Assembly (NCBI RefSeq): GCF_900142475.1
Contig: NZ_FRAY01000002.1
Coordinates: 434,001 to 498,000 of the forward strand
DNA: 64,000 nucleotides
Direction of reading: 5' to 3'
From: Fibrobacter sp. UWH4
GTDB taxonomy: Bacteria; Fibrobacterota; Fibrobacteria; Fibrobacterales; Fibrobacteraceae
Below the pieces are notes generated by a model, which saw only the letters and a list, made by a program, of their open reading frames with translations, searched no databases and was not told the origin of the DNA. This document shows, one piece after another, positions 1 through 64,000 of the stretch; positions within the stretch are counted from its first letter, which is position 1, and every line of letters starts with the position of its first letter. The position numbers and the translations under genes were made by a program.

Positions 1-60
1 CACCACCAGTTTCAAGCAAAAAATCAGCACCGATTTCAGTCGGCCATTCACCTTACTCAT
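1..60 (-). CDS. 5' end of an unidentified gene (partial)
   Basis: An ATG at position 60 on the minus strand opens a frame that runs without a stop through the window edge. Its 20 visible codons give a basic, then hydrophobic N-terminus (starts MSKVNGRLKS, then VLIFCLKLVV), which suggests a membrane segment. The ATG overlaps the stop of the glycosyltransferase gene as ATGA, so it is probably translationally coupled and the third gene of the same glycan operon. An envelope lipid or glycan flippase-type membrane protein would fit, but this is a guess. Confidence 0.6.
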   Translation of the reverse strand, partial: MSKVNGRLKSVLIFCLKLVV

Positions 61-1190
61 TTCCTCCCCCCCACTTGTCGCTCTATAACGGCATCCTGCA
101 AAAGGTCGAGAGTCTTCTCGGCAGCAATGTCCCAGCGGAACTCACCCGCATAACTCTTCGCCGCCGCCGAAAGTCTCGTGCGCAAATCGTCGTCGCTATA
201 AAGCCTGTCCATTTCGGACGCACAAGTATGAAAATCCCCCACCGGGAACAAGAGTCCCGTTTCGCCGTTTCTTACGCTGTCGCGGAGTCCCGGCACATCG
301 CTTGCAATCGTCGTCGTTCCAAGCCTTGCAGCCTCCACTACCGTAAGGCCCCAACCTTCCTTGTAGCTCGTCTGCAAGAGCGCCACCGCTTTCTGCAACA
401 GGGCGCGTTTCTTCGACGGCGTCACAAATCCCAAAAGTTCAACACGTTCTGTCAGTCCGCGTTCCTTGAGCCACGCCGGAATCTTTTTCAGGAGCGGACC
501 ATCGCCCGCCACTACAAGCTTTACATCAGGGTGGTTCTCGGCAAATTCTTCAAAAGCCTCGAGCGCCGTCCAAATTCCCTTGTAGCGGTGCACGCGCGAA
601 AGCCACAAAAAATACGGCGTACTCGGCACGTCTTCGGTCGCCAAGACCTGCGACGGATCCACATCGTCCGATCCATTATAAACCACCGAGATGCGGTCTT
701 CGTCAATTCCGATTTCTTCAAGTTCGTACTTGGTGCTCGGGCTTACCACCACAAACGGCTGCTTGCGGTAGAACCACGGAATAACGCGTTCGAACGCCCA
801 CACCATAAAGGCAATTGGGAACGACGCCTCATGGAAAATGGAGCTGCGCCACAAATGGTGCATCTGCACCACCACCGGCTTCTTGGTCAAGAACGGCGTA
901 AACAGCGGAAGCTTGTTCAAGTCCTCGACCACCACATCGAAATTGAATTCACGGTCCAGCTTGCGGATATTCATCGCCGTCGTCAGCTGAAACAGCAAAT
1001 CGCCACCCTTGCGAACCACCTCAATTCCGTCCACCGTTTCGCGGGCCTTGCAGCCGGCAAACGCCGTCGTCAGGAGCACAACCTTGTGCCCCGATTCTAC
1101 AATCTGAGAAAAAATACGGTGAAGGTGCTTTTCGGCGCCCCCTGCGGCAGGGTGCATCCGGTCGCGGTAATTGACTACAAGGATGTTCAT
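57..1190 (-). CDS. Glycosyltransferase family 4
   Basis: 377 aa, usual length for a GT-B fold retaining glycosyltransferase (GT4). The N-terminal half begins with the acceptor-domain strand MNILVVNYRD followed by a Gly-rich loop (HPAAGGAEKH, about residues 12-22). The C-terminal half has the donor-binding pattern: SRVHRYKG near residue 198, VVAGDGPLL near 226, and the EGWGLTVVEAARLG motif near residue 277, whose Glu contacts the nucleotide-sugar. It probably transfers a sugar to a lipid- or glycan-linked acceptor in the cytoplasm; the substrate cannot be told. It follows the methyltransferase gene by 3 bp and overlaps the next gene by ATGA, so the three form an operon. Confidence 0.93.
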   Translation of the reverse strand: MNILVVNYRDRMHPAAGGAEKHLHRIFSQIVESGHKVVLLTTAFAGCKARETVDGIEVVRKGGDLLFQLTTAMNIRKLDREFNFDVVVEDLNKLPLFTPFLTKKPVVVQMHHLWRSSIFHEASFPIAFMVWAFERVIPWFYRKQPFVVVSPSTKYELEEIGIDEDRISVVYNGSDDVDPSQVLATEDVPSTPYFLWLSRVHRYKGIWTALEAFEEFAENHPDVKLVVAGDGPLLKKIPAWLKERGLTERVELLGFVTPSKKRALLQKAVALLQTSYKEGWGLTVVEAARLGTTTIASDVPGLRDSVRNGETGLLFPVGDFHTCASEMDRLYSDDDLRTRLSAAAKSYAGEFRWDIAAEKTLDLLQDAVIERQVGGRK

Positions 1191-1193
1191 CGG

Positions 1194-1973
1194 CTAGGGC
1201 TTTCTGCCCAGGACTCCAATGCACAACTGCGTGTAGTGCATAAGCGAATTGTTTTCGAGCGAATCAAGAATCTTGTCCTTGACCTTCTGGTAGGCAGATC
1301 CTTGCAGCGGATACTTCGGCAGTTCCACGCCCACCTTGAAGCCCACTTCACGCACAATGCGGTAAAAGAGGTTCGGGCGCATCCAGTCGCCATAATCGTA
1401 AACGCATTCAAAACCCGCATCGGTCATGAGCTTTTTCAGCTGCGGCATGGTGAACTGCTTTTCCCAACCGGCAAACCACTTGTCCATCGCAATCAGAATA
1501 TGCTTGATCACGGTGTACGGGTGAACGGTCTGCGGCACGTCGCACAGGCAGTGACCGCCATGCTTCAAGATGCGGTAGTTTTCCTTGATCAACGGGAGCG
1601 AATCCTTGAAATGCTCGGCCAACCCCTGATGGAAAACCAAGTCAAAAGTGCAATCCGGGAACGGAGCCTTGAAGGCATCGCCACGCACAAGCTTCAGGTT
1701 ATCGTAAAGGTTATCCTTCGCGCGAATGGCATCCACAATCTTCAAACTGTTTTCAGCGTAATCGAGCACATAGACATCGGCACCCAAACGAGCCAGTTCT
1801 GCGCTGTCGCGACCGGTACCGGCGCCGACCTCCAAAACCTTGAGGCCTTCGAGCTTAAAATTCTTCTTAATCGTATTCAACACAGACGGGGACGAAGGGT
1901 ACACCTTGTCCATATCGTTCTTCTGTTGCCAAAATCTGTTCCAGACAGACTGATCAGGTTCTTTAATAGACAT
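1194..1973 (-). CDS. Class I SAM-dependent methyltransferase
   Basis: 259 aa. The SAM-binding motif I is clear (LEVGAGTGRDSAEL, about residues 46-59), followed by the acidic end of strand 2 (YVLDYAENS) and a motif II-like DLVFHQGLAEHF stretch near residue 110, typical of Methyltransf_11/25 enzymes. The C-terminal half is less conserved and probably binds the acceptor. It is the first gene of an operon with a GT4 glycosyltransferase 3 bp downstream, so methylation of a glycan or a lipid-linked sugar is a reasonable inference. No clear Shine-Dalgarno precedes the ATG. Confidence 0.9.
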   Translation of the reverse strand: MSIKEPDQSVWNRFWQQKNDMDKVYPSSPSVLNTIKKNFKLEGLKVLEVGAGTGRDSAELARLGADVYVLDYAENSLKIVDAIRAKDNLYDNLKLVRGDAFKAPFPDCTFDLVFHQGLAEHFKDSLPLIKENYRILKHGGHCLCDVPQTVHPYTVIKHILIAMDKWFAGWEKQFTMPQLKKLMTDAGFECVYDYGDWMRPNLFYRIVREVGFKVGVELPKYPLQGSAYQKVKDKILDSLENNSLMHYTQLCIGVLGRKP

Positions 1974-2331
1974 AGCGTGTAAAATATACTAATTCGAAAT
2001 TCAGAATTCGGAAATCCTAGTTAAAAGATGCCTAAGTAGAAAGGGCTTAGTTGGTAGAACTTAGAGCTAAGAACTTAGTGCTTAGAGAATCAGGAATTAG
2101 ATGTTGTTAAAAGGGGGGAAGTTTCCCCCTCGCTATCCTTCGGCAGCAAGGCAGAGAAAAGGTCCCTGAGCCTGCCGATATACGAAACTTGGCAACTCGT
2201 TGCCTTAGTTGAGTTAGGTTCGTAGGAGCAGGGCCGCTACGCACTCCAGGGTCGAGGATGACTTCGACGGGGCTGTCATCCTGGAGCGACTGCAAGGAGC
2301 GACGGGATCCAGGGCGACAGCAATTAAATTG

Positions 2332-2348
2332 TCATAAAATTATGACAA
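2332..2348. promoter_or_regulatory. Candidate regulator-binding palindrome 1
   Basis: A perfect inverted repeat, TTGTCATAA and TTATGACAA separated by AA (2329-2348). A near copy lies at 2393-2409, identical in 15 of 17 positions and 61 bp away (about six helical turns). The centre is about 115 bp upstream of the -24 element of the sigma-54-type promoter, a normal place for an enhancer-binding-protein site. Confidence 0.55.
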
Positions 2349-2351
2349 AAG

Positions 2352-2380
2352 TTGAATTTTAAAGACAATTATTCTATACT
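2352..2380 (+). promoter_or_regulatory. Possible sigma-70 promoter upstream of the sigma factor gene
   Basis: TTGAAT (2352-2357) and TATACT (2375-2380) with a 17-bp spacer. It lies between the two TCATAAAAT palindromes, so they could instead be operators for this promoter. Pattern match only. Confidence 0.4.
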
Positions 2381-2392
2381 TTAAGACAAGAT

Positions 2393-2409
2393 TCATAAAA
2401 TCGTGACAA
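2393..2409. promoter_or_regulatory. Candidate regulator-binding palindrome 2
   Basis: TCATAAAATCGTGACAA, which differs from the perfect palindrome at 2332-2348 at two positions. It lies about 44 bp upstream of the -24 element and just after the predicted start of the alternative sigma-70 promoter. Confidence 0.5.
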
Positions 2410-2450
2410 TTTCCACTAAAATTGATACACTTTGCAATTTTTTTACACTT

Positions 2451-2468
2451 TTGGCACGCATCTTGCTT
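2451..2468 (+). promoter_or_regulatory. Sigma-54 (RpoN) type promoter, -24/-12
   Basis: TTGGCACGCATCTTGCTT matches the sigma-54 consensus TGGCACG-N4-TTGC closely. The invariant GG is at 2453-2454 and the invariant GC at 2465-2466, with exactly 10 bp between them. Transcription would start near 2478, about 25 bp before the ATG of the sigma factor gene. Sigma-54 promoters always need an activator, and the palindromes at 2332 and 2393 are candidate sites for one. Confidence 0.7.
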
Positions 2469-2503
2469 AAAAAAATACGATATTAAGGACATAAGGTTAT
2501 AAA

Positions 2504-3316
2504 ATGCATATTGACTCCACAGATACTACACTAAAGAGATACCTCGAAGATATTAGACGCACTGCACCGCTTTCCCGCGAAGAAGAACAAGTCCTTTTCC
2601 AGAAAGCAAAAGAAGGCGACAAGATCGCCCGCAAGAAACTCATTTCCGCCAACATGCGTTTCGTGCTCAAGGTCGCCATCCAGTACCGCGGCTGCCCGAT
2701 TCCGCTGCCGGACCTGGTGAGCGAAGGCGCCATGGGACTTGTCCGCGCCATCGAATCCTTCGAACATACCCGCGGCCTTAAGTTCATCAGCTACGGCGTT
2801 TGGTGGATCAAGGCTTACATTACCCGTGCCATCAACGAACAGGGCAACCTGATTCGCTTGCCGGCGAACCAGCACCTGCGCGTGCGTAAGGCTTTGCACG
2901 AACAGAGCCGCGGTAAGGAAATCAACGAAGAAATCCGCGAACTCATCCAGATCGGTCAGCGCGGCGTTTCTTTCGACAGTCCGCTTAAGGCAGACTCCAA
3001 GGCCACTTACGCCGAAGTGTTGCCCGACGGTACCGCGACGAACCCGGAAAACGAATCCGAAATCCAGAGCGTCGAAGCCCTCGCCCGCGACCTCATGGAA
3101 CAGCTCCCGGAACGCGAAGCCAAGGTGATCACCGGTATCTTCGGTATCAACCAGGAAGCCCCGCAGACACTCCGCGAAGTGGGCGAATCCATGAACATTT
3201 CCCACGAACGCGTGCGTCAGCTGCGCGACCAGGCGCTGCGCCGTATTCGCAAGTACAACAGCAAGGAATTCCTGCAAGACAAGAAGGAAGCGTTCCTAGC
3301 AGCGATTAACAAATAA
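2504..3316 (+). CDS. RNA polymerase sigma-70 family factor (short RpoD-like)
   Basis: 270 aa. It contains region 1.2 (TLKRYLEDI near residue 9), regions 2.1-2.4 (about 45-125, with DLVSEGAMGLVRAIESF and the Trp pair of YGVWWIKAYITRA), a linker, and regions 3 and 4 ending in the helix-turn-helix LREVGESMNISHERVRQLRD near residue 225. Region 1.1 is absent, as in the short primary sigma factors of Bacteroidota. In region 2.4 the residue matching Gln437 of E. coli sigma-70, which reads the -10 element, is Ala, while the equivalent of Thr440 is kept. This may mean an alternative (group 2/3) factor with altered -10 preference rather than the housekeeping one. It is monocistronic with a strong terminator and has a sigma-54-type promoter. 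Confidence 0.93.
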   Translation: MHIDSTDTTLKRYLEDIRRTAPLSREEEQVLFQKAKEGDKIARKKLISANMRFVLKVAIQYRGCPIPLPDLVSEGAMGLVRAIESFEHTRGLKFISYGVWWIKAYITRAINEQGNLIRLPANQHLRVRKALHEQSRGKEINEEIRELIQIGQRGVSFDSPLKADSKATYAEVLPDGTATNPENESEIQSVEALARDLMEQLPEREAKVITGIFGINQEAPQTLREVGESMNISHERVRQLRDQALRRIRKYNSKEFLQDKKEAFLAAINK

Positions 3317-3467
3317 CAGGTATGAGCTACGAGCTCGCTCCCTTCGGGAGCTTTGGGCTTTGAGACAAAAAAAACATTCAGCAATAGCTGAATGTTTTTT
3401 CATATTCTACCCATAGGGTGCTTTGCACCCGGGCTCACACCTCAAAGGGCGAAGCCCGTGCTCAATG
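3317..3467. repeat. Convergent intergenic repeat around a terminator
   Basis: Between the ends of two convergent genes lie small palindromes, GAGCTCGCTCCCTTCGGGAGC (about 3340-3360) and GGGTGCTTTGCACCC (about 3416-3430), followed by CTCACACCTCAAAG. They resemble the elements flanking nrdR at 63.2-64.0 kb and probably belong to the same family. Confidence 0.5.
3372..3400 (+). terminator. Rho-independent terminator of the sigma factor gene
   Basis: Perfect 11-bp stem (AAACATTCAGC at 3372-3382 with GCTGAATGTTT at 3387-3397), loop AATA, followed by a T run. The A run on the other side makes it potentially bidirectional for the convergent gene as well. Confidence 0.9.
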
Positions 3468-6400
3468 CTATTTCTTGTGCTTCTTGCGGCGGACGCCCCA
3501 CTTGTCCTTGATCTGTTCCTCGATCTTACGGTTTTCGTAACGGACAATCATCTTGAACTGGACGTTGTAAATGCCGGTTCCCACGAAGCGTCCCTTGTGA
3601 TCCTTGAAGTTCCAGTTCACAAAGACCTTCTTGTCGGTTTCCAAGCAGTTACCGCCGAACTTCGGGCTGTTACACGGAACGGTAATCACCGTATCGTTCA
3701 CGTACTGGCCCAGGTGATCGAAGTAATTCACGATGAACGAGATGTACACATCTTCGGGCTTCAGGGAATCAAGCACCGACGGGTCATAGGAACCATCCGA
3801 AGAAACCTGGGCACGGTCGAGGAGCTGCGGCACGAAGCGTTCGCCCAGCTGCACGAGCTGTCCTAGCGCCCCTTCCTTCTCCATATCTTCCTTAGTCGTG
3901 GTTCCCGGCACATAGCGCAGGTTCACGGAGCTCACCGTCTGCAAGGTGTAGGTCTTGTTGCTATCCTCATCCACGATACGGTCATCGTTCGCATCGAAGC
4001 TGCCCATATTGGTCGCCTCGACCAGATGGTTCAGCAGACCGCCGATAATGACCGATTGCGGATTTTCGCCAGCAATGTTGCCGTAGTTATCCTTGATGGC
4101 ATCCTTGAGTCCCTTACGCACCACAAGCGAGTCGCCCGGCATAATGGTTCCCTGGCTACCATTGAACACCAGCTTTGCGCTCAATCCATCCGGCGACCAG
4201 TCGATACGCGTCGGATTGAGCTCAATCGTTTCTTCACCATGGATATAGGAGAAGTAGTCATTGCTCTTGAGGTTCTTATGGTTAATCGCTTCGGAGAACA
4301 CCACCAACAAGGTATCCGCCTTCTTGCCGTAGCTCAACGTAGCGCTTGCAACGACAGGGGACATCTTGTCGACCAGGGGAGCGGATTCTTCGTTCACGAA
4401 TGTTTCGTCAAAGACCTTGTAATAGGTATAAACGTTTGCCTGAGGCAGGTTGTCGCTGATGCTCGTAACGCCATCCGCCAAGCGGGTCGGAGACACCACT
4501 TCCCAAATCACCCGGGTCGAATCATTCGGGTCAAGCTTCAGGTCAGCAGGCTGCGCCTGCAACTGGATCATCATACCGCGATAGCTGTACCACGGGAACG
4601 ACATATAGAGCGTACTATCGATATCCGCCTGGGTCAGCTTTCTGTCGAACACGGCCACGATCCTATCCAGGACGCCATCTCCGTCGGTATCCCAGTATTC
4701 CACGTTCTTGGACGACGGGAAGCGATCCACCACCTTGACAGCCACTTCGCGTTCGTATTCGTCGGAGGTAATATTCGGCAGACTCTCAAAGGTCACGCTC
4801 GGATAGAGAGACACACTATCCTTGAATGCGCCCTTCAGCTTGAAGGTCTTGCCGACCAGAATTACAATATCCTTCGCGGGCATATAGACCTTAAGCACTT
4901 CGTCCAGCCCATACCGAGCCCCTTCCTGCTTGAGCATCACAAGCATGTCGGGAGAATTAACATCAACCGGCATCAGGTCGATATTGAACTGCAGGAACAG
5001 GGAGTCAAGGCCGTTTGCGTTACGGATGGCATAAGCGTCCTTAATCACGTTGCTGCCCACTTCCGTCACAGGAACCTCGCGGAGATAAGTCGCCCCCGTT
5101 CCAGCCTTATCAGCGTAAGTGATCAACGCCTTGGCATCCTTCGGGAACTCTCCCACGCCCGGCAAATTCAAGCCGCTCACATCTACCTGGATTCGGTCAC
5201 CCTTGATTGTCGGGTTGACACAGTCATAGGTCTTTCCGCCAACGACAAGCTTGACGCCATCCAGGTAATAGCTATCGGGCAAGGTATCCTTCAAGAGAAT
5301 TTCCAGGTAGTCGAACGCCATGTCATCATCGGAATCCTTGATGTAGCCCATGCGGCTATCCGGAATCGGGTCGTAGAAGTTGATGTTGTCGATAATAACC
5401 ATCTCTCCACCGCCGTACACCTTGATGGTGCCGCCATTGACCACCTGATTGGCCGTCACGAAAATCGTGACGCTGCCATCGGCATTCACGACCAGTTTGT
5501 CGGTGATTTTGCCGTTGCTCGGATCAACCAGTTTTACATTTTGACCCGGCAACAGCGTCAAGGAATCCGCCGTACCGAAATATTCCTTCACCTTATCCGG
5601 ATCCAGCGTAATGGCGATAATGTCACCGACCTTAGCCGAATCCAGGCCAGAATCAAAGCGTAAATCCATCGGAATACCCTTCGGATCGTCCGTCAGCAGA
5701 TAGCTGTTGCCTGCAATGACCACAATCTTCGGGTTATTCGGATCAGGATCCGTGGGTTCCATCACCACGGTCTTCTTGACCAAGGAATCTCCCTTCTCGA
5801 AGTCATCGGCAGACGGGTAGTTATCCAGGCCAGAATCATCACCGTAATCAACATCGTCTGCTCCATAGTACATTCTCGAAGAACTCGACCTAACGTCGAC
5901 ATCGTCGCCCGAACCATGGAACCTGCTCGAAGACGACGGATTATCGACATCTTCGCCATTACCGTTGCCCTTCGAAGAGCTGCTGTTACCATTGCCACCG
6001 TTGCTATCGGAACTGTTGCCGGTGCTATTGCTGCTGCCGCCGTTGCTGCCGGAGCTGTCACCGGTGCTATTGCTGCTACCGCCGTTGCTACCGGAGCTGT
6101 TACCGGTGCTATTGCTGCTGCCGCCGTTGCTGCCGGAGCTGTCGGTGCTATTGCTGCTGCCGCCGTTGCTGCCGGAGCTGTCGCCCGTGCTATTGCTGCT
6201 GCCGCCGTTGCTGCCGGAGCTGTTGCCGGTACTATTGCTGCTGCCGCCATTGCTGCCGGAACTGTCGCCCGTGCTATTGCTGCTGCCGCCGTTGCTACCG
6301 GAGCTGTTGCCGGTACTATTGCTGCTGCCACCATTTCCGGTACTGCTGCTAGACTTCGCGCTGCTAGATGACTCCTGGTATTCCACCAGAGACGAGCTAC

Positions 6401-7709
6401 TCTGCGAAGCGCTGGATATTTCATCTTCACCGGTATTGCCGCCTACACGGATAACGCCCACGCCCGAAAGCGGAGCCAGGTCATCCAGATAATTATCGAT
6501 CCATTGTACGTGAACAAGCACATTGTCGTTGATTTGCTTTTTCGGGTTTGCCGCATAGTCCACAAAAATCATGTGACCCGTATTGGACGCCACGAACAAA
6601 TGGCCGTACCCGTCAGTCGTACCCTGGTCCAGACGCCAACCTACGCCGGGCGTTCTCGGGCCAGTCATGTTCGCCTTGGTTTCGGTAAAGAAGAATTCGC
6701 GGAGGTCAATCATTGCCACCACTTTCGCCTGCTGATTTCCCGCCATATCCTTGTAAGGCTGAATCTGCACAATGCGCGAACCACCGAACACGAAGATCGT
6801 CTTGGAGTAGGTATCGTACGCACCACCATGGGCACCTTCAAGGGAGTCGATCAAGATTTTCGTTCCCACCGACGTAATGACCGATTCTCCAATTTCCCCA
6901 CCAATGTTCGCCTGGTTTTCGCGAGTCACCTTGGTCCAAGTCGTATCGGTAAACATGCCGAAATAAGCATTCGCCGAACTCGCCTTACGGGCTGACGAGT
7001 CACAGGCCGCATAGCCACCGCCCGCTTCGCATCCACCACCCGCATAATCGGAATAGGTAAAGAAAGCGGTTCCATCGCCATCCCAAATCACGGTCGACAG
7101 CTTGTCATCCTTACGGCGGTTCGTAGATTTCGGACGAAGGGTCACCTTGTAACCGTTCGACGCAAAGTTACCCACCGACGGGTCGATTTTTGTGGAATAA
7201 CGGAACAGGTAACCAGGAATTCCCGCAGCCCACAACCATTTCTGGTTCGGGTCCATCATGAGATGCCAAAAACCGTTTGTATATTGCTTTGGATACGACG
7301 TCTTGACCAGACACTTTTTACTGGAGTCTTTCGCCGTCTTGTTCACCTTATGAATTTCCCTATTCTGGCCAGCAATCAGGAGGTCTCCATCGGGATGGTG
7401 CACAATACCGTCAGCACCGACAAGTCCGTCGCCCATCGTACAAAGAGTCTTCTTGTCCGACGGTTTCATGAGCAGGTAGCCCGCACCATCGTACTGGTAG
7501 CTGATACTCTTCACGCGGTCGTTTTCCTCGTACTTGGTATAGTACAAGGTCGCCTTTGTCGCAGCATGCGGCACAATATCGCCCACCTGCTGAATCCAGA
7601 TACCCGTCGCCGGGTTTTCGGGCGGCGGCAGAGAAGCCGGCGACTGAGCCGCAGCACCTGCGGCCATCGCGAGCAACATTGTCGATAAGTATTTCACAGT
7701 CTTCATCAT
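3468..7709 (-). CDS. Large secreted surface protein with Ser/Gly/Asn repeat linker
   Basis: 1413 aa from the ATG at 7709, chosen because GAGGG sits 7 bp upstream and a clean signal peptide follows (MMKTVKYLSTMLLAMAAGAAAQ). Residues about 25-435 form a domain with repeated YDG, WLWAAG and DGxGHLFVAS motifs that may be a propeller. A poly-Ser tract and about eight copies of a 14-residue GGSSNSTGNSSGSN unit (about 450-580) act as a linker. The rest looks like Ig-like domains, including the SbsA-type VVFSEAINHK, and a Ca-loop motif DTDGDGVLD. The last 70 residues (GRFVGTGIYNVQFK) resemble a FlgD-type Ig domain and match the end of the next protein. Function unknown; probably cell-surface or adhesive. 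It lies 27 bp downstream of its paralogue. Confidence 0.88.
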   Translation of the reverse strand: MMKTVKYLSTMLLAMAAGAAAQSPASLPPPENPATGIWIQQVGDIVPHAATKATLYYTKYEENDRVKSISYQYDGAGYLLMKPSDKKTLCTMGDGLVGADGIVHHPDGDLLIAGQNREIHKVNKTAKDSSKKCLVKTSYPKQYTNGFWHLMMDPNQKWLWAAGIPGYLFRYSTKIDPSVGNFASNGYKVTLRPKSTNRRKDDKLSTVIWDGDGTAFFTYSDYAGGGCEAGGGYAACDSSARKASSANAYFGMFTDTTWTKVTRENQANIGGEIGESVITSVGTKILIDSLEGAHGGAYDTYSKTIFVFGGSRIVQIQPYKDMAGNQQAKVVAMIDLREFFFTETKANMTGPRTPGVGWRLDQGTTDGYGHLFVASNTGHMIFVDYAANPKKQINDNVLVHVQWIDNYLDDLAPLSGVGVIRVGGNTGEDEISSASQSSSSLVEYQESSSSAKSSSSTGNGGSSNSTGNSSGSNGGSSNSTGDSSGSNGGSSNSTGNSSGSNGGSSNSTGDSSGSNGGSSNSTDSSGSNGGSSNSTGNSSGSNGGSSNSTGDSSGSNGGSSNSTGNSSDSNGGNGNSSSSKGNGNGEDVDNPSSSSRFHGSGDDVDVRSSSSRMYYGADDVDYGDDSGLDNYPSADDFEKGDSLVKKTVVMEPTDPDPNNPKIVVIAGNSYLLTDDPKGIPMDLRFDSGLDSAKVGDIIAITLDPDKVKEYFGTADSLTLLPGQNVKLVDPSNGKITDKLVVNADGSVTIFVTANQVVNGGTIKVYGGGEMVIIDNINFYDPIPDSRMGYIKDSDDDMAFDYLEILLKDTLPDSYYLDGVKLVVGGKTYDCVNPTIKGDRIQVDVSGLNLPGVGEFPKDAKALITYADKAGTGATYLREVPVTEVGSNVIKDAYAIRNANGLDSLFLQFNIDLMPVDVNSPDMLVMLKQEGARYGLDEVLKVYMPAKDIVILVGKTFKLKGAFKDSVSLYPSVTFESLPNITSDEYEREVAVKVVDRFPSSKNVEYWDTDGDGVLDRIVAVFDRKLTQADIDSTLYMSFPWYSYRGMMIQLQAQPADLKLDPNDSTRVIWEVVSPTRLADGVTSISDNLPQANVYTYYKVFDETFVNEESAPLVDKMSPVVASATLSYGKKADTLLVVFSEAINHKNLKSNDYFSYIHGEETIELNPTRIDWSPDGLSAKLVFNGSQGTIMPGDSLVVRKGLKDAIKDNYGNIAGENPQSVIIGGLLNHLVEATNMGSFDANDDRIVDEDSNKTYTLQTVSSVNLRYVPGTTTKEDMEKEGALGQLVQLGERFVPQLLDRAQVSSDGSYDPSVLDSLKPEDVYISFIVNYFDHLGQYVNDTVITVPCNSPKFGGNCLETDKKVFVNWNFKDHKGRFVGTGIYNVQFKMIVRYENRKIEEQIKDKWGVRRKKHKK
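5985..6345 (-). repeat. 42-bp minisatellite inside the surface protein gene
   Basis: About eight tandem copies of a 42-bp unit encoding GGSSNST(G)(N/D)SSGSN; one copy has lost a codon. Unit length is a multiple of three, so copy-number change keeps the frame. Alternating N and D variants suggest expansion of an 84-bp double unit. Confidence 0.9.
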
Positions 7710-7736
7710 GTTCGTACCCTCGGAAAGAATCTCCAT

Positions 7737-10478
7737 TTAGTGCTTCCTAGAAGAAATGCCCCATCTAAAGATTCTTTCAACTTTAAAATCATCCTTGGCG
7801 CCGTAGACCTTGATTTTGAACTTCGCCAAATAAATTCCCGCGCCGACCCTGCGACCGTCATCGGAACGCATATTCCAACGCACATAGAGCTTATCCGGAT
7901 TTTCGAGGCAGTTGCCTTCGAAGAACGGATCGTTACAGTCGATATTTCCCGAGGCGCCACCCACGTAGGCACCCAGGTTCGTGTAGACATACAGTTCCCA
8001 AGTCAAGCCGATCTTGTCCATATTCGGAACGGATGCACCAACGGAATCATCCTTAGACATAATGGTCGAGAAGGCGACATCCATCAGCACTCCGAGGGAA
8101 GACTGGTCGGACGCTTCCTTGGCATTCTTCACATGTTCGATGGTAAACGGCTTTGCACGTTCGCTCAATTCCGCGGCCTTGTTCAAATCCGCAAAAGAGT
8201 TCGTCTTCATAATCAAGCGCGGATCACCTTCGACCAACACGGTCGGCGCCATTTCCGAGACCTTGTTGCCCTTGGTATCTGCAAGGCCGCTCGTAAAGTT
8301 ATCGAAGCGCACCGAGTCCGCCGGGTTCATTCGGGAAGACAAGTCTTCGCCCGCTTCCATAAACAGCGTCACCGTACGGCCATTGTCGCTCCATTCCGCA
8401 GAGCTCAAGTTGTAATGCACCCACTGTCCATCGACATAGAACGCGAGACAGTCATCAGACAGTGTTGCGTTCTTGTAGTCCATTGCCTCGGAGAACGTTA
8501 CCTTGAACTTGTCCGGTTCCATTTCCTGGAACGATTCCGGTTGCAGGAAAGTCGAAGAAATCACAGGCGGCATGTAGTCACGCATGTTGTAATCCGCCGA
8601 TTCCGTCGTATCCTTGCCATTGACCGAGAGCTTGTTCGAAATCGTCGCGTAACCGTACTCAATTTTTCCGCCCTTGGAATAGGACTTGTCAATGCCCGTA
8701 AGCATTTCCTTGACATCGTATTTTTCTGGATTATCGAGCGCATAACCCAGCACGCGACCATCCGCCGAAATCGTAAGGTCCGCAAGGTTCGGCTTGATTG
8801 CAAGCAATTCGCCGTCGCCATCGAGCCAGTAGAACGTGATGTCCATATTCTTCAGGTCTTCTTCGGTAATCGGAGTTTCAAAGCCGACCGAAGCGCTGTC
8901 CATCCGGCCATCGCCATCGCGGTCATAGAAACCGTTATTTTCGTTGTCGACCAAGACGCGGCCCGCATTCTGCACCGGAACTTCCTGGTTGTTCTTGTTT
9001 GTCGGAACTCCGTCGGCGGCAGTCAAGATTCCGTCCGGACATTCGGCACCACAGACCGTCTCGATTTTGAGCATATCGCCCACACGCACGATACCCGTAT
9101 CCACTACGAACGCCCACAGGTTACCGTCCTTCATGAACGCCGTCACATCAATCGAGGATCCATTCAGCTTCAAACCGCGACCGGTCGTCCACGATGTATC
9201 CATATCCTTGTTGAATCGAACAAGCAGAGTGTCGGTTGCGCTTCCCGTATTTCCCTTAATCAAGGTTGCTTCTTGGATGGCTGCTCCAATGCTATCGGCG
9301 AGAGCCGTCTGCAACGTTTCGCAACGGTTTCCGACCGTTGTGCAGACAAAGGCCTTGACCGCACCCGTCGCAGAATCTTTCTGCAATTCAACCTTCACGT
9401 CGGGGAGCCCGTACACGTCTTTTTTCTGCTTGACGTCACCGCTATACTTTTCAAAGGAATCGTCGTTCGGCCAGCTGTAGTAGAAGGAATCCACCGAGAC
9501 CGAGTCCATCTTGCCGCCAAACCAGGTCGCAATGCTGTCGCCAATGCCGTCGCCATCGGTATCAAAAATGGCTGCGCTATCCAAGGTCGGCATATCGGGG
9601 TTCGTGAACTGGTATTCGCCGGGGAACGGATTTTTCAAGATAAACTCGTTATTGTTCAAGCTGTCCGGGAAAGCGTTCATCGTGAAAGTCGAACCGTCAC
9701 TGATAGCCTTGGTCGAAACCACCATGAACTTGCCCTTGCCGTCCTTGATATCCAAGCGGATCGTTCCGTCGGACAGTTTCAGGTTCTTGCCACCTTCGCT
9801 CAGGAACATCATCGATTCGCTCTGTCCTTCTGCCGTAATGTAGAAGGTCCTCTGGAGAGCCGAGTCAACGCGGCCCTTCGCATGGCCGATCGGGATGATG
9901 GCCTCGACATCGACATGCATCGTATCGCCTACCTCGTAGGACATCTGCGACTTGCTGGTAATTTCCTTGCTCTCGACATAGTACTTCAGGTACGGGACAT
10001 AGAAATTGTAGATGAGGCTCACCTTCGGGTCCGAACCCGCCGCATCATCCGACGTACCCAGCGGGAAATTGTTCAACTCGTAGCGGCTTCCGATTCGGAC
10101 ATTCACGAGACCGGTTTCGTTATCGGCTTTCACCGCCGTAAGGTTCTTGATAATGGCCTCTTCCTTAGGAAGTTTCGAGTCAGCCAATTCAAGCGTCAAA
10201 GAATCACGGCCCAGGCCTTCTTCACTCGGGGCATACACGTAAAACGTTGCCCCCTTGATTGCAGCCGACTTGTTAAACGGATTTTCTCCGGGAGGAACCA
10301 CCCACAACTGAGCACCGCGGTCATCCCAAATACGGTAATACTTGCACAAGCCCTTGTCTTCGTCGGGAACCGATTCGTAGTCCGTACAGTCCGGATAATC
10401 CAACGCAAAAACACCTGTCGAAAAACTCAGCATCGACAGCAGAATCAGCGAAAGAAAATTTGTCTTGACTTGCAACAT
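7737..10478 (-). CDS. Large secreted Ig-like domain protein, paralogue of the downstream gene
   Basis: 913 aa from the ATG at 10478, chosen because GAGG lies just upstream and a signal peptide follows (MLQVKTNFLSLILLSML... ending GVFA). The mature N-terminus is Cys-containing (DYPDCTDYESVP). It holds Ca-loop motifs (DTDGDGIGD, DRDGDGRMD), an SbsA-type Ig-like segment (VTFSEAMDYKN, about residue 690), and a final domain with WNMRSDDGRRVGAGIYLAKF, resembling FlgD-type Ig domains. Compared with the downstream gene it lacks the Ser/Gly linker and the N-terminal putative propeller. The two genes are 27 bp apart and very probably co-transcribed. Likely an envelope or secreted structural protein; function unknown. 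Confidence 0.88.
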   Translation of the reverse strand: MLQVKTNFLSLILLSMLSFSTGVFALDYPDCTDYESVPDEDKGLCKYYRIWDDRGAQLWVVPPGENPFNKSAAIKGATFYVYAPSEEGLGRDSLTLELADSKLPKEEAIIKNLTAVKADNETGLVNVRIGSRYELNNFPLGTSDDAAGSDPKVSLIYNFYVPYLKYYVESKEITSKSQMSYEVGDTMHVDVEAIIPIGHAKGRVDSALQRTFYITAEGQSESMMFLSEGGKNLKLSDGTIRLDIKDGKGKFMVVSTKAISDGSTFTMNAFPDSLNNNEFILKNPFPGEYQFTNPDMPTLDSAAIFDTDGDGIGDSIATWFGGKMDSVSVDSFYYSWPNDDSFEKYSGDVKQKKDVYGLPDVKVELQKDSATGAVKAFVCTTVGNRCETLQTALADSIGAAIQEATLIKGNTGSATDTLLVRFNKDMDTSWTTGRGLKLNGSSIDVTAFMKDGNLWAFVVDTGIVRVGDMLKIETVCGAECPDGILTAADGVPTNKNNQEVPVQNAGRVLVDNENNGFYDRDGDGRMDSASVGFETPITEEDLKNMDITFYWLDGDGELLAIKPNLADLTISADGRVLGYALDNPEKYDVKEMLTGIDKSYSKGGKIEYGYATISNKLSVNGKDTTESADYNMRDYMPPVISSTFLQPESFQEMEPDKFKVTFSEAMDYKNATLSDDCLAFYVDGQWVHYNLSSAEWSDNGRTVTLFMEAGEDLSSRMNPADSVRFDNFTSGLADTKGNKVSEMAPTVLVEGDPRLIMKTNSFADLNKAAELSERAKPFTIEHVKNAKEASDQSSLGVLMDVAFSTIMSKDDSVGASVPNMDKIGLTWELYVYTNLGAYVGGASGNIDCNDPFFEGNCLENPDKLYVRWNMRSDDGRRVGAGIYLAKFKIKVYGAKDDFKVERIFRWGISSRKH

Positions 10479-10615
10479 TACGACCTCGGCAAAAAACTGA
10501 ACACACGCAAAAAAAACTTTGCATAATACACATTCCAAATATATGATTTTTTTTTAGAAAACGAACAACAAAAATTATAGTTGTGACTCGTATCTCACCC
10601 GCATTCCAAAGCGGA

Positions 10616-10634
10616 TTATTCCAAGTTGGAATAA
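10616..10634. promoter_or_regulatory. TTATTCCAA-G-TTGGAATAA palindrome
   Basis: Perfect 9-bp arms around a central G. It overlaps the last codons and stop of hemW and lies about 140 bp upstream of the surface protein gene that starts at 10478. Related palindromes are at 22179, 28083 and 53230. Confidence 0.5.
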
Positions 10635-11773
10635 GCGTTTGCAAGATCTGTGACGATTTCATCCATAAAAATCCAACCGCGCCCTTGCAGGCGGAGAATT
10701 CCATCTTTATTTATTACAAAATCCTTACGGATCCATTTGTCCACACAAGCGGCAGAACGCGATTCGGGATTATCGATTCCCAAGGCACGGAGATCCTCGA
10801 AACGGAGCCCCTTCGACTGCCGAAGCGAAAGCCAAATAAGCTCCATCAGTTCATCATCGCGATTCAGGCGATCGACCATAAGCGCATCAGCCGGACATTC
10901 CGAATTGACATAGTCTTTCCAGCGCGGATAAATTTCGGGAGCGTAAAAACGCGTTCCTCCTATATAGCTGTGCGCACCGGGACCAAAGCCCGCGTACTCG
11001 CCACGGTCCCAATAATTCCGGTTATGGGAGCTTTCAAAACCGGGCTTTGCGAAATTCGACACTTCGTAGCGTACAAAGCCTTTTCGTTCAAGGATTTCGA
11101 CACCCCCTAGATACATCGGTTCATAAAGATCTTCGTTCACGGACAGCTCCCCCCGTGAAACCCTGTGTCCAAGCCTGGAACGCGGAGAAACATTCAATCC
11201 ATAGAAACTGACATGATTCAACGGAAAATCCGAAAGGCGGTCGACGTCGGCCAAAAAGCCTTCTACGGTTTGCCCCGGAAGGTCAAACATCAGGTCGGCA
11301 TTCACCTGCAAATTTGGCATCGAGGTCAATAACCGAAGCGCCTCGAGCCCCCGCTCCACCGAATGGGAGCGCCCCACCAGCTTGAGCAGGTCCGCATCGA
11401 AAGTCTGCAAGCCGAGACTCACGCGATTCACTCCAAGCGAAAGCGCCGACTCCACCGTATATTCATCCGTCGATTCCGGATTGAACTCCATCGAGACTTC
11501 ACGCAAACGACCCGCAGCAACCCCCACCGAAGCAAGGCATTCGAAAATTTGGCGCAGGTAAGTGGGCGGTAATGCCGAAGGAGTTCCCCCTCCAAGATAA
11601 AGCGTCTCTGCCGTCTTCAACAGTCCCGGGCGCTCGCTTTCGAAACATACAATTTGCTTACAAATTACATCCGTATACTCTTTGTAGAGTTTAGACTGGG
11701 CCGGCATTACCCGAAAATCGCAATAATCGCAAACTTTTTTGCAAAAGGGGATGTGAAGATAGACACAAAACAT
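10616..11773 (-). CDS. hemW: HemW-like radical SAM protein
   Basis: 385 aa, normal HemW length. The N-terminus has the radical SAM CX3CX2C cluster motif preceded by the HemW-typical YLHIPFC (residues 5-11, CKKVCDYC at 11-18). GGGTPSALP near residue 60 is the glycine-rich SAM motif, and the C-terminal HemN_C region follows from about 280. HemW is a heme chaperone that inserts heme into respiratory enzymes; it was formerly annotated as oxygen-independent coproporphyrinogen oxidase. HemN proper has one further Cys in its motif, CX3CX2CXC. Here the residue two after the last Cys is Phe (CDYCDF), which supports HemW. It is divergent from the small membrane ORF at 11843. Confidence 0.9.
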   Translation of the reverse strand: MFCVYLHIPFCKKVCDYCDFRVMPAQSKLYKEYTDVICKQIVCFESERPGLLKTAETLYLGGGTPSALPPTYLRQIFECLASVGVAAGRLREVSMEFNPESTDEYTVESALSLGVNRVSLGLQTFDADLLKLVGRSHSVERGLEALRLLTSMPNLQVNADLMFDLPGQTVEGFLADVDRLSDFPLNHVSFYGLNVSPRSRLGHRVSRGELSVNEDLYEPMYLGGVEILERKGFVRYEVSNFAKPGFESSHNRNYWDRGEYAGFGPGAHSYIGGTRFYAPEIYPRWKDYVNSECPADALMVDRLNRDDELMELIWLSLRQSKGLRFEDLRALGIDNPESRSAACVDKWIRKDFVINKDGILRLQGRGWIFMDEIVTDLANAYSNLE

Positions 11774-11842
11774 GTTTTAACAATATAATTTTTTAATACG
11801 AATGAATCTTTTGCTAAAAATTAGATTATTTATATAAGAAGT

Positions 11843-12022
11843 ATGCGCAACGAAGAAAACATAAGTTGGAAACAAAAGATGAAGAAGCGGCTCCCGCTCC
11901 TGATTTTTTTGACGATATCCACTACGATTTTCTTCCTTGCTTCGGCCCTTCTACTTGACGAATCGTATAAAGATATTATTATTATCGCCATGATCTGGGC
12001 TCTCCCCCTATTTATTCACTGA
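11843..12022 (+). CDS. 59-aa membrane protein upstream of the cyclase
   Basis: A short ORF of 59 codons (starts MRNEENISWKQKMKKR) with two predicted membrane helices: LPLLIFLTISTTIFLASALL and, after a short DESYKD turn, IIIIAMIWALPLFI. Its stop is 7 bp before the ATG of the cyclase gene, whose ribosome site GAAGG overlaps its end. The close spacing suggests co-translation and a membrane partner for the cyclase. The upstream AAGAAG is only a weak ribosome site. No family recognised. Confidence 0.6.
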   Translation: MRNEENISWKQKMKKRLPLLIFLTISTTIFFLASALLLDESYKDIIIIAMIWALPLFIH

Positions 12023-12029
12023 AGGTTCC

Positions 12030-13106
12030 ATGGCCATTACTCGACTGACGCAACGTAAATGTAAGGCCGTATGCTTTTATATCCTTAGCTGGGTTATCGC
12101 GACCCTTCTTACGTCCCTTTTGTTCCAATACGGTTCCGGCAAAGGCATAGACCCCAGCCGCCTGCTGTTCATGCTGCAGCTGTCCCTGTTTTCGGGACTT
12201 TCGCACGCCATCTACGACGTGATGATCCTGCAAGACGAGATGGACAAGCGCCCCGTCGCCGCCGCCTTGCTGATCCGCTCCTGCTTCTTTCTGGCAAGCA
12301 TCTGCGCAAACCTCACTCTCTGCATTCTCATCTGGAAGATTGACAAGAGCGAAGGGCTGATCAACGAAGCCTCGCTAAAACAAGTCATCCAGTTTTTCAA
12401 GGAACCCAGCAGCCACATCCTTATTTTCTCGCTATTCCTGCTAGGGCACCTCATCACCTTTGTGCGTTCGGTACACAAGAAATTCGGCACCCGCGTTTTC
12501 ATAAACACCCTGCTCGGCAAGTACCAGGACCCCAAGGAAGAAGACCTTATCTTCATGTTCATCGACATGAAACATTCCACCGAAATCGCCGAGGAACTGG
12601 GACATGTCACCTACAGCAACTTTATCCGCGACTACTACAGGCTCCTGTCGAACTGTTGCGAAGAGAACCATGGCGAAATCTACCAAATCGCAGGCGACGG
12701 AGTGTTCCTGACCTGGAAAACGAAAGACTGCCACCGCAGGGCCCGTCCGCTGGAATGTTTCCACGACTTTGCCGAGTGTCTAGCCAGAACAAAGGGGAAA
12801 TTCATCAAGCGCTACGGTATCTGCCCTGCATTCAAGGCCGCCGCCCACTGCGGGAAGGTCATCTCGACCGAGGTCGGAAACTTTGGCAGCGAAATGGCGT
12901 ACCACGGCGACGTGCTGAACACCACGTCCCGAATCCAGACCCTCTGCTCCAAACTCGGACAGGATTTCTTGATTTCGGAAGACCTCTTCGCCAAGCTTCC
13001 GCTCCCCCTTCCCCATGGATTTTTGTGCGTAAAAGCGGGATTTTTCGAACTTCGGGGCAAAAAAAACGGAATTTTAATTTTTTCTTTGCACCAACCCTTG
13101 ACATAG
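12030..13106 (+). CDS. Membrane-bound class III adenylate/guanylate cyclase
   Basis: 358 aa. About four hydrophobic helices occupy residues 10-150, and the cyclase homology domain about 170-340. The first metal-binding Asp lies in FIDMKHSTEIAEELG (near residue 181), the second in IAGDGVFLTW (near 220). The transition-state Asn and Arg are in GDVLNTTSRIQ (near 296). The catalytic set is therefore complete and activity is expected. The residues that separate ATP from GTP use cannot be assigned with confidence. No HAMP or PAS domain is present, so the membrane segment or the adjacent 59-aa protein may sense the signal. Ribosome site GAAGG lies 4 bp before the ATG. Confidence 0.9.
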   Translation: MAITRLTQRKCKAVCFYILSWVIATLLTSLLFQYGSGKGIDPSRLLFMLQLSLFSGLSHAIYDVMILQDEMDKRPVAAALLIRSCFFLASICANLTLCILIWKIDKSEGLINEASLKQVIQFFKEPSSHILIFSLFLLGHLITFVRSVHKKFGTRVFINTLLGKYQDPKEEDLIFMFIDMKHSTEIAEELGHVTYSNFIRDYYRLLSNCCEENHGEIYQIAGDGVFLTWKTKDCHRRARPLECFHDFAECLARTKGKFIKRYGICPAFKAAAHCGKVISTEVGNFGSEMAYHGDVLNTTSRIQTLCSKLGQDFLISEDLFAKLPLPLPHGFLCVKAGFFELRGKKNGILIFSLHQPLT

Positions 13107-13126
13107 CCACCTAATTATTCTATAAT
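13098..13126 (+). promoter_or_regulatory. Sigma-70 promoter of tRNA-Gly copy 1
   Basis: Consensus TTGACA (13098-13103) and TATAAT (13121-13126) with a 17-bp spacer; transcription would start 5-6 bp before the tRNA. The -35 overlaps the 3' end of the cyclase gene. Confidence 0.9.
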
Positions 13127-13137
13127 TGGGTCACCCC

Positions 13138-13210
<73 letters not shown>

Positions 13211-13220
13211 CTAAAACAAA

Positions 13221-13248
13221 AAGAACCACTTCAAAGTGGTTCTTTTTT
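13221..13248 (+). terminator. Terminator of tRNA-Gly copy 1
   Basis: AAGAACCACTT pairs with AGTGGTTCTT around a short loop, followed by a T run, 10 bp after the tRNA. Confidence 0.85.
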
Positions 13249-13371
13249 GTTTTATCGCTAGACAATGGTATGCAGTACCTGAGACCCCTCGGGGTCGGGG
13301 GGCCGACTAAACAACGAGGCGCACAAAGTGCTTGCGAGTTGTTTAGGAACTCACGCCCTAAAGGGCGGGAG

Positions 13372-13581
13372 GCCCGTCAGGGTGAGGAGCTAGCCGGTCG
13401 CAGACCGGAGACTAGCGACGAATCAATCCCTTTTCCCACTCTAATACAAAAGAAGCCTAGCATAAAGCTAGGCCTTTTTTGTATTCGAATGATAATGGGT
13501 CGGACCCGAGACCCCTTGGGGGAGAGGGTGCGGCATAATTTGGCTCATGCACGAAGTGCGAAGAGGCAAATTATGAGCTTG
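13372..13581 (+). repeat. 210-bp tRNA-Gly tail cassette, copy 1
   Basis: Nearly identical to 15047-15256, differing at only a few positions. It contains a copy of the tRNA-Gly 3' end (TCCCTTTTCCCACTCT at 13427-13442), then a terminator-like hairpin AAGCCTAGC/GCTAGGC with T run (about 13453-13477), then a GC-rich tail. Around it (13250-13371 and 13582-13680) lie further degenerate elements with the same GCCGCAATCCCTTTT ending. Confidence 0.85.
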
Positions 13582-13716
13582 TGGCAAGCGAAGCTTGCAT
13601 CGAGCCCGTAGGGCGGCGAGCCAGCCGCGTAGCGGAGACTGGCGCTGCCGCAATCCCTTTTGACGCCATTTCACCCATAATTTTATATATTTCCCCAAAA
13701 ATTTGAAGGACAATTT

Positions 13717-14736
13717 ATGAAAATTGCAGTTATTGGTGGCGCAGGTTATATTGGCAGCCACACGATTATCGAACTTTATAAGGCAGGCCATTCCGTTGTC
13801 GCCGTCGACAACCTGGTGAACTCCTGCGACGAATCGCTCCGCAGAGTCGCTGAAATCGTCGGGCAAGAAATTCCCTTTATCAAGGCAGACGCCCGCGACG
13901 CTGCCGCCATGGACAAGATTTTCAAGGAAAACCACTTTGATGCCTGCATCCATTTTGCCGGGCTCAAGGCCGTTGGCGAATCGGTCGCCAAGCCGCTGGA
14001 ATACTACGAAAACAACATGAATGCGACATTCGTGCTGTTAAACGCCATGCGCAACAATGGCTGCAAGAACATCATCTTCTCGTCGTCGGCCACCGTGTAC
14101 GGCGATCCCGCAGAAATTCCCATCACCGAAAAATGTCCGAAGGGCGCCATCACCAACCCTTACGGCCAGACAAAGTCGATGCTGGAACAGGTACTGATCG
14201 ACGTGCAGAAGGCAGACCCCGAATGGAACGTGGTGCTGCTCCGCTACTTTAACCCGATTGGCGCCCACCCAAGTGGCCGCATCGGCGAAGACCCGAACGG
14301 CATTCCGAACAACTTAATGCCTTACATTACGCAGACCGCCGTAGGCATCCGCAAGGAACTCGGCGTGTTCGGCAACGACTACGACACCCCCGACGGAACC
14401 GGTGTGCGCGACTACATTCACGTTTGCGACCTCGCCGCAGGCCACGTGAGCGCGCTCAAGGCCATCGAAAACAAGTGCGGACTCGCCATTTACAACCTGG
14501 GAACAGGCCACGGCTACTCCGTGCTCGACGTGGTGCACGCTTTTGAAAAGGTGAACGGCATCAAGGTGCCCTACAGCATCAAGCCCCGCCGCGCAGGCGA
14601 CATCGCCACCTGCTACTGCAACCCCGAAAAGGCTTACAAGGAACTCGGCTGGAAGGCCCAGTTCGGCATCGAGGAAATGTGCCGCGACGCTTGGAACTGG
14701 CAAAAGAACAACCCGAACGGTTACCGCAAGGGGTAA
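13717..14736 (+). CDS. galE: UDP-glucose 4-epimerase
   Basis: 339 aa, standard length. The NAD-binding motif GGAGYIGSH is at residues 7-15, the catalytic Tyr-x-x-x-Lys is YGQTKS near residue 149, and the upstream catalytic Ser/Thr is in SSSATVYG near 124. It interconverts UDP-glucose and UDP-galactose for envelope glycans and galactose use. GAAGGA lies 7 bp before the ATG. It stands alone between two tRNA-Gly cassettes, which suggests that the tRNA plus tail was duplicated around it. Confidence 0.96.
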   Translation: MKIAVIGGAGYIGSHTIIELYKAGHSVVAVDNLVNSCDESLRRVAEIVGQEIPFIKADARDAAAMDKIFKENHFDACIHFAGLKAVGESVAKPLEYYENNMNATFVLLNAMRNNGCKNIIFSSSATVYGDPAEIPITEKCPKGAITNPYGQTKSMLEQVLIDVQKADPEWNVVLLRYFNPIGAHPSGRIGEDPNGIPNNLMPYITQTAVGIRKELGVFGNDYDTPDGTGVRDYIHVCDLAAGHVSALKAIENKCGLAIYNLGTGHGYSVLDVVHAFEKVNGIKVPYSIKPRRAGDIATCYCNPEKAYKELGWKAQFGIEEMCRDAWNWQKNNPNGYRKG

Positions 14737-14789
14737 CGGCCCCAAAAGCCGCTTTCTGCAAAAAAATTCATTTTTGCGGCACCTTCCCC

Positions 14790-14818
14790 TTGACACCTCC
14801 GCCCAATTATTCTATAAT
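14790..14818 (+). promoter_or_regulatory. Sigma-70 promoter of tRNA-Gly copy 2
   Basis: TTGACA (14790-14795), 17-bp spacer, TATAAT (14813-14818). The -10 flank AATTATTC...AATTG is shared with copy 1, so the duplication included the promoter. Confidence 0.9.
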
Positions 14819-14829
14819 TGAGCAACCCC

Positions 14830-14902
<73 letters not shown>

Positions 14903-14912
14903 CTAAAAACGA

Positions 14913-14945
14913 AAGAACCACCTAACAGGTGGTTCTTTTGTTTTT
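14913..14945 (+). terminator. Terminator of tRNA-Gly copy 2
   Basis: AAGAACCACCT/AGGTGGTTCTT stem with loop AAC and a T-rich tail. The stem differs from copy 1 by a compensated base pair. Confidence 0.85.
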
Positions 14946-15046
14946 ACAAGTAGGCGATGGACACGGACACTCGAAGAGGGGCCGACTAAATTCTTTTGTG
15001 GGCGCTAGCCCGTGGAAAGAATTTAGGACTTTGAGCGCAGCGATAA

Positions 15047-15256
15047 GCCCGTCAGGGTGAGGAGCTAGCCGGTCGCAGACCGGAGACTAGCGACGAATCA
15101 ATCCCTTTTCCCGCTCGAATACAAAAGAAGCCTAGCATAAAGCTAGGCCTTTTTTGTATTCGAATGATAATGGGTCGGACCCGAGACCCCTTGGGGGAGA
15201 GGGTGCGGCATAATTTGGCTCATGCACGAAGTGCGAAGAGGCAAATTATGAGCTTG
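15047..15256 (+). repeat. 210-bp tRNA-Gly tail cassette, copy 2
   Basis: Second copy of 13372-13581. The embedded tRNA tail at 15102-15116 (TCCCTTTTCCCGCTC) is here an exact match to the functional tRNA 3' end. The hairpin AAGCCTAGC/GCTAGGC is at 15128-15150. A further CCTAG/CTAGG hairpin follows at about 15310-15336. No gene is seen between 14903 and 15463. Confidence 0.85.
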
Positions 15257-15416
15257 AGGCAAGCCAGCCGCGTAGCGGAGACTGGCGCAGCCGCAATCCC
15301 TTTGACAACTAAAAAGCCTAGTTTAAAGCTAGGCTCGCATTTATTTGAATGTTAACGGGTCAAAAATAATTTGTCTCGAAGGCTTTGCTGAGTTGAAATA
15401 CATACGTGTTATACAG

Positions 15417-15441
15417 CAAAAAGGCGGTCATCAGACCGCCT
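15417..15441 (-). terminator. Terminator of the Rpn-family gene
   Basis: AGGCGGTC (15422-15429) and GACCGCCT (15434-15441) with a 4-nt loop; on the minus strand it is followed by a T run. Confidence 0.85.
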
Positions 15442-15463
15442 AGCAAAGCATTTTTGGGAGCAA

Positions 15464-16366
15464 TTAGAGTTCGCGAATTTCTTTTTCGGAAAGATTAGTC
15501 GTTTCCTTTATAATGGAAATATCTACACCCTTATCGCGCATTTTCTTCGCGATTTCGCAGGCTGTTCGATGCTTCAGCCAAGCTTCATCAAAGTCTTTCA
15601 TCAATTCGCAACGCATATATCTAGCACTAAAATTACACAATTTCACCTCGTTTTGCAAGACCTTGAACACGGGGTCGGTAGCAAACTCGCTAAAATCGGC
15701 TTCACGGTTGAGCGTATCGATGGCACGGAGCCACTGTGCGATGCGGCTGTTGTCGCCTTCGAACTTTTCCTTCTGCTTGAGGAACTTGTTCACTTCGATG
15801 AGAGTCACCGTCTGCCGTTCAAAATATACACGCTGCTCCTGATTGCGGAGCTGCACCTTATGACGATAATTCGGGGATTCCTTGAACGCATCGAAAAACT
15901 GGAAACTGACCACATGCAGGTTTTCCAGGCGCGTAAACTTTCCAACCTTTTCCATGCTGCTCGTAAGGCGAGCCACATAAAGAACCAAACGGTCGTTGAA
16001 CAGAAAATCGTTATTTTCGTGCTGAACGTCAACAGAGATGCGGTCGCGCGGAATATTTTCGCCGCGGTCGTTAGTCAGCAGCAAATCGGGTTCAATACTA
16101 CGGTAACCCATTTCGCCAGGAATATAGGGGTTTACAAGCTTCGGATTCTCAATACGGTCCGAACCGACAAGGTTCAGCGCCGCATTGATGAGATCCGTTG
16201 TGAGCATCAAGTTCTTCTCGCTTGCGAGAATCTTCTTGATGCACCCATCATTGTAGAAATAAACATTCCGATGTTCGTATTCCTTGACGATTGCGTCAAG
16301 GTCAAGTCCGTTATCATCCGCATTTTTCAGTTTATGCTGAAAAACGGCAAATTCTTCTCTAGTCAT
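15464..16366 (-). CDS. Rpn/PD-(D/E)XK nuclease family protein
   Basis: 300 aa from the ATG at 16366 (AAGG upstream; the 25 extra codons upstream are not family-like). The PD-(D/E)XK core is visible as EPDLLL near residue 90 and ISVDVQHEN near 107, the DxQ variant typical of the Rpn and PF12784 'nuclease family transposase' group. The C-terminus (KMRDKGVDISIIKETTNLSEKEIREL region) is the usual tail of these proteins. Despite the transposase label, no terminal inverted repeats are seen, and Rpn relatives are DNA endonucleases tied to recombination. Monocistronic, with its own terminator. Confidence 0.8.
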   Translation of the reverse strand: MTREEFAVFQHKLKNADDNGLDLDAIVKEYEHRNVYFYNDGCIKKILASEKNLMLTTDLINAALNLVGSDRIENPKLVNPYIPGEMGYRSIEPDLLLTNDRGENIPRDRISVDVQHENNDFLFNDRLVLYVARLTSSMEKVGKFTRLENLHVVSFQFFDAFKESPNYRHKVQLRNQEQRVYFERQTVTLIEVNKFLKQKEKFEGDNSRIAQWLRAIDTLNREADFSEFATDPVFKVLQNEVKLCNFSARYMRCELMKDFDEAWLKHRTACEIAKKMRDKGVDISIIKETTNLSEKEIREL

Positions 16367-16576
16367 TATTGCCTTTTGTAGTTTCTTCACGGGAAATTCC
16401 GCAAAGCGGCAGAAAGAAATGCCTCTGTCTATACTATACACGCATTTTTTGAACGCTCACCGACATTTTTTCGAAAAATTTATTTCTTTTTACAAAACAA
16501 AAATAGATTTAGTAACGAAATCCATAAAATCGGTCGAAATCTGCTAGAAGTATAGATTAAATTGCCACAAGAATTC

Positions 16577-16597
16577 GATTTGGCTAACGCCAAAATC
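16577..16597. promoter_or_regulatory. Inverted repeat upstream of the FISUMP lipoprotein gene
   Basis: GATTTGGC and GCCAAAATC around TAAC, about 65-85 bp before the GTG at 16662. It could be an operator for that gene; no family is assigned. The rest of 16367-16661 is AT-rich without a gene. Confidence 0.35.
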
Positions 16598-16661
16598 TAG
16601 CCGAACAACTTATTTTTATATTTGTTTGCGAGTTTATTTTTGAGGTTACCGGAGGTCTTCT

Positions 16662-17867
16662 GTGAAGATTTTTACAAACGTCATTGCGAGCCCTGTAAGG
16701 GCGAAACAATCCATTTTTGGTCGGTTAGTATTTGCGCTTGTCTTTGCGTGTATTTTCATTGCGTGTGGCGATGAGTCTGGTAGCTCCGCTCCTGATTCAG
16801 TCGGTGAAATCTCGTTGAGTAGCAATGAGGACCTTGGTTCCAGTTCGAGTGTCGGCGAGAATGGTTGGGAGAATGGTTCTTCTTCGTCTTTGAAGCCTGA
16901 TTCGAATGGCTCGCAGAAAAATTCTAGTTCCGCAATAACGGTACAATCTAGCAGTAGCTCGAATGCAAAATCTTCGTCAAGTAAGGCGTGGACTTGCTCT
17001 GAAGAAGGAAAAATTGTTGAGAAAAAAAATAAGACAACAGATGTATGGGAAATATATCAATGTGTAAATGGCGTTTATGAATTGGTTGTGTATTCAAGTT
17101 CTTCAGAAAAAGTCTATACATTCAAGGAATTATTTAAAGAAGACAGTGTATTTAATAAAAAGATGGAATATGGAACTTTCGAGGATCCGCGTGATGGACA
17201 GAAGTATAGGACCATCGTTATAAAAACGGGATATGTTAGTGTGCCAGAATTTGAGGCTTTTGCTCAGAATCTGAACTACGGATCACAAATAAAATTGGGA
17301 ACCTCTGTTTTTGACGATGACAAAGTCGAAAAATACTGTTATGATGATGACCCTTGGTTTTGCGAACACTATTTTGGTGGATTGTACTCCTGGAGCGAGG
17401 CAATGGGACTCCCGAAGGCATGCGATAGTGTATGGACGGGTACGACGCAAAATTGTCCTGATTCAATTGCTCCAGGAATTGTTTATGAGGCTGAATGGAG
17501 CGATCTCCAAATACAGGGAATATGCCCTGAGGGATGGCATGTGATGAACGAAACCGAATGGAGAGCTTTGATTCATGGAGATGAGTCTGCATCTCGTGCG
17601 ATATCAAAAGCTTCGTATGGAGGCAATGAAAGTGGCTTTTCTGCTTTGCGTGGGGGAGGGAAACTAGTTTCGCATCCTGAACTTAATGCTGTGTATGAAG
17701 ATATTGGAGATGCTTGCAATTATTGGTTGCCGTCTGAGGAATCAGAAGGTGGAGCGAATGGATTGGTTGATTACCGTTATTCATATTTTATGTATGATAG
17801 GATTCATGATAAAAACTTTGGCCTTCCCGTCCGCTGCGTAAAGAATTATTTGTCGGAATCTAGGTGA
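16662..17867 (+). CDS. FISUMP-domain lipoprotein
   Basis: 401 aa, GTG start with GGAGG 6 bp upstream. A lipoprotein signal ends in FIACGDE (Cys near residue 36). A Ser-rich linker follows (about 45-110). The C-terminal FISUMP domain (about 150-398) has ICPEGWHVMNETEW, a WLPSEE segment and the closing PVRCVKN. These domains are abundant in Fibrobacter and their function is unknown. The first 15 codons are made by an interspersed repeat (16680-16713), giving VIASPVRAKQSI before the hydrophobic core. Base use is more AT-rich than in neighbours. Confidence 0.85.
   Translation: MKIFTNVIASPVRAKQSIFGRLVFALVFACIFIACGDESGSSAPDSVGEISLSSNEDLGSSSSVGENGWENGSSSSLKPDSNGSQKNSSSAITVQSSSSSNAKSSSSKAWTCSEEGKIVEKKNKTTDVWEIYQCVNGVYELVVYSSSSEKVYTFKELFKEDSVFNKKMEYGTFEDPRDGQKYRTIVIKTGYVSVPEFEAFAQNLNYGSQIKLGTSVFDDDKVEKYCYDDDPWFCEHYFGGLYSWSEAMGLPKACDSVWTGTTQNCPDSIAPGIVYEAEWSDLQIQGICPEGWHVMNETEWRALIHGDESASRAISKASYGGNESGFSALRGGGKLVSHPELNAVYEDIGDACNYWLPSEESEGGANGLVDYRYSYFMYDRIHDKNFGLPVRCVKNYLSESR
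16680..16713 (+). repeat. GTCATTGCGAG...GCAATCC repeat in the lipoprotein leader
   Basis: Interspersed palindromic repeat with GTCATTGCGAGC at the left and GCGAAACAATCC at the right. It is shared with 20029-20060 (intergenic), 47491-47520 (in priA) and, reversed, 49917-49950 (peptidase leader). Here it is translated. Confidence 0.8.
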
Positions 17868-18229
17868 GCTAGATTTCTTCCTTTAAAAATTTTAAACAAA
17901 AAACAGGGCTTTGAGAAAAGCGACGGCGAATGCCTGGCCGCTAAGCGGACAGTAAAGGCCGAAGGCCGTAATTTGTCCGCGTGCGGAGCAGGCTGAGCCG
18001 GAGCGTTTTTTTTCGGACATGAAAAGCTGATGCCGATTTCCATCGGCATGACGCGGGCTGGGAAAGGAGGTGCCGGGGGTTTTAGGGGGCAGAGCCCCTT
18101 AGGCGAGGGGGTGCTGGAAGACTTGCCTTGGACCCTCTTGCTGCGCTCCAGGGTGACAACAAGGCAAGGCTGCAAGCAGGGGGAGCCTTCCCCCTTCACC
18201 CAAAAATTTTATTACATTTCACCCTACCG
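17868..18229. repeat. Repeat cluster upstream of RNase D
   Basis: No gene seen. It contains several GC-rich elements: GATGCCGAT/ATCGGCATGAC (about 18027-18052), a GGGGGCAGAGCCCC inverted repeat (about 18086), a reversed CTCCAGGGTGAC element (about 18131-18158) and CAGGGGGAGCCTTCCCCC (about 18178-18195). All have relatives elsewhere in the window. Confidence 0.7.
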
Positions 18230-19387
18230 ATGCAAGACGAAAAATACATCCTGGTAGATAGCGAAGAATCGCTCGCGAATTTGCTCGCGGATTTGGAGCT
18301 GTACGAAATGGCCGCCGTCGATACCGAGGCGGATTCCATGTACCATTATACCACCCGTCTTTGCCTGATCCAGATTACCATCGGCGAGCACCACTACATT
18401 GTGGACCCGCTGTGTGGGCTTGACCTTGCCCCTTTGTTCAAGGCCCGCGCCATGCAGACGCTCATTTTCCACGGCGCCGACTACGACTTGCGACTGCTGT
18501 GGCAGACTTACGGATTCTCGCCGAAGCAGATTTTTGACACCATGCTCGCGGCAAAGATTCTGGGCGAAGATCACCTGGGCCTTGCGGACTTGGTCCGCGA
18601 ATACTTCGGTGACGAACTCAAGAAAGAAAACCAGCGTGCCGACTGGACGACGCGACCGCTGCCGCTCGAAATGTGCGAATACGCCATCCACGACACGTTC
18701 TACCTGCACGAACTCTGCGCGATTCTCGTGGAAAAACTGCAAGAGGCTGGCCGCATGAGCTGGCTTACCGAACAGTGCGATGCCTTAATCGAACACGCCA
18801 AGCACCCCGCTCCGCAGAGAAAGGACCCCTGGCGCGTCACGGGTTCTGCACCGCTTTCGCCGTGCGCCCTGAACGTGCTCAAGTTCCTCTGGGAATGGCG
18901 CGAAAACCAGGCCCAGGAACTGGACCGCCCGCCCTACAAGGTGATGCCGGTGGAGCTCATGCTCGCCATCGCACGCCGCAGCGAGGCGAATTTCCCGACC
19001 GTGGACTTGGAAAAGTTGCCGAAGCTCCCCCGCAATTTCCGCGACGAGCGTCTGGATTCATTCGTGAACATGCTGCAGACGGCCGTGGCCGTGCCGCAAT
19101 CGGACTGGCCCGAAAGACTCCCCAAGGCCCCGCCCCCGCCGGTGGTGCCGAACTCCGACCTGCTTTCGGTGCTCAAGACCTGGCGCGACCTTAAAGCCGA
19201 AGAACTGGAACTCGACCCGTCGCTCTTGGCCAACAAGGCGCAGCTCATTTGGCTAGCCGCTCCGGGTGACATGCCCTGGGAGGCCCGCTACGAAGAGGCG
19301 CACCTCATGAACTGGCAGCGCGCCCTGTGGACCGAAATTTTGCAACAGAACCTGCCCAACGCAAAGCGCGTAGGCGACCCCGACTAA
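18230..19387 (+). CDS. rnd: Ribonuclease D
   Basis: 385 aa from the ATG at 18230; upstream codons are repeat-derived. The DEDDy exonuclease residues are visible: VDTEAD near residue 26, HGADYDLRL near 86 and YAIHDTFYL near 150. Two HRDC-like helical segments follow (about 205-285 and 300-370), joined by a Pro-rich linker, as in the full-length family. The enzyme trims 3' ends of tRNA precursors and other structured RNAs. No strong ribosome site is seen. A 5-formyl-THF cyclo-ligase gene follows by 57 bp. Confidence 0.9.
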   Translation: MQDEKYILVDSEESLANLLADLELYEMAAVDTEADSMYHYTTRLCLIQITIGEHHYIVDPLCGLDLAPLFKARAMQTLIFHGADYDLRLLWQTYGFSPKQIFDTMLAAKILGEDHLGLADLVREYFGDELKKENQRADWTTRPLPLEMCEYAIHDTFYLHELCAILVEKLQEAGRMSWLTEQCDALIEHAKHPAPQRKDPWRVTGSAPLSPCALNVLKFLWEWRENQAQELDRPPYKVMPVELMLAIARRSEANFPTVDLEKLPKLPRNFRDERLDSFVNMLQTAVAVPQSDWPERLPKAPPPPVVPNSDLLSVLKTWRDLKAEELELDPSLLANKAQLIWLAAPGDMPWEARYEEAHLMNWQRALWTEILQQNLPNAKRVGDPD

Positions 19388-19444
19388 ATTTTTACGACTC
19401 ACCTTAACCGCCCGCTACTGGACAAAACCCCCGCAGGCATCATT

Positions 19445-20020
19445 ATGGAATCTGTACTTCTCGTTTCTGCCTTACTCCTTTTGATTTTCGGCTCCCGGCC
19501 GCTTTTCGAGATGTTGCGCAAAAAACGCGACGGCGAAGAACTCATCGGAAACCCGTGGGAAGAAGTCCACGCCATCAAGGGTTACAGGGAATCGCGCAAG
19601 GTGGCGGCGTTCTACCCGCTCACGGGCGAACCGAACATTATGCCGATTATCGAGCAGCTTGCCGACGAAGACCGTCTGCTGCTCCCCCGCTGCACGGGCC
19701 CCACGACCATGGAGTTCTGCCACGTGCAAAGCCTCAAGAAAGATTTGGTCAAGGGCAAGTTCGGCATCATGGAACCCCGCGGCGACATTCCCGCTTACGA
19801 GGGCGACTTCACCGTGTTCCTGGTTCCCGGCACCAAATTCAACTTGACCGGCGAACGCTGCGGGCACGGCAAGGGTTACTACGACCGCTTTTTGGCAAAG
19901 CACCCGAACGCCCACAAGGCAGGCATTGCAACGCCAAAGCAGATTAGCGTGGAGCCGCTCGTGCAAAAGCTGACCGACATCAAGATGGACCAGATTATCA
20001 TTTGTAGGGAAAAACCCTAA
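19445..20020 (+). CDS. 5-formyltetrahydrofolate cyclo-ligase family protein
   Basis: 191 aa. The family signature KFNLTGERCGHGKGYYDRFL region (about residues 137-156) and the fGIMEP motif near 115 are clear, as is the LLLPR strand near 78. The enzyme makes 5,10-methenyl-THF from 5-formyl-THF using ATP. The N-terminus is unusual: instead of the normal ATP-binding Lys/Arg helix there is a hydrophobic segment (MESVLLVSALLLLIF) that looks like a membrane anchor, followed by a shortened basic helix. It may be membrane-tethered, or the family function may have drifted. Confidence 0.8.
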   Translation: MESVLLVSALLLLIFGSRPLFEMLRKKRDGEELIGNPWEEVHAIKGYRESRKVAAFYPLTGEPNIMPIIEQLADEDRLLLPRCTGPTTMEFCHVQSLKKDLVKGKFGIMEPRGDIPAYEGDFTVFLVPGTKFNLTGERCGHGKGYYDRFLAKHPNAHKAGIATPKQISVEPLVQKLTDIKMDQIIICREKP

Positions 20021-20028
20021 GACAAAAC

Positions 20029-20060
20029 GTCATTGCGAGCACGCAGTGCGAAGCAATCCA
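20029..20060 (+). repeat. GTCATTGCGAG...GCAATCC repeat, intergenic copy
   Basis: Free-standing copy of the family, between the cyclo-ligase and SpoU genes, with GCACGCAGTGC as the variable centre. Confidence 0.8.
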
Positions 20061-20085
20061 AGGAAAATTTTTAAAAGGAAGAAAC

Positions 20086-21072
20086 ATGGCTTTCGACAAG
20101 AACAAAGAAACTGAGTTCGGCATTATCCGCAACAACTTCAAGGACCGCGAACCGCGTGACGATTCCCGCGAACACCGCGAAGGATTCGAGGATTTCCGCC
20201 GCCGCGATTTCAACAAGCCGCGCGAAAGTTTTAACAGCGAACGTCCGCGATTCAACAAGGACCGCGAAGGTTTCACACGCCGCAAGACCGATGGCGACCG
20301 CCGCGTGAGTTTCGGCGACCCCGATGGCGCTCCGCAAACCGCGATCGGCGGCATCCGCGAAGTGACCGACCTTCTGGAACGTAGCCCCATGCAGGTGCAC
20401 CGCGTGCTCTTTATGCACCAGTCGGGCAACCCCAAGCTCTATGAGTTGCAAAAGCTCGCGAAGCGCGCCCATGTACACGTACAGCAGGTGGATTCCAAAG
20501 TTCTGAACACCTACACGACGCAGCACCACGGCGTGGTCGCCCTGCTCAACGAAAAGGAACTCCTGGTTTGGGAAGATATCCGCGAAGAATACTTTGCCGC
20601 CAAGCAAAAAGGCGAACGCAAGCTGATTGCCGTGGGCACCAACATCGAAGACCCGCGCAACCTGGGCGCCTGCATCCGTAGTGCACTCGCCTTGGGTGTA
20701 GACCTTTTGATGCTCCCGGCCAAGGGCATGTGCGGCATTACGCCGGCTGTCGCCCGCTCTGCCGCAGGCGCGCTCGACAAGATGAAAATTTGCCGTCCGA
20801 ACAACCTGGAAGCCGCCGTCGGCGAACTCAAGCTCGCGGGCTACCAGATTCTGGGCCTCGATGCCGACACCGAGACGAACCTCGCCGGCTTTGAATTCAG
20901 CGACCAGGCGGTCATCGCCGTCGGTGGCGAAGACGTGGGCCTCCCGCCCTTTATCCGCAAACAGTGCGACGCCGTGCTCCGCATTCCGATGATGCCCGAA
21001 GCGCATTCCTACAACGCCTCGGTAGCCCTTTCGCTCGGCCTGTACGAATACGCAAGACTACGCATCAAGTAA
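20086..21072 (+). CDS. TrmH/SpoU family RNA 2'-O-methyltransferase
   Basis: 328 aa. The SPOUT knot motifs are complete: NIEDPRNLGACIRSA (near residue 186), AVGGEDVGLP (near 277) and IPMMPEAHSYNASVALSLGL (near 303). A substrate-binding domain precedes them (about 85-160, HRVLFMHQSG). The first 85 residues are an Arg/Asp/Phe-rich low-complexity stretch that may bind RNA. It probably methylates a ribose of rRNA or tRNA; the RlmB type is closest by layout, but the site cannot be assigned. AAAAGGAAG lies before the ATG. Confidence 0.9.
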   Translation: MAFDKNKETEFGIIRNNFKDREPRDDSREHREGFEDFRRRDFNKPRESFNSERPRFNKDREGFTRRKTDGDRRVSFGDPDGAPQTAIGGIREVTDLLERSPMQVHRVLFMHQSGNPKLYELQKLAKRAHVHVQQVDSKVLNTYTTQHHGVVALLNEKELLVWEDIREEYFAAKQKGERKLIAVGTNIEDPRNLGACIRSALALGVDLLMLPAKGMCGITPAVARSAAGALDKMKICRPNNLEAAVGELKLAGYQILGLDADTETNLAGFEFSDQAVIAVGGEDVGLPPFIRKQCDAVLRIPMMPEAHSYNASVALSLGLYEYARLRIK

Positions 21073-21099
21073 GCTTGCCGTTTCACAAGGAGGCTTTCT

Positions 21100-22164
21100 A
21101 TGCGAACCCGATCATTACTTCTATTTGCATGCTCGCTAGTATTTGCTCAACCCGACGCAAATCCGCAGCAGATGCCTCCGCAAGCGTACCCTGCACCGCA
21201 ACAGCAGATGCCTCCGCAGGCGTACCCCGTACAGCAGCAAAACAATTCTCCTGTTATGTACGGGACCTACGTCCAGTACAATGCTGTTCCTCCGGCAATC
21301 CCTGACAGTATCGCCAAACGAGAGGCCGCGATAAAAGACAGCATTGCCGCCGAACGCGCCAAGGAAGATTCACTGAAAAATGTTGTGTGGAATCGAATGG
21401 AAAGCAGTTCCCTTTTCGCGGGGTTCCACATTTCCTTTGGACTTGCAGGCATATACAACAGCGAAAAGGTCAAGGGACGCTACACCCCCGGTTCCAAAAG
21501 CGAAAATTATGCAGACCCATTCAAGGGTACAATAGGCTTCACCTTTGACTTAGGTCTAGCGGGGATGTACAGACCGATTAAGTATGCAGGACTCTATCTC
21601 GAAGCAGATTTCCGACTTTCCTACTACTCACGAGAATCGGACGACTACTGCATCGATGTTCAGAAATTCGGAAAGACCAAATGCGAAGCTCTTGACGAAG
21701 ACTTCCTGTTAATCGGATTCGATTTTCCCCTGCTGTTAAGAGTCTACCCGACGAGAAACTTCTTCCTAGAAGCAGGTCCCAGTTTACGCCTGAATGTATA
21801 TGGTTCCAGATCATTGTCCGAAGATACCGACTGGAGCATTTCTACAGATGATGACGAAAACAAGAAAAACGACTCTTATCGAGAAGACATAGGAGGATGG
21901 GATTGCGAAACCGCCGGCTACTCCCTCGTTTTCGGATTCGGCTACTCCACGGTCGCCATGAGCGAAACGACAACCCTGACAGGAGGGACCAAGGTATCAC
22001 CAGTTCCCGTCGAATTAGCATTCCGTGTCATTGTCGACCAGACAAACCTGGAAGAACAGGATGCCATTCAACTGAATAAGAAATACGGAACTTACCGCGA
22101 AGCCTCCACAGCCCGTAGCTGGTCCATCAACCTATCCTTCACCGTTTTCGGCGGAGTTTGGTAG
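21100..22164 (+). CDS. Putative outer-membrane beta-barrel protein
   Basis: 354 aa with an ideal ribosome site (AAGGAGG) and a signal peptide (MRTRSLLLFACSLVFA). The mature N-terminus holds two copies of QQMPPQAYP in a Gln/Pro-rich stretch, then a short charged, possibly coiled segment (SIAKREAAIKDSIAAERAKEDS). From residue about 100, alternating aromatic/hydrophobic strands with turns, and a final strand ending in aromatic GGVW, are typical of an outer-membrane barrel. No family or function recognised. A terminator follows. Confidence 0.75.
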   Translation: MRTRSLLLFACSLVFAQPDANPQQMPPQAYPAPQQQMPPQAYPVQQQNNSPVMYGTYVQYNAVPPAIPDSIAKREAAIKDSIAAERAKEDSLKNVVWNRMESSSLFAGFHISFGLAGIYNSEKVKGRYTPGSKSENYADPFKGTIGFTFDLGLAGMYRPIKYAGLYLEADFRLSYYSRESDDYCIDVQKFGKTKCEALDEDFLLIGFDFPLLLRVYPTRNFFLEAGPSLRLNVYGSRSLSEDTDWSISTDDDENKKNDSYREDIGGWDCETAGYSLVFGFGYSTVAMSETTTLTGGTKVSPVPVELAFRVIVDQTNLEEQDAIQLNKKYGTYREASTARSWSINLSFTVFGGVW

Positions 22165-22178
22165 ACCATTAAGACAAA

Positions 22179-22196
22179 TATTCCAACTTGGACTAT
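22179..22196. promoter_or_regulatory. Imperfect TATTCCAA-C-TTGGA palindrome
   Basis: Same motif as at 10616, 28083 and 53230, with one arm degraded. It lies about 90 bp upstream of the diguanylate cyclase gene. Confidence 0.4.
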
Positions 22197-22200
22197 AAAT

Positions 22201-22224
22201 GCACCCTGTAGGGGGTGTTTTTTT
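22201..22224 (+). terminator. Terminator of the outer-membrane protein gene
   Basis: GCACCC and GGGGGTG stem with a short loop followed by nine T residues. Confidence 0.85.
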
Positions 22225-22285
22225 TTGCTATTCACTTACTTTTCATATCAAATTGGTATATCTTTCTTCTTAAGAAGGGAAAAAT

Positions 22286-23656
22286 ATGGATTTCAGCTCT
22301 CTGTTGTCAAAATATAAGGCCAAGGCGTGCATCGTCTCCATCGATTTCTACGAAGACGAAACATACGGGAACATCCGCATTCTCGAGGGAAACAAGGCGC
22401 ACTACGACGACATGACCGCCATCGGCCACCCTTTTGTCCCCAACACTCCTTACGAGGCCTGTTTTCCAAAGAATCGAAATTTCGAGGACTACTGTTTTCG
22501 CTGCACACGCAGCGGCAGACCTCAGCACGCCTACGTGGAACTTTACACCATGGGCCTCTGGTTGAACATGTTCCTGATTCCGATCGAATCGGACAAGCCG
22601 AACACCGGCTACTGCATTTACGTTTACGACGTTTCTCCAAAGGTGGACTCCGCAGCGATGGTCGACCTTTCTGGCGACGTGGCCTCCGAAGTGCTAAAAG
22701 CCTGCGTCAAGCTCCGCAGCTCGATCGACATCAAGAAGACCTTCCAAGAAGTCATTGAAGATATTCGCAGTCTTTGCGGTTCCGAACACTGCTGCATTTT
22801 GCTGACCGATCCCGATTCCCGCACCTGCGAGGTCCTTGGAGACGCCCTCAGCAAAGAAACAAAACTTCTCCCCATGTCCACCTACCTAGATGGTTTCTAT
22901 GAAATCACGGAAACCTGGGCCGAAACTCTTGGCGGAAGCACCTGCATTATCATCAAAGACCAACACGATATGGAGCACCTGCATGAGCAAAACCCCATCT
23001 GGGCAGAATCGCTTGTGGGAGCGATGGTCAAGACAATCGTGCTATTTCCGTTACGGTTCGACAATAGGGTACTCGGCTACATGTGGGCAATCAACTTCGA
23101 CGCCGAAAGCACCATCAAGATTAAAAAGACGCTTGAACTGACAACCTATTTCCTGGCCTCCGAAATTGCTAACCACCTGCTTCTGATTAAACTCGAAATT
23201 ATGAGTTCCATTGACTCGCTCACGGGCATCAAGAACAGGAATATGATGAACAACCGCGTAGACCAGATTGTGAGCGGCAAACTCCCCACGCCAGACGCCG
23301 TATTCTTTATTGACCTGAACGGGCTCAAGCGCGTGAACGACGAACAGGGCCACAACGCCGGCGACAAGATGCTCCGCACGGCAGCGAAAATCCTGCAAGA
23401 AGTTCTCCATGACGGCGAAGTGTTCCGCGCAGGCGGCGACGAATTCATGGCGATGGTTCCGAAAATTTCTGAAGCCGAGCTGCAAAAGCGAATCGAACAA
23501 GTTCATAAGGTTGCAAAAGCAAACGACATTCACTTCTCGATTGGATCGTGCTACGGAGGAAAGGATGTTCGCAAGGCAATGCACACCGCCGACGAACGCA
23601 TGTACGCAGACAAAAATGCCTACTACGAAGCACACCCTGAGGAAAAATACCGATAG
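22286..23656 (+). CDS. Diguanylate cyclase with N-terminal sensory region
   Basis: 456 aa, GAAGGG before the ATG. The C-terminal GGDEF domain (about 305-445) has the SLTGIKNRNMMNNR entry motif, FIDLNGLKRVND and the intact active-site AGGDEF near residue 384, so it should make cyclic di-GMP from two GTP. The RxxD inhibitory site is not obvious. Residues about 145-290 look like a GAF domain (CCILLTDPDSRTCEV; LFPLRFDNRVLGYMWAIN), and residues 1-140 form a PAS-like or unknown sensory region. No membrane segments, so it is cytoplasmic. A TTCCAA palindrome lies upstream. Confidence 0.92.
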   Translation: MDFSSLLSKYKAKACIVSIDFYEDETYGNIRILEGNKAHYDDMTAIGHPFVPNTPYEACFPKNRNFEDYCFRCTRSGRPQHAYVELYTMGLWLNMFLIPIESDKPNTGYCIYVYDVSPKVDSAAMVDLSGDVASEVLKACVKLRSSIDIKKTFQEVIEDIRSLCGSEHCCILLTDPDSRTCEVLGDALSKETKLLPMSTYLDGFYEITETWAETLGGSTCIIIKDQHDMEHLHEQNPIWAESLVGAMVKTIVLFPLRFDNRVLGYMWAINFDAESTIKIKKTLELTTYFLASEIANHLLLIKLEIMSSIDSLTGIKNRNMMNNRVDQIVSGKLPTPDAVFFIDLNGLKRVNDEQGHNAGDKMLRTAAKILQEVLHDGEVFRAGGDEFMAMVPKISEAELQKRIEQVHKVAKANDIHFSIGSCYGGKDVRKAMHTADERMYADKNAYYEAHPEEKYR

Positions 23657-23670
23657 CGTTTTTACAAGCT

Positions 23671-23698
23671 CGGGAGATGCCCGACTAAATCGGGCATA
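23671..23698 (+). repeat. GAGATGCCCGAC...CGGGCATAAC repeat
   Basis: Interspersed hairpin repeat between two convergent genes. Its relatives are at 49150-49181 (intergenic) and 58071-58100 (inside a coding region). Confidence 0.75.
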
Positions 23699-23704
23699 AC
23701 ATTT

Positions 23705-25843
23705 TCACTTCACCACAAAGAACTCACTCATCGTTTCTTTGTAGATATTCCCGTAATTTTTTACGTTGTACAGTTGCACATGCGAACCTGAAATTTTACT
23801 TGCAATTTCGACATACATGTCCCTCAGCGTTGCGTCGGGAGTCTCATCAAGCAGTTCCGTAAAACCTCGAGTAAAACGGTTCGTCAAGTATACGCCCATT
23901 TCTTCGTTTCGTTCATCCGCCTTACTCGTTTCATAAGGCGACGCCGCTGTTAGAAAAACGATACCAGGAATATCCGCCTTTTCCGCAGTTTCACCAAGTC
24001 CACCACTATAGCAGGCCTCCACGGCAACCAGCACCTTGCGGTGCGGAATTTGTTTTATCAGCGAAATAATCTGTTCGTAACTGATTTTGTCATTTCCAAA
24101 ATTCAGGTATCCCGGCATCCCATGACCACTCCAAAAGACAAAAACATTGTCGGTCGACTTTGCACGGAGGACCTTTGACAACTTATCACTTGAATTCCCC
24201 CTTAATATATTTCCTAGGTCAGACGCCGTTACGTAACTTAATTTGTAATCAACCACACCCTTTTCATAGACGTTGTCTCCATCCAAACGGATAAAGAGTT
24301 CTCCCGGATACAAGTTACGACGATGATTTGCAAGGTCATCTTCGGCAATCACGATAATATGGTCATCGTCGTAACCCATCTTCTTGAGTTTCTGGTAAAT
24401 GGCAAAGATGTCCGCCTGAAAGCGGTAATTTGCCCAGCCCGATGAGGCTGCAACCAAAAGCGCCCAATGTTTCGAAACGTCATTATAAGAAATATTCGAG
24501 TCTGCATATTCGAAAAAGCTCGTATCCACATCGGCCTTGAAAAAGTCCAACCAATTTTCTTCTGGATTTATTGAATGCTTCGAATCGTCGTTGCTGGTAA
24601 AATCGTTCGTGACATATTTATGGTCAGCAATATTCCACCCGCGATACACTGAACCGCTCACACTGTTGTCCCTATCCTGGAAAGTCCAAGAACTTGACAC
24701 CCCCGTCAGATCAGGCAAGCGTCCATTCTGCAACGACATGAAATTTTCATGCATTCCGGCAATCATCCAATCGCCGCCGGTACCGTCCCTTCCTCCGAGC
24801 ACAGCTCTAATCGATTCATTCAATTCCAAGCCCGACGAAACGGAATAAGTCGCAGCATACGCCAAAATATACAGAGCATCTACGAAATGCGCTTCGCCAT
24901 TGAGAATGTCTTCGCCAAAATGTTCATGGTAAGCTTGCGCAAACCCGGACTCGGGTCTTGCATACAAATCAAAGCCACGGTAAAAATCGTAATGAAGATT
25001 TTTTACGATAGAATCCGAAACGAAATTACTGGAACACACCACTCGGATGCCACCTTGAGAAGCGACATCCTGTTGATACAATTCATCATCAAAGGCTAAG
25101 GCCATTTTGTCATCATAGGGTTCAAACAACAAAACACTATACGGTTTCTTACGTTCCAAATAAGTCTGCGTAAGCATCCGCAGTTCGGCTTCGTCATTGT
25201 ACAAAAAGATTCTGTCAATTTTAAGTCCGAATTCTTCGGCCATAAAGCCGATCCAGTCGACATAAGAACTTACGAGTCCACCATTCAATTCACTCGACGG
25301 AGCCAAAAGAGTAAGTTCCAGTTCATTCTTAAAAATAGCCGCAAAAGAACTAGCCAAATGCGAGAAAGCTGATTCTATCAGCATAAAGTCGTTTTCAACC
25401 AAGTTCCACAAGTTCGGCATGTTGGCAAAAAAACGCTGGTATTCCACATTCGACGCCTTGGGCGAAAGAATCGGCTTCTCACTTTTCTGCAAAAGCTCCG
25501 CCATACGGTACGCCTTGTCCGATTGAGTAGGCCCCACAACAGCCACATAGTCCGTATCGTGAGCCACCTTTTCCATATACTCGTCAATATCGGCGTCATC
25601 CTGGTTTTTAAATTCCAGTTGCAGTTTTACCTTTTGACCTAGCCCGTCCTGAGCTTTTTCCATATTTTCCAAAGCCCATTCGGCACTGCGTTTCCAGCGA
25701 GGCATTTCAGAGGTCTTTGCCATGACAGCGACCTTGTACTTGTGCGTTTTCGCATCGGAATTTGCAGAAGACGTATTGTCGGAGCACGCACAAAGACAAA
25801 GAATCGCGATAAACAACAAGGAAAGTAGACTATTTCTTGGCAT
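23705..25843 (-). CDS. Lipoprotein: periplasmic-binding domain fused to a legumain-type (C13) protease
   Basis: 712 aa from the ATG at 25843 (GGAGG upstream, then a lipoprotein signal ending CLCACSDN). Residues about 30-400 resemble a type 1 periplasmic-binding domain (VAVMAKTSEMPRW; YVAVVGPTQSDKAY). Residues about 459-712 match peptidase C13: WANYRFQAD, IVIAEDDLA, PGELFIRLDGDNVYEKGV, WSGHG with the catalytic His near 574, and EACYSGG with the catalytic Cys near 611. Arg and Glu residues that in human legumain bind the P1 Asn (Arg44, Glu187) are kept, but the Asp231 position reads Asn in YLTNRF. An exported, membrane-anchored cysteine protease with a ligand-binding sensor is inferred. Its start overlaps the end of the BMP gene by 14 bp. 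Confidence 0.85.
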   Translation of the reverse strand: MPRNSLLSLLFIAILCLCACSDNTSSANSDAKTHKYKVAVMAKTSEMPRWKRSAEWALENMEKAQDGLGQKVKLQLEFKNQDDADIDEYMEKVAHDTDYVAVVGPTQSDKAYRMAELLQKSEKPILSPKASNVEYQRFFANMPNLWNLVENDFMLIESAFSHLASSFAAIFKNELELTLLAPSSELNGGLVSSYVDWIGFMAEEFGLKIDRIFLYNDEAELRMLTQTYLERKKPYSVLLFEPYDDKMALAFDDELYQQDVASQGGIRVVCSSNFVSDSIVKNLHYDFYRGFDLYARPESGFAQAYHEHFGEDILNGEAHFVDALYILAYAATYSVSSGLELNESIRAVLGGRDGTGGDWMIAGMHENFMSLQNGRLPDLTGVSSSWTFQDRDNSVSGSVYRGWNIADHKYVTNDFTSNDDSKHSINPEENWLDFFKADVDTSFFEYADSNISYNDVSKHWALLVAASSGWANYRFQADIFAIYQKLKKMGYDDDHIIVIAEDDLANHRRNLYPGELFIRLDGDNVYEKGVVDYKLSYVTASDLGNILRGNSSDKLSKVLRAKSTDNVFVFWSGHGMPGYLNFGNDKISYEQIISLIKQIPHRKVLVAVEACYSGGLGETAEKADIPGIVFLTAASPYETSKADERNEEMGVYLTNRFTRGFTELLDETPDATLRDMYVEIASKISGSHVQLYNVKNYGNIYKETMSEFFVVK

Positions 25844-26873
25844 GGCGAGCCTCCTCGCGAACCGCCTCGTCATAATACTTTTCATAGCGGTCTTCGAACT
25901 CTTTCGTATCGCCAAAATTCTTATTAAACACAATCGATGCGGCAGCATCCCCCAAGCCCAAAGAGCGGAACCGAGGCCAATCCTTACCCAAAGCCCATTC
26001 TTCCAAGTAGCGAACAACAATCCCCTTAATGTCAATGACTAGAGTAAACGGCACCTTCGGCAACACGCCGCTCTGGTCAACATCCATCCCAATCATAAAG
26101 TGTCCCGTATTCGGATAATCGATCAAGGCCCGACGCACGCCCTTGATAGCACCCCCCAACAAAGGAAAAATAGCCGAAGGTCTATCCGCATCTAGAATAT
26201 AATTCGTTATCGAAAAAGTGGCCACGTAGGCAAATTCAATGTTGTTAAAAGCCGTTTCATCATTTTCATTATAGGTAAGATAATCCACTCCCAGAGTATC
26301 TGCTATCGTCTTATGCGCATCGTAGCCCTTCCTAAAGCCATCAATCGATGTTTCTAGGCTCGCAAAGCCGGGTGCCGCCGCCAAAATCATGCAGGGGTTT
26401 ATGCCCAGAATCGCCCCCGACAAGTAACTCGCTCCGTAACGCTCTATCGAGAAAGCATTGACGCCTTGTGGAAGTCCCGCCGTATCGGCCTCAAACAACA
26501 AAACTTTGTTGCCTATCCCCGTAAAGCGAATATCAAGTTTTCGCGCTAGCCCCACATATTCGGAAGAAGCCAAAATCAGCATCGATGAATCGGTGTCGAC
26601 ATTTTCCTTGAGCCACGCCTGTACAAGTGAATCGGCCTCGTCCATAGATTCCGGCTGCACCAAGCGGAAAGGTACTTCGCTATCTTCATTAAACCGGAAT
26701 AGTCCTGCCAATATTTGGTCATTATAGCTGTTATCGCCAATGCCGTTGATACTTGCAATCAAGGTGATATTTGCAATTCCTGAATTATTTTCAGAAGCAC
26801 CCACAGACTCGCTATTGGAACAGGCATACAACGAAAGCAACAAAAAGAATCCAAAAAACAGCCTTAACATCAT
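25830..26873 (-). CDS. BMP/PnrA-type substrate-binding lipoprotein
   Basis: 347 aa from the ATG at 26873; an upstream in-frame ATG would lie inside the preceding terminator. Lipoprotein signal MMLRLFFGFFLLLSLYACSN. The mature part has BMP-family features: SINGIGDNSYNDQILAGL near residue 45, SIERYGASYLSGAILG near 140, and a VLPKVPFTLVIDIKG stretch near 285. BMP proteins usually bind purine nucleosides for an ABC importer, but no permease or ATPase gene is nearby. It overlaps the legumain-fusion gene by 14 bp, so the two are translationally coupled, which points to a sensory or partner role rather than transport. Confidence 0.82.
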   Translation of the reverse strand: MMLRLFFGFFLLLSLYACSNSESVGASENNSGIANITLIASINGIGDNSYNDQILAGLFRFNEDSEVPFRLVQPESMDEADSLVQAWLKENVDTDSSMLILASSEYVGLARKLDIRFTGIGNKVLLFEADTAGLPQGVNAFSIERYGASYLSGAILGINPCMILAAAPGFASLETSIDGFRKGYDAHKTIADTLGVDYLTYNENDETAFNNIEFAYVATFSITNYILDADRPSAIFPLLGGAIKGVRRALIDYPNTGHFMIGMDVDQSGVLPKVPFTLVIDIKGIVVRYLEEWALGKDWPRFRSLGLGDAAASIVFNKNFGDTKEFEDRYEKYYDEAVREEARHAKK

Positions 26874-26884
26874 TACTTTAATGA

Positions 26885-26910
26885 TAAAAAATTCCCTCAA
26901 ACGAGGGAAT
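26885..26910 (-). terminator. Terminator between the FISUMP and BMP genes
   Basis: ATTCCCTC (26891-26898) and GAGGGAAT (26903-26910) with loop AAAC; on the minus strand it runs into six T. It separates the FISUMP gene from the coupled BMP/protease pair, although read-through is possible because only about 12 bp lie between it and the next ATG. Confidence 0.75.
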
Positions 26911-26930
26911 ATTTTTGTTGTTCTGAAAAA

Positions 26931-27998
26931 CTAATCCTTTAGACAACGAACACTGAGTCCATAGCGAGCAGCCCTAGGACGCACTGCAGCCGAATCATTA
27001 TCGAAATTTAGGGAAACTAAGTAAAAGGTATTGCCTCCATAACTTGTCGATGCCCAAAACTGAGTTTCTTCGTCCATGCCATAATAAGTATCTTTAATCG
27101 AGTAACCTACGGGTAACGCAGAGAATTTGTAGTCATCATCCCCGTTACCTTCGCTCTTCCATCCAGAGGTAGATTTGAGCGCCTTGCCAGCAGCGGCTTC
27201 ACCCCCAAGTTCATTTATTAAAGTAAGCCATTCAGCTTTGCTCGGCAAATGCCAGCCGTCTGGACAAGCTGCTTTTGCCGCATAATAGTTATAGAGTCGG
27301 CCGTATTTTCGACAATTTGCTTTATCATCATTGAAACAATAAGTATGACCTCCTTCCGAATCATACCTGAGATTTTCAGCCATCCAAACCTGTGACTTAA
27401 TTACCGTCGTTTTATAAATTCTCCAATCGCGGTAATCCAGCAATCGATTTTTCATCTCATCAGCCCCTATAAGACCATTAAGCGCATTTATCGCACAATC
27501 ATCTGTAGCAATCCCAGCCCCCCCCAACATGCCACAAACGAGAAATGCCATTACTACAGTATTATCATCTACATTCATATTATCTCCATAATCACCGCTA
27601 TACACCTGCCATACATCCATTGATGTATTCAGATCCGTATCCTCAGGGTATACAACCCGCAATTCTCCCTTAAGTCGCTCATCGGAATCATTCTTTTTTA
27701 CATGGATTTTTACAACCGCATCACCCGAGCCTGATTCGGGATAAATCGAATCAATGAAAGTCGTCCCATTTTCAAAACGCCATTCTCCGCTGGACTCCAC
27801 ACTCATTTCGTAAAGACCTTCACCCATGCCAAGAATCAGCGTATCGCCATTGGCTAGCATATCACCAACCCAGATAGAGAGCACGTTGTCTTCACCGTTT
27901 GCGTCACCAGAACTGTCCGAATCCGAGCAGGCAATGAAACCGACCGCACACAAAGCAAGTGCGATCATCGTGAATTTATAACTTTTTGCAAAGCTCAT
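26931..27998 (-). CDS. FISUMP-domain lipoprotein
   Basis: 355 aa from the ATG at 27998, preceded by an ideal AAGGAG. Lipoprotein signal ending VGFIACSDSDSS. Residues about 40-130 form an Ig-like or BACON-like segment (LSIWVGDMLANGDTLILGMGEGL). The C-terminal FISUMP domain (about 190-353) contains VWMAENLRYDS, YNYYAAKAACPDGWHLPSKAEW and the ending LSVRCLKD. It is a classical member of the Fibrobacter paralogous family; function unknown. A perfect TTCCAA palindrome is about 85 bp upstream and could regulate it. Confidence 0.9.
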   Translation of the reverse strand: MSFAKSYKFTMIALALCAVGFIACSDSDSSGDANGEDNVLSIWVGDMLANGDTLILGMGEGLYEMSVESSGEWRFENGTTFIDSIYPESGSGDAVVKIHVKKNDSDERLKGELRVVYPEDTDLNTSMDVWQVYSGDYGDNMNVDDNTVVMAFLVCGMLGGAGIATDDCAINALNGLIGADEMKNRLLDYRDWRIYKTTVIKSQVWMAENLRYDSEGGHTYCFNDDKANCRKYGRLYNYYAAKAACPDGWHLPSKAEWLTLINELGGEAAAGKALKSTSGWKSEGNGDDDYKFSALPVGYSIKDTYYGMDEETQFWASTSYGGNTFYLVSLNFDNDSAAVRPRAARYGLSVRCLKD

Positions 27999-28082
27999 GA
28001 TTTTCTCCTTCTTTTGGGGAAACACTTTGTTTCAAATGTATAGTTTTTATTTACAAAATCACGTAAAAAAAACAAATAGACC

Positions 28083-28097
28083 ATTCCAAGTTGGAAT
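28083..28097. promoter_or_regulatory. ATTCCAA-G-TTGGAAT palindrome
   Basis: Perfect 7-bp arms, 85 bp upstream of the FISUMP lipoprotein start. Third site of the four-member motif set. Confidence 0.5.
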
Positions 28098-28110
28098 AAT
28101 CTATATACAG

Positions 28111-28133
28111 AAAAGCGGCCCTTTTAGGACCGC
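28111..28133 (-). terminator. Probable terminator after pheS
   Basis: GCGGCCC and GGACCGC (one G-T pair) with loop TTTTA, followed by TTTT on the minus strand. An EcoRI-type repeat (28194-28225) lies between it and the pheS stop. Confidence 0.65.
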
Positions 28134-28193
28134 TCGTTCGTAATTTAATTTTTTTGAGTCTTCGACTTCTCACGAGATCGGACTCATTTTTCT

Positions 28194-28225
28194 AATTCCG
28201 AATTCTGAATTCCGAAATCCGAATT
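28194..28225. repeat. EcoRI-type interspersed repeat downstream of pheS
   Basis: Alternating GAATTC/GAAATCC units (ATTCCGAATTCTGAATTCCG). Other copies: 1991-2017, 35976-36021, 43817-43839, 43928-43950, 49971-49988 and, translated, 59863-59896. Confidence 0.8.
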
Positions 28226-28227
28226 AA

Positions 28228-29250
28228 TTAGAACTGACTCAGGAATCTCTGGTCGTTGCTCGTCAGCAAGCCGATTTCCGGGATAGCGTGGCGCAGCATG
28301 GCGATACGGTCGAGACCGAAGCCGAATGCGAAGCCCGTGTACTTCTCGGAATCGATGCCGCAGTTCTTGAACACGTTCGGGTCCACGGAACCGCAACCGC
28401 CGATTTCCATCCAGCCGGTTCCCTTGCAGCGACGGCAACCCTTGCCACCGCAGAACACGCAGCTCACGTCCATTTCGGCGCTGGGCTCCGTGAACGGGAA
28501 GAAACTCGGGCGGAAACGCGTCTTGACGCCTTCTCCGAATAGCTTGTTCATGAACACCTGCAGCACACCTTTGAGGTCTGCAAAGCTGATGTTCTCGTCG
28601 ACCACCAGGCCTTCGCACTGCTGGAACATCGGGGCGTGGGTCGCATCGTTGTCGACGCGGAACACGTGGCCCGGAGCAATCATGCGGAACGGCGGCTTGT
28701 GCGTTTCCATGTAGTGGATCTGCGTGCCGGAGGTGTGCGTACGCAGCATCACCTTGTCGTCCACGTAGAACGTGTCCTGCATGTCGCGGCTCGGGTGGTC
28801 GGGCGGCGTATTCAAGGCTTCGAAGTTGTACCAGTCCGTTTCGATGTCGCGACCGAAGTCCACTTCGAAACCCATCTGGCTGAAGAAGTCGATAATCTCT
28901 TCGCGCACGTCGTAAAGCGGGTGCGTCGAGCCCGCCGGGATGCCTGCACCCGGGAGCGTGGTATCTACAAAGCCGCTTTCCAGCTTCTTCTGGAGGGCGG
29001 CCTGGTTCGCGGTCTCGATAGCCTTGTCGATTGCCTCGGAGACGGCGACCTTAAGTTCGTTCACGAGCTTGCCGTAAGCCGGACGTTCCTCGGCGCTCAA
29101 GCTCCCCATCTGCTTCATGAGGTCGGTGACGGCCCCCTTCTTGCCCAGGTACTTCACGCGGAGGTTGTTGACGGCTTCTTGGTTCGTAAGGTCGGTCTGC
29201 GCAAGTTCTGCGTCAAACGCCTGCTTCACATTGTTTATAGCTTCACTCAT
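28228..29250 (-). CDS. pheS: Phenylalanyl-tRNA synthetase alpha subunit
   Basis: 340 aa, standard for bacterial PheS. The N-terminal coiled coil (1-85, with VKYLGKKGAVTDLMK) binds tRNA. The class II catalytic core has HPLYDVREEIIDFF (near residue 110), the motif 2 strand FRMIAPGHVFRVDNDATHAP (near 187) and motif 3 GFAFGFGLDRIAML near 310. It also has the FRPSFFPFTEPSAE motif and a Cys-rich insert (CVFCGGKGCRRC near 264), typical of the bacterial enzyme. pheT is not adjacent. It starts 5 bp after the acetyltransferase gene. Confidence 0.96.
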   Translation of the reverse strand: MSEAINNVKQAFDAELAQTDLTNQEAVNNLRVKYLGKKGAVTDLMKQMGSLSAEERPAYGKLVNELKVAVSEAIDKAIETANQAALQKKLESGFVDTTLPGAGIPAGSTHPLYDVREEIIDFFSQMGFEVDFGRDIETDWYNFEALNTPPDHPSRDMQDTFYVDDKVMLRTHTSGTQIHYMETHKPPFRMIAPGHVFRVDNDATHAPMFQQCEGLVVDENISFADLKGVLQVFMNKLFGEGVKTRFRPSFFPFTEPSAEMDVSCVFCGGKGCRRCKGTGWMEIGGCGSVDPNVFKNCGIDSEKYTGFAFGFGLDRIAMLRHAIPEIGLLTSNDQRFLSQF

Positions 29251-29255
29251 AGTGG

Positions 29256-29897
29256 CTACAAATGTAGAATTTTTTTCATGCTCCAGCTGCCGATTTTTTT
29301 GCCGTCGTGCTCAATTTCGCATTCGTGAAAGACCTCGTAGCCGCGTTTGCTGTAAAAAGCGAGGTTTTCCCGGGAATTCGTAAAAAGAGCCAACTGCTTG
29401 CCGCCACGCTCCCGCACGTACTCTTCCATATAAATTAAAAACTGCGAGCCGACTCCCTGCCCCTGCGCAGACGGGTCCACCTCGAGCATGCTGAGATACC
29501 AGATGTCCGGCCCTGATTTCTGAAAATCGTGGCAGGGCTTGCTGGCGTTATCGTCCATAGCTAAGAATCCGTTGATTTCGCTCCATTTCGTATTAAGGTA
29601 TACGCGCAAGAAGCCGTGTATAATGTATTGGAACGCGGAAGGCTTCTTGAAGCCGGGAGCCTCCAATGTTGCACGGGCAACCAGCTTGCCGTCTCGATGC
29701 GCCGCCAACAAATCAGCCTTTCCATAGCACGTTTTTAGGACGCATTGCATAAAAATCTGCAGTCCCTTTCGGCTTTTTTCCCTATCAGGGAAATAGAGCG
29801 TAACGTAGTCATAATCTTCGTACGCCCTGGCCATGATTAAGCCTGCCTCGTCGAGTTCTTCGCGAGTCTGTAATCCGAATTCAAGTTCATTTGCCAT
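29256..29897 (-). CDS. GNAT-family N-acetyltransferase
   Basis: 213 aa from the ATG at 29897, with GGAGGG upstream. The acetyl-CoA-binding motif A is VDPSAQGQGVGSQFL near residue 147, preceded by a LSMLEV strand and followed by NLAFYSKRGYEVFHE. The layout resembles the large GNAT subfamily with an N-terminal extension that binds the acceptor; the substrate is unknown. It precedes pheS by 5 bp and may be co-transcribed. Confidence 0.88.
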   Translation of the reverse strand: MANELEFGLQTREELDEAGLIMARAYEDYDYVTLYFPDREKSRKGLQIFMQCVLKTCYGKADLLAAHRDGKLVARATLEAPGFKKPSAFQYIIHGFLRVYLNTKWSEINGFLAMDDNASKPCHDFQKSGPDIWYLSMLEVDPSAQGQGVGSQFLIYMEEYVRERGGKQLALFTNSRENLAFYSKRGYEVFHECEIEHDGKKIGSWSMKKILHL

Positions 29898-30398
29898 ATA
29901 GGGATACCCTCCTGCACTTGCACACCAACCCAAACCGCCATTCTGGTTGGTTCAATTTCTCCGTCTATTTGCAAAACTAAACATTTTTTCGCTTTTCGGC
30001 ACACGAGAAGAAAAAAAATTTAAATGCGCGAAGTTTTTTGAAAAAAATACCCATTTTAGGGGGGTATGCACCTATAAAAAGACATTTAAAAGAGAATTTA
30101 TAGGTACAAAAACGCAAAACACTATAGTCCAAGGAATCAAAGTACCTATAAAGCAGACAATACAAAGTTATTTATAGGTACAAAAAAAACATTCAAAAGC
30201 CATTTTTAATTCATACAAACTAAATATGCACCTATAAAAGCTTATTTTGGTGGCCATTTATAGGTCAAGATTCTGAAACATCTTGTAAAGCGACCTATAA
30301 AAAACAATTATTGAAGCAATTTATAGGTACAATCGGCAATTTACGTCTTTATTTTTTGCAAAAGGCAATACGCAAAGCGCGAGAATTTCGCGGAACGA
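29898..30398. other. 500-bp AT-rich intergenic region with hairpin array
   Basis: No gene is seen. It holds the four-unit ACCTATAAA/TTTATAGGT array (30070-30328), flanked by A/T-rich sequence. Confidence 0.85.
30070..30328. repeat. Array 1 of ACCTATAAA-N18-TTTATAGGT inverted repeats (4 units)
   Basis: Four units with left and right arms at 30070-30078/30097-30105, 30144-30152/30171-30179, 30230-30238/30257-30265 and 30293-30301/30320-30328. All four have exactly 18 bp between the arms. Centre sequences differ completely, and the distances between units are 38, 50 and 27 bp. A second array is at 58962-59196. Confidence 0.93.
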
Positions 30399-30995
30399 CT
30401 ATTCCGATTTCGCTTTCCCGGTGAAGTTCGTGCTTGTTATCTTGAACACGGTCACGGCGGCAGCCTGTGCGGGCGTGAATTCGAACTTGTGCGGCGCGGC
30501 GTGCATTTGCTGCGTCGCACCTGTTGCGTGCACAGACGACGCCGCGGATTGTGAGGAATGCTCGGAACCTGAAGGTTGCCGAGCATGAGCAGATAGCGCA
30601 GCACTTGCAGCCTGCCGTTTCATCAGGAGCGAGAGCCCGCGGCATTTCTCGGCGCTATCCTCGACGATTTCGGCCTTACCCTGCCCGACGACGCTTGCGT
30701 AAAAGCGCCCGCTCTTGCAATAAACATCTTCGTGAATCTCGATGCGGTTCTCGACGCACATGCTGAACGCCACGTTCGGATTCTTGAGGATGCAGTCGAG
30801 CTTTTTGCCGACATGCGCACAATGGAAATACAATTCCAGTACACCATCCATCAAACTATACCCGAATGACATCGGAATCACGTAGGGCATACCCACATTT
30901 GCATCGTCTATCATCGCGACATGGCAGGTCGTGCACTGCTCAATAATCTTCGCGATATTCTCGTCGCCTAAAACTTCTCTATCCTTGCGTCGCAT
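30399..30995 (-). CDS. Pyridoxamine 5'-phosphate oxidase-like flavoprotein
   Basis: 198 aa, TAGGAGACG before the ATG. The split-barrel FMN-binding fold is recognisable: AKIIEQCTTCHVAMIDD near residue 15, PYVIPMSFGY near 37, LYFHCAHVGKKLDCI near 55 and a VVGQGKAEIVED strand near 103. It is closest to the NimA/5-nitroimidazole-reductase-like group. After residue about 125 an Ala/Ser/His-rich insert of about 40 residues interrupts the usual C-terminus; part of it is encoded by an 11-bp-stem hairpin (30564-30590). Substrate unknown. Confidence 0.82.
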   Translation of the reverse strand: MRRKDREVLGDENIAKIIEQCTTCHVAMIDDANVGMPYVIPMSFGYSLMDGVLELYFHCAHVGKKLDCILKNPNVAFSMCVENRIEIHEDVYCKSGRFYASVVGQGKAEIVEDSAEKCRGLSLLMKRQAASAALSAHARQPSGSEHSSQSAASSVHATGATQQMHAAPHKFEFTPAQAAAVTVFKITSTNFTGKAKSE

Positions 30996-31096
30996 ATCGT
31001 CTCCTAAGAATCATTTTTCAAATTTAATTTATTTCATCAAACGCAGAGTGACAAGCTCATTTACACACCTCTTACACAAAAAGAAGTTTACTTTTA

Positions 31097-31125
31097 TTGA
31101 CTTTACCACCCATTGCAATTATTAT
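31097..31125 (+). promoter_or_regulatory. Sigma-70 promoter of the carbohydrate-binding lipoprotein gene
   Basis: TTGACT (31097-31102), 17-bp spacer, TATTAT (31120-31125). The predicted start falls inside the perfect inverted repeat GTAGAC-GGG-GTCTAC (31127-31141), a good place for a repressor. Confidence 0.6.
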
Positions 31126-31176
31126 TGTAGACGGGGTCTACCTTTTTGGGATGTTGAAAAGCAAAAAGGAGTGTTT

Positions 31177-33141
31177 ATGAAATTGAACAAGTTGCCAGTG
31201 TTCGCGGTGTCAGCAACTTTGTGGTTTGCAGCATGTTCCGACGAGAATAACGCCGTAGCGAATCTCGAAGGTTACGCCACTTCTCCCGAAGAACTTATTT
31301 CAGGCAATGAGATTCCGACGAACGATATTCCTGACACCCAAAATTCGGGAACAGAATATCCGGGCCACCAAAATTCAGGCACCCAGGTTCCTGGTAATCA
31401 GCTTCCCGACTCCGGACTTTCTAGTGCAAGCAGCGAATTTCCCGGCGGTGAGCTAGGCGGCAACGACATTTTCAGTTCCAGCAGCGCTATCCCAGGCAAC
31501 CCTCCCAACCCGAATCCAGGCAACGAATCTGGCGATGACGAAAACGACAATGATGACGCGCGCACCTTGAACGGCACACAAATTCTCTTGAAACTTTCCG
31601 GCACATCGGCCACAGTCGAAAACAATAACGGTTGTGTCGAAGTTACAGACAAAGTCGCAACAATCACTTGCCCGGGCGCCTACTATGTAACCGGTGAATC
31701 CACCGACTTCCAGGTGGTCGTAAACACTCCGGGTACCGACAACGAAGGCAACACCGGCATTTACCTCTACAACGCCACCCTGAAAAGTTCCAATTCCCCC
31801 ATCCTCGTGAAGAACGCCGACAAGACGGTAATTCACTTGGTCAAGGGCACCACCAATGTGGTCGAAGACGGCAACGGCAATCACGTGTTCACTAAAGTCA
31901 ACGGAGCACAGGACACTTCGAAGGCAGCCATTTATTCCAGAGACGACTTGAACATCAAGGGCGCAGGCTCCTTGACCGTTACCGCCAACTTCAAGAACGG
32001 TATCCAATCCAGCAACGACCTGAAAATCAAAAACGGTGACATCACCATTGTCGCAGCCGATGATGGCATCAGGGGCAAGGGCAGTCTTCATATCTCGGGC
32101 GGCACGCTGAATATCACCGCCAACAATGGCAACGGCCTTAAAAGCGACGAATGCGAAGAAAATCCCGACGGCAGCTTCAAGGACACCGTGGCAAACAAGG
32201 GCTTCGTAAAAATTTCAGGAGGTAACCTTACCATCAAAGGGCGCAAGAGTGGTATCAAGGCAGCCAACTACATTGACATTAGCGATTCCACCGAGCCCTC
32301 GACTATCAAAATCGAATCTTCCAACAAGGGAATATCCGCTGAAAAATTCCTCTACATCAACGGCGGCACCATCGATGTAAAATCTGATTCTTCCGCCTTG
32401 CGCACCAACTGGCAAGTCTACATGAACGGCGGCGACGTGACTATTTCTACAAAGAAAAAAGGTATTCACGCCGATTCTGCCCTGTACCTGAGAGGTTCTA
32501 CCATCAACATCGTCACGGCCTTCGAAGGCATGGAAGCATTCAAGATTTTCGCCGAAGGCGGCGTGACATCCGTATTCGCAACCAACGACGGCTGGAACGG
32601 CGGTGGTGGTCCCAAAAACAACAGCAGCTCCATGGCCATGTTCAGCGAGAGCAGTGGCTATATCACCATTAGCGGAGGCTACCACTACATCAGCGCGAAA
32701 GGCGACATGATCGACGTTTTGGACGCAAACGGCACCGCCAAGATGACCGGAGGTGTTCTGATTCTCGAAATTACCGGCCAGAGCTACGAGAACCAGGGTG
32801 GTATGGGAATGGGGATGGGCATGGGTTGGGGCCCAGGTCAGCAGGGCGGAAACTGCGGAGCCTACAACTTTGCTGGTGGCCTCATCGACACCGATGACGG
32901 ATTCTCGATTACCGGTGGCGTACTCCTCGCATTCGGCAACTTTTCTACCGATACTCCCAGCTGCGCAAGCCAGACCTACAACAGTAGCAACTACTACGGC
33001 TCCGACAAGGCCGCTTTCAAGCCCACCTACCAAGGCAATTACATCCTTTACGGTGGCGATGTGAATTCGGTCAGCCAAGTAAATACGGCTGGAATGCAGG
33101 AACTCAAGTTCCCCAACGGCGTAAGCTACATGTACCGATAG
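31177..33141 (+). CDS. Carbohydrate-binding (Cthe_2159-type) lipoprotein
   Basis: 654 aa from the ATG at 31177 (AAGGAG upstream), with lipoprotein signal MKLNKLPVFAVSATLWFAAC. A low-complexity linker of NSGTE/PGNQ repeats and SSS tracts runs to about residue 125. The rest matches the beta-helix family of Clostridium thermocellum Cthe_2159 (PF14262), a calcium-dependent polygalacturonate binder. Repeated turns such as KAAIYSRDDLNIKG, NGIQSSNDLKIKNGD, GIRGKGSLHISGG and GNGLKSDE are its coils. A Gly/Met-rich segment (GGMGMGMGMGWGPG near 547) is unusual. It probably anchors to or senses plant pectin at the cell surface. Confidence 0.88.
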   Translation: MKLNKLPVFAVSATLWFAACSDENNAVANLEGYATSPEELISGNEIPTNDIPDTQNSGTEYPGHQNSGTQVPGNQLPDSGLSSASSEFPGGELGGNDIFSSSSAIPGNPPNPNPGNESGDDENDNDDARTLNGTQILLKLSGTSATVENNNGCVEVTDKVATITCPGAYYVTGESTDFQVVVNTPGTDNEGNTGIYLYNATLKSSNSPILVKNADKTVIHLVKGTTNVVEDGNGNHVFTKVNGAQDTSKAAIYSRDDLNIKGAGSLTVTANFKNGIQSSNDLKIKNGDITIVAADDGIRGKGSLHISGGTLNITANNGNGLKSDECEENPDGSFKDTVANKGFVKISGGNLTIKGRKSGIKAANYIDISDSTEPSTIKIESSNKGISAEKFLYINGGTIDVKSDSSALRTNWQVYMNGGDVTISTKKKGIHADSALYLRGSTINIVTAFEGMEAFKIFAEGGVTSVFATNDGWNGGGGPKNNSSSMAMFSESSGYITISGGYHYISAKGDMIDVLDANGTAKMTGGVLILEITGQSYENQGGMGMGMGMGWGPGQQGGNCGAYNFAGGLIDTDDGFSITGGVLLAFGNFSTDTPSCASQTYNSSNYYGSDKAAFKPTYQGNYILYGGDVNSVSQVNTAGMQELKFPNGVSYMYR

Positions 33142-33194
33142 CCCTTCGGCATAGTTCGGCAGGCTCACCAACCGAGCTCAGGGACCTTACATAT

Positions 33195-34613
33195 TTAGGG
33201 AGCTTGCTCTCCCAGCAAATGCATAATCACGGGCCGGTTCTTGCCGGCCTCTGTTTTATGTATCGTGAGTTTACCGGTACTGTCGTAGCTGAACTGTTCG
33301 CCCACACGTTCGCCATTTACGAAAGTGAGGCTGTCGCGGAGCACACCGCTCTTGTACCAGTTACGCATGATTCCATTGCGTTTTGACAAACCGTCTTTCG
33401 GGTCTACCTTCCAGAAACATTCGCTCGCCAGTTTGCCGCCCATACTGTCCGGGAAAAAGCTGCGGCTTTCTGCGATTTGCCCGTCCTTCCAATATTCCTC
33501 GTAGAGCAGCAAACGTCCCGGTTTTATGTAGCGAATCGTCGCCGGGAATTTTCCAATACTTTGTTCAAAACCCACACTCTGCGACAGGTTCGAACCATCA
33601 AGCACTCCGCTTATGCCGCCCACATACGATGTCTCGGCGCAGAACTTGGACATATTTCCTTCGCAGGCGCCATAGACCACTCCCGACACACGCAAGTCGC
33701 ACTCACGAACCAGGTTGCCACGTTCATCGAACCAGCGCCACACAGAATCTCGTTTGCCGTCCTTATTCCAATGCTCCTGTTTCATGGGAGTGCCATCGGC
33801 CCTAAAGTACGTCACCGTTCCGATAAGCGCACTGTCCTTGCCGGTCGCACCCTTGCCCAGCACGCCCTGTACACGGATGCGCCCGGTACCGCAATTCGCC
33901 GAATCAACCGTTTCGCCATAACTCTCATAATACAACGAGAATGCACCGTCCAGCCGTCCATTTTTGCAAGTAAATTCTTCAAGCAAATGACAATCTTTCG
34001 TATAACGTCTCAAATAGCTTGAATCAGGATCCTCGGCATTTTTCCCTTTTACTTTAGCACGCCCCGCCGGAGCAGAAGCAATCTCGCGCTTGGGGTCCCA
34101 CTTGGCGTGGCAATTTCCTTCTTGTTGCAGGGCTCCGTTATCGTACCATTTTTTCCAGATTCCTACCGCCAGGCCGTCATCGTTGTAATGCTCTTCGAAA
34201 GAACGCTCCCGGTTAAAATGCCAACCTTCCCAGTCACCCACCGGATGGTCGTTTTCGTAATAAAGATACGCCTCAACCTTCTTGTCGCTAAAGAGCGCCG
34301 TCCACTTGCCGTCCTTGAGACCTTTCTTATAGTGTCCAAGCAGGGCCACGTCGCCAAAACCAGTCCAACGCTTAAAGTCTCCATGCGGCACACCGTCCTT
34401 ATAGGGGATTTCCAGTTCCTTGATGCCATCGGTATACCATTCGTTTCTTTTTAGGATTTCTCCATCGGGGTATACCCAAATCGAGGTCTTTTTAGCCCCG
34501 TTCGCGTGCTCAGCAAGCACCTTTTCCTCGGCCCGTTCGATGGTGCACCCCAAAACAAGTTGCAAAAAGGGGGCAATTAGGCCTAAAAATGGCAAAAAAC
34601 GAATTGTACGCAT
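33195..34613 (-). CDS. MORN/YwqK-type repeat lipoprotein
   Basis: 472 aa from the ATG at 34613, with lipoprotein signal ending QLVLGCTIE. The body is made of repeated antiparallel hairpins of the MORN-variant type (KNEWYTDGIKELEIPYKDG, GHYKKGLKDGKWTALFSDK, HYNDDGLAVGIWKKWYDNG, LRDSLTFVNGERVGEQFSYD). Such repeats are often labelled 'YwqK family antitoxin', but no toxin is adjacent and the protein is exported, so that label is not meaningful here. Probably a surface or periplasmic structural protein. It is divergent from the membrane protein gene at 34648 with only 34 bp between. Confidence 0.8.
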   Translation of the reverse strand: MRTIRFLPFLGLIAPFLQLVLGCTIERAEEKVLAEHANGAKKTSIWVYPDGEILKRNEWYTDGIKELEIPYKDGVPHGDFKRWTGFGDVALLGHYKKGLKDGKWTALFSDKKVEAYLYYENDHPVGDWEGWHFNRERSFEEHYNDDGLAVGIWKKWYDNGALQQEGNCHAKWDPKREIASAPAGRAKVKGKNAEDPDSSYLRRYTKDCHLLEEFTCKNGRLDGAFSLYYESYGETVDSANCGTGRIRVQGVLGKGATGKDSALIGTVTYFRADGTPMKQEHWNKDGKRDSVWRWFDERGNLVRECDLRVSGVVYGACEGNMSKFCAETSYVGGISGVLDGSNLSQSVGFEQSIGKFPATIRYIKPGRLLLYEEYWKDGQIAESRSFFPDSMGGKLASECFWKVDPKDGLSKRNGIMRNWYKSGVLRDSLTFVNGERVGEQFSYDSTGKLTIHKTEAGKNRPVIMHLLGEQAP

Positions 34614-34647
34614 ACCAAGTAAAGTAGAAAAAAGGTAATTTCTAATT

Positions 34648-35451
34648 GTGCTGGAGTTAAAGAATAAATCGATTGCCGATACCTTTAACGCAAGAATCCG
34701 CTCCCCCTGGGCGTGGGTGGTTTTGGCGGTTGCAATAGGGCTCACCATCCTGTTCTATTTTTCGCAAAAGCCGCAGATTATCATGTACTCCCGCTACATC
34801 AAGACGCTGTCGGACTACCAGTTGCAGGAATCGTACGCCATGCGCGGCATGGAACGCGTGCGCATCGGATTCGGAATCGACACCGTCTTTGTCCTGGCCC
34901 AAACGATGAATCTTCGCGAGATTGCTGTCGCTTTCTCCCGTGAAATGGACGAAATCCGCGGAATCGGGATCAAGGCGCCACCGCATTCCACTGTTGAGCG
35001 CTTCGAGCGGGAAGTCCTCGCCAAGGTTTCGAGCATGCGCCGTTACGCCGCAAGCCGGGCCCTCTGGCTAGAGCACCTGCAACAGATCGACAACCAAGCC
35101 TCGCAACTTCCCGCAAGCATCCAAATTCCGCTCCGCGATATATTGGATTCCGCCCGTGCGGGTTATATGGTCGGCATCGCCGGTCACGGGGACAGTCTCT
35201 ACAGCGCACTCCCCGATTCCACCAGGAACGCCATCGCTGCACTCCTTCAAGAAAACGAAGAACTGACACTCGCCTGGAGCCGTTTCAACAACGAGATGGC
35301 AGTCATGTACAGCGAAGACCCCATCCAATTTTTCCAGCAACAGAATATCGACGAAATGGCGCTCAAGTCCAAGATTCCGATGGCATTCTACTTTTTGACC
35401 CTGGTGCTGATGCTTTCTACATTCTTCTTCATTTTTAGATCCAAGCAATAA
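34648..35451 (+). CDS. Uncharacterised membrane protein with large external domain
   Basis: 267 aa, GTG start. One N-terminal membrane helix (WAWVVLAVAIGLTILFYF, about 21-38) and one C-terminal helix (MAFYFLTLVLMLSTFFFIF, about 245-263) enclose a mostly helical domain of about 200 residues, probably in the periplasm. The arrangement resembles sensory four-helix modules, but no signalling domain follows. The next gene starts 7 bp downstream and has the same two-helix plan. No family recognised. Confidence 0.7.
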   Translation: MLELKNKSIADTFNARIRSPWAWVVLAVAIGLTILFYFSQKPQIIMYSRYIKTLSDYQLQESYAMRGMERVRIGFGIDTVFVLAQTMNLREIAVAFSREMDEIRGIGIKAPPHSTVERFEREVLAKVSSMRRYAASRALWLEHLQQIDNQASQLPASIQIPLRDILDSARAGYMVGIAGHGDSLYSALPDSTRNAIAALLQENEELTLAWSRFNNEMAVMYSEDPIQFFQQQNIDEMALKSKIPMAFYFLTLVLMLSTFFFIFRSKQ

Positions 35452-35458
35452 AAGACCC

Positions 35459-35977
35459 ATGCGATTCTTTACTTCTAGAAAACCGGCCCTTCTGAATTTT
35501 TCTCTGCTGCTGATTTTTCTTGCGGCATGGCTCACCTCCTACATGCTGCCTGCCCTCAAGGGCCTCCTCCAGGAAGACGACCTTTTTTACGGGACGGTCT
35601 CGCACGCCGCCATTCCGAGCGTCTTCGGCGGGAGCAACGTTCCCTTTTTCGACAAGACCATTTTCCAGATTAACGGAGACGAACAAGCCAACTTTATCCT
35701 GTACGCCTCCAGGGAAATGCTCGACGACATGGCAGACTGGTACAGCTTTGCGGCCTACAACGCAGGGGATGTTCCTCTCGAAATTTCCGCTTCGCGTATC
35801 GATGAGCACACATTCGTCGTACACAGCATCGCCTCGACAGACGGAGAACTGGACTTCGACACACTCGTAATAGACTACCAGGTCTACTATGCCTTTATCG
35901 GATGCTCCATCATACTAGCGATGACTTTGGTGGCACTCCTCCTGTTTATCCTGTGGATCGTGAAAAAGAGACGGTAA
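35459..35977 (+). CDS. Uncharacterised two-helix membrane protein
   Basis: 172 aa. N-terminal helix (LLNFSLLLIFLAAWLTSYM, about 11-29), an external domain of about 110 residues with mixed strands (TIFQINGDEQANFILYASRE; GDVPLEISASRIDEHTFVV), and a C-terminal helix (IILAMTLVALLLFILWIV, about 150-167) ending in KKRR inside the cell. It follows the gene at 34648 by 7 bp, so the two are very probably one operon and may form a complex. No family recognised. Confidence 0.7.
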   Translation: MRFFTSRKPALLNFSLLLIFLAAWLTSYMLPALKGLLQEDDLFYGTVSHAAIPSVFGGSNVPFFDKTIFQINGDEQANFILYASREMLDDMADWYSFAAYNAGDVPLEISASRIDEHTFVVHSIASTDGELDFDTLVIDYQVYYAFIGCSIILAMTLVALLLFILWIVKKRR

Positions 35978-36021
35978 TTCTGAATTCGGATTTCAGAATT
36001 CAGAATTCGGATTTCGGATTT
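35976..36021. repeat. EcoRI-type repeat upstream of the esterase gene
   Basis: Extended copy with three GAATTC-like units (AATTCTGAATTCGGATTTCAG start). It sits directly after the stop of the 172-aa protein gene and just before the esterase start at 36035. Confidence 0.8.
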
Positions 36022-36034
36022 TAAAATTAATGAA

Positions 36035-36775
36035 ATGAAAAGTCTTCTAGTTATTCTTTTTTTCGCAGCATTGGCCATTGCTCAAGCGCCGACCGAGACC
36101 TTGTTCGTCAATCAAAGAAACCCTCTCGAAAACGCCTCATTCATGTTTTCGGCCGGGAACAAATCACCCGACATGCCTGTCGGAGTGTGGCGGATTGCAG
36201 GCAACAAGACAACTGACGGAACGGTCGTTTGGTTTCACGGTGGCATGACCAGCAACAACTGTCGGAAAGGACTCGTGGCAGGAGGCGACATCGCCAAGAT
36301 GCTCCCGACCTACACCGTTGTCAGCGCCTCGGCCTGCAAGCAAAACCACTGGGTAGAGCCCACCACCATTCAACGTGTTGACGACGCTCTTGACAGTCTC
36401 TCCAAACGCCACAAGAAAGACATTTCCGAAATCTCGCTCATCGGTATTTCAGACGGTTCACTTGGCGTAATCGCCTATTCCATGTGGGGCAAGCGAAAAA
36501 TCAGGAACCGCATTCTGATGAGTTCCTACGGCGAGGCTCTCGGACCGGCAACCCAAGTCGCCGCGCAAGCGCCCCTCAAAAACGGACGCTGGAGATTTAT
36601 CCAAGGCGGTTCCGACCGCCTGTACCCCTCCGAAAAGACTCTCCCCTGGATACAGGAATTCTGCCAGAACGTAGGAACCGCCTGCGACCTCAAGTTCGAT
36701 CCGCAAGGCGAGCACGACTGGAGCTACTGGCAAAAGAAGCACAAAGAATGGATTTTAGAGTTTTTTTCTAATTAA
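36035..36775 (+). CDS. Secreted alpha/beta hydrolase (esterase-like)
   Basis: 246 aa with signal peptide MKSLLVILFFAALAIAQA. The hydrolase features are VVWFHGGMTSNNC (HGG oxyanion-hole motif near residue 70), the nucleophile elbow GISDGS near 139, the acid in GGSDRLYP near 191 and the His in GEHDWSYW near 229. The triad is complete. Many feruloyl or acetyl esterases of plant-cell-wall degraders have this plan, but the substrate cannot be told. Only an EcoRI-type repeat lies upstream and no good ribosome site is seen. Confidence 0.8.
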   Translation: MKSLLVILFFAALAIAQAPTETLFVNQRNPLENASFMFSAGNKSPDMPVGVWRIAGNKTTDGTVVWFHGGMTSNNCRKGLVAGGDIAKMLPTYTVVSASACKQNHWVEPTTIQRVDDALDSLSKRHKKDISEISLIGISDGSLGVIAYSMWGKRKIRNRILMSSYGEALGPATQVAAQAPLKNGRWRFIQGGSDRLYPSEKTLPWIQEFCQNVGTACDLKFDPQGEHDWSYWQKKHKEWILEFFSN

Positions 36776-36778
36776 CCC

Positions 36779-36807
36779 TTGACAAAATCGGGAAATTTTT
36801 CAAAATT
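36779..36807 (+). promoter_or_regulatory. Promoter of tRNA-Leu
   Basis: TTGACA (36779-36784) and a weak -10, AAAATT (36802-36807), with a 17-bp spacer. It starts right after the esterase stop. Confidence 0.65.
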
Positions 36808-36819
36808 TGGCTTACCCAC

Positions 36820-36903
36820 GCGGATGTGGTGGAACTGGTAGACACGCTAGATTCAGGTTCTAGTGCCTGCAAGGGCATGAAGGTTCAAGTCCTTTCATCC
36901 GCA
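36820..36903 (+). tRNA. tRNA-Leu (anticodon CAG)
   Basis: 84 nt, class II. Acceptor GCGGATG/CATCCGC, anticodon stem CTAGA/TCTAG with loop TTCAGGT, a long variable arm (TGCCTGCAAGGGCAT region), T arm with TTCAAGT loop, and discriminator A. CCA is not encoded. Confidence 0.95.
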
Positions 36904-36910
36904 CTGAAAA

Positions 36911-36937
36911 ACCGTCGAAGCGATTCGGCGGTTTTTT
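36911..36937 (+). terminator. Terminator of tRNA-Leu
   Basis: ACCGTCGAA and TTCGGCGGT stem (one G-T pair) followed by TTTTTT. Confidence 0.85.
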
Positions 36938-36946
36938 ATTTTCTCC

Positions 36947-37012
36947 CACAGTCCACCGCCCACTTCCCACTGCCTACTGTCTACTTCCCGCTTCCTACTG
37001 CCTACTATTTAC
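36947..37012 (+). repeat. Degenerate CTACTGCCTACTT simple repeat
   Basis: Pyrimidine-rich tandem pattern of CCCACTGCCTACTGTCTACTT-like units (13-14 bp, imperfect) between the tRNA-Leu terminator and the next gene. Confidence 0.7.
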
Positions 37013-37025
37013 TACATTCGCATTT

Positions 37026-37628
37026 ATGGAAAACTTCGAAGACTTTTTCACCAAGGCATTTGAGACGACGACACTCAAGGGAGAGCGTGTCACCCTCAAG
37101 GGCGTACGCGAAAACGGCAGCGGCCCGGCAGCGGCGGAAAACATCTTCGCGACCATCGAAAATTCCCGCGACTTTTTAGCGGAACACCTCCCCTGGATTC
37201 CCGAGACCGACATATTCGACCTCAAGAAACGTATCCGTTCGTGGGTCTTGAACGAACGATTCGGCCAGGGCGGTTGCTGGCTGATTTTCAAGAACACGCC
37301 GAACAGCCCCGAAGGGGAATTCGCGGGCGCTATCATGATGGAAATCAACCTGCGGAACCACTCCGCCACGTTGAGCTACTGGCTCGCCAAACCCTTTACG
37401 GGGCAAGGACTTATGACCGAATCCGTCAAGCTGATCATCCGCTTTTCCTTCGAGCATCTCAAGCTCAACCGGCTGGAACTTCTCGTTTCGGTACACAACA
37501 CCAAGAGTGCCGCCGTGGCCACCCGTTGCGGGTTCACTGAAGAAGGCGTAAACCGCGATTTTGAGCTGATAAACGGCAAATTCGTGGATCACCGGCGGTA
37601 TTCTCTTCTCGCCCGCGATGTTTACTGA
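37026..37628 (+). CDS. RimJ/RimL-type GNAT acetyltransferase
   Basis: 200 aa, typical for this group. LKGERVTLKGVRE (near residue 17) is the opening strand, LSYWLAKPFTGQGLMTESVK (near 117) the acetyl-CoA-binding motif A, and LVSVHNTKSAAVATRCGFTEEG (near 155) the closing motif. Members acetylate the N-termini of ribosomal proteins, or other amines including antibiotics; the target here is unknown. No ribosome site is obvious. Confidence 0.9.
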   Translation: MENFEDFFTKAFETTTLKGERVTLKGVRENGSGPAAAENIFATIENSRDFLAEHLPWIPETDIFDLKKRIRSWVLNERFGQGGCWLIFKNTPNSPEGEFAGAIMMEINLRNHSATLSYWLAKPFTGQGLMTESVKLIIRFSFEHLKLNRLELLVSVHNTKSAAVATRCGFTEEGVNRDFELINGKFVDHRRYSLLARDVY

Positions 37629-37700
37629 TGGTTACCAAGGTAAACGAGAAAGTCAAAAAAATTTTTATTTTCAGCCAAGAACTCTTCTATTTTTTAAAGC

Positions 37701-38549
37701 ATGGATAATGGAGAAAATAAAAAGCTCGTAGAACCGGATATTCTGCAGTATACCAACTACAGGGTATTCCTGCGCGATTACTACGAATACAAGAAGAAGA
37801 CTTCGACCGCTTTCAGCCTGCGTTTTTTTGCCGAAAAGGCAGGGCTTTCGAGCCACGCCCACTTAAAGCTTGCCATCGACGGCAAGCGCAACATTACCAA
37901 GAACACTGTCACCAAACTGATTCACGGCCTGGGACTTGAAAACCAGCGTGCCGCCTATTTCGAAAGCCTCGTATTCTTCAACCAGGCGCAAACCGACGCC
38001 GACAAGCAAATTTATTACGCACAGCTCATCAAGGCTAGCCCCCGCTCCAAGCTCCACAAGATGGACAAGGCTCAGTTCCGCATATTCCAGGAATGGCACC
38101 ATTCCGCCATTCTCGAAATGGTAGGACTCAAGGACTTCAGGCCTATTCCTGACCAGATTTCCAAAAAGCTCCGTGGGCTAGTCACTCCCGCCCAGGTCAC
38201 CGAATCCCTAAACCTTTTGCTGGAACTGGGACTGTTGGTCAAGACCGCCAACGGATACCGTCAGCGCGACCCGCTGATTACGACCGACGACGAAGTGCAA
38301 GACCTGATGGTCAAGATGTACCATTTACAGATGCTCAAGCTCTCGGCCAATATGCTGACGGAGCTTCCGGGCCAAGAAAGGGACATTTCGGCGCTCACTT
38401 TTGGAATTAAGCGCTCAGATTTCCCCAATTTGAAAAAACACTTACAACTAATGCGAAAAGAACTACTAGATTTCTCTGCAAAAGCAGGAGAAGCAGAAGA
38501 TGTTGTTCAAATCAACATCCAGCTCTTCCCTTTGACCCGAGGAGTGTGA
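37701..38549 (+). CDS. TIGR02147-family putative regulator
   Basis: 282 aa, starts MDNGENKKLVEPD. The opening ILQYTNYRVFLRDYYEYKK, the RFFAEKAGLSSHAHLKLAIDGKRNIT helix-turn-helix-like segment (about 40-70) and the central winged-helix-like VTESLNLLLELGLLVKT stretch (near 165) match the TIGR02147 (DUF4423) family, which is expanded in Fibrobacter. A DNA-binding regulatory role is inferred from the fold, not shown. Its stop overlaps the start of the lipoprotein gene (TGATG), so the two are translationally coupled. Confidence 0.85.
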   Translation: MDNGENKKLVEPDILQYTNYRVFLRDYYEYKKKTSTAFSLRFFAEKAGLSSHAHLKLAIDGKRNITKNTVTKLIHGLGLENQRAAYFESLVFFNQAQTDADKQIYYAQLIKASPRSKLHKMDKAQFRIFQEWHHSAILEMVGLKDFRPIPDQISKKLRGLVTPAQVTESLNLLLELGLLVKTANGYRQRDPLITTDDEVQDLMVKMYHLQMLKLSANMLTELPGQERDISALTFGIKRSDFPNLKKHLQLMRKELLDFSAKAGEAEDVVQINIQLFPLTRGV

Positions 38550-39940
38550 TGAAATTCTTTTTGCCCATAGCCACGATTGCCGCCTACGCCATTACGGTCG
38601 TTTCCTTGACCGTATCATTTGTCGCATGTTCCAACGACAAGACCGTGGCGGGAATCGAAATCGGAAATCCGTCGATTGCCGACCTTGACACAACCGCAAG
38701 GGATACAGTCGTCAAGGATACCACTCCGAAGGACACTACACCAAAGGACACGACTCCGAAAGATACCGTCATCAAGAAGCTGCCCGCACTCCCCCTGACG
38801 GCAAACTTCTCTGTAGACTATTCCGACATCGGTCCTAAGCTGCTCACCAAGACGGCCTCCAACGACGAACCAATCTTGTTGGACAGCTTCTCCCTGGTAC
38901 TGACCCAGGTGCGCTCCTTCTCGAGCTACTACATTAGTGTTTCTGTCGACCCGGTGCTCGGGCTCCAGCTTTGGCCGTACGAAGACACTCCTGATGACGA
39001 ACTAGAAATTTCGTTCACCGAAGGTTCTTCCGTAGAAGATCCGTTCAAGGACATCGACCTGCAAGAAGAAGGATACCTCAAGGAAATGGGCGTCGGATTC
39101 CGTCTTAACGACATGACTTCCATTTGTGGTAAAATCCTGATCGACAGTTCCTATGTTCCGTTCGAATACAGCCTGTCCAACTTCCAGACACTGCTACTCC
39201 GCTACCACTACTCCCAAATCGAGATCAACGACGGGAAGGCGAACCTGTCCGTCATATTCAGGGTCAAGCAGTTCATAAAGGACGTTGACTTCTCTGGCGC
39301 CGAACTGGGACGCGACGGGATACTCTACATCAACTCCAATTTCAATCCCGAACTGTGGCAGAAACTTAACGAGAGATTCGTCACCAGTTTCCAGCCCTTG
39401 CGTTACGACTACACATCCGCTACCGGTGATTCGCTCTCCGAGTACGTCGTCGACATCTGGAACGGTATCGCCGCCAAGCAGGGCGAAAACACGATCATTA
39501 ACGGGAACTTTGAATCGCCTTTCACCACGGACTGGATCCTGATGAACCAATTTGGAGGTAGTGCCGACACGAGCGTCATTATCGAAAACGGTTCCAAGGA
39601 CCGCATCATGAAGGTGCAAGTCAACGAAGGCGGCAACCACTCTTACAGCGTGCAGTTGATTCAAGAAAACGTCGCCCTCATAAAGGGAATTCAGTACCAG
39701 TGCGTATTCACCATCTGGTCCAATATCGAAGGACAGATTACGGCACGCATCGGTTCCTATGCCACTTATGAAACCGTCGGTTTCCAGGGGCACGTCGATG
39801 TGCACACCACGGGACAGTCGGTTGGCATTACCTTCACTCCGGAAGTCAGCGATCCCTTCGCCCGTTTCGAGCTCAACCTCGGCGGCTCCGCACGTACATT
39901 CTGGATCAAGGACGTGCAGGTCATAAGGCTTTCGAAATAA
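38549..39940 (+). CDS. Lipoprotein with CBM4/9-like C-terminal domain
   Basis: 463 aa from the ATG at 38549; GAGGAG lies inside the preceding gene, and a GTG one codon upstream is an alternative. Lipoprotein signal ending SFVACSND. A linker with three DTTPK repeats (15-bp units, about residues 53-72) follows. Residues about 80-320 are of unknown fold (includes AGIEIGNPSI near the N-terminus). The last 145 residues, beginning NTIINGNFESPFTTDW, have the opening and jelly-roll pattern of CBM4/9 carbohydrate-binding modules. It is coupled to a TIGR02147 regulator, a pairing that suggests the regulator controls this surface protein. Confidence 0.8.
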   Translation: MKFFLPIATIAAYAITVVSLTVSFVACSNDKTVAGIEIGNPSIADLDTTARDTVVKDTTPKDTTPKDTTPKDTVIKKLPALPLTANFSVDYSDIGPKLLTKTASNDEPILLDSFSLVLTQVRSFSSYYISVSVDPVLGLQLWPYEDTPDDELEISFTEGSSVEDPFKDIDLQEEGYLKEMGVGFRLNDMTSICGKILIDSSYVPFEYSLSNFQTLLLRYHYSQIEINDGKANLSVIFRVKQFIKDVDFSGAELGRDGILYINSNFNPELWQKLNERFVTSFQPLRYDYTSATGDSLSEYVVDIWNGIAAKQGENTIINGNFESPFTTDWILMNQFGGSADTSVIIENGSKDRIMKVQVNEGGNHSYSVQLIQENVALIKGIQYQCVFTIWSNIEGQITARIGSYATYETVGFQGHVDVHTTGQSVGITFTPEVSDPFARFELNLGGSARTFWIKDVQVIRLSK

Positions 39941-40016
39941 ATTCCAGAACTTAGTTGGTAGATTTTTCTAAGTTCAAATTTGCATCTCGCACATTAAATT
40001 CTACATTTGGGCCATT

Positions 40017-41747
40017 ATGGCAACTATTCCTACTCGCAAAGACAATCTCGTTATTGAAAACATTCGCCCCCAGATCGAAGGTGGGCGTTTTATGCTCAAG
40101 CGCGAACCGGGCGACACCGTCACGCTTACCGCGGACATTTTCCGCCACAGCCACGAAAAGTATGACGCGGCGATTTTCTACCGCCACGATTCCAAAAAGA
40201 AATGGGAAAAGGCTCCCATGCACTTTGTCGATAACGACCAGTGGGAAGGATCCTTCACGGTCAACAACATCGGCTACTATGAATACAAGATTTGCGCCTG
40301 GACCGTGGAACCCAAGGACGAGCCGACCGAAAGCCCCGTGATGAAACTCCGCGTGGACCCGTCTTACGCCCGCATCGGTACTTGGTACGAAATGTGGCCG
40401 AAGAGCCAGGGCACCGACCCCACCAAGAGTGCCACCTGGAAGGATTGCGAAAAGCAGCTCGACTACATCGCAGGCCTCGGCTTCGATACCGTTTACCTGG
40501 TGCCCATTCACCCGATCGGTGTCACCAACCGCAAGGGCGCGAACAACGCCTTGCACGCCAAGGTCGACAAGAAGGGCAAACCGCTTGAACCTGGTTGCCC
40601 GTACGCCGTAGGTAACAAGAACGGCGGCCACTACGACGTGGACCCCGAACTTGGAAGCATGAAGGATTTCGAACACTTCGCCAAGGCCGCCCGCAAGAAG
40701 GGGCTTCGCCTCGCTCTCGATATCGCGCTCAACTGCAGCCCCGATCACCCGTATGTGAAATCGCACCCGGAATGGTTCTACCACGAACCGGATGGCAGCA
40801 TCAAGTTCGCCGAAAACCCGCCCAAGAAGTACGAAGACATTTACCCCTTCGACTACTACAACAAGAACTACAAGGCCCTGTGGAAAGAAATCGAAAACAT
40901 TATCTTGTTCTGGGCCGACAAGGGCGTCGAAATTTTCCGTATCGATAACCCGCACACCAAGCCTTTCCCGTTCTGGGAATGGCTGATTGCTGACGTCAAG
41001 GAAAAGCGTCCGGAACTGGTGTTCCTCGCCGAAGCGTTCACGCGCCCGAAGATGATGCACCGCCTTGCAAAGTCGGGCTTCGACATGAGCTACACCTACT
41101 TCGCCTGGCGCTCTGCCAAGTGGGAATTCGAGCAGTACCTCAAGGAACTCACGCAGTCCGATGCCAAGGAATACATGCGCGGCATCTTCTTCCCGACGAC
41201 TCCGGACATTTTCCCGAAGTACCTCGCCTACAAGGGCCCGAACGCCTTCAAGCAACGTTACTTCCTTGCCGGTACGCTTTCTAGCCTTACCGGTATGTAC
41301 AACGGCTACGAGCTCTGCGAAAACATCCCGAGCCCCATCAAGGAAGAACTGCAGGACAGCGAAAAGTACCAGTACAAGGTGCACAACTGGTATGGTCCCG
41401 GCATCCAGGACTTCGTTCGCCGCGTAAACACCGCCCGTCAGGAACACGTCGCCCTGCAGGAATACGACAACCTCGACTTCCACTATTGCGCCAACGACCA
41501 GCTGATGGTTTACTCCAAAAAATCCGGCGAAGACGTGATCCTCTGCGTGTGCAACATGGATATGGACAACGCGCAGGAAGGCATGGTGGAACTCGACATG
41601 AGGAAGCTCGGCCTGAATGACGATTCCTTCTTCTTCTTGAAGGACCTGATTACCGACGAATCCTTCGTGTGGCGCGGCAACAAGAACTTTGTTCGCCTCG
41701 ACCCTGCCAAGGCTCCCGGCCACCTGCTCGTGCTCAAGAAAATCTAG
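40017..41747 (+). CDS. glgE: Alpha-1,4-glucan:maltose-1-phosphate maltosyltransferase
   Basis: 576 aa, GH13 subfamily 3. An N-terminal beta domain (about 15-110) precedes a (beta/alpha)8 barrel with WYEMWPKS (near 123), FDTVYLVPIHPIG (near 156), the nucleophile Asp in FRIDNPHTKPFPFWEW (near 308) and the acid Glu in FLAEAFTRP (near 340). The HTKPF motif after the nucleophile is the GlgE signature. It is about 80-100 residues shorter than actinobacterial GlgE, mainly between the N domain and barrel. It extends alpha-glucan with maltosyl units from maltose-1-phosphate; a maltokinase gene lies at 53924. Confidence 0.93.
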   Translation: MATIPTRKDNLVIENIRPQIEGGRFMLKREPGDTVTLTADIFRHSHEKYDAAIFYRHDSKKKWEKAPMHFVDNDQWEGSFTVNNIGYYEYKICAWTVEPKDEPTESPVMKLRVDPSYARIGTWYEMWPKSQGTDPTKSATWKDCEKQLDYIAGLGFDTVYLVPIHPIGVTNRKGANNALHAKVDKKGKPLEPGCPYAVGNKNGGHYDVDPELGSMKDFEHFAKAARKKGLRLALDIALNCSPDHPYVKSHPEWFYHEPDGSIKFAENPPKKYEDIYPFDYYNKNYKALWKEIENIILFWADKGVEIFRIDNPHTKPFPFWEWLIADVKEKRPELVFLAEAFTRPKMMHRLAKSGFDMSYTYFAWRSAKWEFEQYLKELTQSDAKEYMRGIFFPTTPDIFPKYLAYKGPNAFKQRYFLAGTLSSLTGMYNGYELCENIPSPIKEELQDSEKYQYKVHNWYGPGIQDFVRRVNTARQEHVALQEYDNLDFHYCANDQLMVYSKKSGEDVILCVCNMDMDNAQEGMVELDMRKLGLNDDSFFFLKDLITDESFVWRGNKNFVRLDPAKAPGHLLVLKKI

Positions 41748-42036
41748 GCGACACTGGATCCTCCCCATTCGGGGACCATGCGCACTAAGGTTACAAAAGC
41801 ATATAAGGCGAACGCCGCGACAGAATGTTTACATTCTGGCATGGTTGAGCCGAAATTGCGGACGCCAAAGGCGTCCACTAACCAAGTGCTGTCCGCCGTC
41901 GGTCTGACGACCTCCAGGATGACCGGTTTCTGCAATAGCAGCATAGGAGCCCAGCGGTTAGTCGACCTCCAGGATGACTGTTTAGGAGGATGTCATTCTG
42001 GAGCGAAGCGACGGAATCCATAGACACATTTGTACA
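41748..42036. repeat. Repeat cluster between glgE and the thioesterase gene
   Basis: No gene. It contains GACAGAATGT/ACATTCTG (about 41819-41839), GGACGCC/GGCGTCC (about 41860-41877), and two copies of GACCTCCAGGATGAC (about 41908 and 41964), followed by TGTCATTCTGGAGCG...GGAATCC (about 41991-42019). The last belongs to the family also present near 2274. Confidence 0.7.
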
Positions 42037-42065
42037 AAAGACTGTTTTCACGGCAGTCTTTTTTA
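42037..42065 (+). terminator. Terminator upstream of the thioesterase gene
   Basis: AAAGACTG (42037-42044) and CAGTCTTT (42054-42061) stem followed by T residues, ending 15 bp before the thioesterase ATG. Confidence 0.8.
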
Positions 42066-42079
42066 TTTATATTGAAAGT

Positions 42080-42835
42080 ATGATCGACATTTATTCGCTT
42101 GCTAAAAATCCGCTGGTTTTCCAGAAACAACGCACCATCACCTCGGCCTACATCGATGTCTCAGGCAAGATGGGCCTTGCGCAGACGGTACTCATGGTGC
42201 AGGACAACTTCACCGAGAATTTCGGCACACTCAAGATGGACAACTTCTGCGTCAACGAAAAAGGCGGCTATTGGGCCATCACCAAAGCGAAGTTTAAATT
42301 TTTCCAACGCCCCTATTGGCGCGACAAGGTGGTGACCACATCGTTCCCCGCCGACAGCGCTCCCATCCGCACTTACGAAAATACTGCCGTCACGACAGTC
42401 GAAGGGGAACCCATCATTCTCGCCGTACAAGAAGCCTGCTGCCTCAACTTGGAAACACATCGCCCCATGAAGCTTTCTGCGGTGGACTTTCCTGCAGAAG
42501 GTTCCCCTGAACCCTTTATGGACAACAAGTTCTCGAAGTTCCCCGTAGAGCCCGAGGAATATCAGGAAGTGTACCGCCAGAAGGTGCTGCCGCAGCATAT
42601 CGACATGTCGCACCACATGAACAACATCGAATACGTAAAGCTTGGTCTGAATGTGTTCAGCGCCGCCGACCTGGAACTATGCATTCCTTCGATGTTGGAA
42701 TTGCACTTTATGGGAGAAACCCGCGAAGGCCAAGAAGTCAAGATTTTCCGCGCCGACAAGATGGGTGCGACCTATATGAAAATCGAAGACGATTCGGGAC
42801 GCCAAGTCTTCGAGATGAAAGTCAAGATGAAGTAA
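42080..42835 (+). CDS. Acyl-ACP thioesterase (FatA/FatB-like)
   Basis: 251 aa from the ATG at 42080; upstream codons are repeat and terminator sequence. It is a tandem hot-dog protein: the first half has WAITKAKFKFFQRPYWRDKV (about 58-77), and the second half has the catalytic-type LPQHIDMSHHMNNIEYVK (near 172), matching the Asn-x-His-containing region of plant and bacterial acyl-ACP thioesterases. It releases free fatty acids from acyl-ACP in the cytoplasm. It is convergent with sua5. Confidence 0.85.
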   Translation: MIDIYSLAKNPLVFQKQRTITSAYIDVSGKMGLAQTVLMVQDNFTENFGTLKMDNFCVNEKGGYWAITKAKFKFFQRPYWRDKVVTTSFPADSAPIRTYENTAVTTVEGEPIILAVQEACCLNLETHRPMKLSAVDFPAEGSPEPFMDNKFSKFPVEPEEYQEVYRQKVLPQHIDMSHHMNNIEYVKLGLNVFSAADLELCIPSMLELHFMGETREGQEVKIFRADKMGATYMKIEDDSGRQVFEMKVKMK

Positions 42836-42846
42836 CGCCTCGGATA

Positions 42847-43812
42847 TTATCCGAGATGCTTGATGCTCGCGCGTTTCAGGCGGTCATTCAAGGCCATGCC
42901 CACGCCCACATTCGGAATCGGGTCCACAAGAATCAAGTCATACTTGGGGTCATCCAGATCGTGCATATAGGCGTACAGCTTTGCCGTCGCTTCGAGCATA
43001 TTGCCACTTTCGGACAAATTCAACGTTGCGGGAATAGGGCCTTCGCAGTCGCCAAAAGCGATACGCACGGTACGTTCCGGCAACTGACAACCTTCGGGAA
43101 GCGCTCCGTAGAAAAGTGGAACCTGCGGGCGGTAGTGCGTGTCGCACTGCCCCGGTGCGGCCATCGCTTGCCCCGGCTTCGAAGTAGATTCTTTCACCTT
43201 CACGTCGCCGATGACTTTCGCAATCATTTCGGGCGTTACGGCTCCCGGACGGAGCACCGTCGGCTCGCCCACTAAAGAGACAATCGTGCTTTCGACACCC
43301 ACGTTGCAGGGACCGCCATCTACAATGCCAGCAAGGCCTCGGTCGGCCAGCTGCGCCGCCACGTGTTCGGCAGTTGTCGGGCTCACGTGCTTGAACAGGT
43401 TCGCACTCGGGGCTGCTAGCGGCACGCCAGCCTTCCAGATAATTTCCTGGGCCACTGGATGCGACGGGAACCTCACCGCAACAGACGGAAGTCCGCTCGT
43501 ACACAAATCCGGTATGCATTCCTTCTTGGGAAGAATCATTGTCATCGGGCCCGGCCAATAAGCCTTCGCCAATGCGTACGCCGCATCGGGAATGTTTTCG
43601 GCGATATCGGCCAACTGCGAAATTTCGCAGATGTGAACAATCAGCGGGTCGAACGTCGGTCGTTCCTTAATCGCAAAAATCTGAGCCAGCGCAGATGGCA
43701 AATACGCGTTTCCCGCAAGTCCGTAAACGGTCTCGGTCGGAATCGCGACCACCTGTCCATCGTGAAGCAGGCGCGCGGCATCGTCAATACTTGTCCAAGG
43801 AGGAAATTGCAT
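42847..43812 (-). CDS. sua5: L-threonylcarbamoyladenylate synthase (Sua5 type)
   Basis: 321 aa from the ATG at 43812; a TTG two codons upstream is possible. The YrdC core (about 10-205) has VVAIPTETVYGLAGNA, AIKERPTFDPLIVHI and GPMTMILPK, and the SANLFKHVSPTTAEHV stretch. The length and C-terminal extension (about 225-320) are those of Sua5, not the short TsaC. It makes the threonylcarbamoyl-AMP used for t6A37 of ANN-decoding tRNAs. An EcoRI-type repeat immediately precedes the start. Confidence 0.92.
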   Translation of the reverse strand: MQFPPWTSIDDAARLLHDGQVVAIPTETVYGLAGNAYLPSALAQIFAIKERPTFDPLIVHICEISQLADIAENIPDAAYALAKAYWPGPMTMILPKKECIPDLCTSGLPSVAVRFPSHPVAQEIIWKAGVPLAAPSANLFKHVSPTTAEHVAAQLADRGLAGIVDGGPCNVGVESTIVSLVGEPTVLRPGAVTPEMIAKVIGDVKVKESTSKPGQAMAAPGQCDTHYRPQVPLFYGALPEGCQLPERTVRIAFGDCEGPIPATLNLSESGNMLEATAKLYAYMHDLDDPKYDLILVDPIPNVGVGMALNDRLKRASIKHLG

Positions 43813-43816
43813 TTTC

Positions 43817-43950
43817 AATTCAGAATTCGGATTTCAGAGTTAAAAATAGAAAATTTTGTTGTTCGCATAAAAAAAGAGAACAGCACATCGCTATCCTCTT
43901 TTTAATTATGATTTCACACTCAATAATAATTCCGAATTCAGAAATCCGGA
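43817..43950. repeat. Two EcoRI-type repeats between sua5 and the DUF349 gene
   Basis: Copies at 43817-43839 (AATTCAGAATTCGGATTTCAG) and 43928-43950 (AATTCCGAATTCAGAAATCC) flank a terminator. Confidence 0.8.
43871..43903 (-). terminator. Terminator after the DUF349 gene
   Basis: On the minus strand AGAGGATAGC pairs with GCTGTTCTCT (two wobble or mismatch positions) and is followed by T7. Confidence 0.7.
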
Positions 43951-43960
43951 TCCAGAACTA

Positions 43961-46867
43961 TTACGCTTCTGCCGGAGCTTCCGGAGCAGCACCTTCCTGG
44001 GCGGCACCTTCAGGCTGATCCTTGCGACCGAAGGCAAACACCTTGTCGCAGGCCGTATTGAAGCGTTTCCAGGTTTTCTCGGATTGTTCACGAGGCACGG
44101 CCCCCACTTCCTTCCACAGGCGACGCAGATGTTTCACCTTGTTCATCGAGGCGGCCACCGTCTGTTCGTTCAGATCGATCAGCAGGTCTTCGGCCTGTTC
44201 ACAGAGCAACAGCTTTTTCTGCAGGTTGTTCTGGCGAGCCTGTTCCTGAATGTCGAGCTGGTCACGGCGACGGGTAAAGAAGTCATCGCAAGCTTCGCGG
44301 AACTGCTTGTAAAGATCCATATCCTCGAGGCCGCAGAATCCGAGTTCGCGCCATTCCTTCTGGAGTTCGCGAACGGCATCGGCCAACTGGTTGCTGCCAG
44401 CGCTTTCGGCAAACTGACGCACCTTGTCGATCATTGCGGTCTTCTTTTCCTTGATGACATCGAGTCCTTGCGCCAAGGTAGAATCCACATGGGCAAGACG
44501 GTCGAGAATCTTATTGTAGACGGAGTTGTAACGGTTGCTGATTTCTTCGATGGCATCCTTCGGAACCATGCCGACAGCCTTCCATTCTTCTTCCACGGCC
44601 TTGAGTTCGTCAAGCGTTCCCTGGGCAGCGGCTTCCATCGCCTCGAGCTTTTCGCACAAGGCTTTCTTCGCTTCAAGATTCTTCGACTTTGCAGCATCCA
44701 TTTCTTCGAAATGGGCTCGCTTCTTTTCAAAGAAGCTATCGCATGCGGTACGGAAACGGGTCCAGATTTCATCGGACTTGCTCTTGGGCACAGGACCGAC
44801 AGACTTCCAGGAATCCTGCAACTGCTTTAACTTGTTCGAAGTCGCATTCCAGTCGCTCGATTCCTTGAGCGCTTCGGCTTCCATGCAGAGAGCTACCTTC
44901 TTCTCGTAGTTGGCTTCGCGAGATTCGTCTTCCTGCTTCAGGTTTTCCTTATGCTGGGCGTAGAACGCAGCCGTCGCGGCCTTGAAGCGTTCGGTAAGCG
45001 CAGCCACATTTTCCTTAGGCACCATGCCGATATTCTTCCAGTTTTCCTGGATTTCCTGCATCGCCTTGTACTTGTCCTTCCAGAACATTTCTGCATTTTG
45101 AACAAGTTCTTCAATCTTTGCGCACAGGGCTTCCTTGTCGGCCAAGTTCTTCACGCGTTCCGCATTCATTTCTTCGATAAAGGCGGCGCAGTTTTCCTTG
45201 ATCTTTTCGTAGTTGCTCTGGAAGTGATCGCGATATTCCTGCAGCTTGGCAGCAGAAATGGGTCCAATTTCCTTCCAGCGGTTCGTAATTTCCTTCAGCT
45301 TCTGAAGAACGGTCTGGCTACCGGCTTCCTTGGTCAGGGCATCCATTTCGAGGAGCAGATCGTCGCGGTCCTTTTCATTGTGCCAATTTTCCCACTGCTG
45401 CATTTCCTGGAAACGGGCCGTCGCGGCCTTGTATTCCTGCCACAGGTCGTGGTACTTGAACTTGTTTTCGCCGACGATTTCCTTCCACTGCAAGAAGCAT
45501 TCACGAACCTTCTTGTTCAGTTCGCGGAAGTCTTCGTTTTCGTCAAAGGACTTGACCTTTTCGATAATTGCCTTCAGCTTTTCGGAGTTTTCTTCAAAAC
45601 GCTTCTGTGCATCGTCGTTATAGGCGGAAATCTTGATCGAGAGCTTGTTGCGCAGCGCATTGTATTCCTGCAACATCGGGTCTTCGCCTTCCAGCAGCGG
45701 AAGCTTTTCCCATTCGCGGACAATGGCGTGCAAATGCTTGTGGGTCATGTCGTTGACATCTGTATCGGCAAGAGCCTTAAGGCGTTCCAGCAGTTCCGGT
45801 CGAACCGATTCGTCGGTGCCTTCAGGGACTTCTTCGACAATTTCTTTCGCCTTGTTGATTTCCTGGACCTTGAAGAAAGCATTGTTATAACGCTTGACCA
45901 AGGCAGCATCCATCAGGGACTTGCCTTCGGCCCAATCGGCAAGGATAGCCTCGATACGTTCTGCGTTTTCGGATGCCTTGCCTCCAGCAACCAAGCCTTC
46001 AAGTTCTTCGAGGCTTGCCGTGAGGGCAGCAATCTTCGCTTGCTTTTCGGCTTCGGCCTTTTCGGCGGCGATGCGGGCAGCATCAGCTTCGTCGCAGAAT
46101 TTCTTGAAGCTTTCATACACTTCATCAATTGTTGCCTGCAAATCCCCCATACCGAGGTTGCGGGCTTCTCCCATCAGATCTTCGAACTGAGCCTTCACGG
46201 CGAGGGGTTCCTTCTGGGCAGCGAGATAATGTGCCTGCTTTACCAGGGCTTCACGCTTGCTCGCCAGGAGTTCAGCAGCCTTCTTGCCGTTATCTTCGGC
46301 ATCGCGCTTTGCACGGAGCTTTTCAGAAATGGTCTTACGAACTTCGGACTGCCTTGAATTCTTCGCAATATCCTGCAAAAGCGATTCGGATTCCACCTTG
46401 GCCGCCGCAGCGAGAGCGATACGGGCGCTGGCATCACGATTGGCGACATTGGCAAGGATAGACTGCTTTTCGCAAAGCTTCACCAGCTCGCTACGGACAG
46501 TTTCAGAGGTGTTCACACCCTTCAGCAATTCTTCGGCGTAATGAGTATCCTTGAGGTCCTTCAAATAAGAAAGGTCTTCGGCGCTCGGTTCGGCACCGGA
46601 CTTCAACTTCTTGACAACCTCTTCCTGATAACGGGTCTTTGCAGTACGCTTCACGTCTTCGTCGGAATCTTCCTTCGAAATTTTCAACAACGAAGAAATG
46701 ATATTCAACTTCTTTACGGCCGCGGTCCTGACAGAAGCATCGGAATCGGAACTGGCAATACGGTCCAGGATATCCTGGTTGTCCAAGCCCAATTCAGCGA
46801 CTGCTTCAAGGCGCTTGGCGGGGTTGGAATTCTGCCACTTCGGTTTAAAGGCGTCAAATAAGCTCAT
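43961..46867 (-). CDS. DUF349 repeat protein
   Basis: 968 aa from the ATG at 46867 (TTGGAG upstream). HEAT-like helices near the N-terminus (RIASSDSDASVRTAAVKKL). From about residue 260 to 930 there are repeated DUF349 helical units, each with a W-K-x-[IV]-G core: NRWKEIGPISAAKL, ENWKNIGMVPKENV, DSWKSVGPVPKSKS, EEWKAVGMVPKDAI, KEWRELGFCGLED and RLWKEVGAVPREQS. Highly charged and coiled, with an Ala/Glu/Pro tail. Function is unknown in Bacteroidota-like bacteria, where such proteins are common and long. It is divergent from priA with 126 bp between. Confidence 0.85.
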   Translation of the reverse strand: MSLFDAFKPKWQNSNPAKRLEAVAELGLDNQDILDRIASSDSDASVRTAAVKKLNIISSLLKISKEDSDEDVKRTAKTRYQEEVVKKLKSGAEPSAEDLSYLKDLKDTHYAEELLKGVNTSETVRSELVKLCEKQSILANVANRDASARIALAAAAKVESESLLQDIAKNSRQSEVRKTISEKLRAKRDAEDNGKKAAELLASKREALVKQAHYLAAQKEPLAVKAQFEDLMGEARNLGMGDLQATIDEVYESFKKFCDEADAARIAAEKAEAEKQAKIAALTASLEELEGLVAGGKASENAERIEAILADWAEGKSLMDAALVKRYNNAFFKVQEINKAKEIVEEVPEGTDESVRPELLERLKALADTDVNDMTHKHLHAIVREWEKLPLLEGEDPMLQEYNALRNKLSIKISAYNDDAQKRFEENSEKLKAIIEKVKSFDENEDFRELNKKVRECFLQWKEIVGENKFKYHDLWQEYKAATARFQEMQQWENWHNEKDRDDLLLEMDALTKEAGSQTVLQKLKEITNRWKEIGPISAAKLQEYRDHFQSNYEKIKENCAAFIEEMNAERVKNLADKEALCAKIEELVQNAEMFWKDKYKAMQEIQENWKNIGMVPKENVAALTERFKAATAAFYAQHKENLKQEDESREANYEKKVALCMEAEALKESSDWNATSNKLKQLQDSWKSVGPVPKSKSDEIWTRFRTACDSFFEKKRAHFEEMDAAKSKNLEAKKALCEKLEAMEAAAQGTLDELKAVEEEWKAVGMVPKDAIEEISNRYNSVYNKILDRLAHVDSTLAQGLDVIKEKKTAMIDKVRQFAESAGSNQLADAVRELQKEWRELGFCGLEDMDLYKQFREACDDFFTRRRDQLDIQEQARQNNLQKKLLLCEQAEDLLIDLNEQTVAASMNKVKHLRRLWKEVGAVPREQSEKTWKRFNTACDKVFAFGRKDQPEGAAQEGAAPEAPAEA

Positions 46868-46993
46868 AGAGATCTCCAATAGTATGGCAAGCCTGCTTAA
46901 GGTTTGCATACTATAATCTAACAAAAAAAGTTTTTTCAAACAAAAAAAATTGGAATTTATGCGCATTTTGCGGTATTAACTATCTTTTAGCCC

Positions 46994-49132
46994 GTGACAA
47001 AGCGAATTCCCAAACTCAGCGCCCCCGAGGAAGTGCACCAGAAGCTCAAATCCGCAACTCTGACGGATTTCTGCGAGGTATACATTCCCATGGCCCCCGA
47101 TGTCTATACCTACGGAGTTCCCGCAGGGGTCAACCTTGTGCGCGGAGATGTCGTTTGGGTTCAGTTCGCCACCCGTAAAAAGCCGGCCCTCGCCGTGGTC
47201 GCACGCGTCCACCAGGACCGCCCCAAGTTTGATGTGCGCCCCGCTTACCCGCACCAGTCGGGCTACCGCTTTAGCGAACGTTATATGGAATCGCTCGAAT
47301 GGACGGCACGGTATTACATTAGCACACCCATGAAGGCGCTGTTCGTCTTCTGGCCCAGCGACTTCGAGAAGTACTTAGATGCTTTGGCATTTACAAAGGG
47401 GGAAGCCTCCCCCTCGCGTGAGCCCCAAGGGTCTCCCGCTACCCCCTCTGCAGGGGACACCCCTACAACGACCCCGAATGCACAAAGCATGTCATTGCGA
47501 GCCGAAGGCGAAGCAATCTCTAGCCAAACCGCCCGTACCCCCACATTAACTTCAGAACAAACTAACGCATTCAATACGCTTTGCGAAGAACTGGATAAAG
47601 ACGGATTCCGGGGCGTATTACTCCATGGTGTCACCGGATCGGGCAAGACCCGCGTTTACCAGGAGCTTGCCCGCGAAGCATTGAAGCGACACAAGAAAGT
47701 CTTGATCCTCGTGCCCGAAATCGGACTCACGCCGCAAACGCTCAAGCGTTTTGAAGATTTTCTGCAAGTCCCGATTGTGGTATTGCACTCGGCGCTTTCT
47801 GCACCCAAGAAACGCGAAGGCTACGTCTCAATTTTGAAGGGCGACACGCAGGTGGTTCTCGGCACCCGCAGCGCGATTCTTGCCCCGTTCGATTTCGACC
47901 TCGTGATTCTCGACGAAGAACACGATTCCTCTTTTAAGCAACAGGATCCGGCGCCGCGTTACCACACCCGCGAAATGGCATTCCATTTAGCGTACAAGTA
48001 CGGCGCCCTCGTGGTACTCGGGAGTGCCACACCGAGCCTCGAAACATTCTATAATGCAAAGGCGAATAACTTAAAGACGGTTACACTCAAGGAACGCGCC
48101 ACGCAGGCGCCGCTCCCGAAGGTGCAAATTGTCGACATGGGCAAGATGCGCCAGCAAAAGGGCATCCTCTTGTCGCCCGCACTCCGCGAAGCATTGACCG
48201 ATTGCATCGAGCGCGGGGACCAGGCGATTATCCTCATGAACCGCCGCGGTTTTTCGAAGATGCGCGTGTGTACCGAATGCGGCGAGACGCTTTACTGCAA
48301 GCATTGCCACATTCCGCTGGTATACCATAAGCAATACCGCTCACTTATGTGCCACTACTGCGCCGCCCTTTACCCGGTGAACACACCGTGTAGCGCCTGC
48401 GGCGCCGAAACTTACGAGTTCGTGGGCGGCGCCATCGAGATGCTCGAAGAAGAAATCGCCGAGTGGATTCCGAATGCGAAAGTGATTCGCATGGACCGCG
48501 ACACCACGCAGAACGTGGGCGCCAGCGAAAAGATTCTTGACGCGTTCCGCAATCGCGAATACAATATTCTAATCGGAACACAAATGGTCGCCAAGGGCCA
48601 CGACTTTCCTGGCGTGCAATTAGTCGGGGTCGTTGGCGCCGATAGCGGACTCGGCATTCCCGATTTCCGTTCTACAGAAAGACTTTTCCAACTGCTCAGC
48701 CAGACTGCAGGGCGCGCGGGTCGTGCAGGGGGAGAAGGCCAAGTGCTGATTCAGACTCTCAAGCCTTCAGAACCGGTGATGCAGTTTGCCGTGAACCACG
48801 ACTTCATCGGATTTGCCAACAAGGAAATGGAAGACCGGCGCGCCGCCTTCTACCCGCCCTTCTGCAAGCTCGTAGAAATCAGCTGCGGCAGCCGCGACGA
48901 AGATCTACTGCGGCACACCGTCGAGCGTCTTGAAACCCTCTTACGCACCGACAAGAAGCTCATGGTGCTCGGCCCTGTGGACGCCTTCGTGCCTGTCGTG
49001 CAAAATGTCCACTGGGCAAAACTCTACATCAAGACACAAGACCTCGCCCCCGTCCGCAAGATTCTGCATCCCATTATCAACGGCGCCAAGCCCTGGGTGC
49101 AAAACGTAGAGATTAAAGTGGAAATTGAATAA
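46994..49132 (+). CDS. priA: Primosomal protein N' (replication restart helicase)
   Basis: 712 aa, GTG start. The N-terminal DNA-binding region (1-130) includes FCEVYIPMAPDVYTYGVP. The helicase has Walker A VTGSGKTRVY (near residue 215), DEEH near 318 and GSATPSLETF near 346. The zinc-binding region has the eight Cys in CTECGETLYCKHC and CHYCAALYPVNTPCSACG (near 428-475). Motif V/VI GTQMVAKGHDFP and QTAGRAGRAG follow. It reloads the replisome at stalled forks. Residues about 135-190 are a Pro/Ser/Thr-rich insert encoded by interspersed repeats (47395-47520). Confidence 0.94.
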   Translation: MTKRIPKLSAPEEVHQKLKSATLTDFCEVYIPMAPDVYTYGVPAGVNLVRGDVVWVQFATRKKPALAVVARVHQDRPKFDVRPAYPHQSGYRFSERYMESLEWTARYYISTPMKALFVFWPSDFEKYLDALAFTKGEASPSREPQGSPATPSAGDTPTTTPNAQSMSLRAEGEAISSQTARTPTLTSEQTNAFNTLCEELDKDGFRGVLLHGVTGSGKTRVYQELAREALKRHKKVLILVPEIGLTPQTLKRFEDFLQVPIVVLHSALSAPKKREGYVSILKGDTQVVLGTRSAILAPFDFDLVILDEEHDSSFKQQDPAPRYHTREMAFHLAYKYGALVVLGSATPSLETFYNAKANNLKTVTLKERATQAPLPKVQIVDMGKMRQQKGILLSPALREALTDCIERGDQAIILMNRRGFSKMRVCTECGETLYCKHCHIPLVYHKQYRSLMCHYCAALYPVNTPCSACGAETYEFVGGAIEMLEEEIAEWIPNAKVIRMDRDTTQNVGASEKILDAFRNREYNILIGTQMVAKGHDFPGVQLVGVVGADSGLGIPDFRSTERLFQLLSQTAGRAGRAGGEGQVLIQTLKPSEPVMQFAVNHDFIGFANKEMEDRRAAFYPPFCKLVEISCGSRDEDLLRHTVERLETLLRTDKKLMVLGPVDAFVPVVQNVHWAKLYIKTQDLAPVRKILHPIINGAKPWVQNVEIKVEIE
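47395..47520 (+). repeat. Interspersed repeats translated inside priA
   Basis: Two different families in frame: AAAGGGGGAAGCCTCCCCCTC (47395-47415, relatives near 2112 and 18178) and GTCATTGCGAGCCGAAGGCG (from 47491, relatives at 16680, 20029 and 49917). Between them is a CTGCAGGGGACACCCCTAC hairpin. They encode KGEASPSREPQGSPAT and SLRAEGEAIS. Confidence 0.85.
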
Positions 49133-49149
49133 CAATCTTCCCTGTGCAA

Positions 49150-49181
49150 CTAAAAGGGAGATGCCCGCCTGCGCGGGCATG
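49150..49181 (+). repeat. GAGATGCCCG...CGGGCATGAC repeat, intergenic
   Basis: Hairpin element GATGCCCGCCTGCGCGGGCAT between the convergent ends of priA and the peptidase gene. Same family as 23671 and 58071. Confidence 0.75.
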
Positions 49182-49193
49182 ACAGAGACGCTT

Positions 49194-49910
49194 TTACAGC
49201 GGGAACTTCGGATAATTTTCGCGCACGTACTTGCTAGGGAATGCGTTAAAATGCCACCATTCGCTGCCGAGCGGGACCCAGCCCGCCCCGCGCATAATCT
49301 TGCGGAGCTTGTTGCGGTTGTCCACTTGTTCCTGCGTAAGCCGTCCACTCTTTAAGGCTTCCGCTTCGCCGACTTCGCCCGCGCAGCGTTCAAAAGAATC
49401 AAAGTCCGTGCCCATGTCAAGCAAGTTGCCATCGGCATCGGTAATGCCCAAATCTAGCGCCAAGCCAAAGTTATGCATGCCTCCTTTACCCGGCGAAGAA
49501 ACATAGGCCGAATAAGGGGTTCCACGCACGGTCCTTCGCAAAGCCTCCTGCGCATACAGCGGGCGTGACGCATCGAAAATCACAAGCATAGAGCCAGGCA
49601 TATCACGCTGCATAATTTTGATCGCCTTGCGGAGTTTTGCAGCAGCATCCTTATGCACAAAGGCGCGCTGCACGCCACAATACAAGTCATGCCCTGTCAC
49701 ATTTTCAAAGGTGGCGTATCGCAAGTCCATGCGCACGCCCTTCAGGCGCGTAATTTCGACCATGTTGGAATCTGCCGTCGCAAATTCAATCCACTTCTTG
49801 ACAGAACTGCAATAACGCAAGGGCTTATCGGGCTTCGGTGGAACAAACAGGGAATCCGTCTCATGAGCAAAAACGGATATGCAAGCCACGCAGACCGTTA
49901 AAAAAAACAT
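49194..49910 (-). CDS. D-Ala-D-Ala dipeptidase-like peptidase (M15D, VanX type)
   Basis: 238 aa from the ATG at 49910, giving a compact signal peptide (MFFLTVCVACISVFA); an in-frame ATG at 49955 would add 15 residues encoded by a repeat. Zinc-site residues are present: MHNFGLALDLGI (His and Asp near residue 145) and EWWHFNAF (Glu and His near 220), plus the DASRPLY Arg motif near 110. The family cleaves D-Ala-D-Ala. As an exported, single enzyme without vanH/vanA it is more likely for peptidoglycan turnover than vancomycin resistance. Confidence 0.85.
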   Translation of the reverse strand: MFFLTVCVACISVFAHETDSLFVPPKPDKPLRYCSSVKKWIEFATADSNMVEITRLKGVRMDLRYATFENVTGHDLYCGVQRAFVHKDAAAKLRKAIKIMQRDMPGSMLVIFDASRPLYAQEALRRTVRGTPYSAYVSSPGKGGMHNFGLALDLGITDADGNLLDMGTDFDSFERCAGEVGEAEALKSGRLTQEQVDNRNKLRKIMRGAGWVPLGSEWWHFNAFPSKYVRENYPKFPL

Positions 49911-49916
49911 CTTAAT

Positions 49917-49950
49917 GGATCGCTTCGTCACTTCGTTCCTCGCGATGACG
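49917..49950 (-). repeat. GTCATTGCGAG-family repeat at the peptidase 5' end
   Basis: Read on the minus strand: CGTCATCGCGAGGAACGAAG at the left and GAAGCGATCC at the right. It supplies the possible leader HVIARNEVTKRSI if the upstream ATG at 49955 is used. An EcoRI-type repeat (49971-49988) lies immediately upstream. Confidence 0.75.
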
Positions 49951-49991
49951 TGCATTTACATTTTCGAAATAATTCCGAACTCCGAATAACC

Positions 49992-52352
49992 CTAGATTCC
50001 CAGCTGCACTTCGACGCCGAATTGCACGTAGAGGCCCATTCCCTTCGCCATGAACGGCACCAGGTCATAGCCATCGGTAGATTCATCGTTGTTATCTCGG
50101 GTCACCCAGGAGCGTTCGCGGGCGTTTTCACTCCCCAAGAACTTAAGTGCCGACACATCGAGGTTCGCGAAGATATTGTCCACTTCGATATAGAATCGGG
50201 CACTCCTGAAGAAATACTTGCTGCTCGTCAAGTCCAGGTTCACACGCGCATCGGTGCGGAACATATCCGTAAATTCGTTGTAATCCTTGAGGCGTCGCGT
50301 ACCATTAGTATGGCTCTTGACATCGGACGGAGTAATTTCATAGTAATACAACGGACGGTGCAGTGCCGCATGGTGCGTAATGATGACCGATACAATCGAG
50401 TCCTTGCGCGGATAGTAGCGGAAATGCGAAAGGATGTCCAGACGGGAATTCGCTTCCCACGGGAGAGACTTGCCACCATCTAATTCGTATTCACCGTAAA
50501 CCGTGCTCACGTTCGTCGCCATCGAGAAATGGTGCGAAGTCTTGAATTCAAGCGTACCCGAAGCGCCCGCCACCCAAGCAAAATCAATCGGAGTCACATC
50601 GTCATACTGCGCATACGCCTTGGGCATCGGCAAAAGCGGATCAGGGTAGTAGCGGCCAAAGCCCGAACCCTGCGCCACCAAGTACTTGGAATTATAGCCC
50701 AGGCCCAGCTTGCCGGACACACCCGATTCCAAGCGCCCCGTAAGGTCGCCATCTTCGTAATAAGGTTTCCAGTCGCTACGGTAGGCCGCATTCGCAAAGA
50801 GCCTCCAGTAGGCGGTATCAATCTTCGAAAGGTTCTGTTCAAAGTCCAACGAAGCCGTCGGCGCCGCCTCGTGTTCGCCGGCATCGGCAATGGCGCCGAC
50901 AGAAAGAATTTCCTGCGAGAAGTCACTCCGCCAGTTCATGCGGGCAGCCCCCGAAAGCACTCCCGTCTGGAAGTCGTCGGACTGCGTATCACCAAAATCA
51001 GGATATTCTCGTTCGACAATATGGTGCTCGTAAAGCAGGGCGCCACTCAATTTGGAGCCCAGGATCGACCCCTTGAAATTCCGGTCGAGTCCACCACTCA
51101 AAGTCGTATGAGTCTGTTCGTAGGCATCGATAAAGGTCGCCGATTCCTTCGTATTCGCCGTTTTGCGGAAACCCGTCGTATCGCGGAGCGTATCACCCAG
51201 AACTTCACGCACGAAGCCGGCATGAGCAGACGTTCCAAAGCGGGAATTATATTCGGCGCCCATGACCAGGTACTGCTGCATTCCCTCGATAATGTCGATC
51301 GAGTTCACCTGGTCGTAGGCAGTAGAAGTGTCCTGATGGATGCTGTATTCATCGGAGCTGTACAAGGTACGAAGCGCCCAGGTATTTCCGCTGCTGTCGG
51401 AACCGTTAAACTGCGCATAGATGTCGTATGCCGTGAGATCAAACGGATCCGAAGATTTCACGTTGCAGTTCTCGACGCAATCACCATCACGCTTGCGGAA
51501 CTCGGTAAAGAACTTTTCGCCCAAGTTCTTGAGCATTTCCTCGTCAAGCCTACGGAAAGAGAAACGGAAGCTATCCCAGAAAAGCCACGGCGCATCAACC
51601 ACCACTTCTTGAAGCGTAATGCCCGCCGTGCCGCGGAGTCCCCAATCGCCCTTGGTCTGTTCAGGAATATACTGTACCGAAGTCGCGAGCCCCTGGCCGA
51701 TCGGTCCTTCACCGTAATTGTCATGGATTTCGATGGCGCTCAGGATATGCGGATTGATAACCGACAAATTGCCCGGGAAGCCCACATCTAAGTGGCGCAT
51801 GTTCGGAATACGGAGTCTGCCCAAATGGTATGCCACGTCGCCCGCGCGAGAACCTTCGTAATAAAGAGCGCTGCTGAAATCTTTCTGACCAGAGATACCT
51901 GGCATCTGGCTCAAGTGTTCCGTCACGTCAAAGCGCATACCGGCAGCATCTTCCAGCTTATCCAGGTTCACTTTACGTTCAAAGTTCCACTGCACTTTGT
52001 CGCCACCACCGCCAATCACGGTACTCGTCCCCAGGTTGCGGACATCGGTGGTCGTCTGCATCGTGACCACCATGTCAAAGAGGTCTGCAAAATCTTGCAG
52101 TTCCACTTGCACGCTGTCGAAGCCGTCCTTCTTAAAAATGAGGATTGCATTCTTGGAATCCACCGTCAGTTCGAAGCGACCGTCAGAATCCGTCTCACCC
52201 AATTTTTTTCCGGAGACATAAGTGATGGTTGCATCCTTAACCGGCAAATCGGTTTCGGATTCCAGAACGACACCCACAATCAAGGTCGGGGTCGCAGCAA
52301 ACAGGAACGTCGCCAAAAGCAGGACTGAAACGAGCAGGGAGCGTAATCTCAT
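49992..52352 (-). CDS. TonB-dependent receptor-like outer-membrane protein
   Basis: 786 aa from the ATG at 52352, signal peptide MRLRSLLVSVLLLATFLFAA. A carboxypeptidase-regulatory-like Ig domain (about 28-105, VVLESETDLPVKDATITY; GETDSDGRFELTV) is followed by a plug-like domain (VTEHLSQMPGISG; YYEGSRAGDVAYHLG, about 145-240) and a long beta-barrel region with alternating aromatic strands. A TonB box is not evident. It ends in VQFGVEVQLGI, with a hydrophobic but not strictly aromatic terminal residue. Probably imports or senses a carbohydrate or metal complex. It is divergent from the nitrilase gene with 41 bp between. Confidence 0.82.
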   Translation of the reverse strand: MRLRSLLVSVLLLATFLFAATPTLIVGVVLESETDLPVKDATITYVSGKKLGETDSDGRFELTVDSKNAILIFKKDGFDSVQVELQDFADLFDMVVTMQTTTDVRNLGTSTVIGGGGDKVQWNFERKVNLDKLEDAAGMRFDVTEHLSQMPGISGQKDFSSALYYEGSRAGDVAYHLGRLRIPNMRHLDVGFPGNLSVINPHILSAIEIHDNYGEGPIGQGLATSVQYIPEQTKGDWGLRGTAGITLQEVVVDAPWLFWDSFRFSFRRLDEEMLKNLGEKFFTEFRKRDGDCVENCNVKSSDPFDLTAYDIYAQFNGSDSSGNTWALRTLYSSDEYSIHQDTSTAYDQVNSIDIIEGMQQYLVMGAEYNSRFGTSAHAGFVREVLGDTLRDTTGFRKTANTKESATFIDAYEQTHTTLSGGLDRNFKGSILGSKLSGALLYEHHIVEREYPDFGDTQSDDFQTGVLSGAARMNWRSDFSQEILSVGAIADAGEHEAAPTASLDFEQNLSKIDTAYWRLFANAAYRSDWKPYYEDGDLTGRLESGVSGKLGLGYNSKYLVAQGSGFGRYYPDPLLPMPKAYAQYDDVTPIDFAWVAGASGTLEFKTSHHFSMATNVSTVYGEYELDGGKSLPWEANSRLDILSHFRYYPRKDSIVSVIITHHAALHRPLYYYEITPSDVKSHTNGTRRLKDYNEFTDMFRTDARVNLDLTSSKYFFRSARFYIEVDNIFANLDVSALKFLGSENARERSWVTRDNNDESTDGYDLVPFMAKGMGLYVQFGVEVQLGI

Positions 52353-52393
52353 GATTCTTAAAATAGCAAATTGAATTGTTCTATATTTAACGC

Positions 52394-53221
52394 ATGCTTG
52401 ATATTTACCTAGTTCAAATGGAAATTGTCCCAAACGACAAGGCCAAAAACTTTGCCAAAGTCCGCGAACTCTCCTCGAAAATTCGCAAAAATGCGGACGA
52501 TTCCGTTCCAGGTCTAATCATTCTCCCCGAAATGTTCGCCACGGGATACCTGCCGCTACACCCGGAAAGCGCCGCGGAACACTTTTTCAAAAACGACGCC
52601 GGCGAAACGGCCGATTTTTTGTACAAACTCGCAAACGAAACGGGTTGTGCAGTTATGGGGGCTGGCATAGAAAAAGGCGCCGAAAGCGATGCGGCTCGCG
52701 ACACCACTGAAAACCAGAAACTCCTGAACCATTGCAGCGTATACCAACCGGGATACCCCGAGGAGTTTGCAGCCTACGACAAGTACCATCCGTTCTTTAT
52801 GGAACAGAAAAAGTTCAAGGCCGGCGGCATGCCGTGTCCGTTTTCGCTCTATAATTGGACGGTTGCGTCCACCATCTGTTTCGACCTTCGATTTCCGGAA
52901 CTCTACCGCGATGCAGTCAAGGCAGGAGCTAGGCTCATCACGGTGCAGGCGGCCTGGCCCGCCGCAAGAATCGCCCACTGGAAAACCTTGTTGCAGGCGC
53001 GGGCCATCGAGAACCAGGTGTACATCGCTGCCGTGAACGGAATCGGGGGACCCTCTTACGGAGGCAACTCGATGATTATCAATCCGAAAGGGGAAATCAT
53101 CGCTTCGACGGACGCCTCTTTCGAAGGAATCGTACACGCACGTATCGATTCAAAATCACAGGAAGAATACCGCAAACAGTTCCCCGTCCTAAAGGGAATT
53201 GTACCGGAAGAATACATTTAA
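52394..53221 (+). CDS. Nitrilase-superfamily amidohydrolase (omega-amidase-like)
   Basis: 275 aa, standard for the C-N hydrolase fold. The Glu-Lys-Cys triad is complete: ILPEMFATGY (Glu near 46), YDKYHPFFMEQ (Lys near 130) and ASTICFDLRFPELYRD (Cys near 162). The closest subgroup by layout is omega-amidase/YafV, which hydrolyses 2-oxoglutaramate or 2-oxosuccinamate. No ribosome site is clear. A TTCCAA palindrome and a 200-bp intergenic region follow. Confidence 0.9.
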   Translation: MLDIYLVQMEIVPNDKAKNFAKVRELSSKIRKNADDSVPGLIILPEMFATGYLPLHPESAAEHFFKNDAGETADFLYKLANETGCAVMGAGIEKGAESDAARDTTENQKLLNHCSVYQPGYPEEFAAYDKYHPFFMEQKKFKAGGMPCPFSLYNWTVASTICFDLRFPELYRDAVKAGARLITVQAAWPAARIAHWKTLLQARAIENQVYIAAVNGIGGPSYGGNSMIINPKGEIIASTDASFEGIVHARIDSKSQEEYRKQFPVLKGIVPEEYI

Positions 53222-53229
53222 TATCTAGT

Positions 53230-53244
53230 ATTCCAAAATGGAAT
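53230..53244. promoter_or_regulatory. ATTCCA-AAA-TGGAAT palindrome
   Basis: Perfect 6-bp arms with a 3-bp centre, in register with the palindromes at 10616, 22179 and 28083. It lies about 195 bp before the 43-codon ORF of the maltokinase operon. Confidence 0.45.
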
Positions 53245-53369
53245 GATCTAGGTCACATTATTTTCCAAAACGGATTTTTTCCTAATTCACTAGCTATCAA
53301 CAGGTTAGCGTCATTTCGTCAAAAAGTGGTCCATAAAAAAATTTTTTTATGTCTTTCCACTGTCAAAAT

Positions 53370-53375
53370 TATAAT
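53370..53375 (+). promoter_or_regulatory. -10 element of the maltokinase operon
   Basis: Consensus TATAAT about 50 bp before the 43-codon ORF. The -35 region at 53347 is weak (TTATGT), so an activator may be needed. Confidence 0.45.
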
Positions 53376-53426
53376 ATATCTTTTCCCTCTAGGATGGATC
53401 GACAACATCTAAGCAAGAGGTAAACG

Positions 53427-53558
53427 ATGTCGAATACAAGCAGACTCCAGTACGCAAAAGCGTTAATCAAGGCAGGCATCACGCGTGAACTTGTCCTCAA
53501 GATTACGTCTATCTCGACCTACCAATATGCGCAAATCCAGCGGGAACTAGCCGCTTAA
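53427..53558 (+). CDS. 43-aa ORF at the head of the maltokinase operon
   Basis: Starts MSNTSRLQYAKALIKAGITR, with AGAGG 6 bp before the ATG. The short protein looks like two helices (QYAKALIKAG; YAQIQRELAA). Its TAA is part of TAAGGAG, the ribosome site of the next gene, so the two are coupled. Good ribosome site and tight packing support expression. No family recognised; a small DNA-binding or leader peptide role is possible. Confidence 0.6.
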   Translation: MSNTSRLQYAKALIKAGITRELVLKITSISTYQYAQIQRELAA

Positions 53559-53570
53559 GGAGAGCGTGCC

Positions 53571-53927
53571 TTGCGGATGGTGCTTGTCATTCCGGCACAG
53601 CCTGCGACTTTGAACGAAGAACGACAGGCAGTGCTTTTGAATTGCTACAGGGACGGTTCACTTTTACTTGACGCCAAGGACGGCAAAAAGCCCGCACGAT
53701 TTTTTCTGAAAGTCGGCGATGTTTTTCCGTGGAACCAGTTTCTGCCCAAGCTTCTTGCGAACTGGCAACTTTCCGACTTCAAGGATGTTCCCAAGGAGTT
53801 CATCCCCCAAAAAAGGATTCCCGAATTCGTACTCGAAGGAATCCTGAACGAGCCTCTCGAAAACCAGCTGAAGGTTTCGGCCACCCTCCGAAAGCAGGGG
53901 TATTTTTCAGCACTGAAAACAAAATGA
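53571..53927 (+). CDS. Uncharacterised 118-aa protein of the maltokinase operon
   Basis: TTG start at 53571, 8 bp after AAGGAG; the alternative ATG at 53577 would be 14 bp away. Soluble alpha/beta protein with a strand-rich first half (MRMVLVIPAQPA; GSLLLDAKDGKKPARFFLKVGDVF) and a Pro-containing second half (FIPQKRIPEFVLEGILNE). It overlaps the maltokinase start by ATGA, so it is translationally coupled to it. It may be an accessory or regulatory subunit of alpha-glucan synthesis; no family recognised. Confidence 0.75.
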   Translation: MRMVLVIPAQPATLNEERQAVLLNCYRDGSLLLDAKDGKKPARFFLKVGDVFPWNQFLPKLLANWQLSDFKDVPKEFIPQKRIPEFVLEGILNEPLENQLKVSATLRKQGYFSALKTK

Positions 53928-55105
53928 CCTACGATATTACAAGCAAGCGATGGTTCATGGGAAAGGGGCTACCCGTCCGTCAAATCAACGAAATGGACCA
54001 CATCGAAATTGCAGGCTGTACACTCCAAATTTTACAGGTTGAATTCGAGAACAATTCTCGCGACCTATATGCAACTATCGAAGACGAATCCAAGACCGGA
54101 ACCATCCTTGCCGAATGTTTCGGCGGAGCTCCGTCCGTCCAGATTTTCAAGACAGATAAAGGACAATTCGTTTTCACACGGACCAGCAAGATCGACAAGG
54201 ATACCCTCGCCCAGGCAATCGCCCTTGGTGCCGAGCAGAGCAATTCAGCGTTTTTCGTAAAGGGTAAATACTTCTTCAAGTTATACCGCCGCTTGCACGC
54301 AGGGCTTCACCCCGAACAGGAAATCCTCCTGCAACTGAACAAGAAGGGATTCGAAGGAGTTCCGCAGCTTCTTGGATACGCGGAGTACCAGACGAACGGA
54401 AATTCCTACGCCATCGGCATTCTGGAAAACCACATTGACGGAGCCAAAAACGCCTGGGACATTTTCACGGGAGAGCCGACTCCTTTTCTCGAACACGCCG
54501 CCTGGTTGCTTGGACAGACCACGGCGAAGCTGCATCAGGCCTTAAAGGGACTGAAGGGAACGGGCTCGCAGCCCGAAAAGCCACCCTTTGAGAAGTTGAT
54601 TAAGCTCCTAAAGTCGAACGGGAAAAAAGACCTGGTGCCGCTCGTCAACAAATTAAGTTGTTTGCAAGAATCTTTGTTGACCAAAACGACGCAGGGGTGT
54701 TTCGTTCCGCAACGAATCCACGGGGACTATCACCTGGGGCAACTCCTTTTTAACGGAACAAACTTCACGGTTCTCGACTTTGAAGGGGAACCGACGCGCA
54801 CGCTCGAATTCAGGCGAAGGCTACGCTCCCCTGCCGCCGACATCGCGGGTATGCTGCGAAGTTTCGCCTATGCCGAAGCGGTCCGACAGGCAAACATCCC
54901 CGAGGAAAAACGTTCCGCCGAGCCCTGCAGCTACGGGCTGAGTTTTTTGATCGGCTATAGCCAGGAATCGGGGATTCCGATCAAGCAACTGGAAGAGGAA
55001 TCCAGGCCCTACATTCTAAGCAAGGCCGTCTACGAGGCATGTTACGAGCTGGAATTCCGCCCCGACTGGTTCTGGATTCCCGAAAAAGCCCTCAAAGAGC
55101 TTTAG
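53924..55105 (+). CDS. mak: Maltokinase
   Basis: 393 aa from the ATG at 53924. N-terminal domain (about 1-110; KRWFMGKGLPVRQ opening, as in Pep2/maltokinases). The C-terminal aminoglycoside-phosphotransferase-like kinase core has the catalytic loop RIHGDYHLGQLLF (near residue 264) and the metal-binding FTVLDFEGEPTRTLEFRRRLRS region (near 282), followed by SPAADIAGMLRSFAYAE. This block is diagnostic of maltokinases. It makes maltose-1-phosphate from maltose and ATP for GlgE (gene at 40017). It overlaps the upstream 118-aa gene by ATGA. Confidence 0.88.
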   Translation: MTYDITSKRWFMGKGLPVRQINEMDHIEIAGCTLQILQVEFENNSRDLYATIEDESKTGTILAECFGGAPSVQIFKTDKGQFVFTRTSKIDKDTLAQAIALGAEQSNSAFFVKGKYFFKLYRRLHAGLHPEQEILLQLNKKGFEGVPQLLGYAEYQTNGNSYAIGILENHIDGAKNAWDIFTGEPTPFLEHAAWLLGQTTAKLHQALKGLKGTGSQPEKPPFEKLIKLLKSNGKKDLVPLVNKLSCLQESLLTKTTQGCFVPQRIHGDYHLGQLLFNGTNFTVLDFEGEPTRTLEFRRRLRSPAADIAGMLRSFAYAEAVRQANIPEEKRSAEPCSYGLSFLIGYSQESGIPIKQLEEESRPYILSKAVYEACYELEFRPDWFWIPEKALKEL

Positions 55106-55249
55106 TGGTGCAAACGGGGACTCTTGAAACGGAGCTCCGTTTTTCTATATTGGCGCCCTTTCAGGGCGCATATAGCACGGTTCGGTCATGTCAATTCGTG
55201 CAAGCACGATTGACGCGACTCTCACCTTAAGCTATATTTGCACCCACTC

Positions 55250-55918
55250 ATGAGCAATTCTAAGAATTTTGTTATCGCCCTCGATGGCGGTTCGGGTACC
55301 GGTAAAAGTACCACCGCAAAGATCGTGGCAAAGACCCTCGGCATTACCTATCTGGATACCGGCGCCATGTACCGCGCCGTGACGCTTGCAGCCCTCGACA
55401 AGGGACTTGCGGCCGAAGAAGGCCCCGCCATGGACGAACTGCTCAAGAACCTTGACCTCGGGTTCGACTCCGAAAACCACATTCTCATTAACGGTGTGAG
55501 CCGCGAAAGCGAAATCCGCGGCATGAAGGTGTCGAGCAACGTGAGCATCTACTGTGCCCTCCCGTCGGTCCGCGCCGCCATGACCGAAAAGCAGCGCGAA
55601 ATCGGCAAGAAGCAGAGCTGCATCCTGGACGGCCGCGACATCGGAACCGTCGTTTTCCCCGACGCCAAATACAAGTTTTTCATGGTCACGGACGTGAAGG
55701 TCCGCGCCGAACGCCGCTACAAGGAACTCCTTGAAAAGGGCGAGAAGGTGACGCTCGAAGAAGTCCTCGAGAACCTGGTCGAACGCGACCGCCTGGATTC
55801 TTCCCGCGCAAACGCCCCCCTCAAGAAAGCGGACGACGCTATTGAAATTGACACTACACACATCTCAATCCAACAACAGGTTCAAAAGATTCTCGACTAC
55901 GTAGGTGTAGTGGCGTAG
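55250..55918 (+). CDS. cmk: Cytidylate kinase
   Basis: 222 aa from the ATG at 55250. P-loop GGSGTGKSTTAK (residues about 14-25), YLDTGAMYRAVTL near 36, the CMP-binding LDGRDIGTVVFPDA near 126 and a lid segment RYKEL...ERDRLDSSR near 180. It phosphorylates CMP and dCMP. It is followed by rpsA 35 bp downstream, the conserved cmk-rpsA order. No Shine-Dalgarno is visible. Confidence 0.95.
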   Translation: MSNSKNFVIALDGGSGTGKSTTAKIVAKTLGITYLDTGAMYRAVTLAALDKGLAAEEGPAMDELLKNLDLGFDSENHILINGVSRESEIRGMKVSSNVSIYCALPSVRAAMTEKQREIGKKQSCILDGRDIGTVVFPDAKYKFFMVTDVKVRAERRYKELLEKGEKVTLEEVLENLVERDRLDSSRANAPLKKADDAIEIDTTHISIQQQVQKILDYVGVVA

Positions 55919-55953
55919 CCTGAATCCTTTGTTCCACAACCCAACTAAACAAA

Positions 55954-57717
55954 ATGTCTCAAAATCTCAAATTCGGAACTCAAGAAGATCTCGCTGAAAT
56001 CCTCGCCGCTCAGGGTGAATGCAGCCCCAACTTCCGTAAGGCCAACGCCGACGTATATGCCGGCATGGACTGCCTCGAACAGGGCAAGCTCGTCACCGGT
56101 AAGATCAGCCAGGTGAACGACCAGGAAGTCCTTATCGACGTGAACTACAAGTCCGAAGGTGTTATCGACCGTGGCGAATTCAAGGACACGGACTCCCTCG
56201 AAATCGGTTCCGAAATCGAAGTGTTTGTAGAAAAGCTTGAAGATGAAGACGGACGTCTCATCCTCTCCAAGCAGAAGGCCGACTTCGTGCGCGTGTGGGA
56301 TCGCATCCACGCTGCATTCGAAAACAACGAAGTCGTGCGCGGTACGCTCACGAAGCGTATCAAGGGCGGTGTGGTTGTCGACCTGTTCGGCATCGACGCC
56401 TTCCTCCCGGGTTCCCAGATCGACCTCCGTCAGATCCCGGACATCAACGCCCTCATCGGTCAGGAATACGACCTCAAGGTTATCAAGGTCAACAAGGCTC
56501 GCCGCAACATCGTCGTGTCCCGCCGCGTCGTTCTCGAAGAAGAACGCAACAAGCAGCGTGGCGACGTGCTCGAAACCCTCGAAAAGGGTCAGGTCCGCAA
56601 GGGTATCGTCAAGAACATCACCGACTTCGGTGCATTCATTGACCTCGGCGGCGTAGACGGCCTCCTCCACATCACCGACATGAGCTACAAGCGCATCAAC
56701 CACCCGACCGAAATGCTCCAGCTCGGCCAGGAAGTCGAAGTCATGGTTCTCGACTTCAACGACAAGAAGGAACGCATCTCTCTCGGCATGAAGCAGCTTA
56801 AGCCGCATCCGTGGAAGGACATCGCCGAACGTTATCCGGAAGGCGCCATCGTTAAGGGTAAGGTTGTTTCCATCACCGATTACGGTGCATTCGTTGAACT
56901 GGATAGCGGCGTTGAAGGCCTCATCCACGTTTCCGAAATGTCCTGGACTCAGCATGTCAAGCACCCGTCCAAGATCCTCACCGTCGGTCAGGAAGTCGAA
57001 GCTGTCGTGCTCAAGGTTGAAGAAGATGCAGAACGCATCTCTCTCGGCATGAAGCAGCTCGAATCCGATCCGTGGGATTCTATCGAAACCGAACTTCCGC
57101 CGGGTGCCCGCGTGGTTGGTGAAATCCGCAACATCGCTTCCTTCGGCGCCTTCGTCGAAATCAAGGAAGGTGTTGATGGCCTCATCCACGTTTCCGACAT
57201 GTCCTGGACCAAGAAGATCACCCACCCGAACGAAATGGTCAAGAAGGGTGACAAGGTCGAATGCGTCGTGCTCGCCGTCGATAAGGAAAAGCGTCGTATT
57301 TCCCTCTCCATGAAGCACCTCACCGAAGACCCGTGGGATACCATCGATTCCACCTACCCGGTGAACAGCGAAGTGAAGGGCAAGATCGTTCGCATGCTCG
57401 ACCGCGGCGTCGTGGTTGAACTCGCTGACGGTATCGAAGGCTTCATCCCGGTTTCCAAGCTCACCGCTGAATACATCAAGGTTCCGGCCGATGCATTCAA
57501 GGTTGGCGACGAAGTTCCGGCTGTCGTGACCGAAATCGATCAGAACAACCGTAAGATCTTCCTCTCTGTGGTTGACTACTTCAAGAACCGTGAATCCGCC
57601 GAGCTCAAGACTTGGATGGACTCTCACAAGCCGGGCGAATCTGGCACCACCATCGGTGAAGCCGCCGCTCCGAAGAAGAAGTCTTCCAAGAAGAAGGCTG
57701 AAGAAGCTGAAGCTTAA
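55954..57717 (+). CDS. rpsA: 30S ribosomal protein S1
   Basis: 587 aa with six S1 RNA-binding repeats. Visible repeats include GKLVTGKISQVNDQEVLIDV (near 40), VVRGTLTKRIKGGVVVDLFG (near 128), VRKGIVKNITDFGAFIDLGG (near 213), IVKGKVVSITDYGAFVELDS (near 298), VVGEIRNIASFGAFVEIKEG (near 386) and VKGKIVRMLDRGVVVELADG (near 473). The C-terminus is Lys/Glu/Ala-rich (KKKSSKKKAEEAEA). It unwinds mRNA at translation start. The upstream AACTAAACAAA has no Shine-Dalgarno, common for rpsA, which often autoregulates. A perfect terminator follows. Confidence 0.96.
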   Translation: MSQNLKFGTQEDLAEILAAQGECSPNFRKANADVYAGMDCLEQGKLVTGKISQVNDQEVLIDVNYKSEGVIDRGEFKDTDSLEIGSEIEVFVEKLEDEDGRLILSKQKADFVRVWDRIHAAFENNEVVRGTLTKRIKGGVVVDLFGIDAFLPGSQIDLRQIPDINALIGQEYDLKVIKVNKARRNIVVSRRVVLEEERNKQRGDVLETLEKGQVRKGIVKNITDFGAFIDLGGVDGLLHITDMSYKRINHPTEMLQLGQEVEVMVLDFNDKKERISLGMKQLKPHPWKDIAERYPEGAIVKGKVVSITDYGAFVELDSGVEGLIHVSEMSWTQHVKHPSKILTVGQEVEAVVLKVEEDAERISLGMKQLESDPWDSIETELPPGARVVGEIRNIASFGAFVEIKEGVDGLIHVSDMSWTKKITHPNEMVKKGDKVECVVLAVDKEKRRISLSMKHLTEDPWDTIDSTYPVNSEVKGKIVRMLDRGVVVELADGIEGFIPVSKLTAEYIKVPADAFKVGDEVPAVVTEIDQNNRKIFLSVVDYFKNRESAELKTWMDSHKPGESGTTIGEAAAPKKKSSKKKAEEAEA

Positions 57718-57749
57718 TCTTCGCTTGTTCTAAGCCTAAAGCTTAAGGG

Positions 57750-57776
57750 AACCCCGCGGTTAACCGCGGGGTTTCT
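57750..57776 (+). terminator. Terminator of rpsA
   Basis: Perfect 24-bp palindrome AACCCCGCGGTT/AACCGCGGGGTT followed by TCTT. Confidence 0.9.
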
Positions 57777-57851
57777 TATATGACCACTCGGCTTACCCCC
57801 GAGGGCTTTGTTGCTCACATAACCGAACGACCTATTTTCTATTTTATCATT

Positions 57852-58955
57852 ATGCAAAAAAGGATTCAGGAACTCGATGTCTTGCGCGTACTTGCGATGT
57901 TCTTTGTCATCACGTACCATTTCGGATGCGAATACGCGGCAGCCGGGCTCCCGTTCATTAATTTATTCTGCACCACGTCGAATTACGATTTCGGCAATAT
58001 CGCCGTTACGATTTTCATTGCCCTTTCGGGAGGGCTGCTCTATAAAAGATACGGAGTTATCGGCTGTGAAGAGAGATGCCCGACTCAACCGGGCATAACA
58101 AATGACGCACAGAAAAAAAAGAGCAAATTCGAGCAAATTAAAACGTTTTATGTAAAACGGGCGAAAGCTATTTACCCGCCGTTTTGGATTCTCAGTCTTT
58201 ACATTCCCCTTTCGATGATTCGGCATCTGCTTGCGGACGGCAACCCGTTTTTCATGGGCAGTCCCTTCAAGCTGTCGCTAACCGTCATCGGATTTGATGG
58301 TTATGTGAAGCTGTTCGGGATCAGCACTTACGCTTTTTGCGGGGACTGGTTTGTCGGCGCCATCGTATTACTTTATCTGCTATACCCATTGCTCGCCAAA
58401 TGTTACAGGAATTTTCCGGTGGTAACGCTCATTGTTCTAGCGGGACTTTACGCATCGCAATTTTTACTACCGGCGGAACATGACGGCATCATGAGCGCCC
58501 TTCCTGCGACACTGATGTTCAAGTTCGTCATCGGATTTGCGTTGATCGAGAATTTGGAGAGGCTCAAGGACTGGCGCGTGGCCGCTGTCGCAGGGGTCGC
58601 ATTTGCAGTACTCACATTCGTAGATATTCCTGGACGACTAAATACCGATGCTATCGGCACGTTCGCCTCATTCGCCCTTTTCGCCATCCTATTCTACTTG
58701 GCTCCGCAGTTGCTCCGTTTCAAGGCGGCAAGCGTCCCCATTCAAAAGCTCGCCACCCTTTCTTACTGCGTATTCCTGGTGCAGCACGTAGGAATCGTTT
58801 GGGTACAAGGCGCCTTTGTCAAGATCTTTGAGAAAATGCATTGGAGCTTTACGCAATGGAATGTCTTGGCATTGCTCGCCTGCACGCTTGTTATCATCGT
58901 GCTTGTCGCTTGGATATTGAAGCTGGTCAGCGATAAACTCGTGCAAAAACGATAA
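57852..58955 (+). CDS. Membrane acyltransferase (acyltransferase 3 family)
   Basis: 367 aa from the ATG at 57852 with about ten membrane helices. The family-opening MQKRIQELDVLRVLAMFFVITYH motif carries the conserved Arg and the His of the active centre (near residue 23). IFIALSGGLLYKRY near 53 and FYVKRAKAIYPPFW near 97 are also typical. Members acetylate or otherwise acylate surface glycans at the inner membrane. Between residues about 71 and 89 a hydrophilic loop (CEERCPTQPGITNDAQ) is encoded by an interspersed repeat (58071-58100). Confidence 0.88.
   Translation: MQKRIQELDVLRVLAMFFVITYHFGCEYAAAGLPFINLFCTTSNYDFGNIAVTIFIALSGGLLYKRYGVIGCEERCPTQPGITNDAQKKKSKFEQIKTFYVKRAKAIYPPFWILSLYIPLSMIRHLLADGNPFFMGSPFKLSLTVIGFDGYVKLFGISTYAFCGDWFVGAIVLLYLLYPLLAKCYRNFPVVTLIVLAGLYASQFLLPAEHDGIMSALPATLMFKFVIGFALIENLERLKDWRVAAVAGVAFAVLTFVDIPGRLNTDAIGTFASFALFAILFYLAPQLLRFKAASVPIQKLATLSYCVFLVQHVGIVWVQGAFVKIFEKMHWSFTQWNVLALLACTLVIIVLVAWILKLVSDKLVQKR
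58071..58100 (+). repeat. GAGATGCCCGAC...CGGGCATAAC repeat translated in the acyltransferase
   Basis: Contains AGATGCCCGACTCAACCGGG, the same hairpin as 23671 (GATGCCCGACTAAATCGGGC). It lies in frame in a loop between membrane helices. Confidence 0.8.
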
Positions 58956-59320
58956 AAAAGCACCTATAATTATAGGGGTGTACCTATAAACCGAGTAAAA
59001 AAAAGTGTTTTATAGGTACAATTCAGCAAATTACAAACAAATTATTCTGCAAAACAGAAAAGATTTCTGGATTTTTCATAAAATTTGACCTATAAAAGTG
59101 CTAATACAGAAATCTTATAGGTATCAGCATCATGAAAAAAGAGACTTTTATTGAATTTGATACCTATAAATAGGACAATTCATCTGTTTTATAGGTACAC
59201 ATTTCCCAAAACGGACTTTTCGGGCACCCCAAAAACCATTTTTTTCATTGATTTGGGAAGATAGCGACATTCGGAACGCTTGAAAGACAAGCTCCGGTAC
59301 ATTTTTCTATTTTTCGATGT
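58956..59320. other. 365-bp AT-rich intergenic region with hairpin array
   Basis: No gene seen. It holds array 2 (58962-59196), then about 120 bp of unremarkable sequence to the coaBC start. Confidence 0.85.
58962..59196. repeat. Array 2 of ACCTATAAA/TTTATAGGT inverted repeats (3 units plus one collapsed)
   Basis: Arms at 58982-58990/59009-59017 (18-bp centre), 59088-59096/59115-59122 (18 bp, right arm one base shorter) and 59162-59170/59188-59196 (17 bp). A collapsed unit, ACCTATAATTATAGGGG, is at 58962-58978. The centres share no sequence with each other or with array 1. Confidence 0.92.
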
Positions 59321-60637
59321 ATGAATCTCGCTGGAAAGAAAATTTTGCTCGGAGTCTCGGGCGGCATTGCCGTGTACAAGAGCTGCGAGCTGTTGCGCCT
59401 GTTGCAAAAGAAGGGCGCAGAAGTACGCGTGTGCATGACCGATGCGGCGACAGAATTCGTGGCACCGCTGACATTTGCAAGCCTTAGCAAGTGTCCCGTG
59501 TATCTAAAGAACGGCGCCGTCGAAGCGCGCCCTTTCCAGCATATTGATTTTCCTCGTTGGGCAGATCTCTTTTTGGTGGTGCCCGCGACCGCGAACATCA
59601 TCGGTAAATTCGCCTGCGGCATCGCCGACGATCCGGTGAGCCTTTGCTTTATGAGCTGCACGTGCCCACGCGTGATTGCTCCGGCGATGAATGTGGCCAT
59701 GTACAATTCTCCGGCGGTTAAACGCAACCTCGAGATTTTGCGCGGATTTGAGAACACGACCGTGCTGGAATCGCCTGCAGGGGAACTCGCCTGCGGTGAA
59801 GTCGGACAAGGTCGCCTGATGGAACCGGCAGGAATTGTAGATTATTTAGAGGCCAGCGACGTTAAATTCCGAACTCCGAATTCTGAATTCCGAATTGAAC
59901 CGCCGGCAATCCCCGTTGCAAAAGACATCGACCCGACGAAGGATTCTACACTTCCCGGCTACGGCAAGAAGGTGCTGTTGACAGCAGGCCGCACCGAAGA
60001 GGCCATTGACCCGGTGCGTTACATCAGCAACCGCAGCAGTGGAAAGACCGCCGTCGCACTCGCCTCGGTGTTCTACGCCAACGGCTTTAACGTCGAAGTG
60101 GTTGCAGGTCCGATGGAGGCGGCGTTCCCGGGCGGAGTGAAAGTGACCCGCGTGCAAAGCGCCCGGGACATGCACGACGCCGTGATGGAGCGGTTAGATT
60201 CTGCGGACGCCGTCGTGCATTGCGCGGCGGTAGCGGACTACCGCCCCGCCCACGCCGCCGACGAGAAAATCAAGAATAGCCGCAGCCAGCTCTCGATTGA
60301 ACTTGTACCGAATCCGAATATTCTACGCGACTGCACTGCCGCCCGCAGGGCTCGCACCGATTCCACATCGGGAACCGCCGCTCATAAGCAGGTGATTGTC
60401 GGATTCGCACTTGAGACCGATCACTTCGAAGAACACGCCGCCGAAAAACTTGAAAAGAGCGGCGCCGACGCACTTCTGTTAAATGCGCCCGTGGCAGCCG
60501 ATTCCGGCTTTGGCCGCGACTGCGTACGCTTCGCCCTGGTGGAAACGGGCAAGCCCGTTCCACCGCTCGCCATGGGCGAGAAGATCGATTTGGCCGAGAC
60601 GATTTTGAACTTTTGCCTGGAGCGCCTGAATGGCTGA
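59321..60637 (+). CDS. coaBC: Bifunctional phosphopantothenoylcysteine decarboxylase/synthetase
   Basis: 438 aa. The CoaC flavoprotein domain (1-180) has VSGGIAVYKSCELLR (near 13), the FMN/active-site region PATANIIGKFACGIADD and the PAMNVAMY motif with the CoaC-typical Asn (near 122). The CoaB domain (about 215-435) has VLLTAGRTEEAIDPVRYISNRSSGK and AAVADYRPAH. It carries two successive steps of coenzyme A synthesis. Between the domains (about 181-193) a repeat-encoded FRTPNSEFRIE tract is inserted. No ribosome site seen. It overlaps the next gene by 8 bp. Confidence 0.94.
   Translation: MNLAGKKILLGVSGGIAVYKSCELLRLLQKKGAEVRVCMTDAATEFVAPLTFASLSKCPVYLKNGAVEARPFQHIDFPRWADLFLVVPATANIIGKFACGIADDPVSLCFMSCTCPRVIAPAMNVAMYNSPAVKRNLEILRGFENTTVLESPAGELACGEVGQGRLMEPAGIVDYLEASDVKFRTPNSEFRIEPPAIPVAKDIDPTKDSTLPGYGKKVLLTAGRTEEAIDPVRYISNRSSGKTAVALASVFYANGFNVEVVAGPMEAAFPGGVKVTRVQSARDMHDAVMERLDSADAVVHCAAVADYRPAHAADEKIKNSRSQLSIELVPNPNILRDCTAARRARTDSTSGTAAHKQVIVGFALETDHFEEHAAEKLEKSGADALLLNAPVAADSGFGRDCVRFALVETGKPVPPLAMGEKIDLAETILNFCLERLNG
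59863..59896 (+). repeat. EcoRI-type repeat translated in the coaBC linker
   Basis: Contains CCGAATTCTGAATTCCGAAT, the same unit found between genes at 28194 and elsewhere. It encodes KFRTPNSEFRI between the two enzyme domains. Confidence 0.85.
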
Positions 60638-61613
60638 CGAATTTGACTTTAGCGAACTGCGCAACTACCTTTCAGGACAAATCGACCTGGGCGAAGCGGA
60701 ACTGCTGCTCGACGAACCGTGGACACTCACGCGCAAGCCTGCCGTACCTGGAGCGCCCGCGCCTGCCGCACGCCCAGCGGCGCCAGCTGCACCACGTCCT
60801 GTTCCGCCGACTCCGGCCGCAGCCCGCCCGGTGCCGCGCAACCTGCCGCCACAATTTCCGAACAGCACGGCACCCGGCGCCTCCAACGCACCCGCCGATA
60901 TTCCGCAAGCTCCGATTCCGGATACCACCGGATTTGCCCCTTCGCTTTTCGGCGCCGTCGACCCCAAGGCGACCGCGATTCCCGCCGCCAACATGCCGAC
61001 GCCCCGCACCGTCAAACGCGGCACACACGCCTTTGAATCCGCCGAAACCCTTGACGCCTTCTACGACGCCATCAAGGGCGAGGCCATGTACGCCAAGGAA
61101 GCTTCGCTCGCCCGCTACACAGGCCCTGCGAAACCGAAAGTGCTATTCCTGCTCCCCGCCGCAAAATTGTCCGATGCTGGCACAGCCGCTTCCCCCTTCA
61201 ATACGGCGGGCAGCACCGACGCCTTCTTCGGGACCGCTGTCGGACAGATGCTTTCGCGCCTTTTCGCAAGCCTCTCCATCAATCAGAACGACATCGGCAT
61301 CACCTATTTCTTCAAGTCCACCGAACGCCCGCTCGCGCCGCTTCTCGAAGCCGCGCTCCGCAAGATGCTCGCCAAGGAACTGGACTTCATTCAGCCCGAA
61401 ATCATGGTAACCTTCGGGCAGCCGCTATTCTATCAAGTGTTCGGCAAGGGCAAGAATTTCGACGACAACGCCGGCACCGCCATGGACTTCGCCGGCACCA
61501 AGAGCGTTGCCCTCGTGGACCCTTACCTTATGGTGAACGACAAGCAAATGAAATTGCTCACCTGGAAGGTTCACATCCCGCGCAGTGGGCTTTTCACCAT
61601 AGCTGCAAAGTAA
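60630..61613 (+). CDS. Uracil-DNA-glycosylase-fold protein without catalytic residues
   Basis: 327 aa. A short N-terminal segment is followed by a Pro/Ala-rich linker (about 38-120). Residues about 168-325 follow the family 4/5 UDG plan: a KVLFLLPA strand, DAFFGTAVGQMLSRL (matching PFVGxAGxLL), ITYFFKSTERPLAPLLEAAL (matching the NVVKCRPPxNR-E region), ELDFIQPEIMVTFG and DPYLMVNDKQMKLLTW (matching HPSxLL...KxxxW). The FeS-ligand Cys are absent, the first catalytic motif is lost and the HPS His is Asp. Glycosylase activity is unlikely; it may bind DNA or have another role. Its start overlaps the coaBC end by 8 bp. Confidence 0.75.
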   Translation: MADEFDFSELRNYLSGQIDLGEAELLLDEPWTLTRKPAVPGAPAPAARPAAPAAPRPVPPTPAAARPVPRNLPPQFPNSTAPGASNAPADIPQAPIPDTTGFAPSLFGAVDPKATAIPAANMPTPRTVKRGTHAFESAETLDAFYDAIKGEAMYAKEASLARYTGPAKPKVLFLLPAAKLSDAGTAASPFNTAGSTDAFFGTAVGQMLSRLFASLSINQNDIGITYFFKSTERPLAPLLEAALRKMLAKELDFIQPEIMVTFGQPLFYQVFGKGKNFDDNAGTAMDFAGTKSVALVDPYLMVNDKQMKLLTWKVHIPRSGLFTIAAK

Positions 61614-61634
61614 TTTTCGACGAGGCAGAATCGC

Positions 61635-62270
61635 ATGAGCGCTCCGAATCCGAACACGGTGCATCCTATTGCGGGCTACGACAAGGAAATCTACGTCAAG
61701 CCCACCATCAAGAACCCGAACATTATTGTCGGCGACTTCACCTATATCGCGGACTCGGAATTCGAAAGCCATGTGACGCACCATTACGATTTTATCGACG
61801 ACAAGCTGATTATCGGAAAGTTCTGCCAGATTGCCGCGGGCGTAGAATTTGTAATGAACGGGGCGAACCACCAGATGAATGCGGTTTCCACATTCCCGTT
61901 CTACACGCTTGAGGGCTGGGACATGAAACCGCCCGCCGCAAGCGACATGCCGTTCAAGGGCGACACCGTCATCGGAAACGATGTGTGGATTGGCCAGAAC
62001 GCGACCATCTTGCCGGGAGTGCATATCGGCGACGGCGCCATCATCGGCGCGAACAGTGTCGTCGGCAGCAACGTGGAACCCTACTCGATTGTAGTCGGAA
62101 ATCCCGCCGAAGTCACCCGCTACCGCTTCGACAAAGACCTGACGGAACTCCTGTTAAAATTCAAATGGTGGGACAAGCCCATCGAAGAAATCAACGAGTT
62201 GATTCCGATTCTTACAAGCAGCGATCTTGATAAAGTCAAAGCCGAAATCCACCGGCTAATGAAAGATTAA
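61635..62270 (+). CDS. CatB-type (left-handed beta-helix) O-acetyltransferase
   Basis: 211 aa with GAGG before the ATG. Hexapeptide repeats run through [26 protein letters not shown] and, after a loop with [42 protein letters not shown], ending in the usual [14 protein letters not shown] and a C-terminal helix. The ANHQMN His near residue 79 is the expected catalytic base. The Vat/CatB group acetylates streptogramins or chloramphenicol, but most chromosomal members act on sugars; the substrate is unknown. Confidence 0.9.
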
Positions 62271-62279
62271 TTCAAACAG

Positions 62280-63233
62280 CTACACTTCAATGAGCGTTGC
62301 CACAAGGCAGCTGTCTTTAGTGTGGCCAGAGCCCACAAAGTCAATATCCTGCGACTTGTTCCAAAGCGTCTTGGCGCTCGAGTGAACAGACGCCACCGCA
62401 GCGAGCGCATCGCGCGAGAATTTAGACAAATTAAATTCGCTGTAATTGGAGCTCACCATAAAGAGGCCGCCCTTGTTCAGAAGCGTGGCGCAGTCGGCCA
62501 CAAGCGGCATCAGGTGTTCACGCACGTTGAAGTTCTTGCCCTTGAAGCGAGCAAAGCTCGGCGGGTCGAGCACGATGGCATCGAACTTGAGGTCCTTCTT
62601 TTGCGCCCAGTGAACGTACTCGACAGCGTTACCCCTGAAGAATTCGCCCTGCTTGGGTTCGAGTCCGTTGAGCGCATAGTTTTCGCGGCCCTTGTCCAGA
62701 ATCTTCGCGCTGATGTCGGCATTCGTCGAAATCTCGGCGCCACCTAAGCGGCCGTGCACCGAGAAGGCACAAGTGTAGCTGAACAGATTCAGCATGCGGC
62801 GGTCGGCCGCACGCTCGCCCATCTCCAGGCGAATATGGCGCATATCCAAGAACAGGCCCGGATTCACCGTGTCGAGCAAATCGATGTGAAATTTCGCAGA
62901 ACCTTCGCGGACTACACCTACAGAATCTTCCGCGCGCCCCACCGCCACTTCCATCGGCGGGTTCTCCAGCGACTTGCCCGAACGGGAAAGGCGTTCCTTT
63001 ATAACGAGGCAAACCGGCGCGAACTTTTCTGCGACGGCGGCAACGACAGCATTTTTTTCGCGGAGCAGTTCATCACCGAAAAACTGAATCTGGTAACGGT
63101 CACCGAACTTGTCGAGCGTCATGCCGGGGAAACCGTCCGGCGCCCCGTTCACAATGCGGAAAGCCTCGGTAACCCCTAGCAAAGGAGCACGTCTTTTATA
63201 AGCAGCATCTAAGTTATTGATTAAATCTTTCAT
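62280..63233 (-). CDS. RlmI-like rRNA methyltransferase
   Basis: 317 aa from the ATG at 63233; the upstream codons are repeat-derived. An N-terminal strand region has RIVNGAPDGFPGMTLDKFGD (near 23). The Rossmann domain has SAM-motif LNLFSYTCAFSVHGRLGGA (near 160), and the catalytic/target motif IVLDPPSFARFKGKNF near 228. This is the RlmI/YccW group that makes m5C1962 in 23S rRNA, here without an obvious PUA domain. Catalytic Cys positions could not be confirmed. It is convergent with the acetyltransferase gene. Confidence 0.87.
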   Translation of the reverse strand: MKDLINNLDAAYKRRAPLLGVTEAFRIVNGAPDGFPGMTLDKFGDRYQIQFFGDELLREKNAVVAAVAEKFAPVCLVIKERLSRSGKSLENPPMEVAVGRAEDSVGVVREGSAKFHIDLLDTVNPGLFLDMRHIRLEMGERAADRRMLNLFSYTCAFSVHGRLGGAEISTNADISAKILDKGRENYALNGLEPKQGEFFRGNAVEYVHWAQKKDLKFDAIVLDPPSFARFKGKNFNVREHLMPLVADCATLLNKGGLFMVSSNYSEFNLSKFSRDALAAVASVHSSAKTLWNKSQDIDFVGSGHTKDSCLVATLIEV

Positions 63234-63246
63234 GGGAATGAGGTAT

Positions 63247-63352
63247 GAGCTCGGTCGCCTTAAGCTCCCTATGAGGAAAGAGGCTTTAGTAGAAAGATAA
63301 ATTTTTGTTCCTAGCTGAATCCTCAAAGGTGCGTAGCACCGACCTCAAAGTG
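63247..63352. repeat. Flanking repeat of nrdR, copy 1
   Basis: About 105 bp: GAGCTCGGTCGCCTTAAGCTCC, a TTTAGTAGAAA...ATAAATTT centre and CTCAAAGGTGCGTAGCACCG at the right end. A second copy lies on the other side of nrdR. Confidence 0.75.
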
Positions 63353-63390
63353 AGTTTACGAACGCGCTCAAAACTCTTAGGCGCGCAGCG

Positions 63391-63834
63391 CTACTTGTCC
63401 ATGCTCTTGATCTGGTCCACGAACTCGCCAACTTCCTTGAATTCGCGGTAAATCGAGGCAAAGCGCACGTAAGCGACGGCATCGAGTTTCTTGAGTTCCT
63501 GCATCACCAGGTTGCCAATCTGCTCGTAGCTGACTTCGAAGTTTTCAGTCACGGTCAAGGCGTTTTCCACGTTGGTCGCGAGCTGTTCTATGTCAGCAAC
63601 AGAAACCGGACGTTTCTTGCAGGAGTTCATGATACCGCGCAGCAGCTTTTCACGCTGGAACGGTTCATGTTCGCCGCTGCGCTTGATTACGGTCAGCGGC
63701 TGGACTTCGATGTATTCGCGAGTGGTAAAGCGCTTGCCGCATTCGCAGCATTCACGACGGCGTCGAATGGAGGAACCGCTCACGCGACTATCCACCACCT
63801 TGTCGTTATCTTTCTTGCAGAACGGGCAAATCAT
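63391..63834 (-). CDS. nrdR: Transcriptional repressor NrdR
   Basis: 147 aa. The N-terminal zinc ribbon has CPFCKKDNDKVVDSR and RRRECCECGKRFTTRE (residues 3-38), followed by the ATP-cone domain (about 48-138, VIKRSGEHEPFQREKLLRGI). NrdR senses ATP/dATP and represses ribonucleotide reductase genes at NrdR boxes. Length and motifs are standard. It lies between two copies of a repeat, with no clear operon partner. Confidence 0.96.
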   Translation of the reverse strand: MICPFCKKDNDKVVDSRVSGSSIRRRRECCECGKRFTTREYIEVQPLTVIKRSGEHEPFQREKLLRGIMNSCKKRPVSVADIEQLATNVENALTVTENFEVSYEQIGNLVMQELKKLDAVAYVRFASIYREFKEVGEFVDQIKSMDK

Positions 63835-63857
63835 ATCACTTATTGTAGGTCTGAGAT

Positions 63858-63955
63858 TTGAGCGCGGTCGCCTTCGGCTCCCTTTGAGGTTTGAGGTTTT
63901 AGTAGAAATTTAATTATTCTAGCAGAACCTCAAAAGTGCGTAGCACCGACCTCAG
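63858..63955. repeat. Flanking repeat of nrdR, copy 2
   Basis: GAGCGCGGTCGCCTTCGGCTCC, a TTTTAGTAGAAATTTAATT centre and CTCAAAAGTGCGTAGCACCG, aligned end to end with 63247-63352. Further GCCTTGCAAAGCAAGGC-type sequence follows to the window end; no gene is seen there. Confidence 0.75.
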
Positions 63956-64000
63956 AGCTCAAAGCCTTGCAAAGCAAGGCGACCTCATCGCTAGTTGTTC

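Follow-up and report, generated by a model that had tools for sequence, protein, structure and literature searches.

Evenly spaced activator-like sites and a sigma-54-type control region before a Fibrobacter sigma-70-family gene point to a two-step relay new to the phylum

Which RNA polymerase reads the gene of a sigma-70-family factor when the DNA in front of it carries a sigma-54-type -24/-12 element, a sigma-70-type promoter, and a perfect palindrome with a degenerate copy? This question is raised by a locus in the window, by which we mean the whole 64-kb stretch (positions 434001-498000) of a 3.7-Mb Fibrobacter genome analysed here. A first-pass annotation had proposed an enhancer-activated relay from sigma-54 to a sigma-70-family factor, with a second reading in which the palindromes are ordinary operators around the sigma-70-type promoter. 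All the motifs it listed (the -24/-12 element, the 9-bp-arm palindrome, the copy, and TTGAAT-N17-TATACT) are present where it had placed them.

The sigma factor gene and its surroundings

The gene and its immediate signals are as follows.
2504..3316, plus strand: sigma-70-family factor gene; 270 aa, regions 1.2-2-3-4, without region 1.1
2493..2496, plus strand: likely ribosome-binding site AAGG, read from the sequence
3374..3400, plus strand: terminator-like hairpin and T run, read from the sequence

Since the hairpin and T run follow it, the gene looks monocistronic. Its product scored 195.5 bits against the RpoS equivalog cut-off of 378.7 and 161.2 bits against the cut-off of 354 for the RpoD equivalog-domain model TIGR02393; it stays below every equivalog cut-off, with about equal likeness to RpoS and to SigA/RpoD, and its best explanation is a putative non-primary, RpoD/RpoS-like sigma factor. 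The other sigma genes of the genome encode two RpoD-like short factors (L089 and L090) and three ECF-like ones, among which L089, at 185 bits likewise under the TIGR02393 cut-off, is the best RpoD candidate. Upstream of the L090-type RpoD-like gene (L154-L177) we observed a genus-wide Pho-box-like direct repeat, ATGACAA-N4-RTGACRAA, as well as a conserved AACTTTTGCRA element.

In Fibrobacter, the usual divergent neighbour of the sigma gene is a methyltransferase gene (at 46 of 67 loci, judged by one marker); fliD-like genes take this place in the distant Fibrobacteria loci L076, L078, L079, and L084. Outside the class, the best match to the sigma factor, in G040, was 38% identical and not usable as an orthologue. 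Further upstream in the window, TGGAGCGACTGCAAGGAGCGACGGGATCCAG at 2282-2312 looks like a dispersed intergenic repeat; it has a single copy in the window, and a similar stretch precedes the sigma gene in L009.

The -24/-12 element and its conservation

Two predicted promoters and their associated elements lie before the gene.
2452..2466, plus strand: P2, predicted sigma-54 promoter TGGCACG-N4-TTGC (-24/-12), with exact GG-N10-GC, conserved in orthologues
2441..2448, plus strand: TTTTACAC, element directly upstream of -24, recognized by its conservation
2477..2485, plus strand: predicted P2 start region ACGATATTA, with the start expected from the -12 geometry 11-12 nt after -12, at 2477-2479
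2352..2380, plus strand: P1, predicted sigma-70-type promoter TTGAAT-N17-TATACT, start expected at ~2387, conserved in near relatives

The P2 element fits TGGCAYR-N4-TTGCW and lies 52 nt upstream of the sigma gene, and its -24/-12 sequence is the only exact match within the window; genome-wide, the looser TGGCAY-N5-TTGC has 41 matches versus 15 for a reversed control. We compared the window with 80 orthologous loci, taking TGG-N9-TGC at most 130 nt from the start codon as the element. By this measure, 66 of 69 Fibrobacter-type orthologues have the element, and neither T-TGGCA nor TTGCT varies among 29 representatives, which were drawn from the 66 element-bearing loci and dereplicated by upstream sequence. 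A weaker GG-N10-GC persists in all nine distant Fibrobacteria orthologues, whose proteins are 71-74% identical; it lies between -53 and -73 relative to the start codon, with single-locus shuffles giving p-values from <0.001 to 0.058. The element is missing in three genus-level and three further orthologues, and shuffles at the six loci judged to lack it gave p-values of 0.2-0.85. GATATT (2479-2485), at about the +1 of P2, is strongly conserved within the genus. Elsewhere in the genome, GCG stands ~10 nt after TTGC at 8 of 17 intergenic sigma-54 sites, compared with 3 of 23 other sites, and is perhaps a preferred start context at many Fibrobacter sigma-54 promoters.

The first-pass annotation had made its reading depend on the presence of rpoN and on conservation of the GG/GC pair in orthologues, and the second of these is borne out by the counts above. 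As for the first, the window genome encodes an RpoN with its DNA-binding domain and an intact RpoN box (ARRTVAKYR), together with seven good sigma-54 activators (PF00158), and 40 of 41 relatives and all ten further genomes have rpoN. Loss of the -24/-12 element showed no correlation with loss of rpoN, the five searched genomes without the element all having the gene. A sigma-54 activator next to the sigma gene was sought and found only in L064 (1168-2697), where the sigma gene is divergent from a GAF-type activator that shares 65% identity with the window genome's L100; because L064 itself lacks the -24/-12 element, we treat this activator as a lead only.

Could the -24/-12 match be fortuitous, with the sigma gene transcribed from P1 only? 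GG-N10-GC alone is common by chance, and the five searched genomes that lack the element have rpoN; yet the element is invariant in nearly all Fibrobacter-type orthologues, although the remaining upstream DNA is largely unalignable, and it persists in distant Fibrobacteria. On this conservation and on the distant-locus shuffles, we rejected a chance match, and transcription from P1 only is extremely improbable. Conservation of TTTTACAC upstream and GATATT downstream might also suggest that the whole block from TTTTACAC to GATATT is the promoter of another holoenzyme, in which GG-N10-GC is incidental. However, this block contains no -35/-10 pair at 16-19 bp spacing, which ruled it out as a sigma-70 promoter; the columns that vary least in it are precisely those of the sigma-54 element; and in most of the distant genomes TTTTACAC and GATATT are absent, with GG/GC retained. 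We regard this reading as very improbable, and P2 would be the main conserved promoter of the sigma gene.

The dyad array and its spacing

Upstream of P2, the window carries four array sites, to which no strand is assigned.
2329..2348, unstranded: array site 1, perfect dyad TTGTCATAAAATTATGACAA (GTCA-N8-TGAC), putative enhancer (UAS), from conservation and enrichment
2349..2368, unstranded: array site 2, degenerate, right arm AAAGACAA at 2361-2368, overlapping the P1 -35
2370..2389, unstranded: array site 3, degenerate, right arm TAAGACAA, overlapping the P1 -10 and start
2390..2409, unstranded: array site 4, GATTCATAAAATCGTGACAA, the second copy of the first-pass annotation, placed by the array steps

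Site 1 is a perfect 9-bp-arm palindrome, TTGTCATAA-AA-TTATGACAA, unique in its own genome at 0-1 mismatch. Among 31 genus genomes, exact TGTCAY-N6-RTGACA occurs at six places, four of them upstream of the sigma gene. The annotated pair of upstream sites is real, in that site 4 lies 61 bp from site 1 and shares 15 of 20 positions with it, but the two are actually the ends of a four-step array, in which GACAA recurs at 2344, 2364, 2385, and 2405 (steps of 20, 21, and 20 bp) and whose positions are the same in most of the eight nearest relatives. Across the 29 dereplicated upstream regions, we counted 70 GTCAY/RTGAC boxes versus 10.9 expected from shuffles, with boxes in 26 of the regions. All 11 close inverted box pairs share one spacing, GTCAY-N6-RTGAC, and same-direction boxes favour a spacing of 19-21 bp. 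In the distant genomes L076-L079 the dyad is one base shorter (GTCA-N7-TGAC versus N8 in Fibrobacter); dyads were also looked for in L080-L083, which have a weaker sigma-54 element, and none was found. The six orthologues without a -24/-12 element contain no dyad pairs, and the heat-shock-type palindrome GTTTC-N5-GAAAC is not enriched in the sigma gene upstream regions.

The position of the dyads was then referred to the promoter elements. In all four of L076-L079, the dyads keep exactly the same distances (-75, -105, and -210) to the TGG of the -24 element, unlike the ATG, which varies between +54 and +65; since the upstream DNA of these four is partly alignable, the identical spacing may be partly inherited. 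L084 carries a similar dyad set. Measured from -24 in Fibrobacter, the dyad centres follow a ladder with a 10.5-bp period (R=0.80, n=25, one vector per locus; p~1e-7, p-values ignoring relatedness), and periods of 8 or 13 bp gave no signal. Loci with TATATT and loci without it are phased alike (0.79 and 0.80). Referred to the ATG, the phasing is only slightly poorer (R=0.74), since -24 and the ATG mostly stand a constant distance apart. A UAS is recognized by repeated dyads ~70-200 bp upstream that share one face of the helix with respect to the promoter, and the dyads here have this arrangement. On balance, the phasing and fixed spacing to -24, together with the occurrence of dyads independently of P1, argue that the boxes are putative enhancer sites of a sigma-54 activator, the protein that binds them being presumably such an activator.

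P1 itself is probably real, given that in the genus TATATT is more frequent than expected along the coding strand (17 versus 3.6) and that TTGAAW-N17-TATAYT is kept in close relatives. This part of the annotation's second reading stands, except that P1 would probably supplement P2 in part of the genus and not replace it. It leaves an arrangement in two layers, in which P2 is real but the dyads are an ordinary regulator's operators acting on P1. The array in the window clade does span from upstream of the P1 -35 to ~+20, the dyad or its left half begins 22-24 bp upstream of TATATT in L015, L016, L018, and L058, and the boxes are somewhat phased to TATATT (R=0.56, n=13, p=0.016). Nevertheless, 12 of 26 box-bearing Fibrobacter representatives and the five distant dyad-bearing genomes have boxes but no TATATT, and box-to-TATATT distances vary (22, 24, 35, 45, and 55), in contrast to those from -24, which are either fixed or in helical phase. 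The dyads fit -24 better, and we consider operators acting on P1 unlikely. A box-binding protein shared with the L090 sigma gene, which lacks a -24/-12 element, was also considered; the L090 repeats are 11-bp direct ones, and L090 was not counted against the enhancers because this arrangement differs from that of the dyads.

A putative relay, its genomic setting, and its precedents

The evenly spaced activator-like sites and the sigma-54-type control region point to a two-step relay new to the phylum, and a model in which a sigma-54 promoter with a dyad-array enhancer drives a sigma-70-family factor appears likely to us as a whole. In this model, (i) RNA polymerase with sigma-54 would read P2; (ii) an NtrC-family activator would bind as dimers to the GTCAY/RTGAC dyad array, ~50-140 bp upstream of -24 and on one helix face; (iii) the bound activator would loop to the closed sigma-54 complex and open it by ATP hydrolysis; and (iv) the new sigma factor would then redirect polymerase to its own target promoters. 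P1, inside the array in part of the genus, may add a basal or alternative start, which bound activator would be expected to block. What can be read directly from the DNA are the elements, how they are conserved, spaced, and phased, and the fact that the genome has rpoN and activators; that P2 fires, that the dyads are bound by a sigma-54 activator, and that the sigma factor carries the relay further are predictions. The relay proposed in the first-pass annotation is supported in outline by sequence comparison, with helical phasing and fixed spacing to -24 in its favour.

Further -24/-12 matches in the genome precede groESL, dnaK, grpE, htpG, hsp20, secA, glnN, and dapF, as well as a glnB-amtB-like pair (named from sequence only); glnN and this pair are among the expected sigma-54 targets. 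TGGCAY-N5-TTGC was observed upstream of htpG, groES, dnaK, grpE, hsp20, and secA (L112, L122, L124, L125, L136, and L140). GTTTC-N5-GAAAC occurs near several of these genes but is oddly placed, on the upstream side of -24 by 11 bp at secA and on the downstream side at htpG, with no genome-wide enrichment. The nitrogen-type targets glnN, the glnB-amtB-like pair, and dapF (L126, L129, and L131) carry TTTTACA/TGTAAAA boxes, arranged at dapF as a TTTTACA-N5-TGTAAAA dyad. A sigma-54 promoter was predicted at groESL in all 22 Fibrobacter loci read (within L199-L224, the window genome's own groES being L219), with CIRCE-like sequences instead in seven loci outside the genus (L197, L198, L201, L203, L210, L225, and L226). 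None of the 25 Fibrobacter genomes and neither of the two same-order genomes has hrcA, against 13 of the 14 others; it looks as if HrcA control of groESL had been replaced by sigma-54 in Fibrobacter.

The first-pass annotation had likened the locus to the RpoN-RpoS pathway of Borrelia burgdorferi with its activator Rrp2 (PMC4014564, PMC1976401). By analogy, sigma-54 and an enhancer-binding protein would in both cases control transcription of a sigma-70-family gene, and the Fibrobacter factor is RpoS-like; it falls far under the RpoS equivalog cut-off, however, so that the comparison holds as an analogy. The Fibrobacter locus also differs from that of Borrelia in its conserved phased dyad array, in a second promoter, of sigma-70 type, carried by part of the genus, and in having no virulence link. 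Flagellar RpoN-to-sigma-28 cascades are a further precedent, governed by master activators such as FleQ/FlrA/FlgR, with the FleQ site a GTCA..TGAC dyad of spacer N6. Likenesses to them are the sigma-54 to sigma-70-family hierarchy, the GTCA..TGAC dyad, and the fliD-like divergent neighbours in four distant loci. In contrast, the Fibrobacteria factor has region 1.2 and RpoD/RpoS-like rather than FliA-like regions, the dyad spacer is N7 or N8, and the divergent neighbour in Fibrobacter is the methyltransferase gene. A 2025 survey of 1,628 genomes predicted sigma-54 control of COG0568 sigma-70/sigma-32 genes in several groups, and of chaperones in Bacteroidota and Planctomycetota (PMC12316311); its prediction is of the same type as ours, whereas Fibrobacter does not appear in its main text, and we found no anatomy of upstream sites in it. 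In the literature collection searched, we found no work on sigma-54 or transcription start sites in Fibrobacter.

The kind of relay is already known from Borrelia rpoS, and Fibrobacteria would provide a new, deeply conserved, class-wide instance. More tentatively, and at somewhat less than even probability, there may be a class-wide hierarchy in which a dedicated sigma-54 activator controls an undescribed RpoS-like sigma factor, older than the genus, kept through the loss of flagella, and joined in Fibrobacter by a transfer of GroESL from HrcA/CIRCE to sigma-54. With their locked spacing, the dyads open the enhancer reading to a direct test. The locus would add an independent example of a sigma-54 to sigma-70-family relay beyond spirochaetes and proteobacterial flagellar cascades, and a deeply conserved, putatively sigma-54-controlled sigma factor offers a concrete starting point for work on global regulation in a rumen bacterium important for cellulose degradation.
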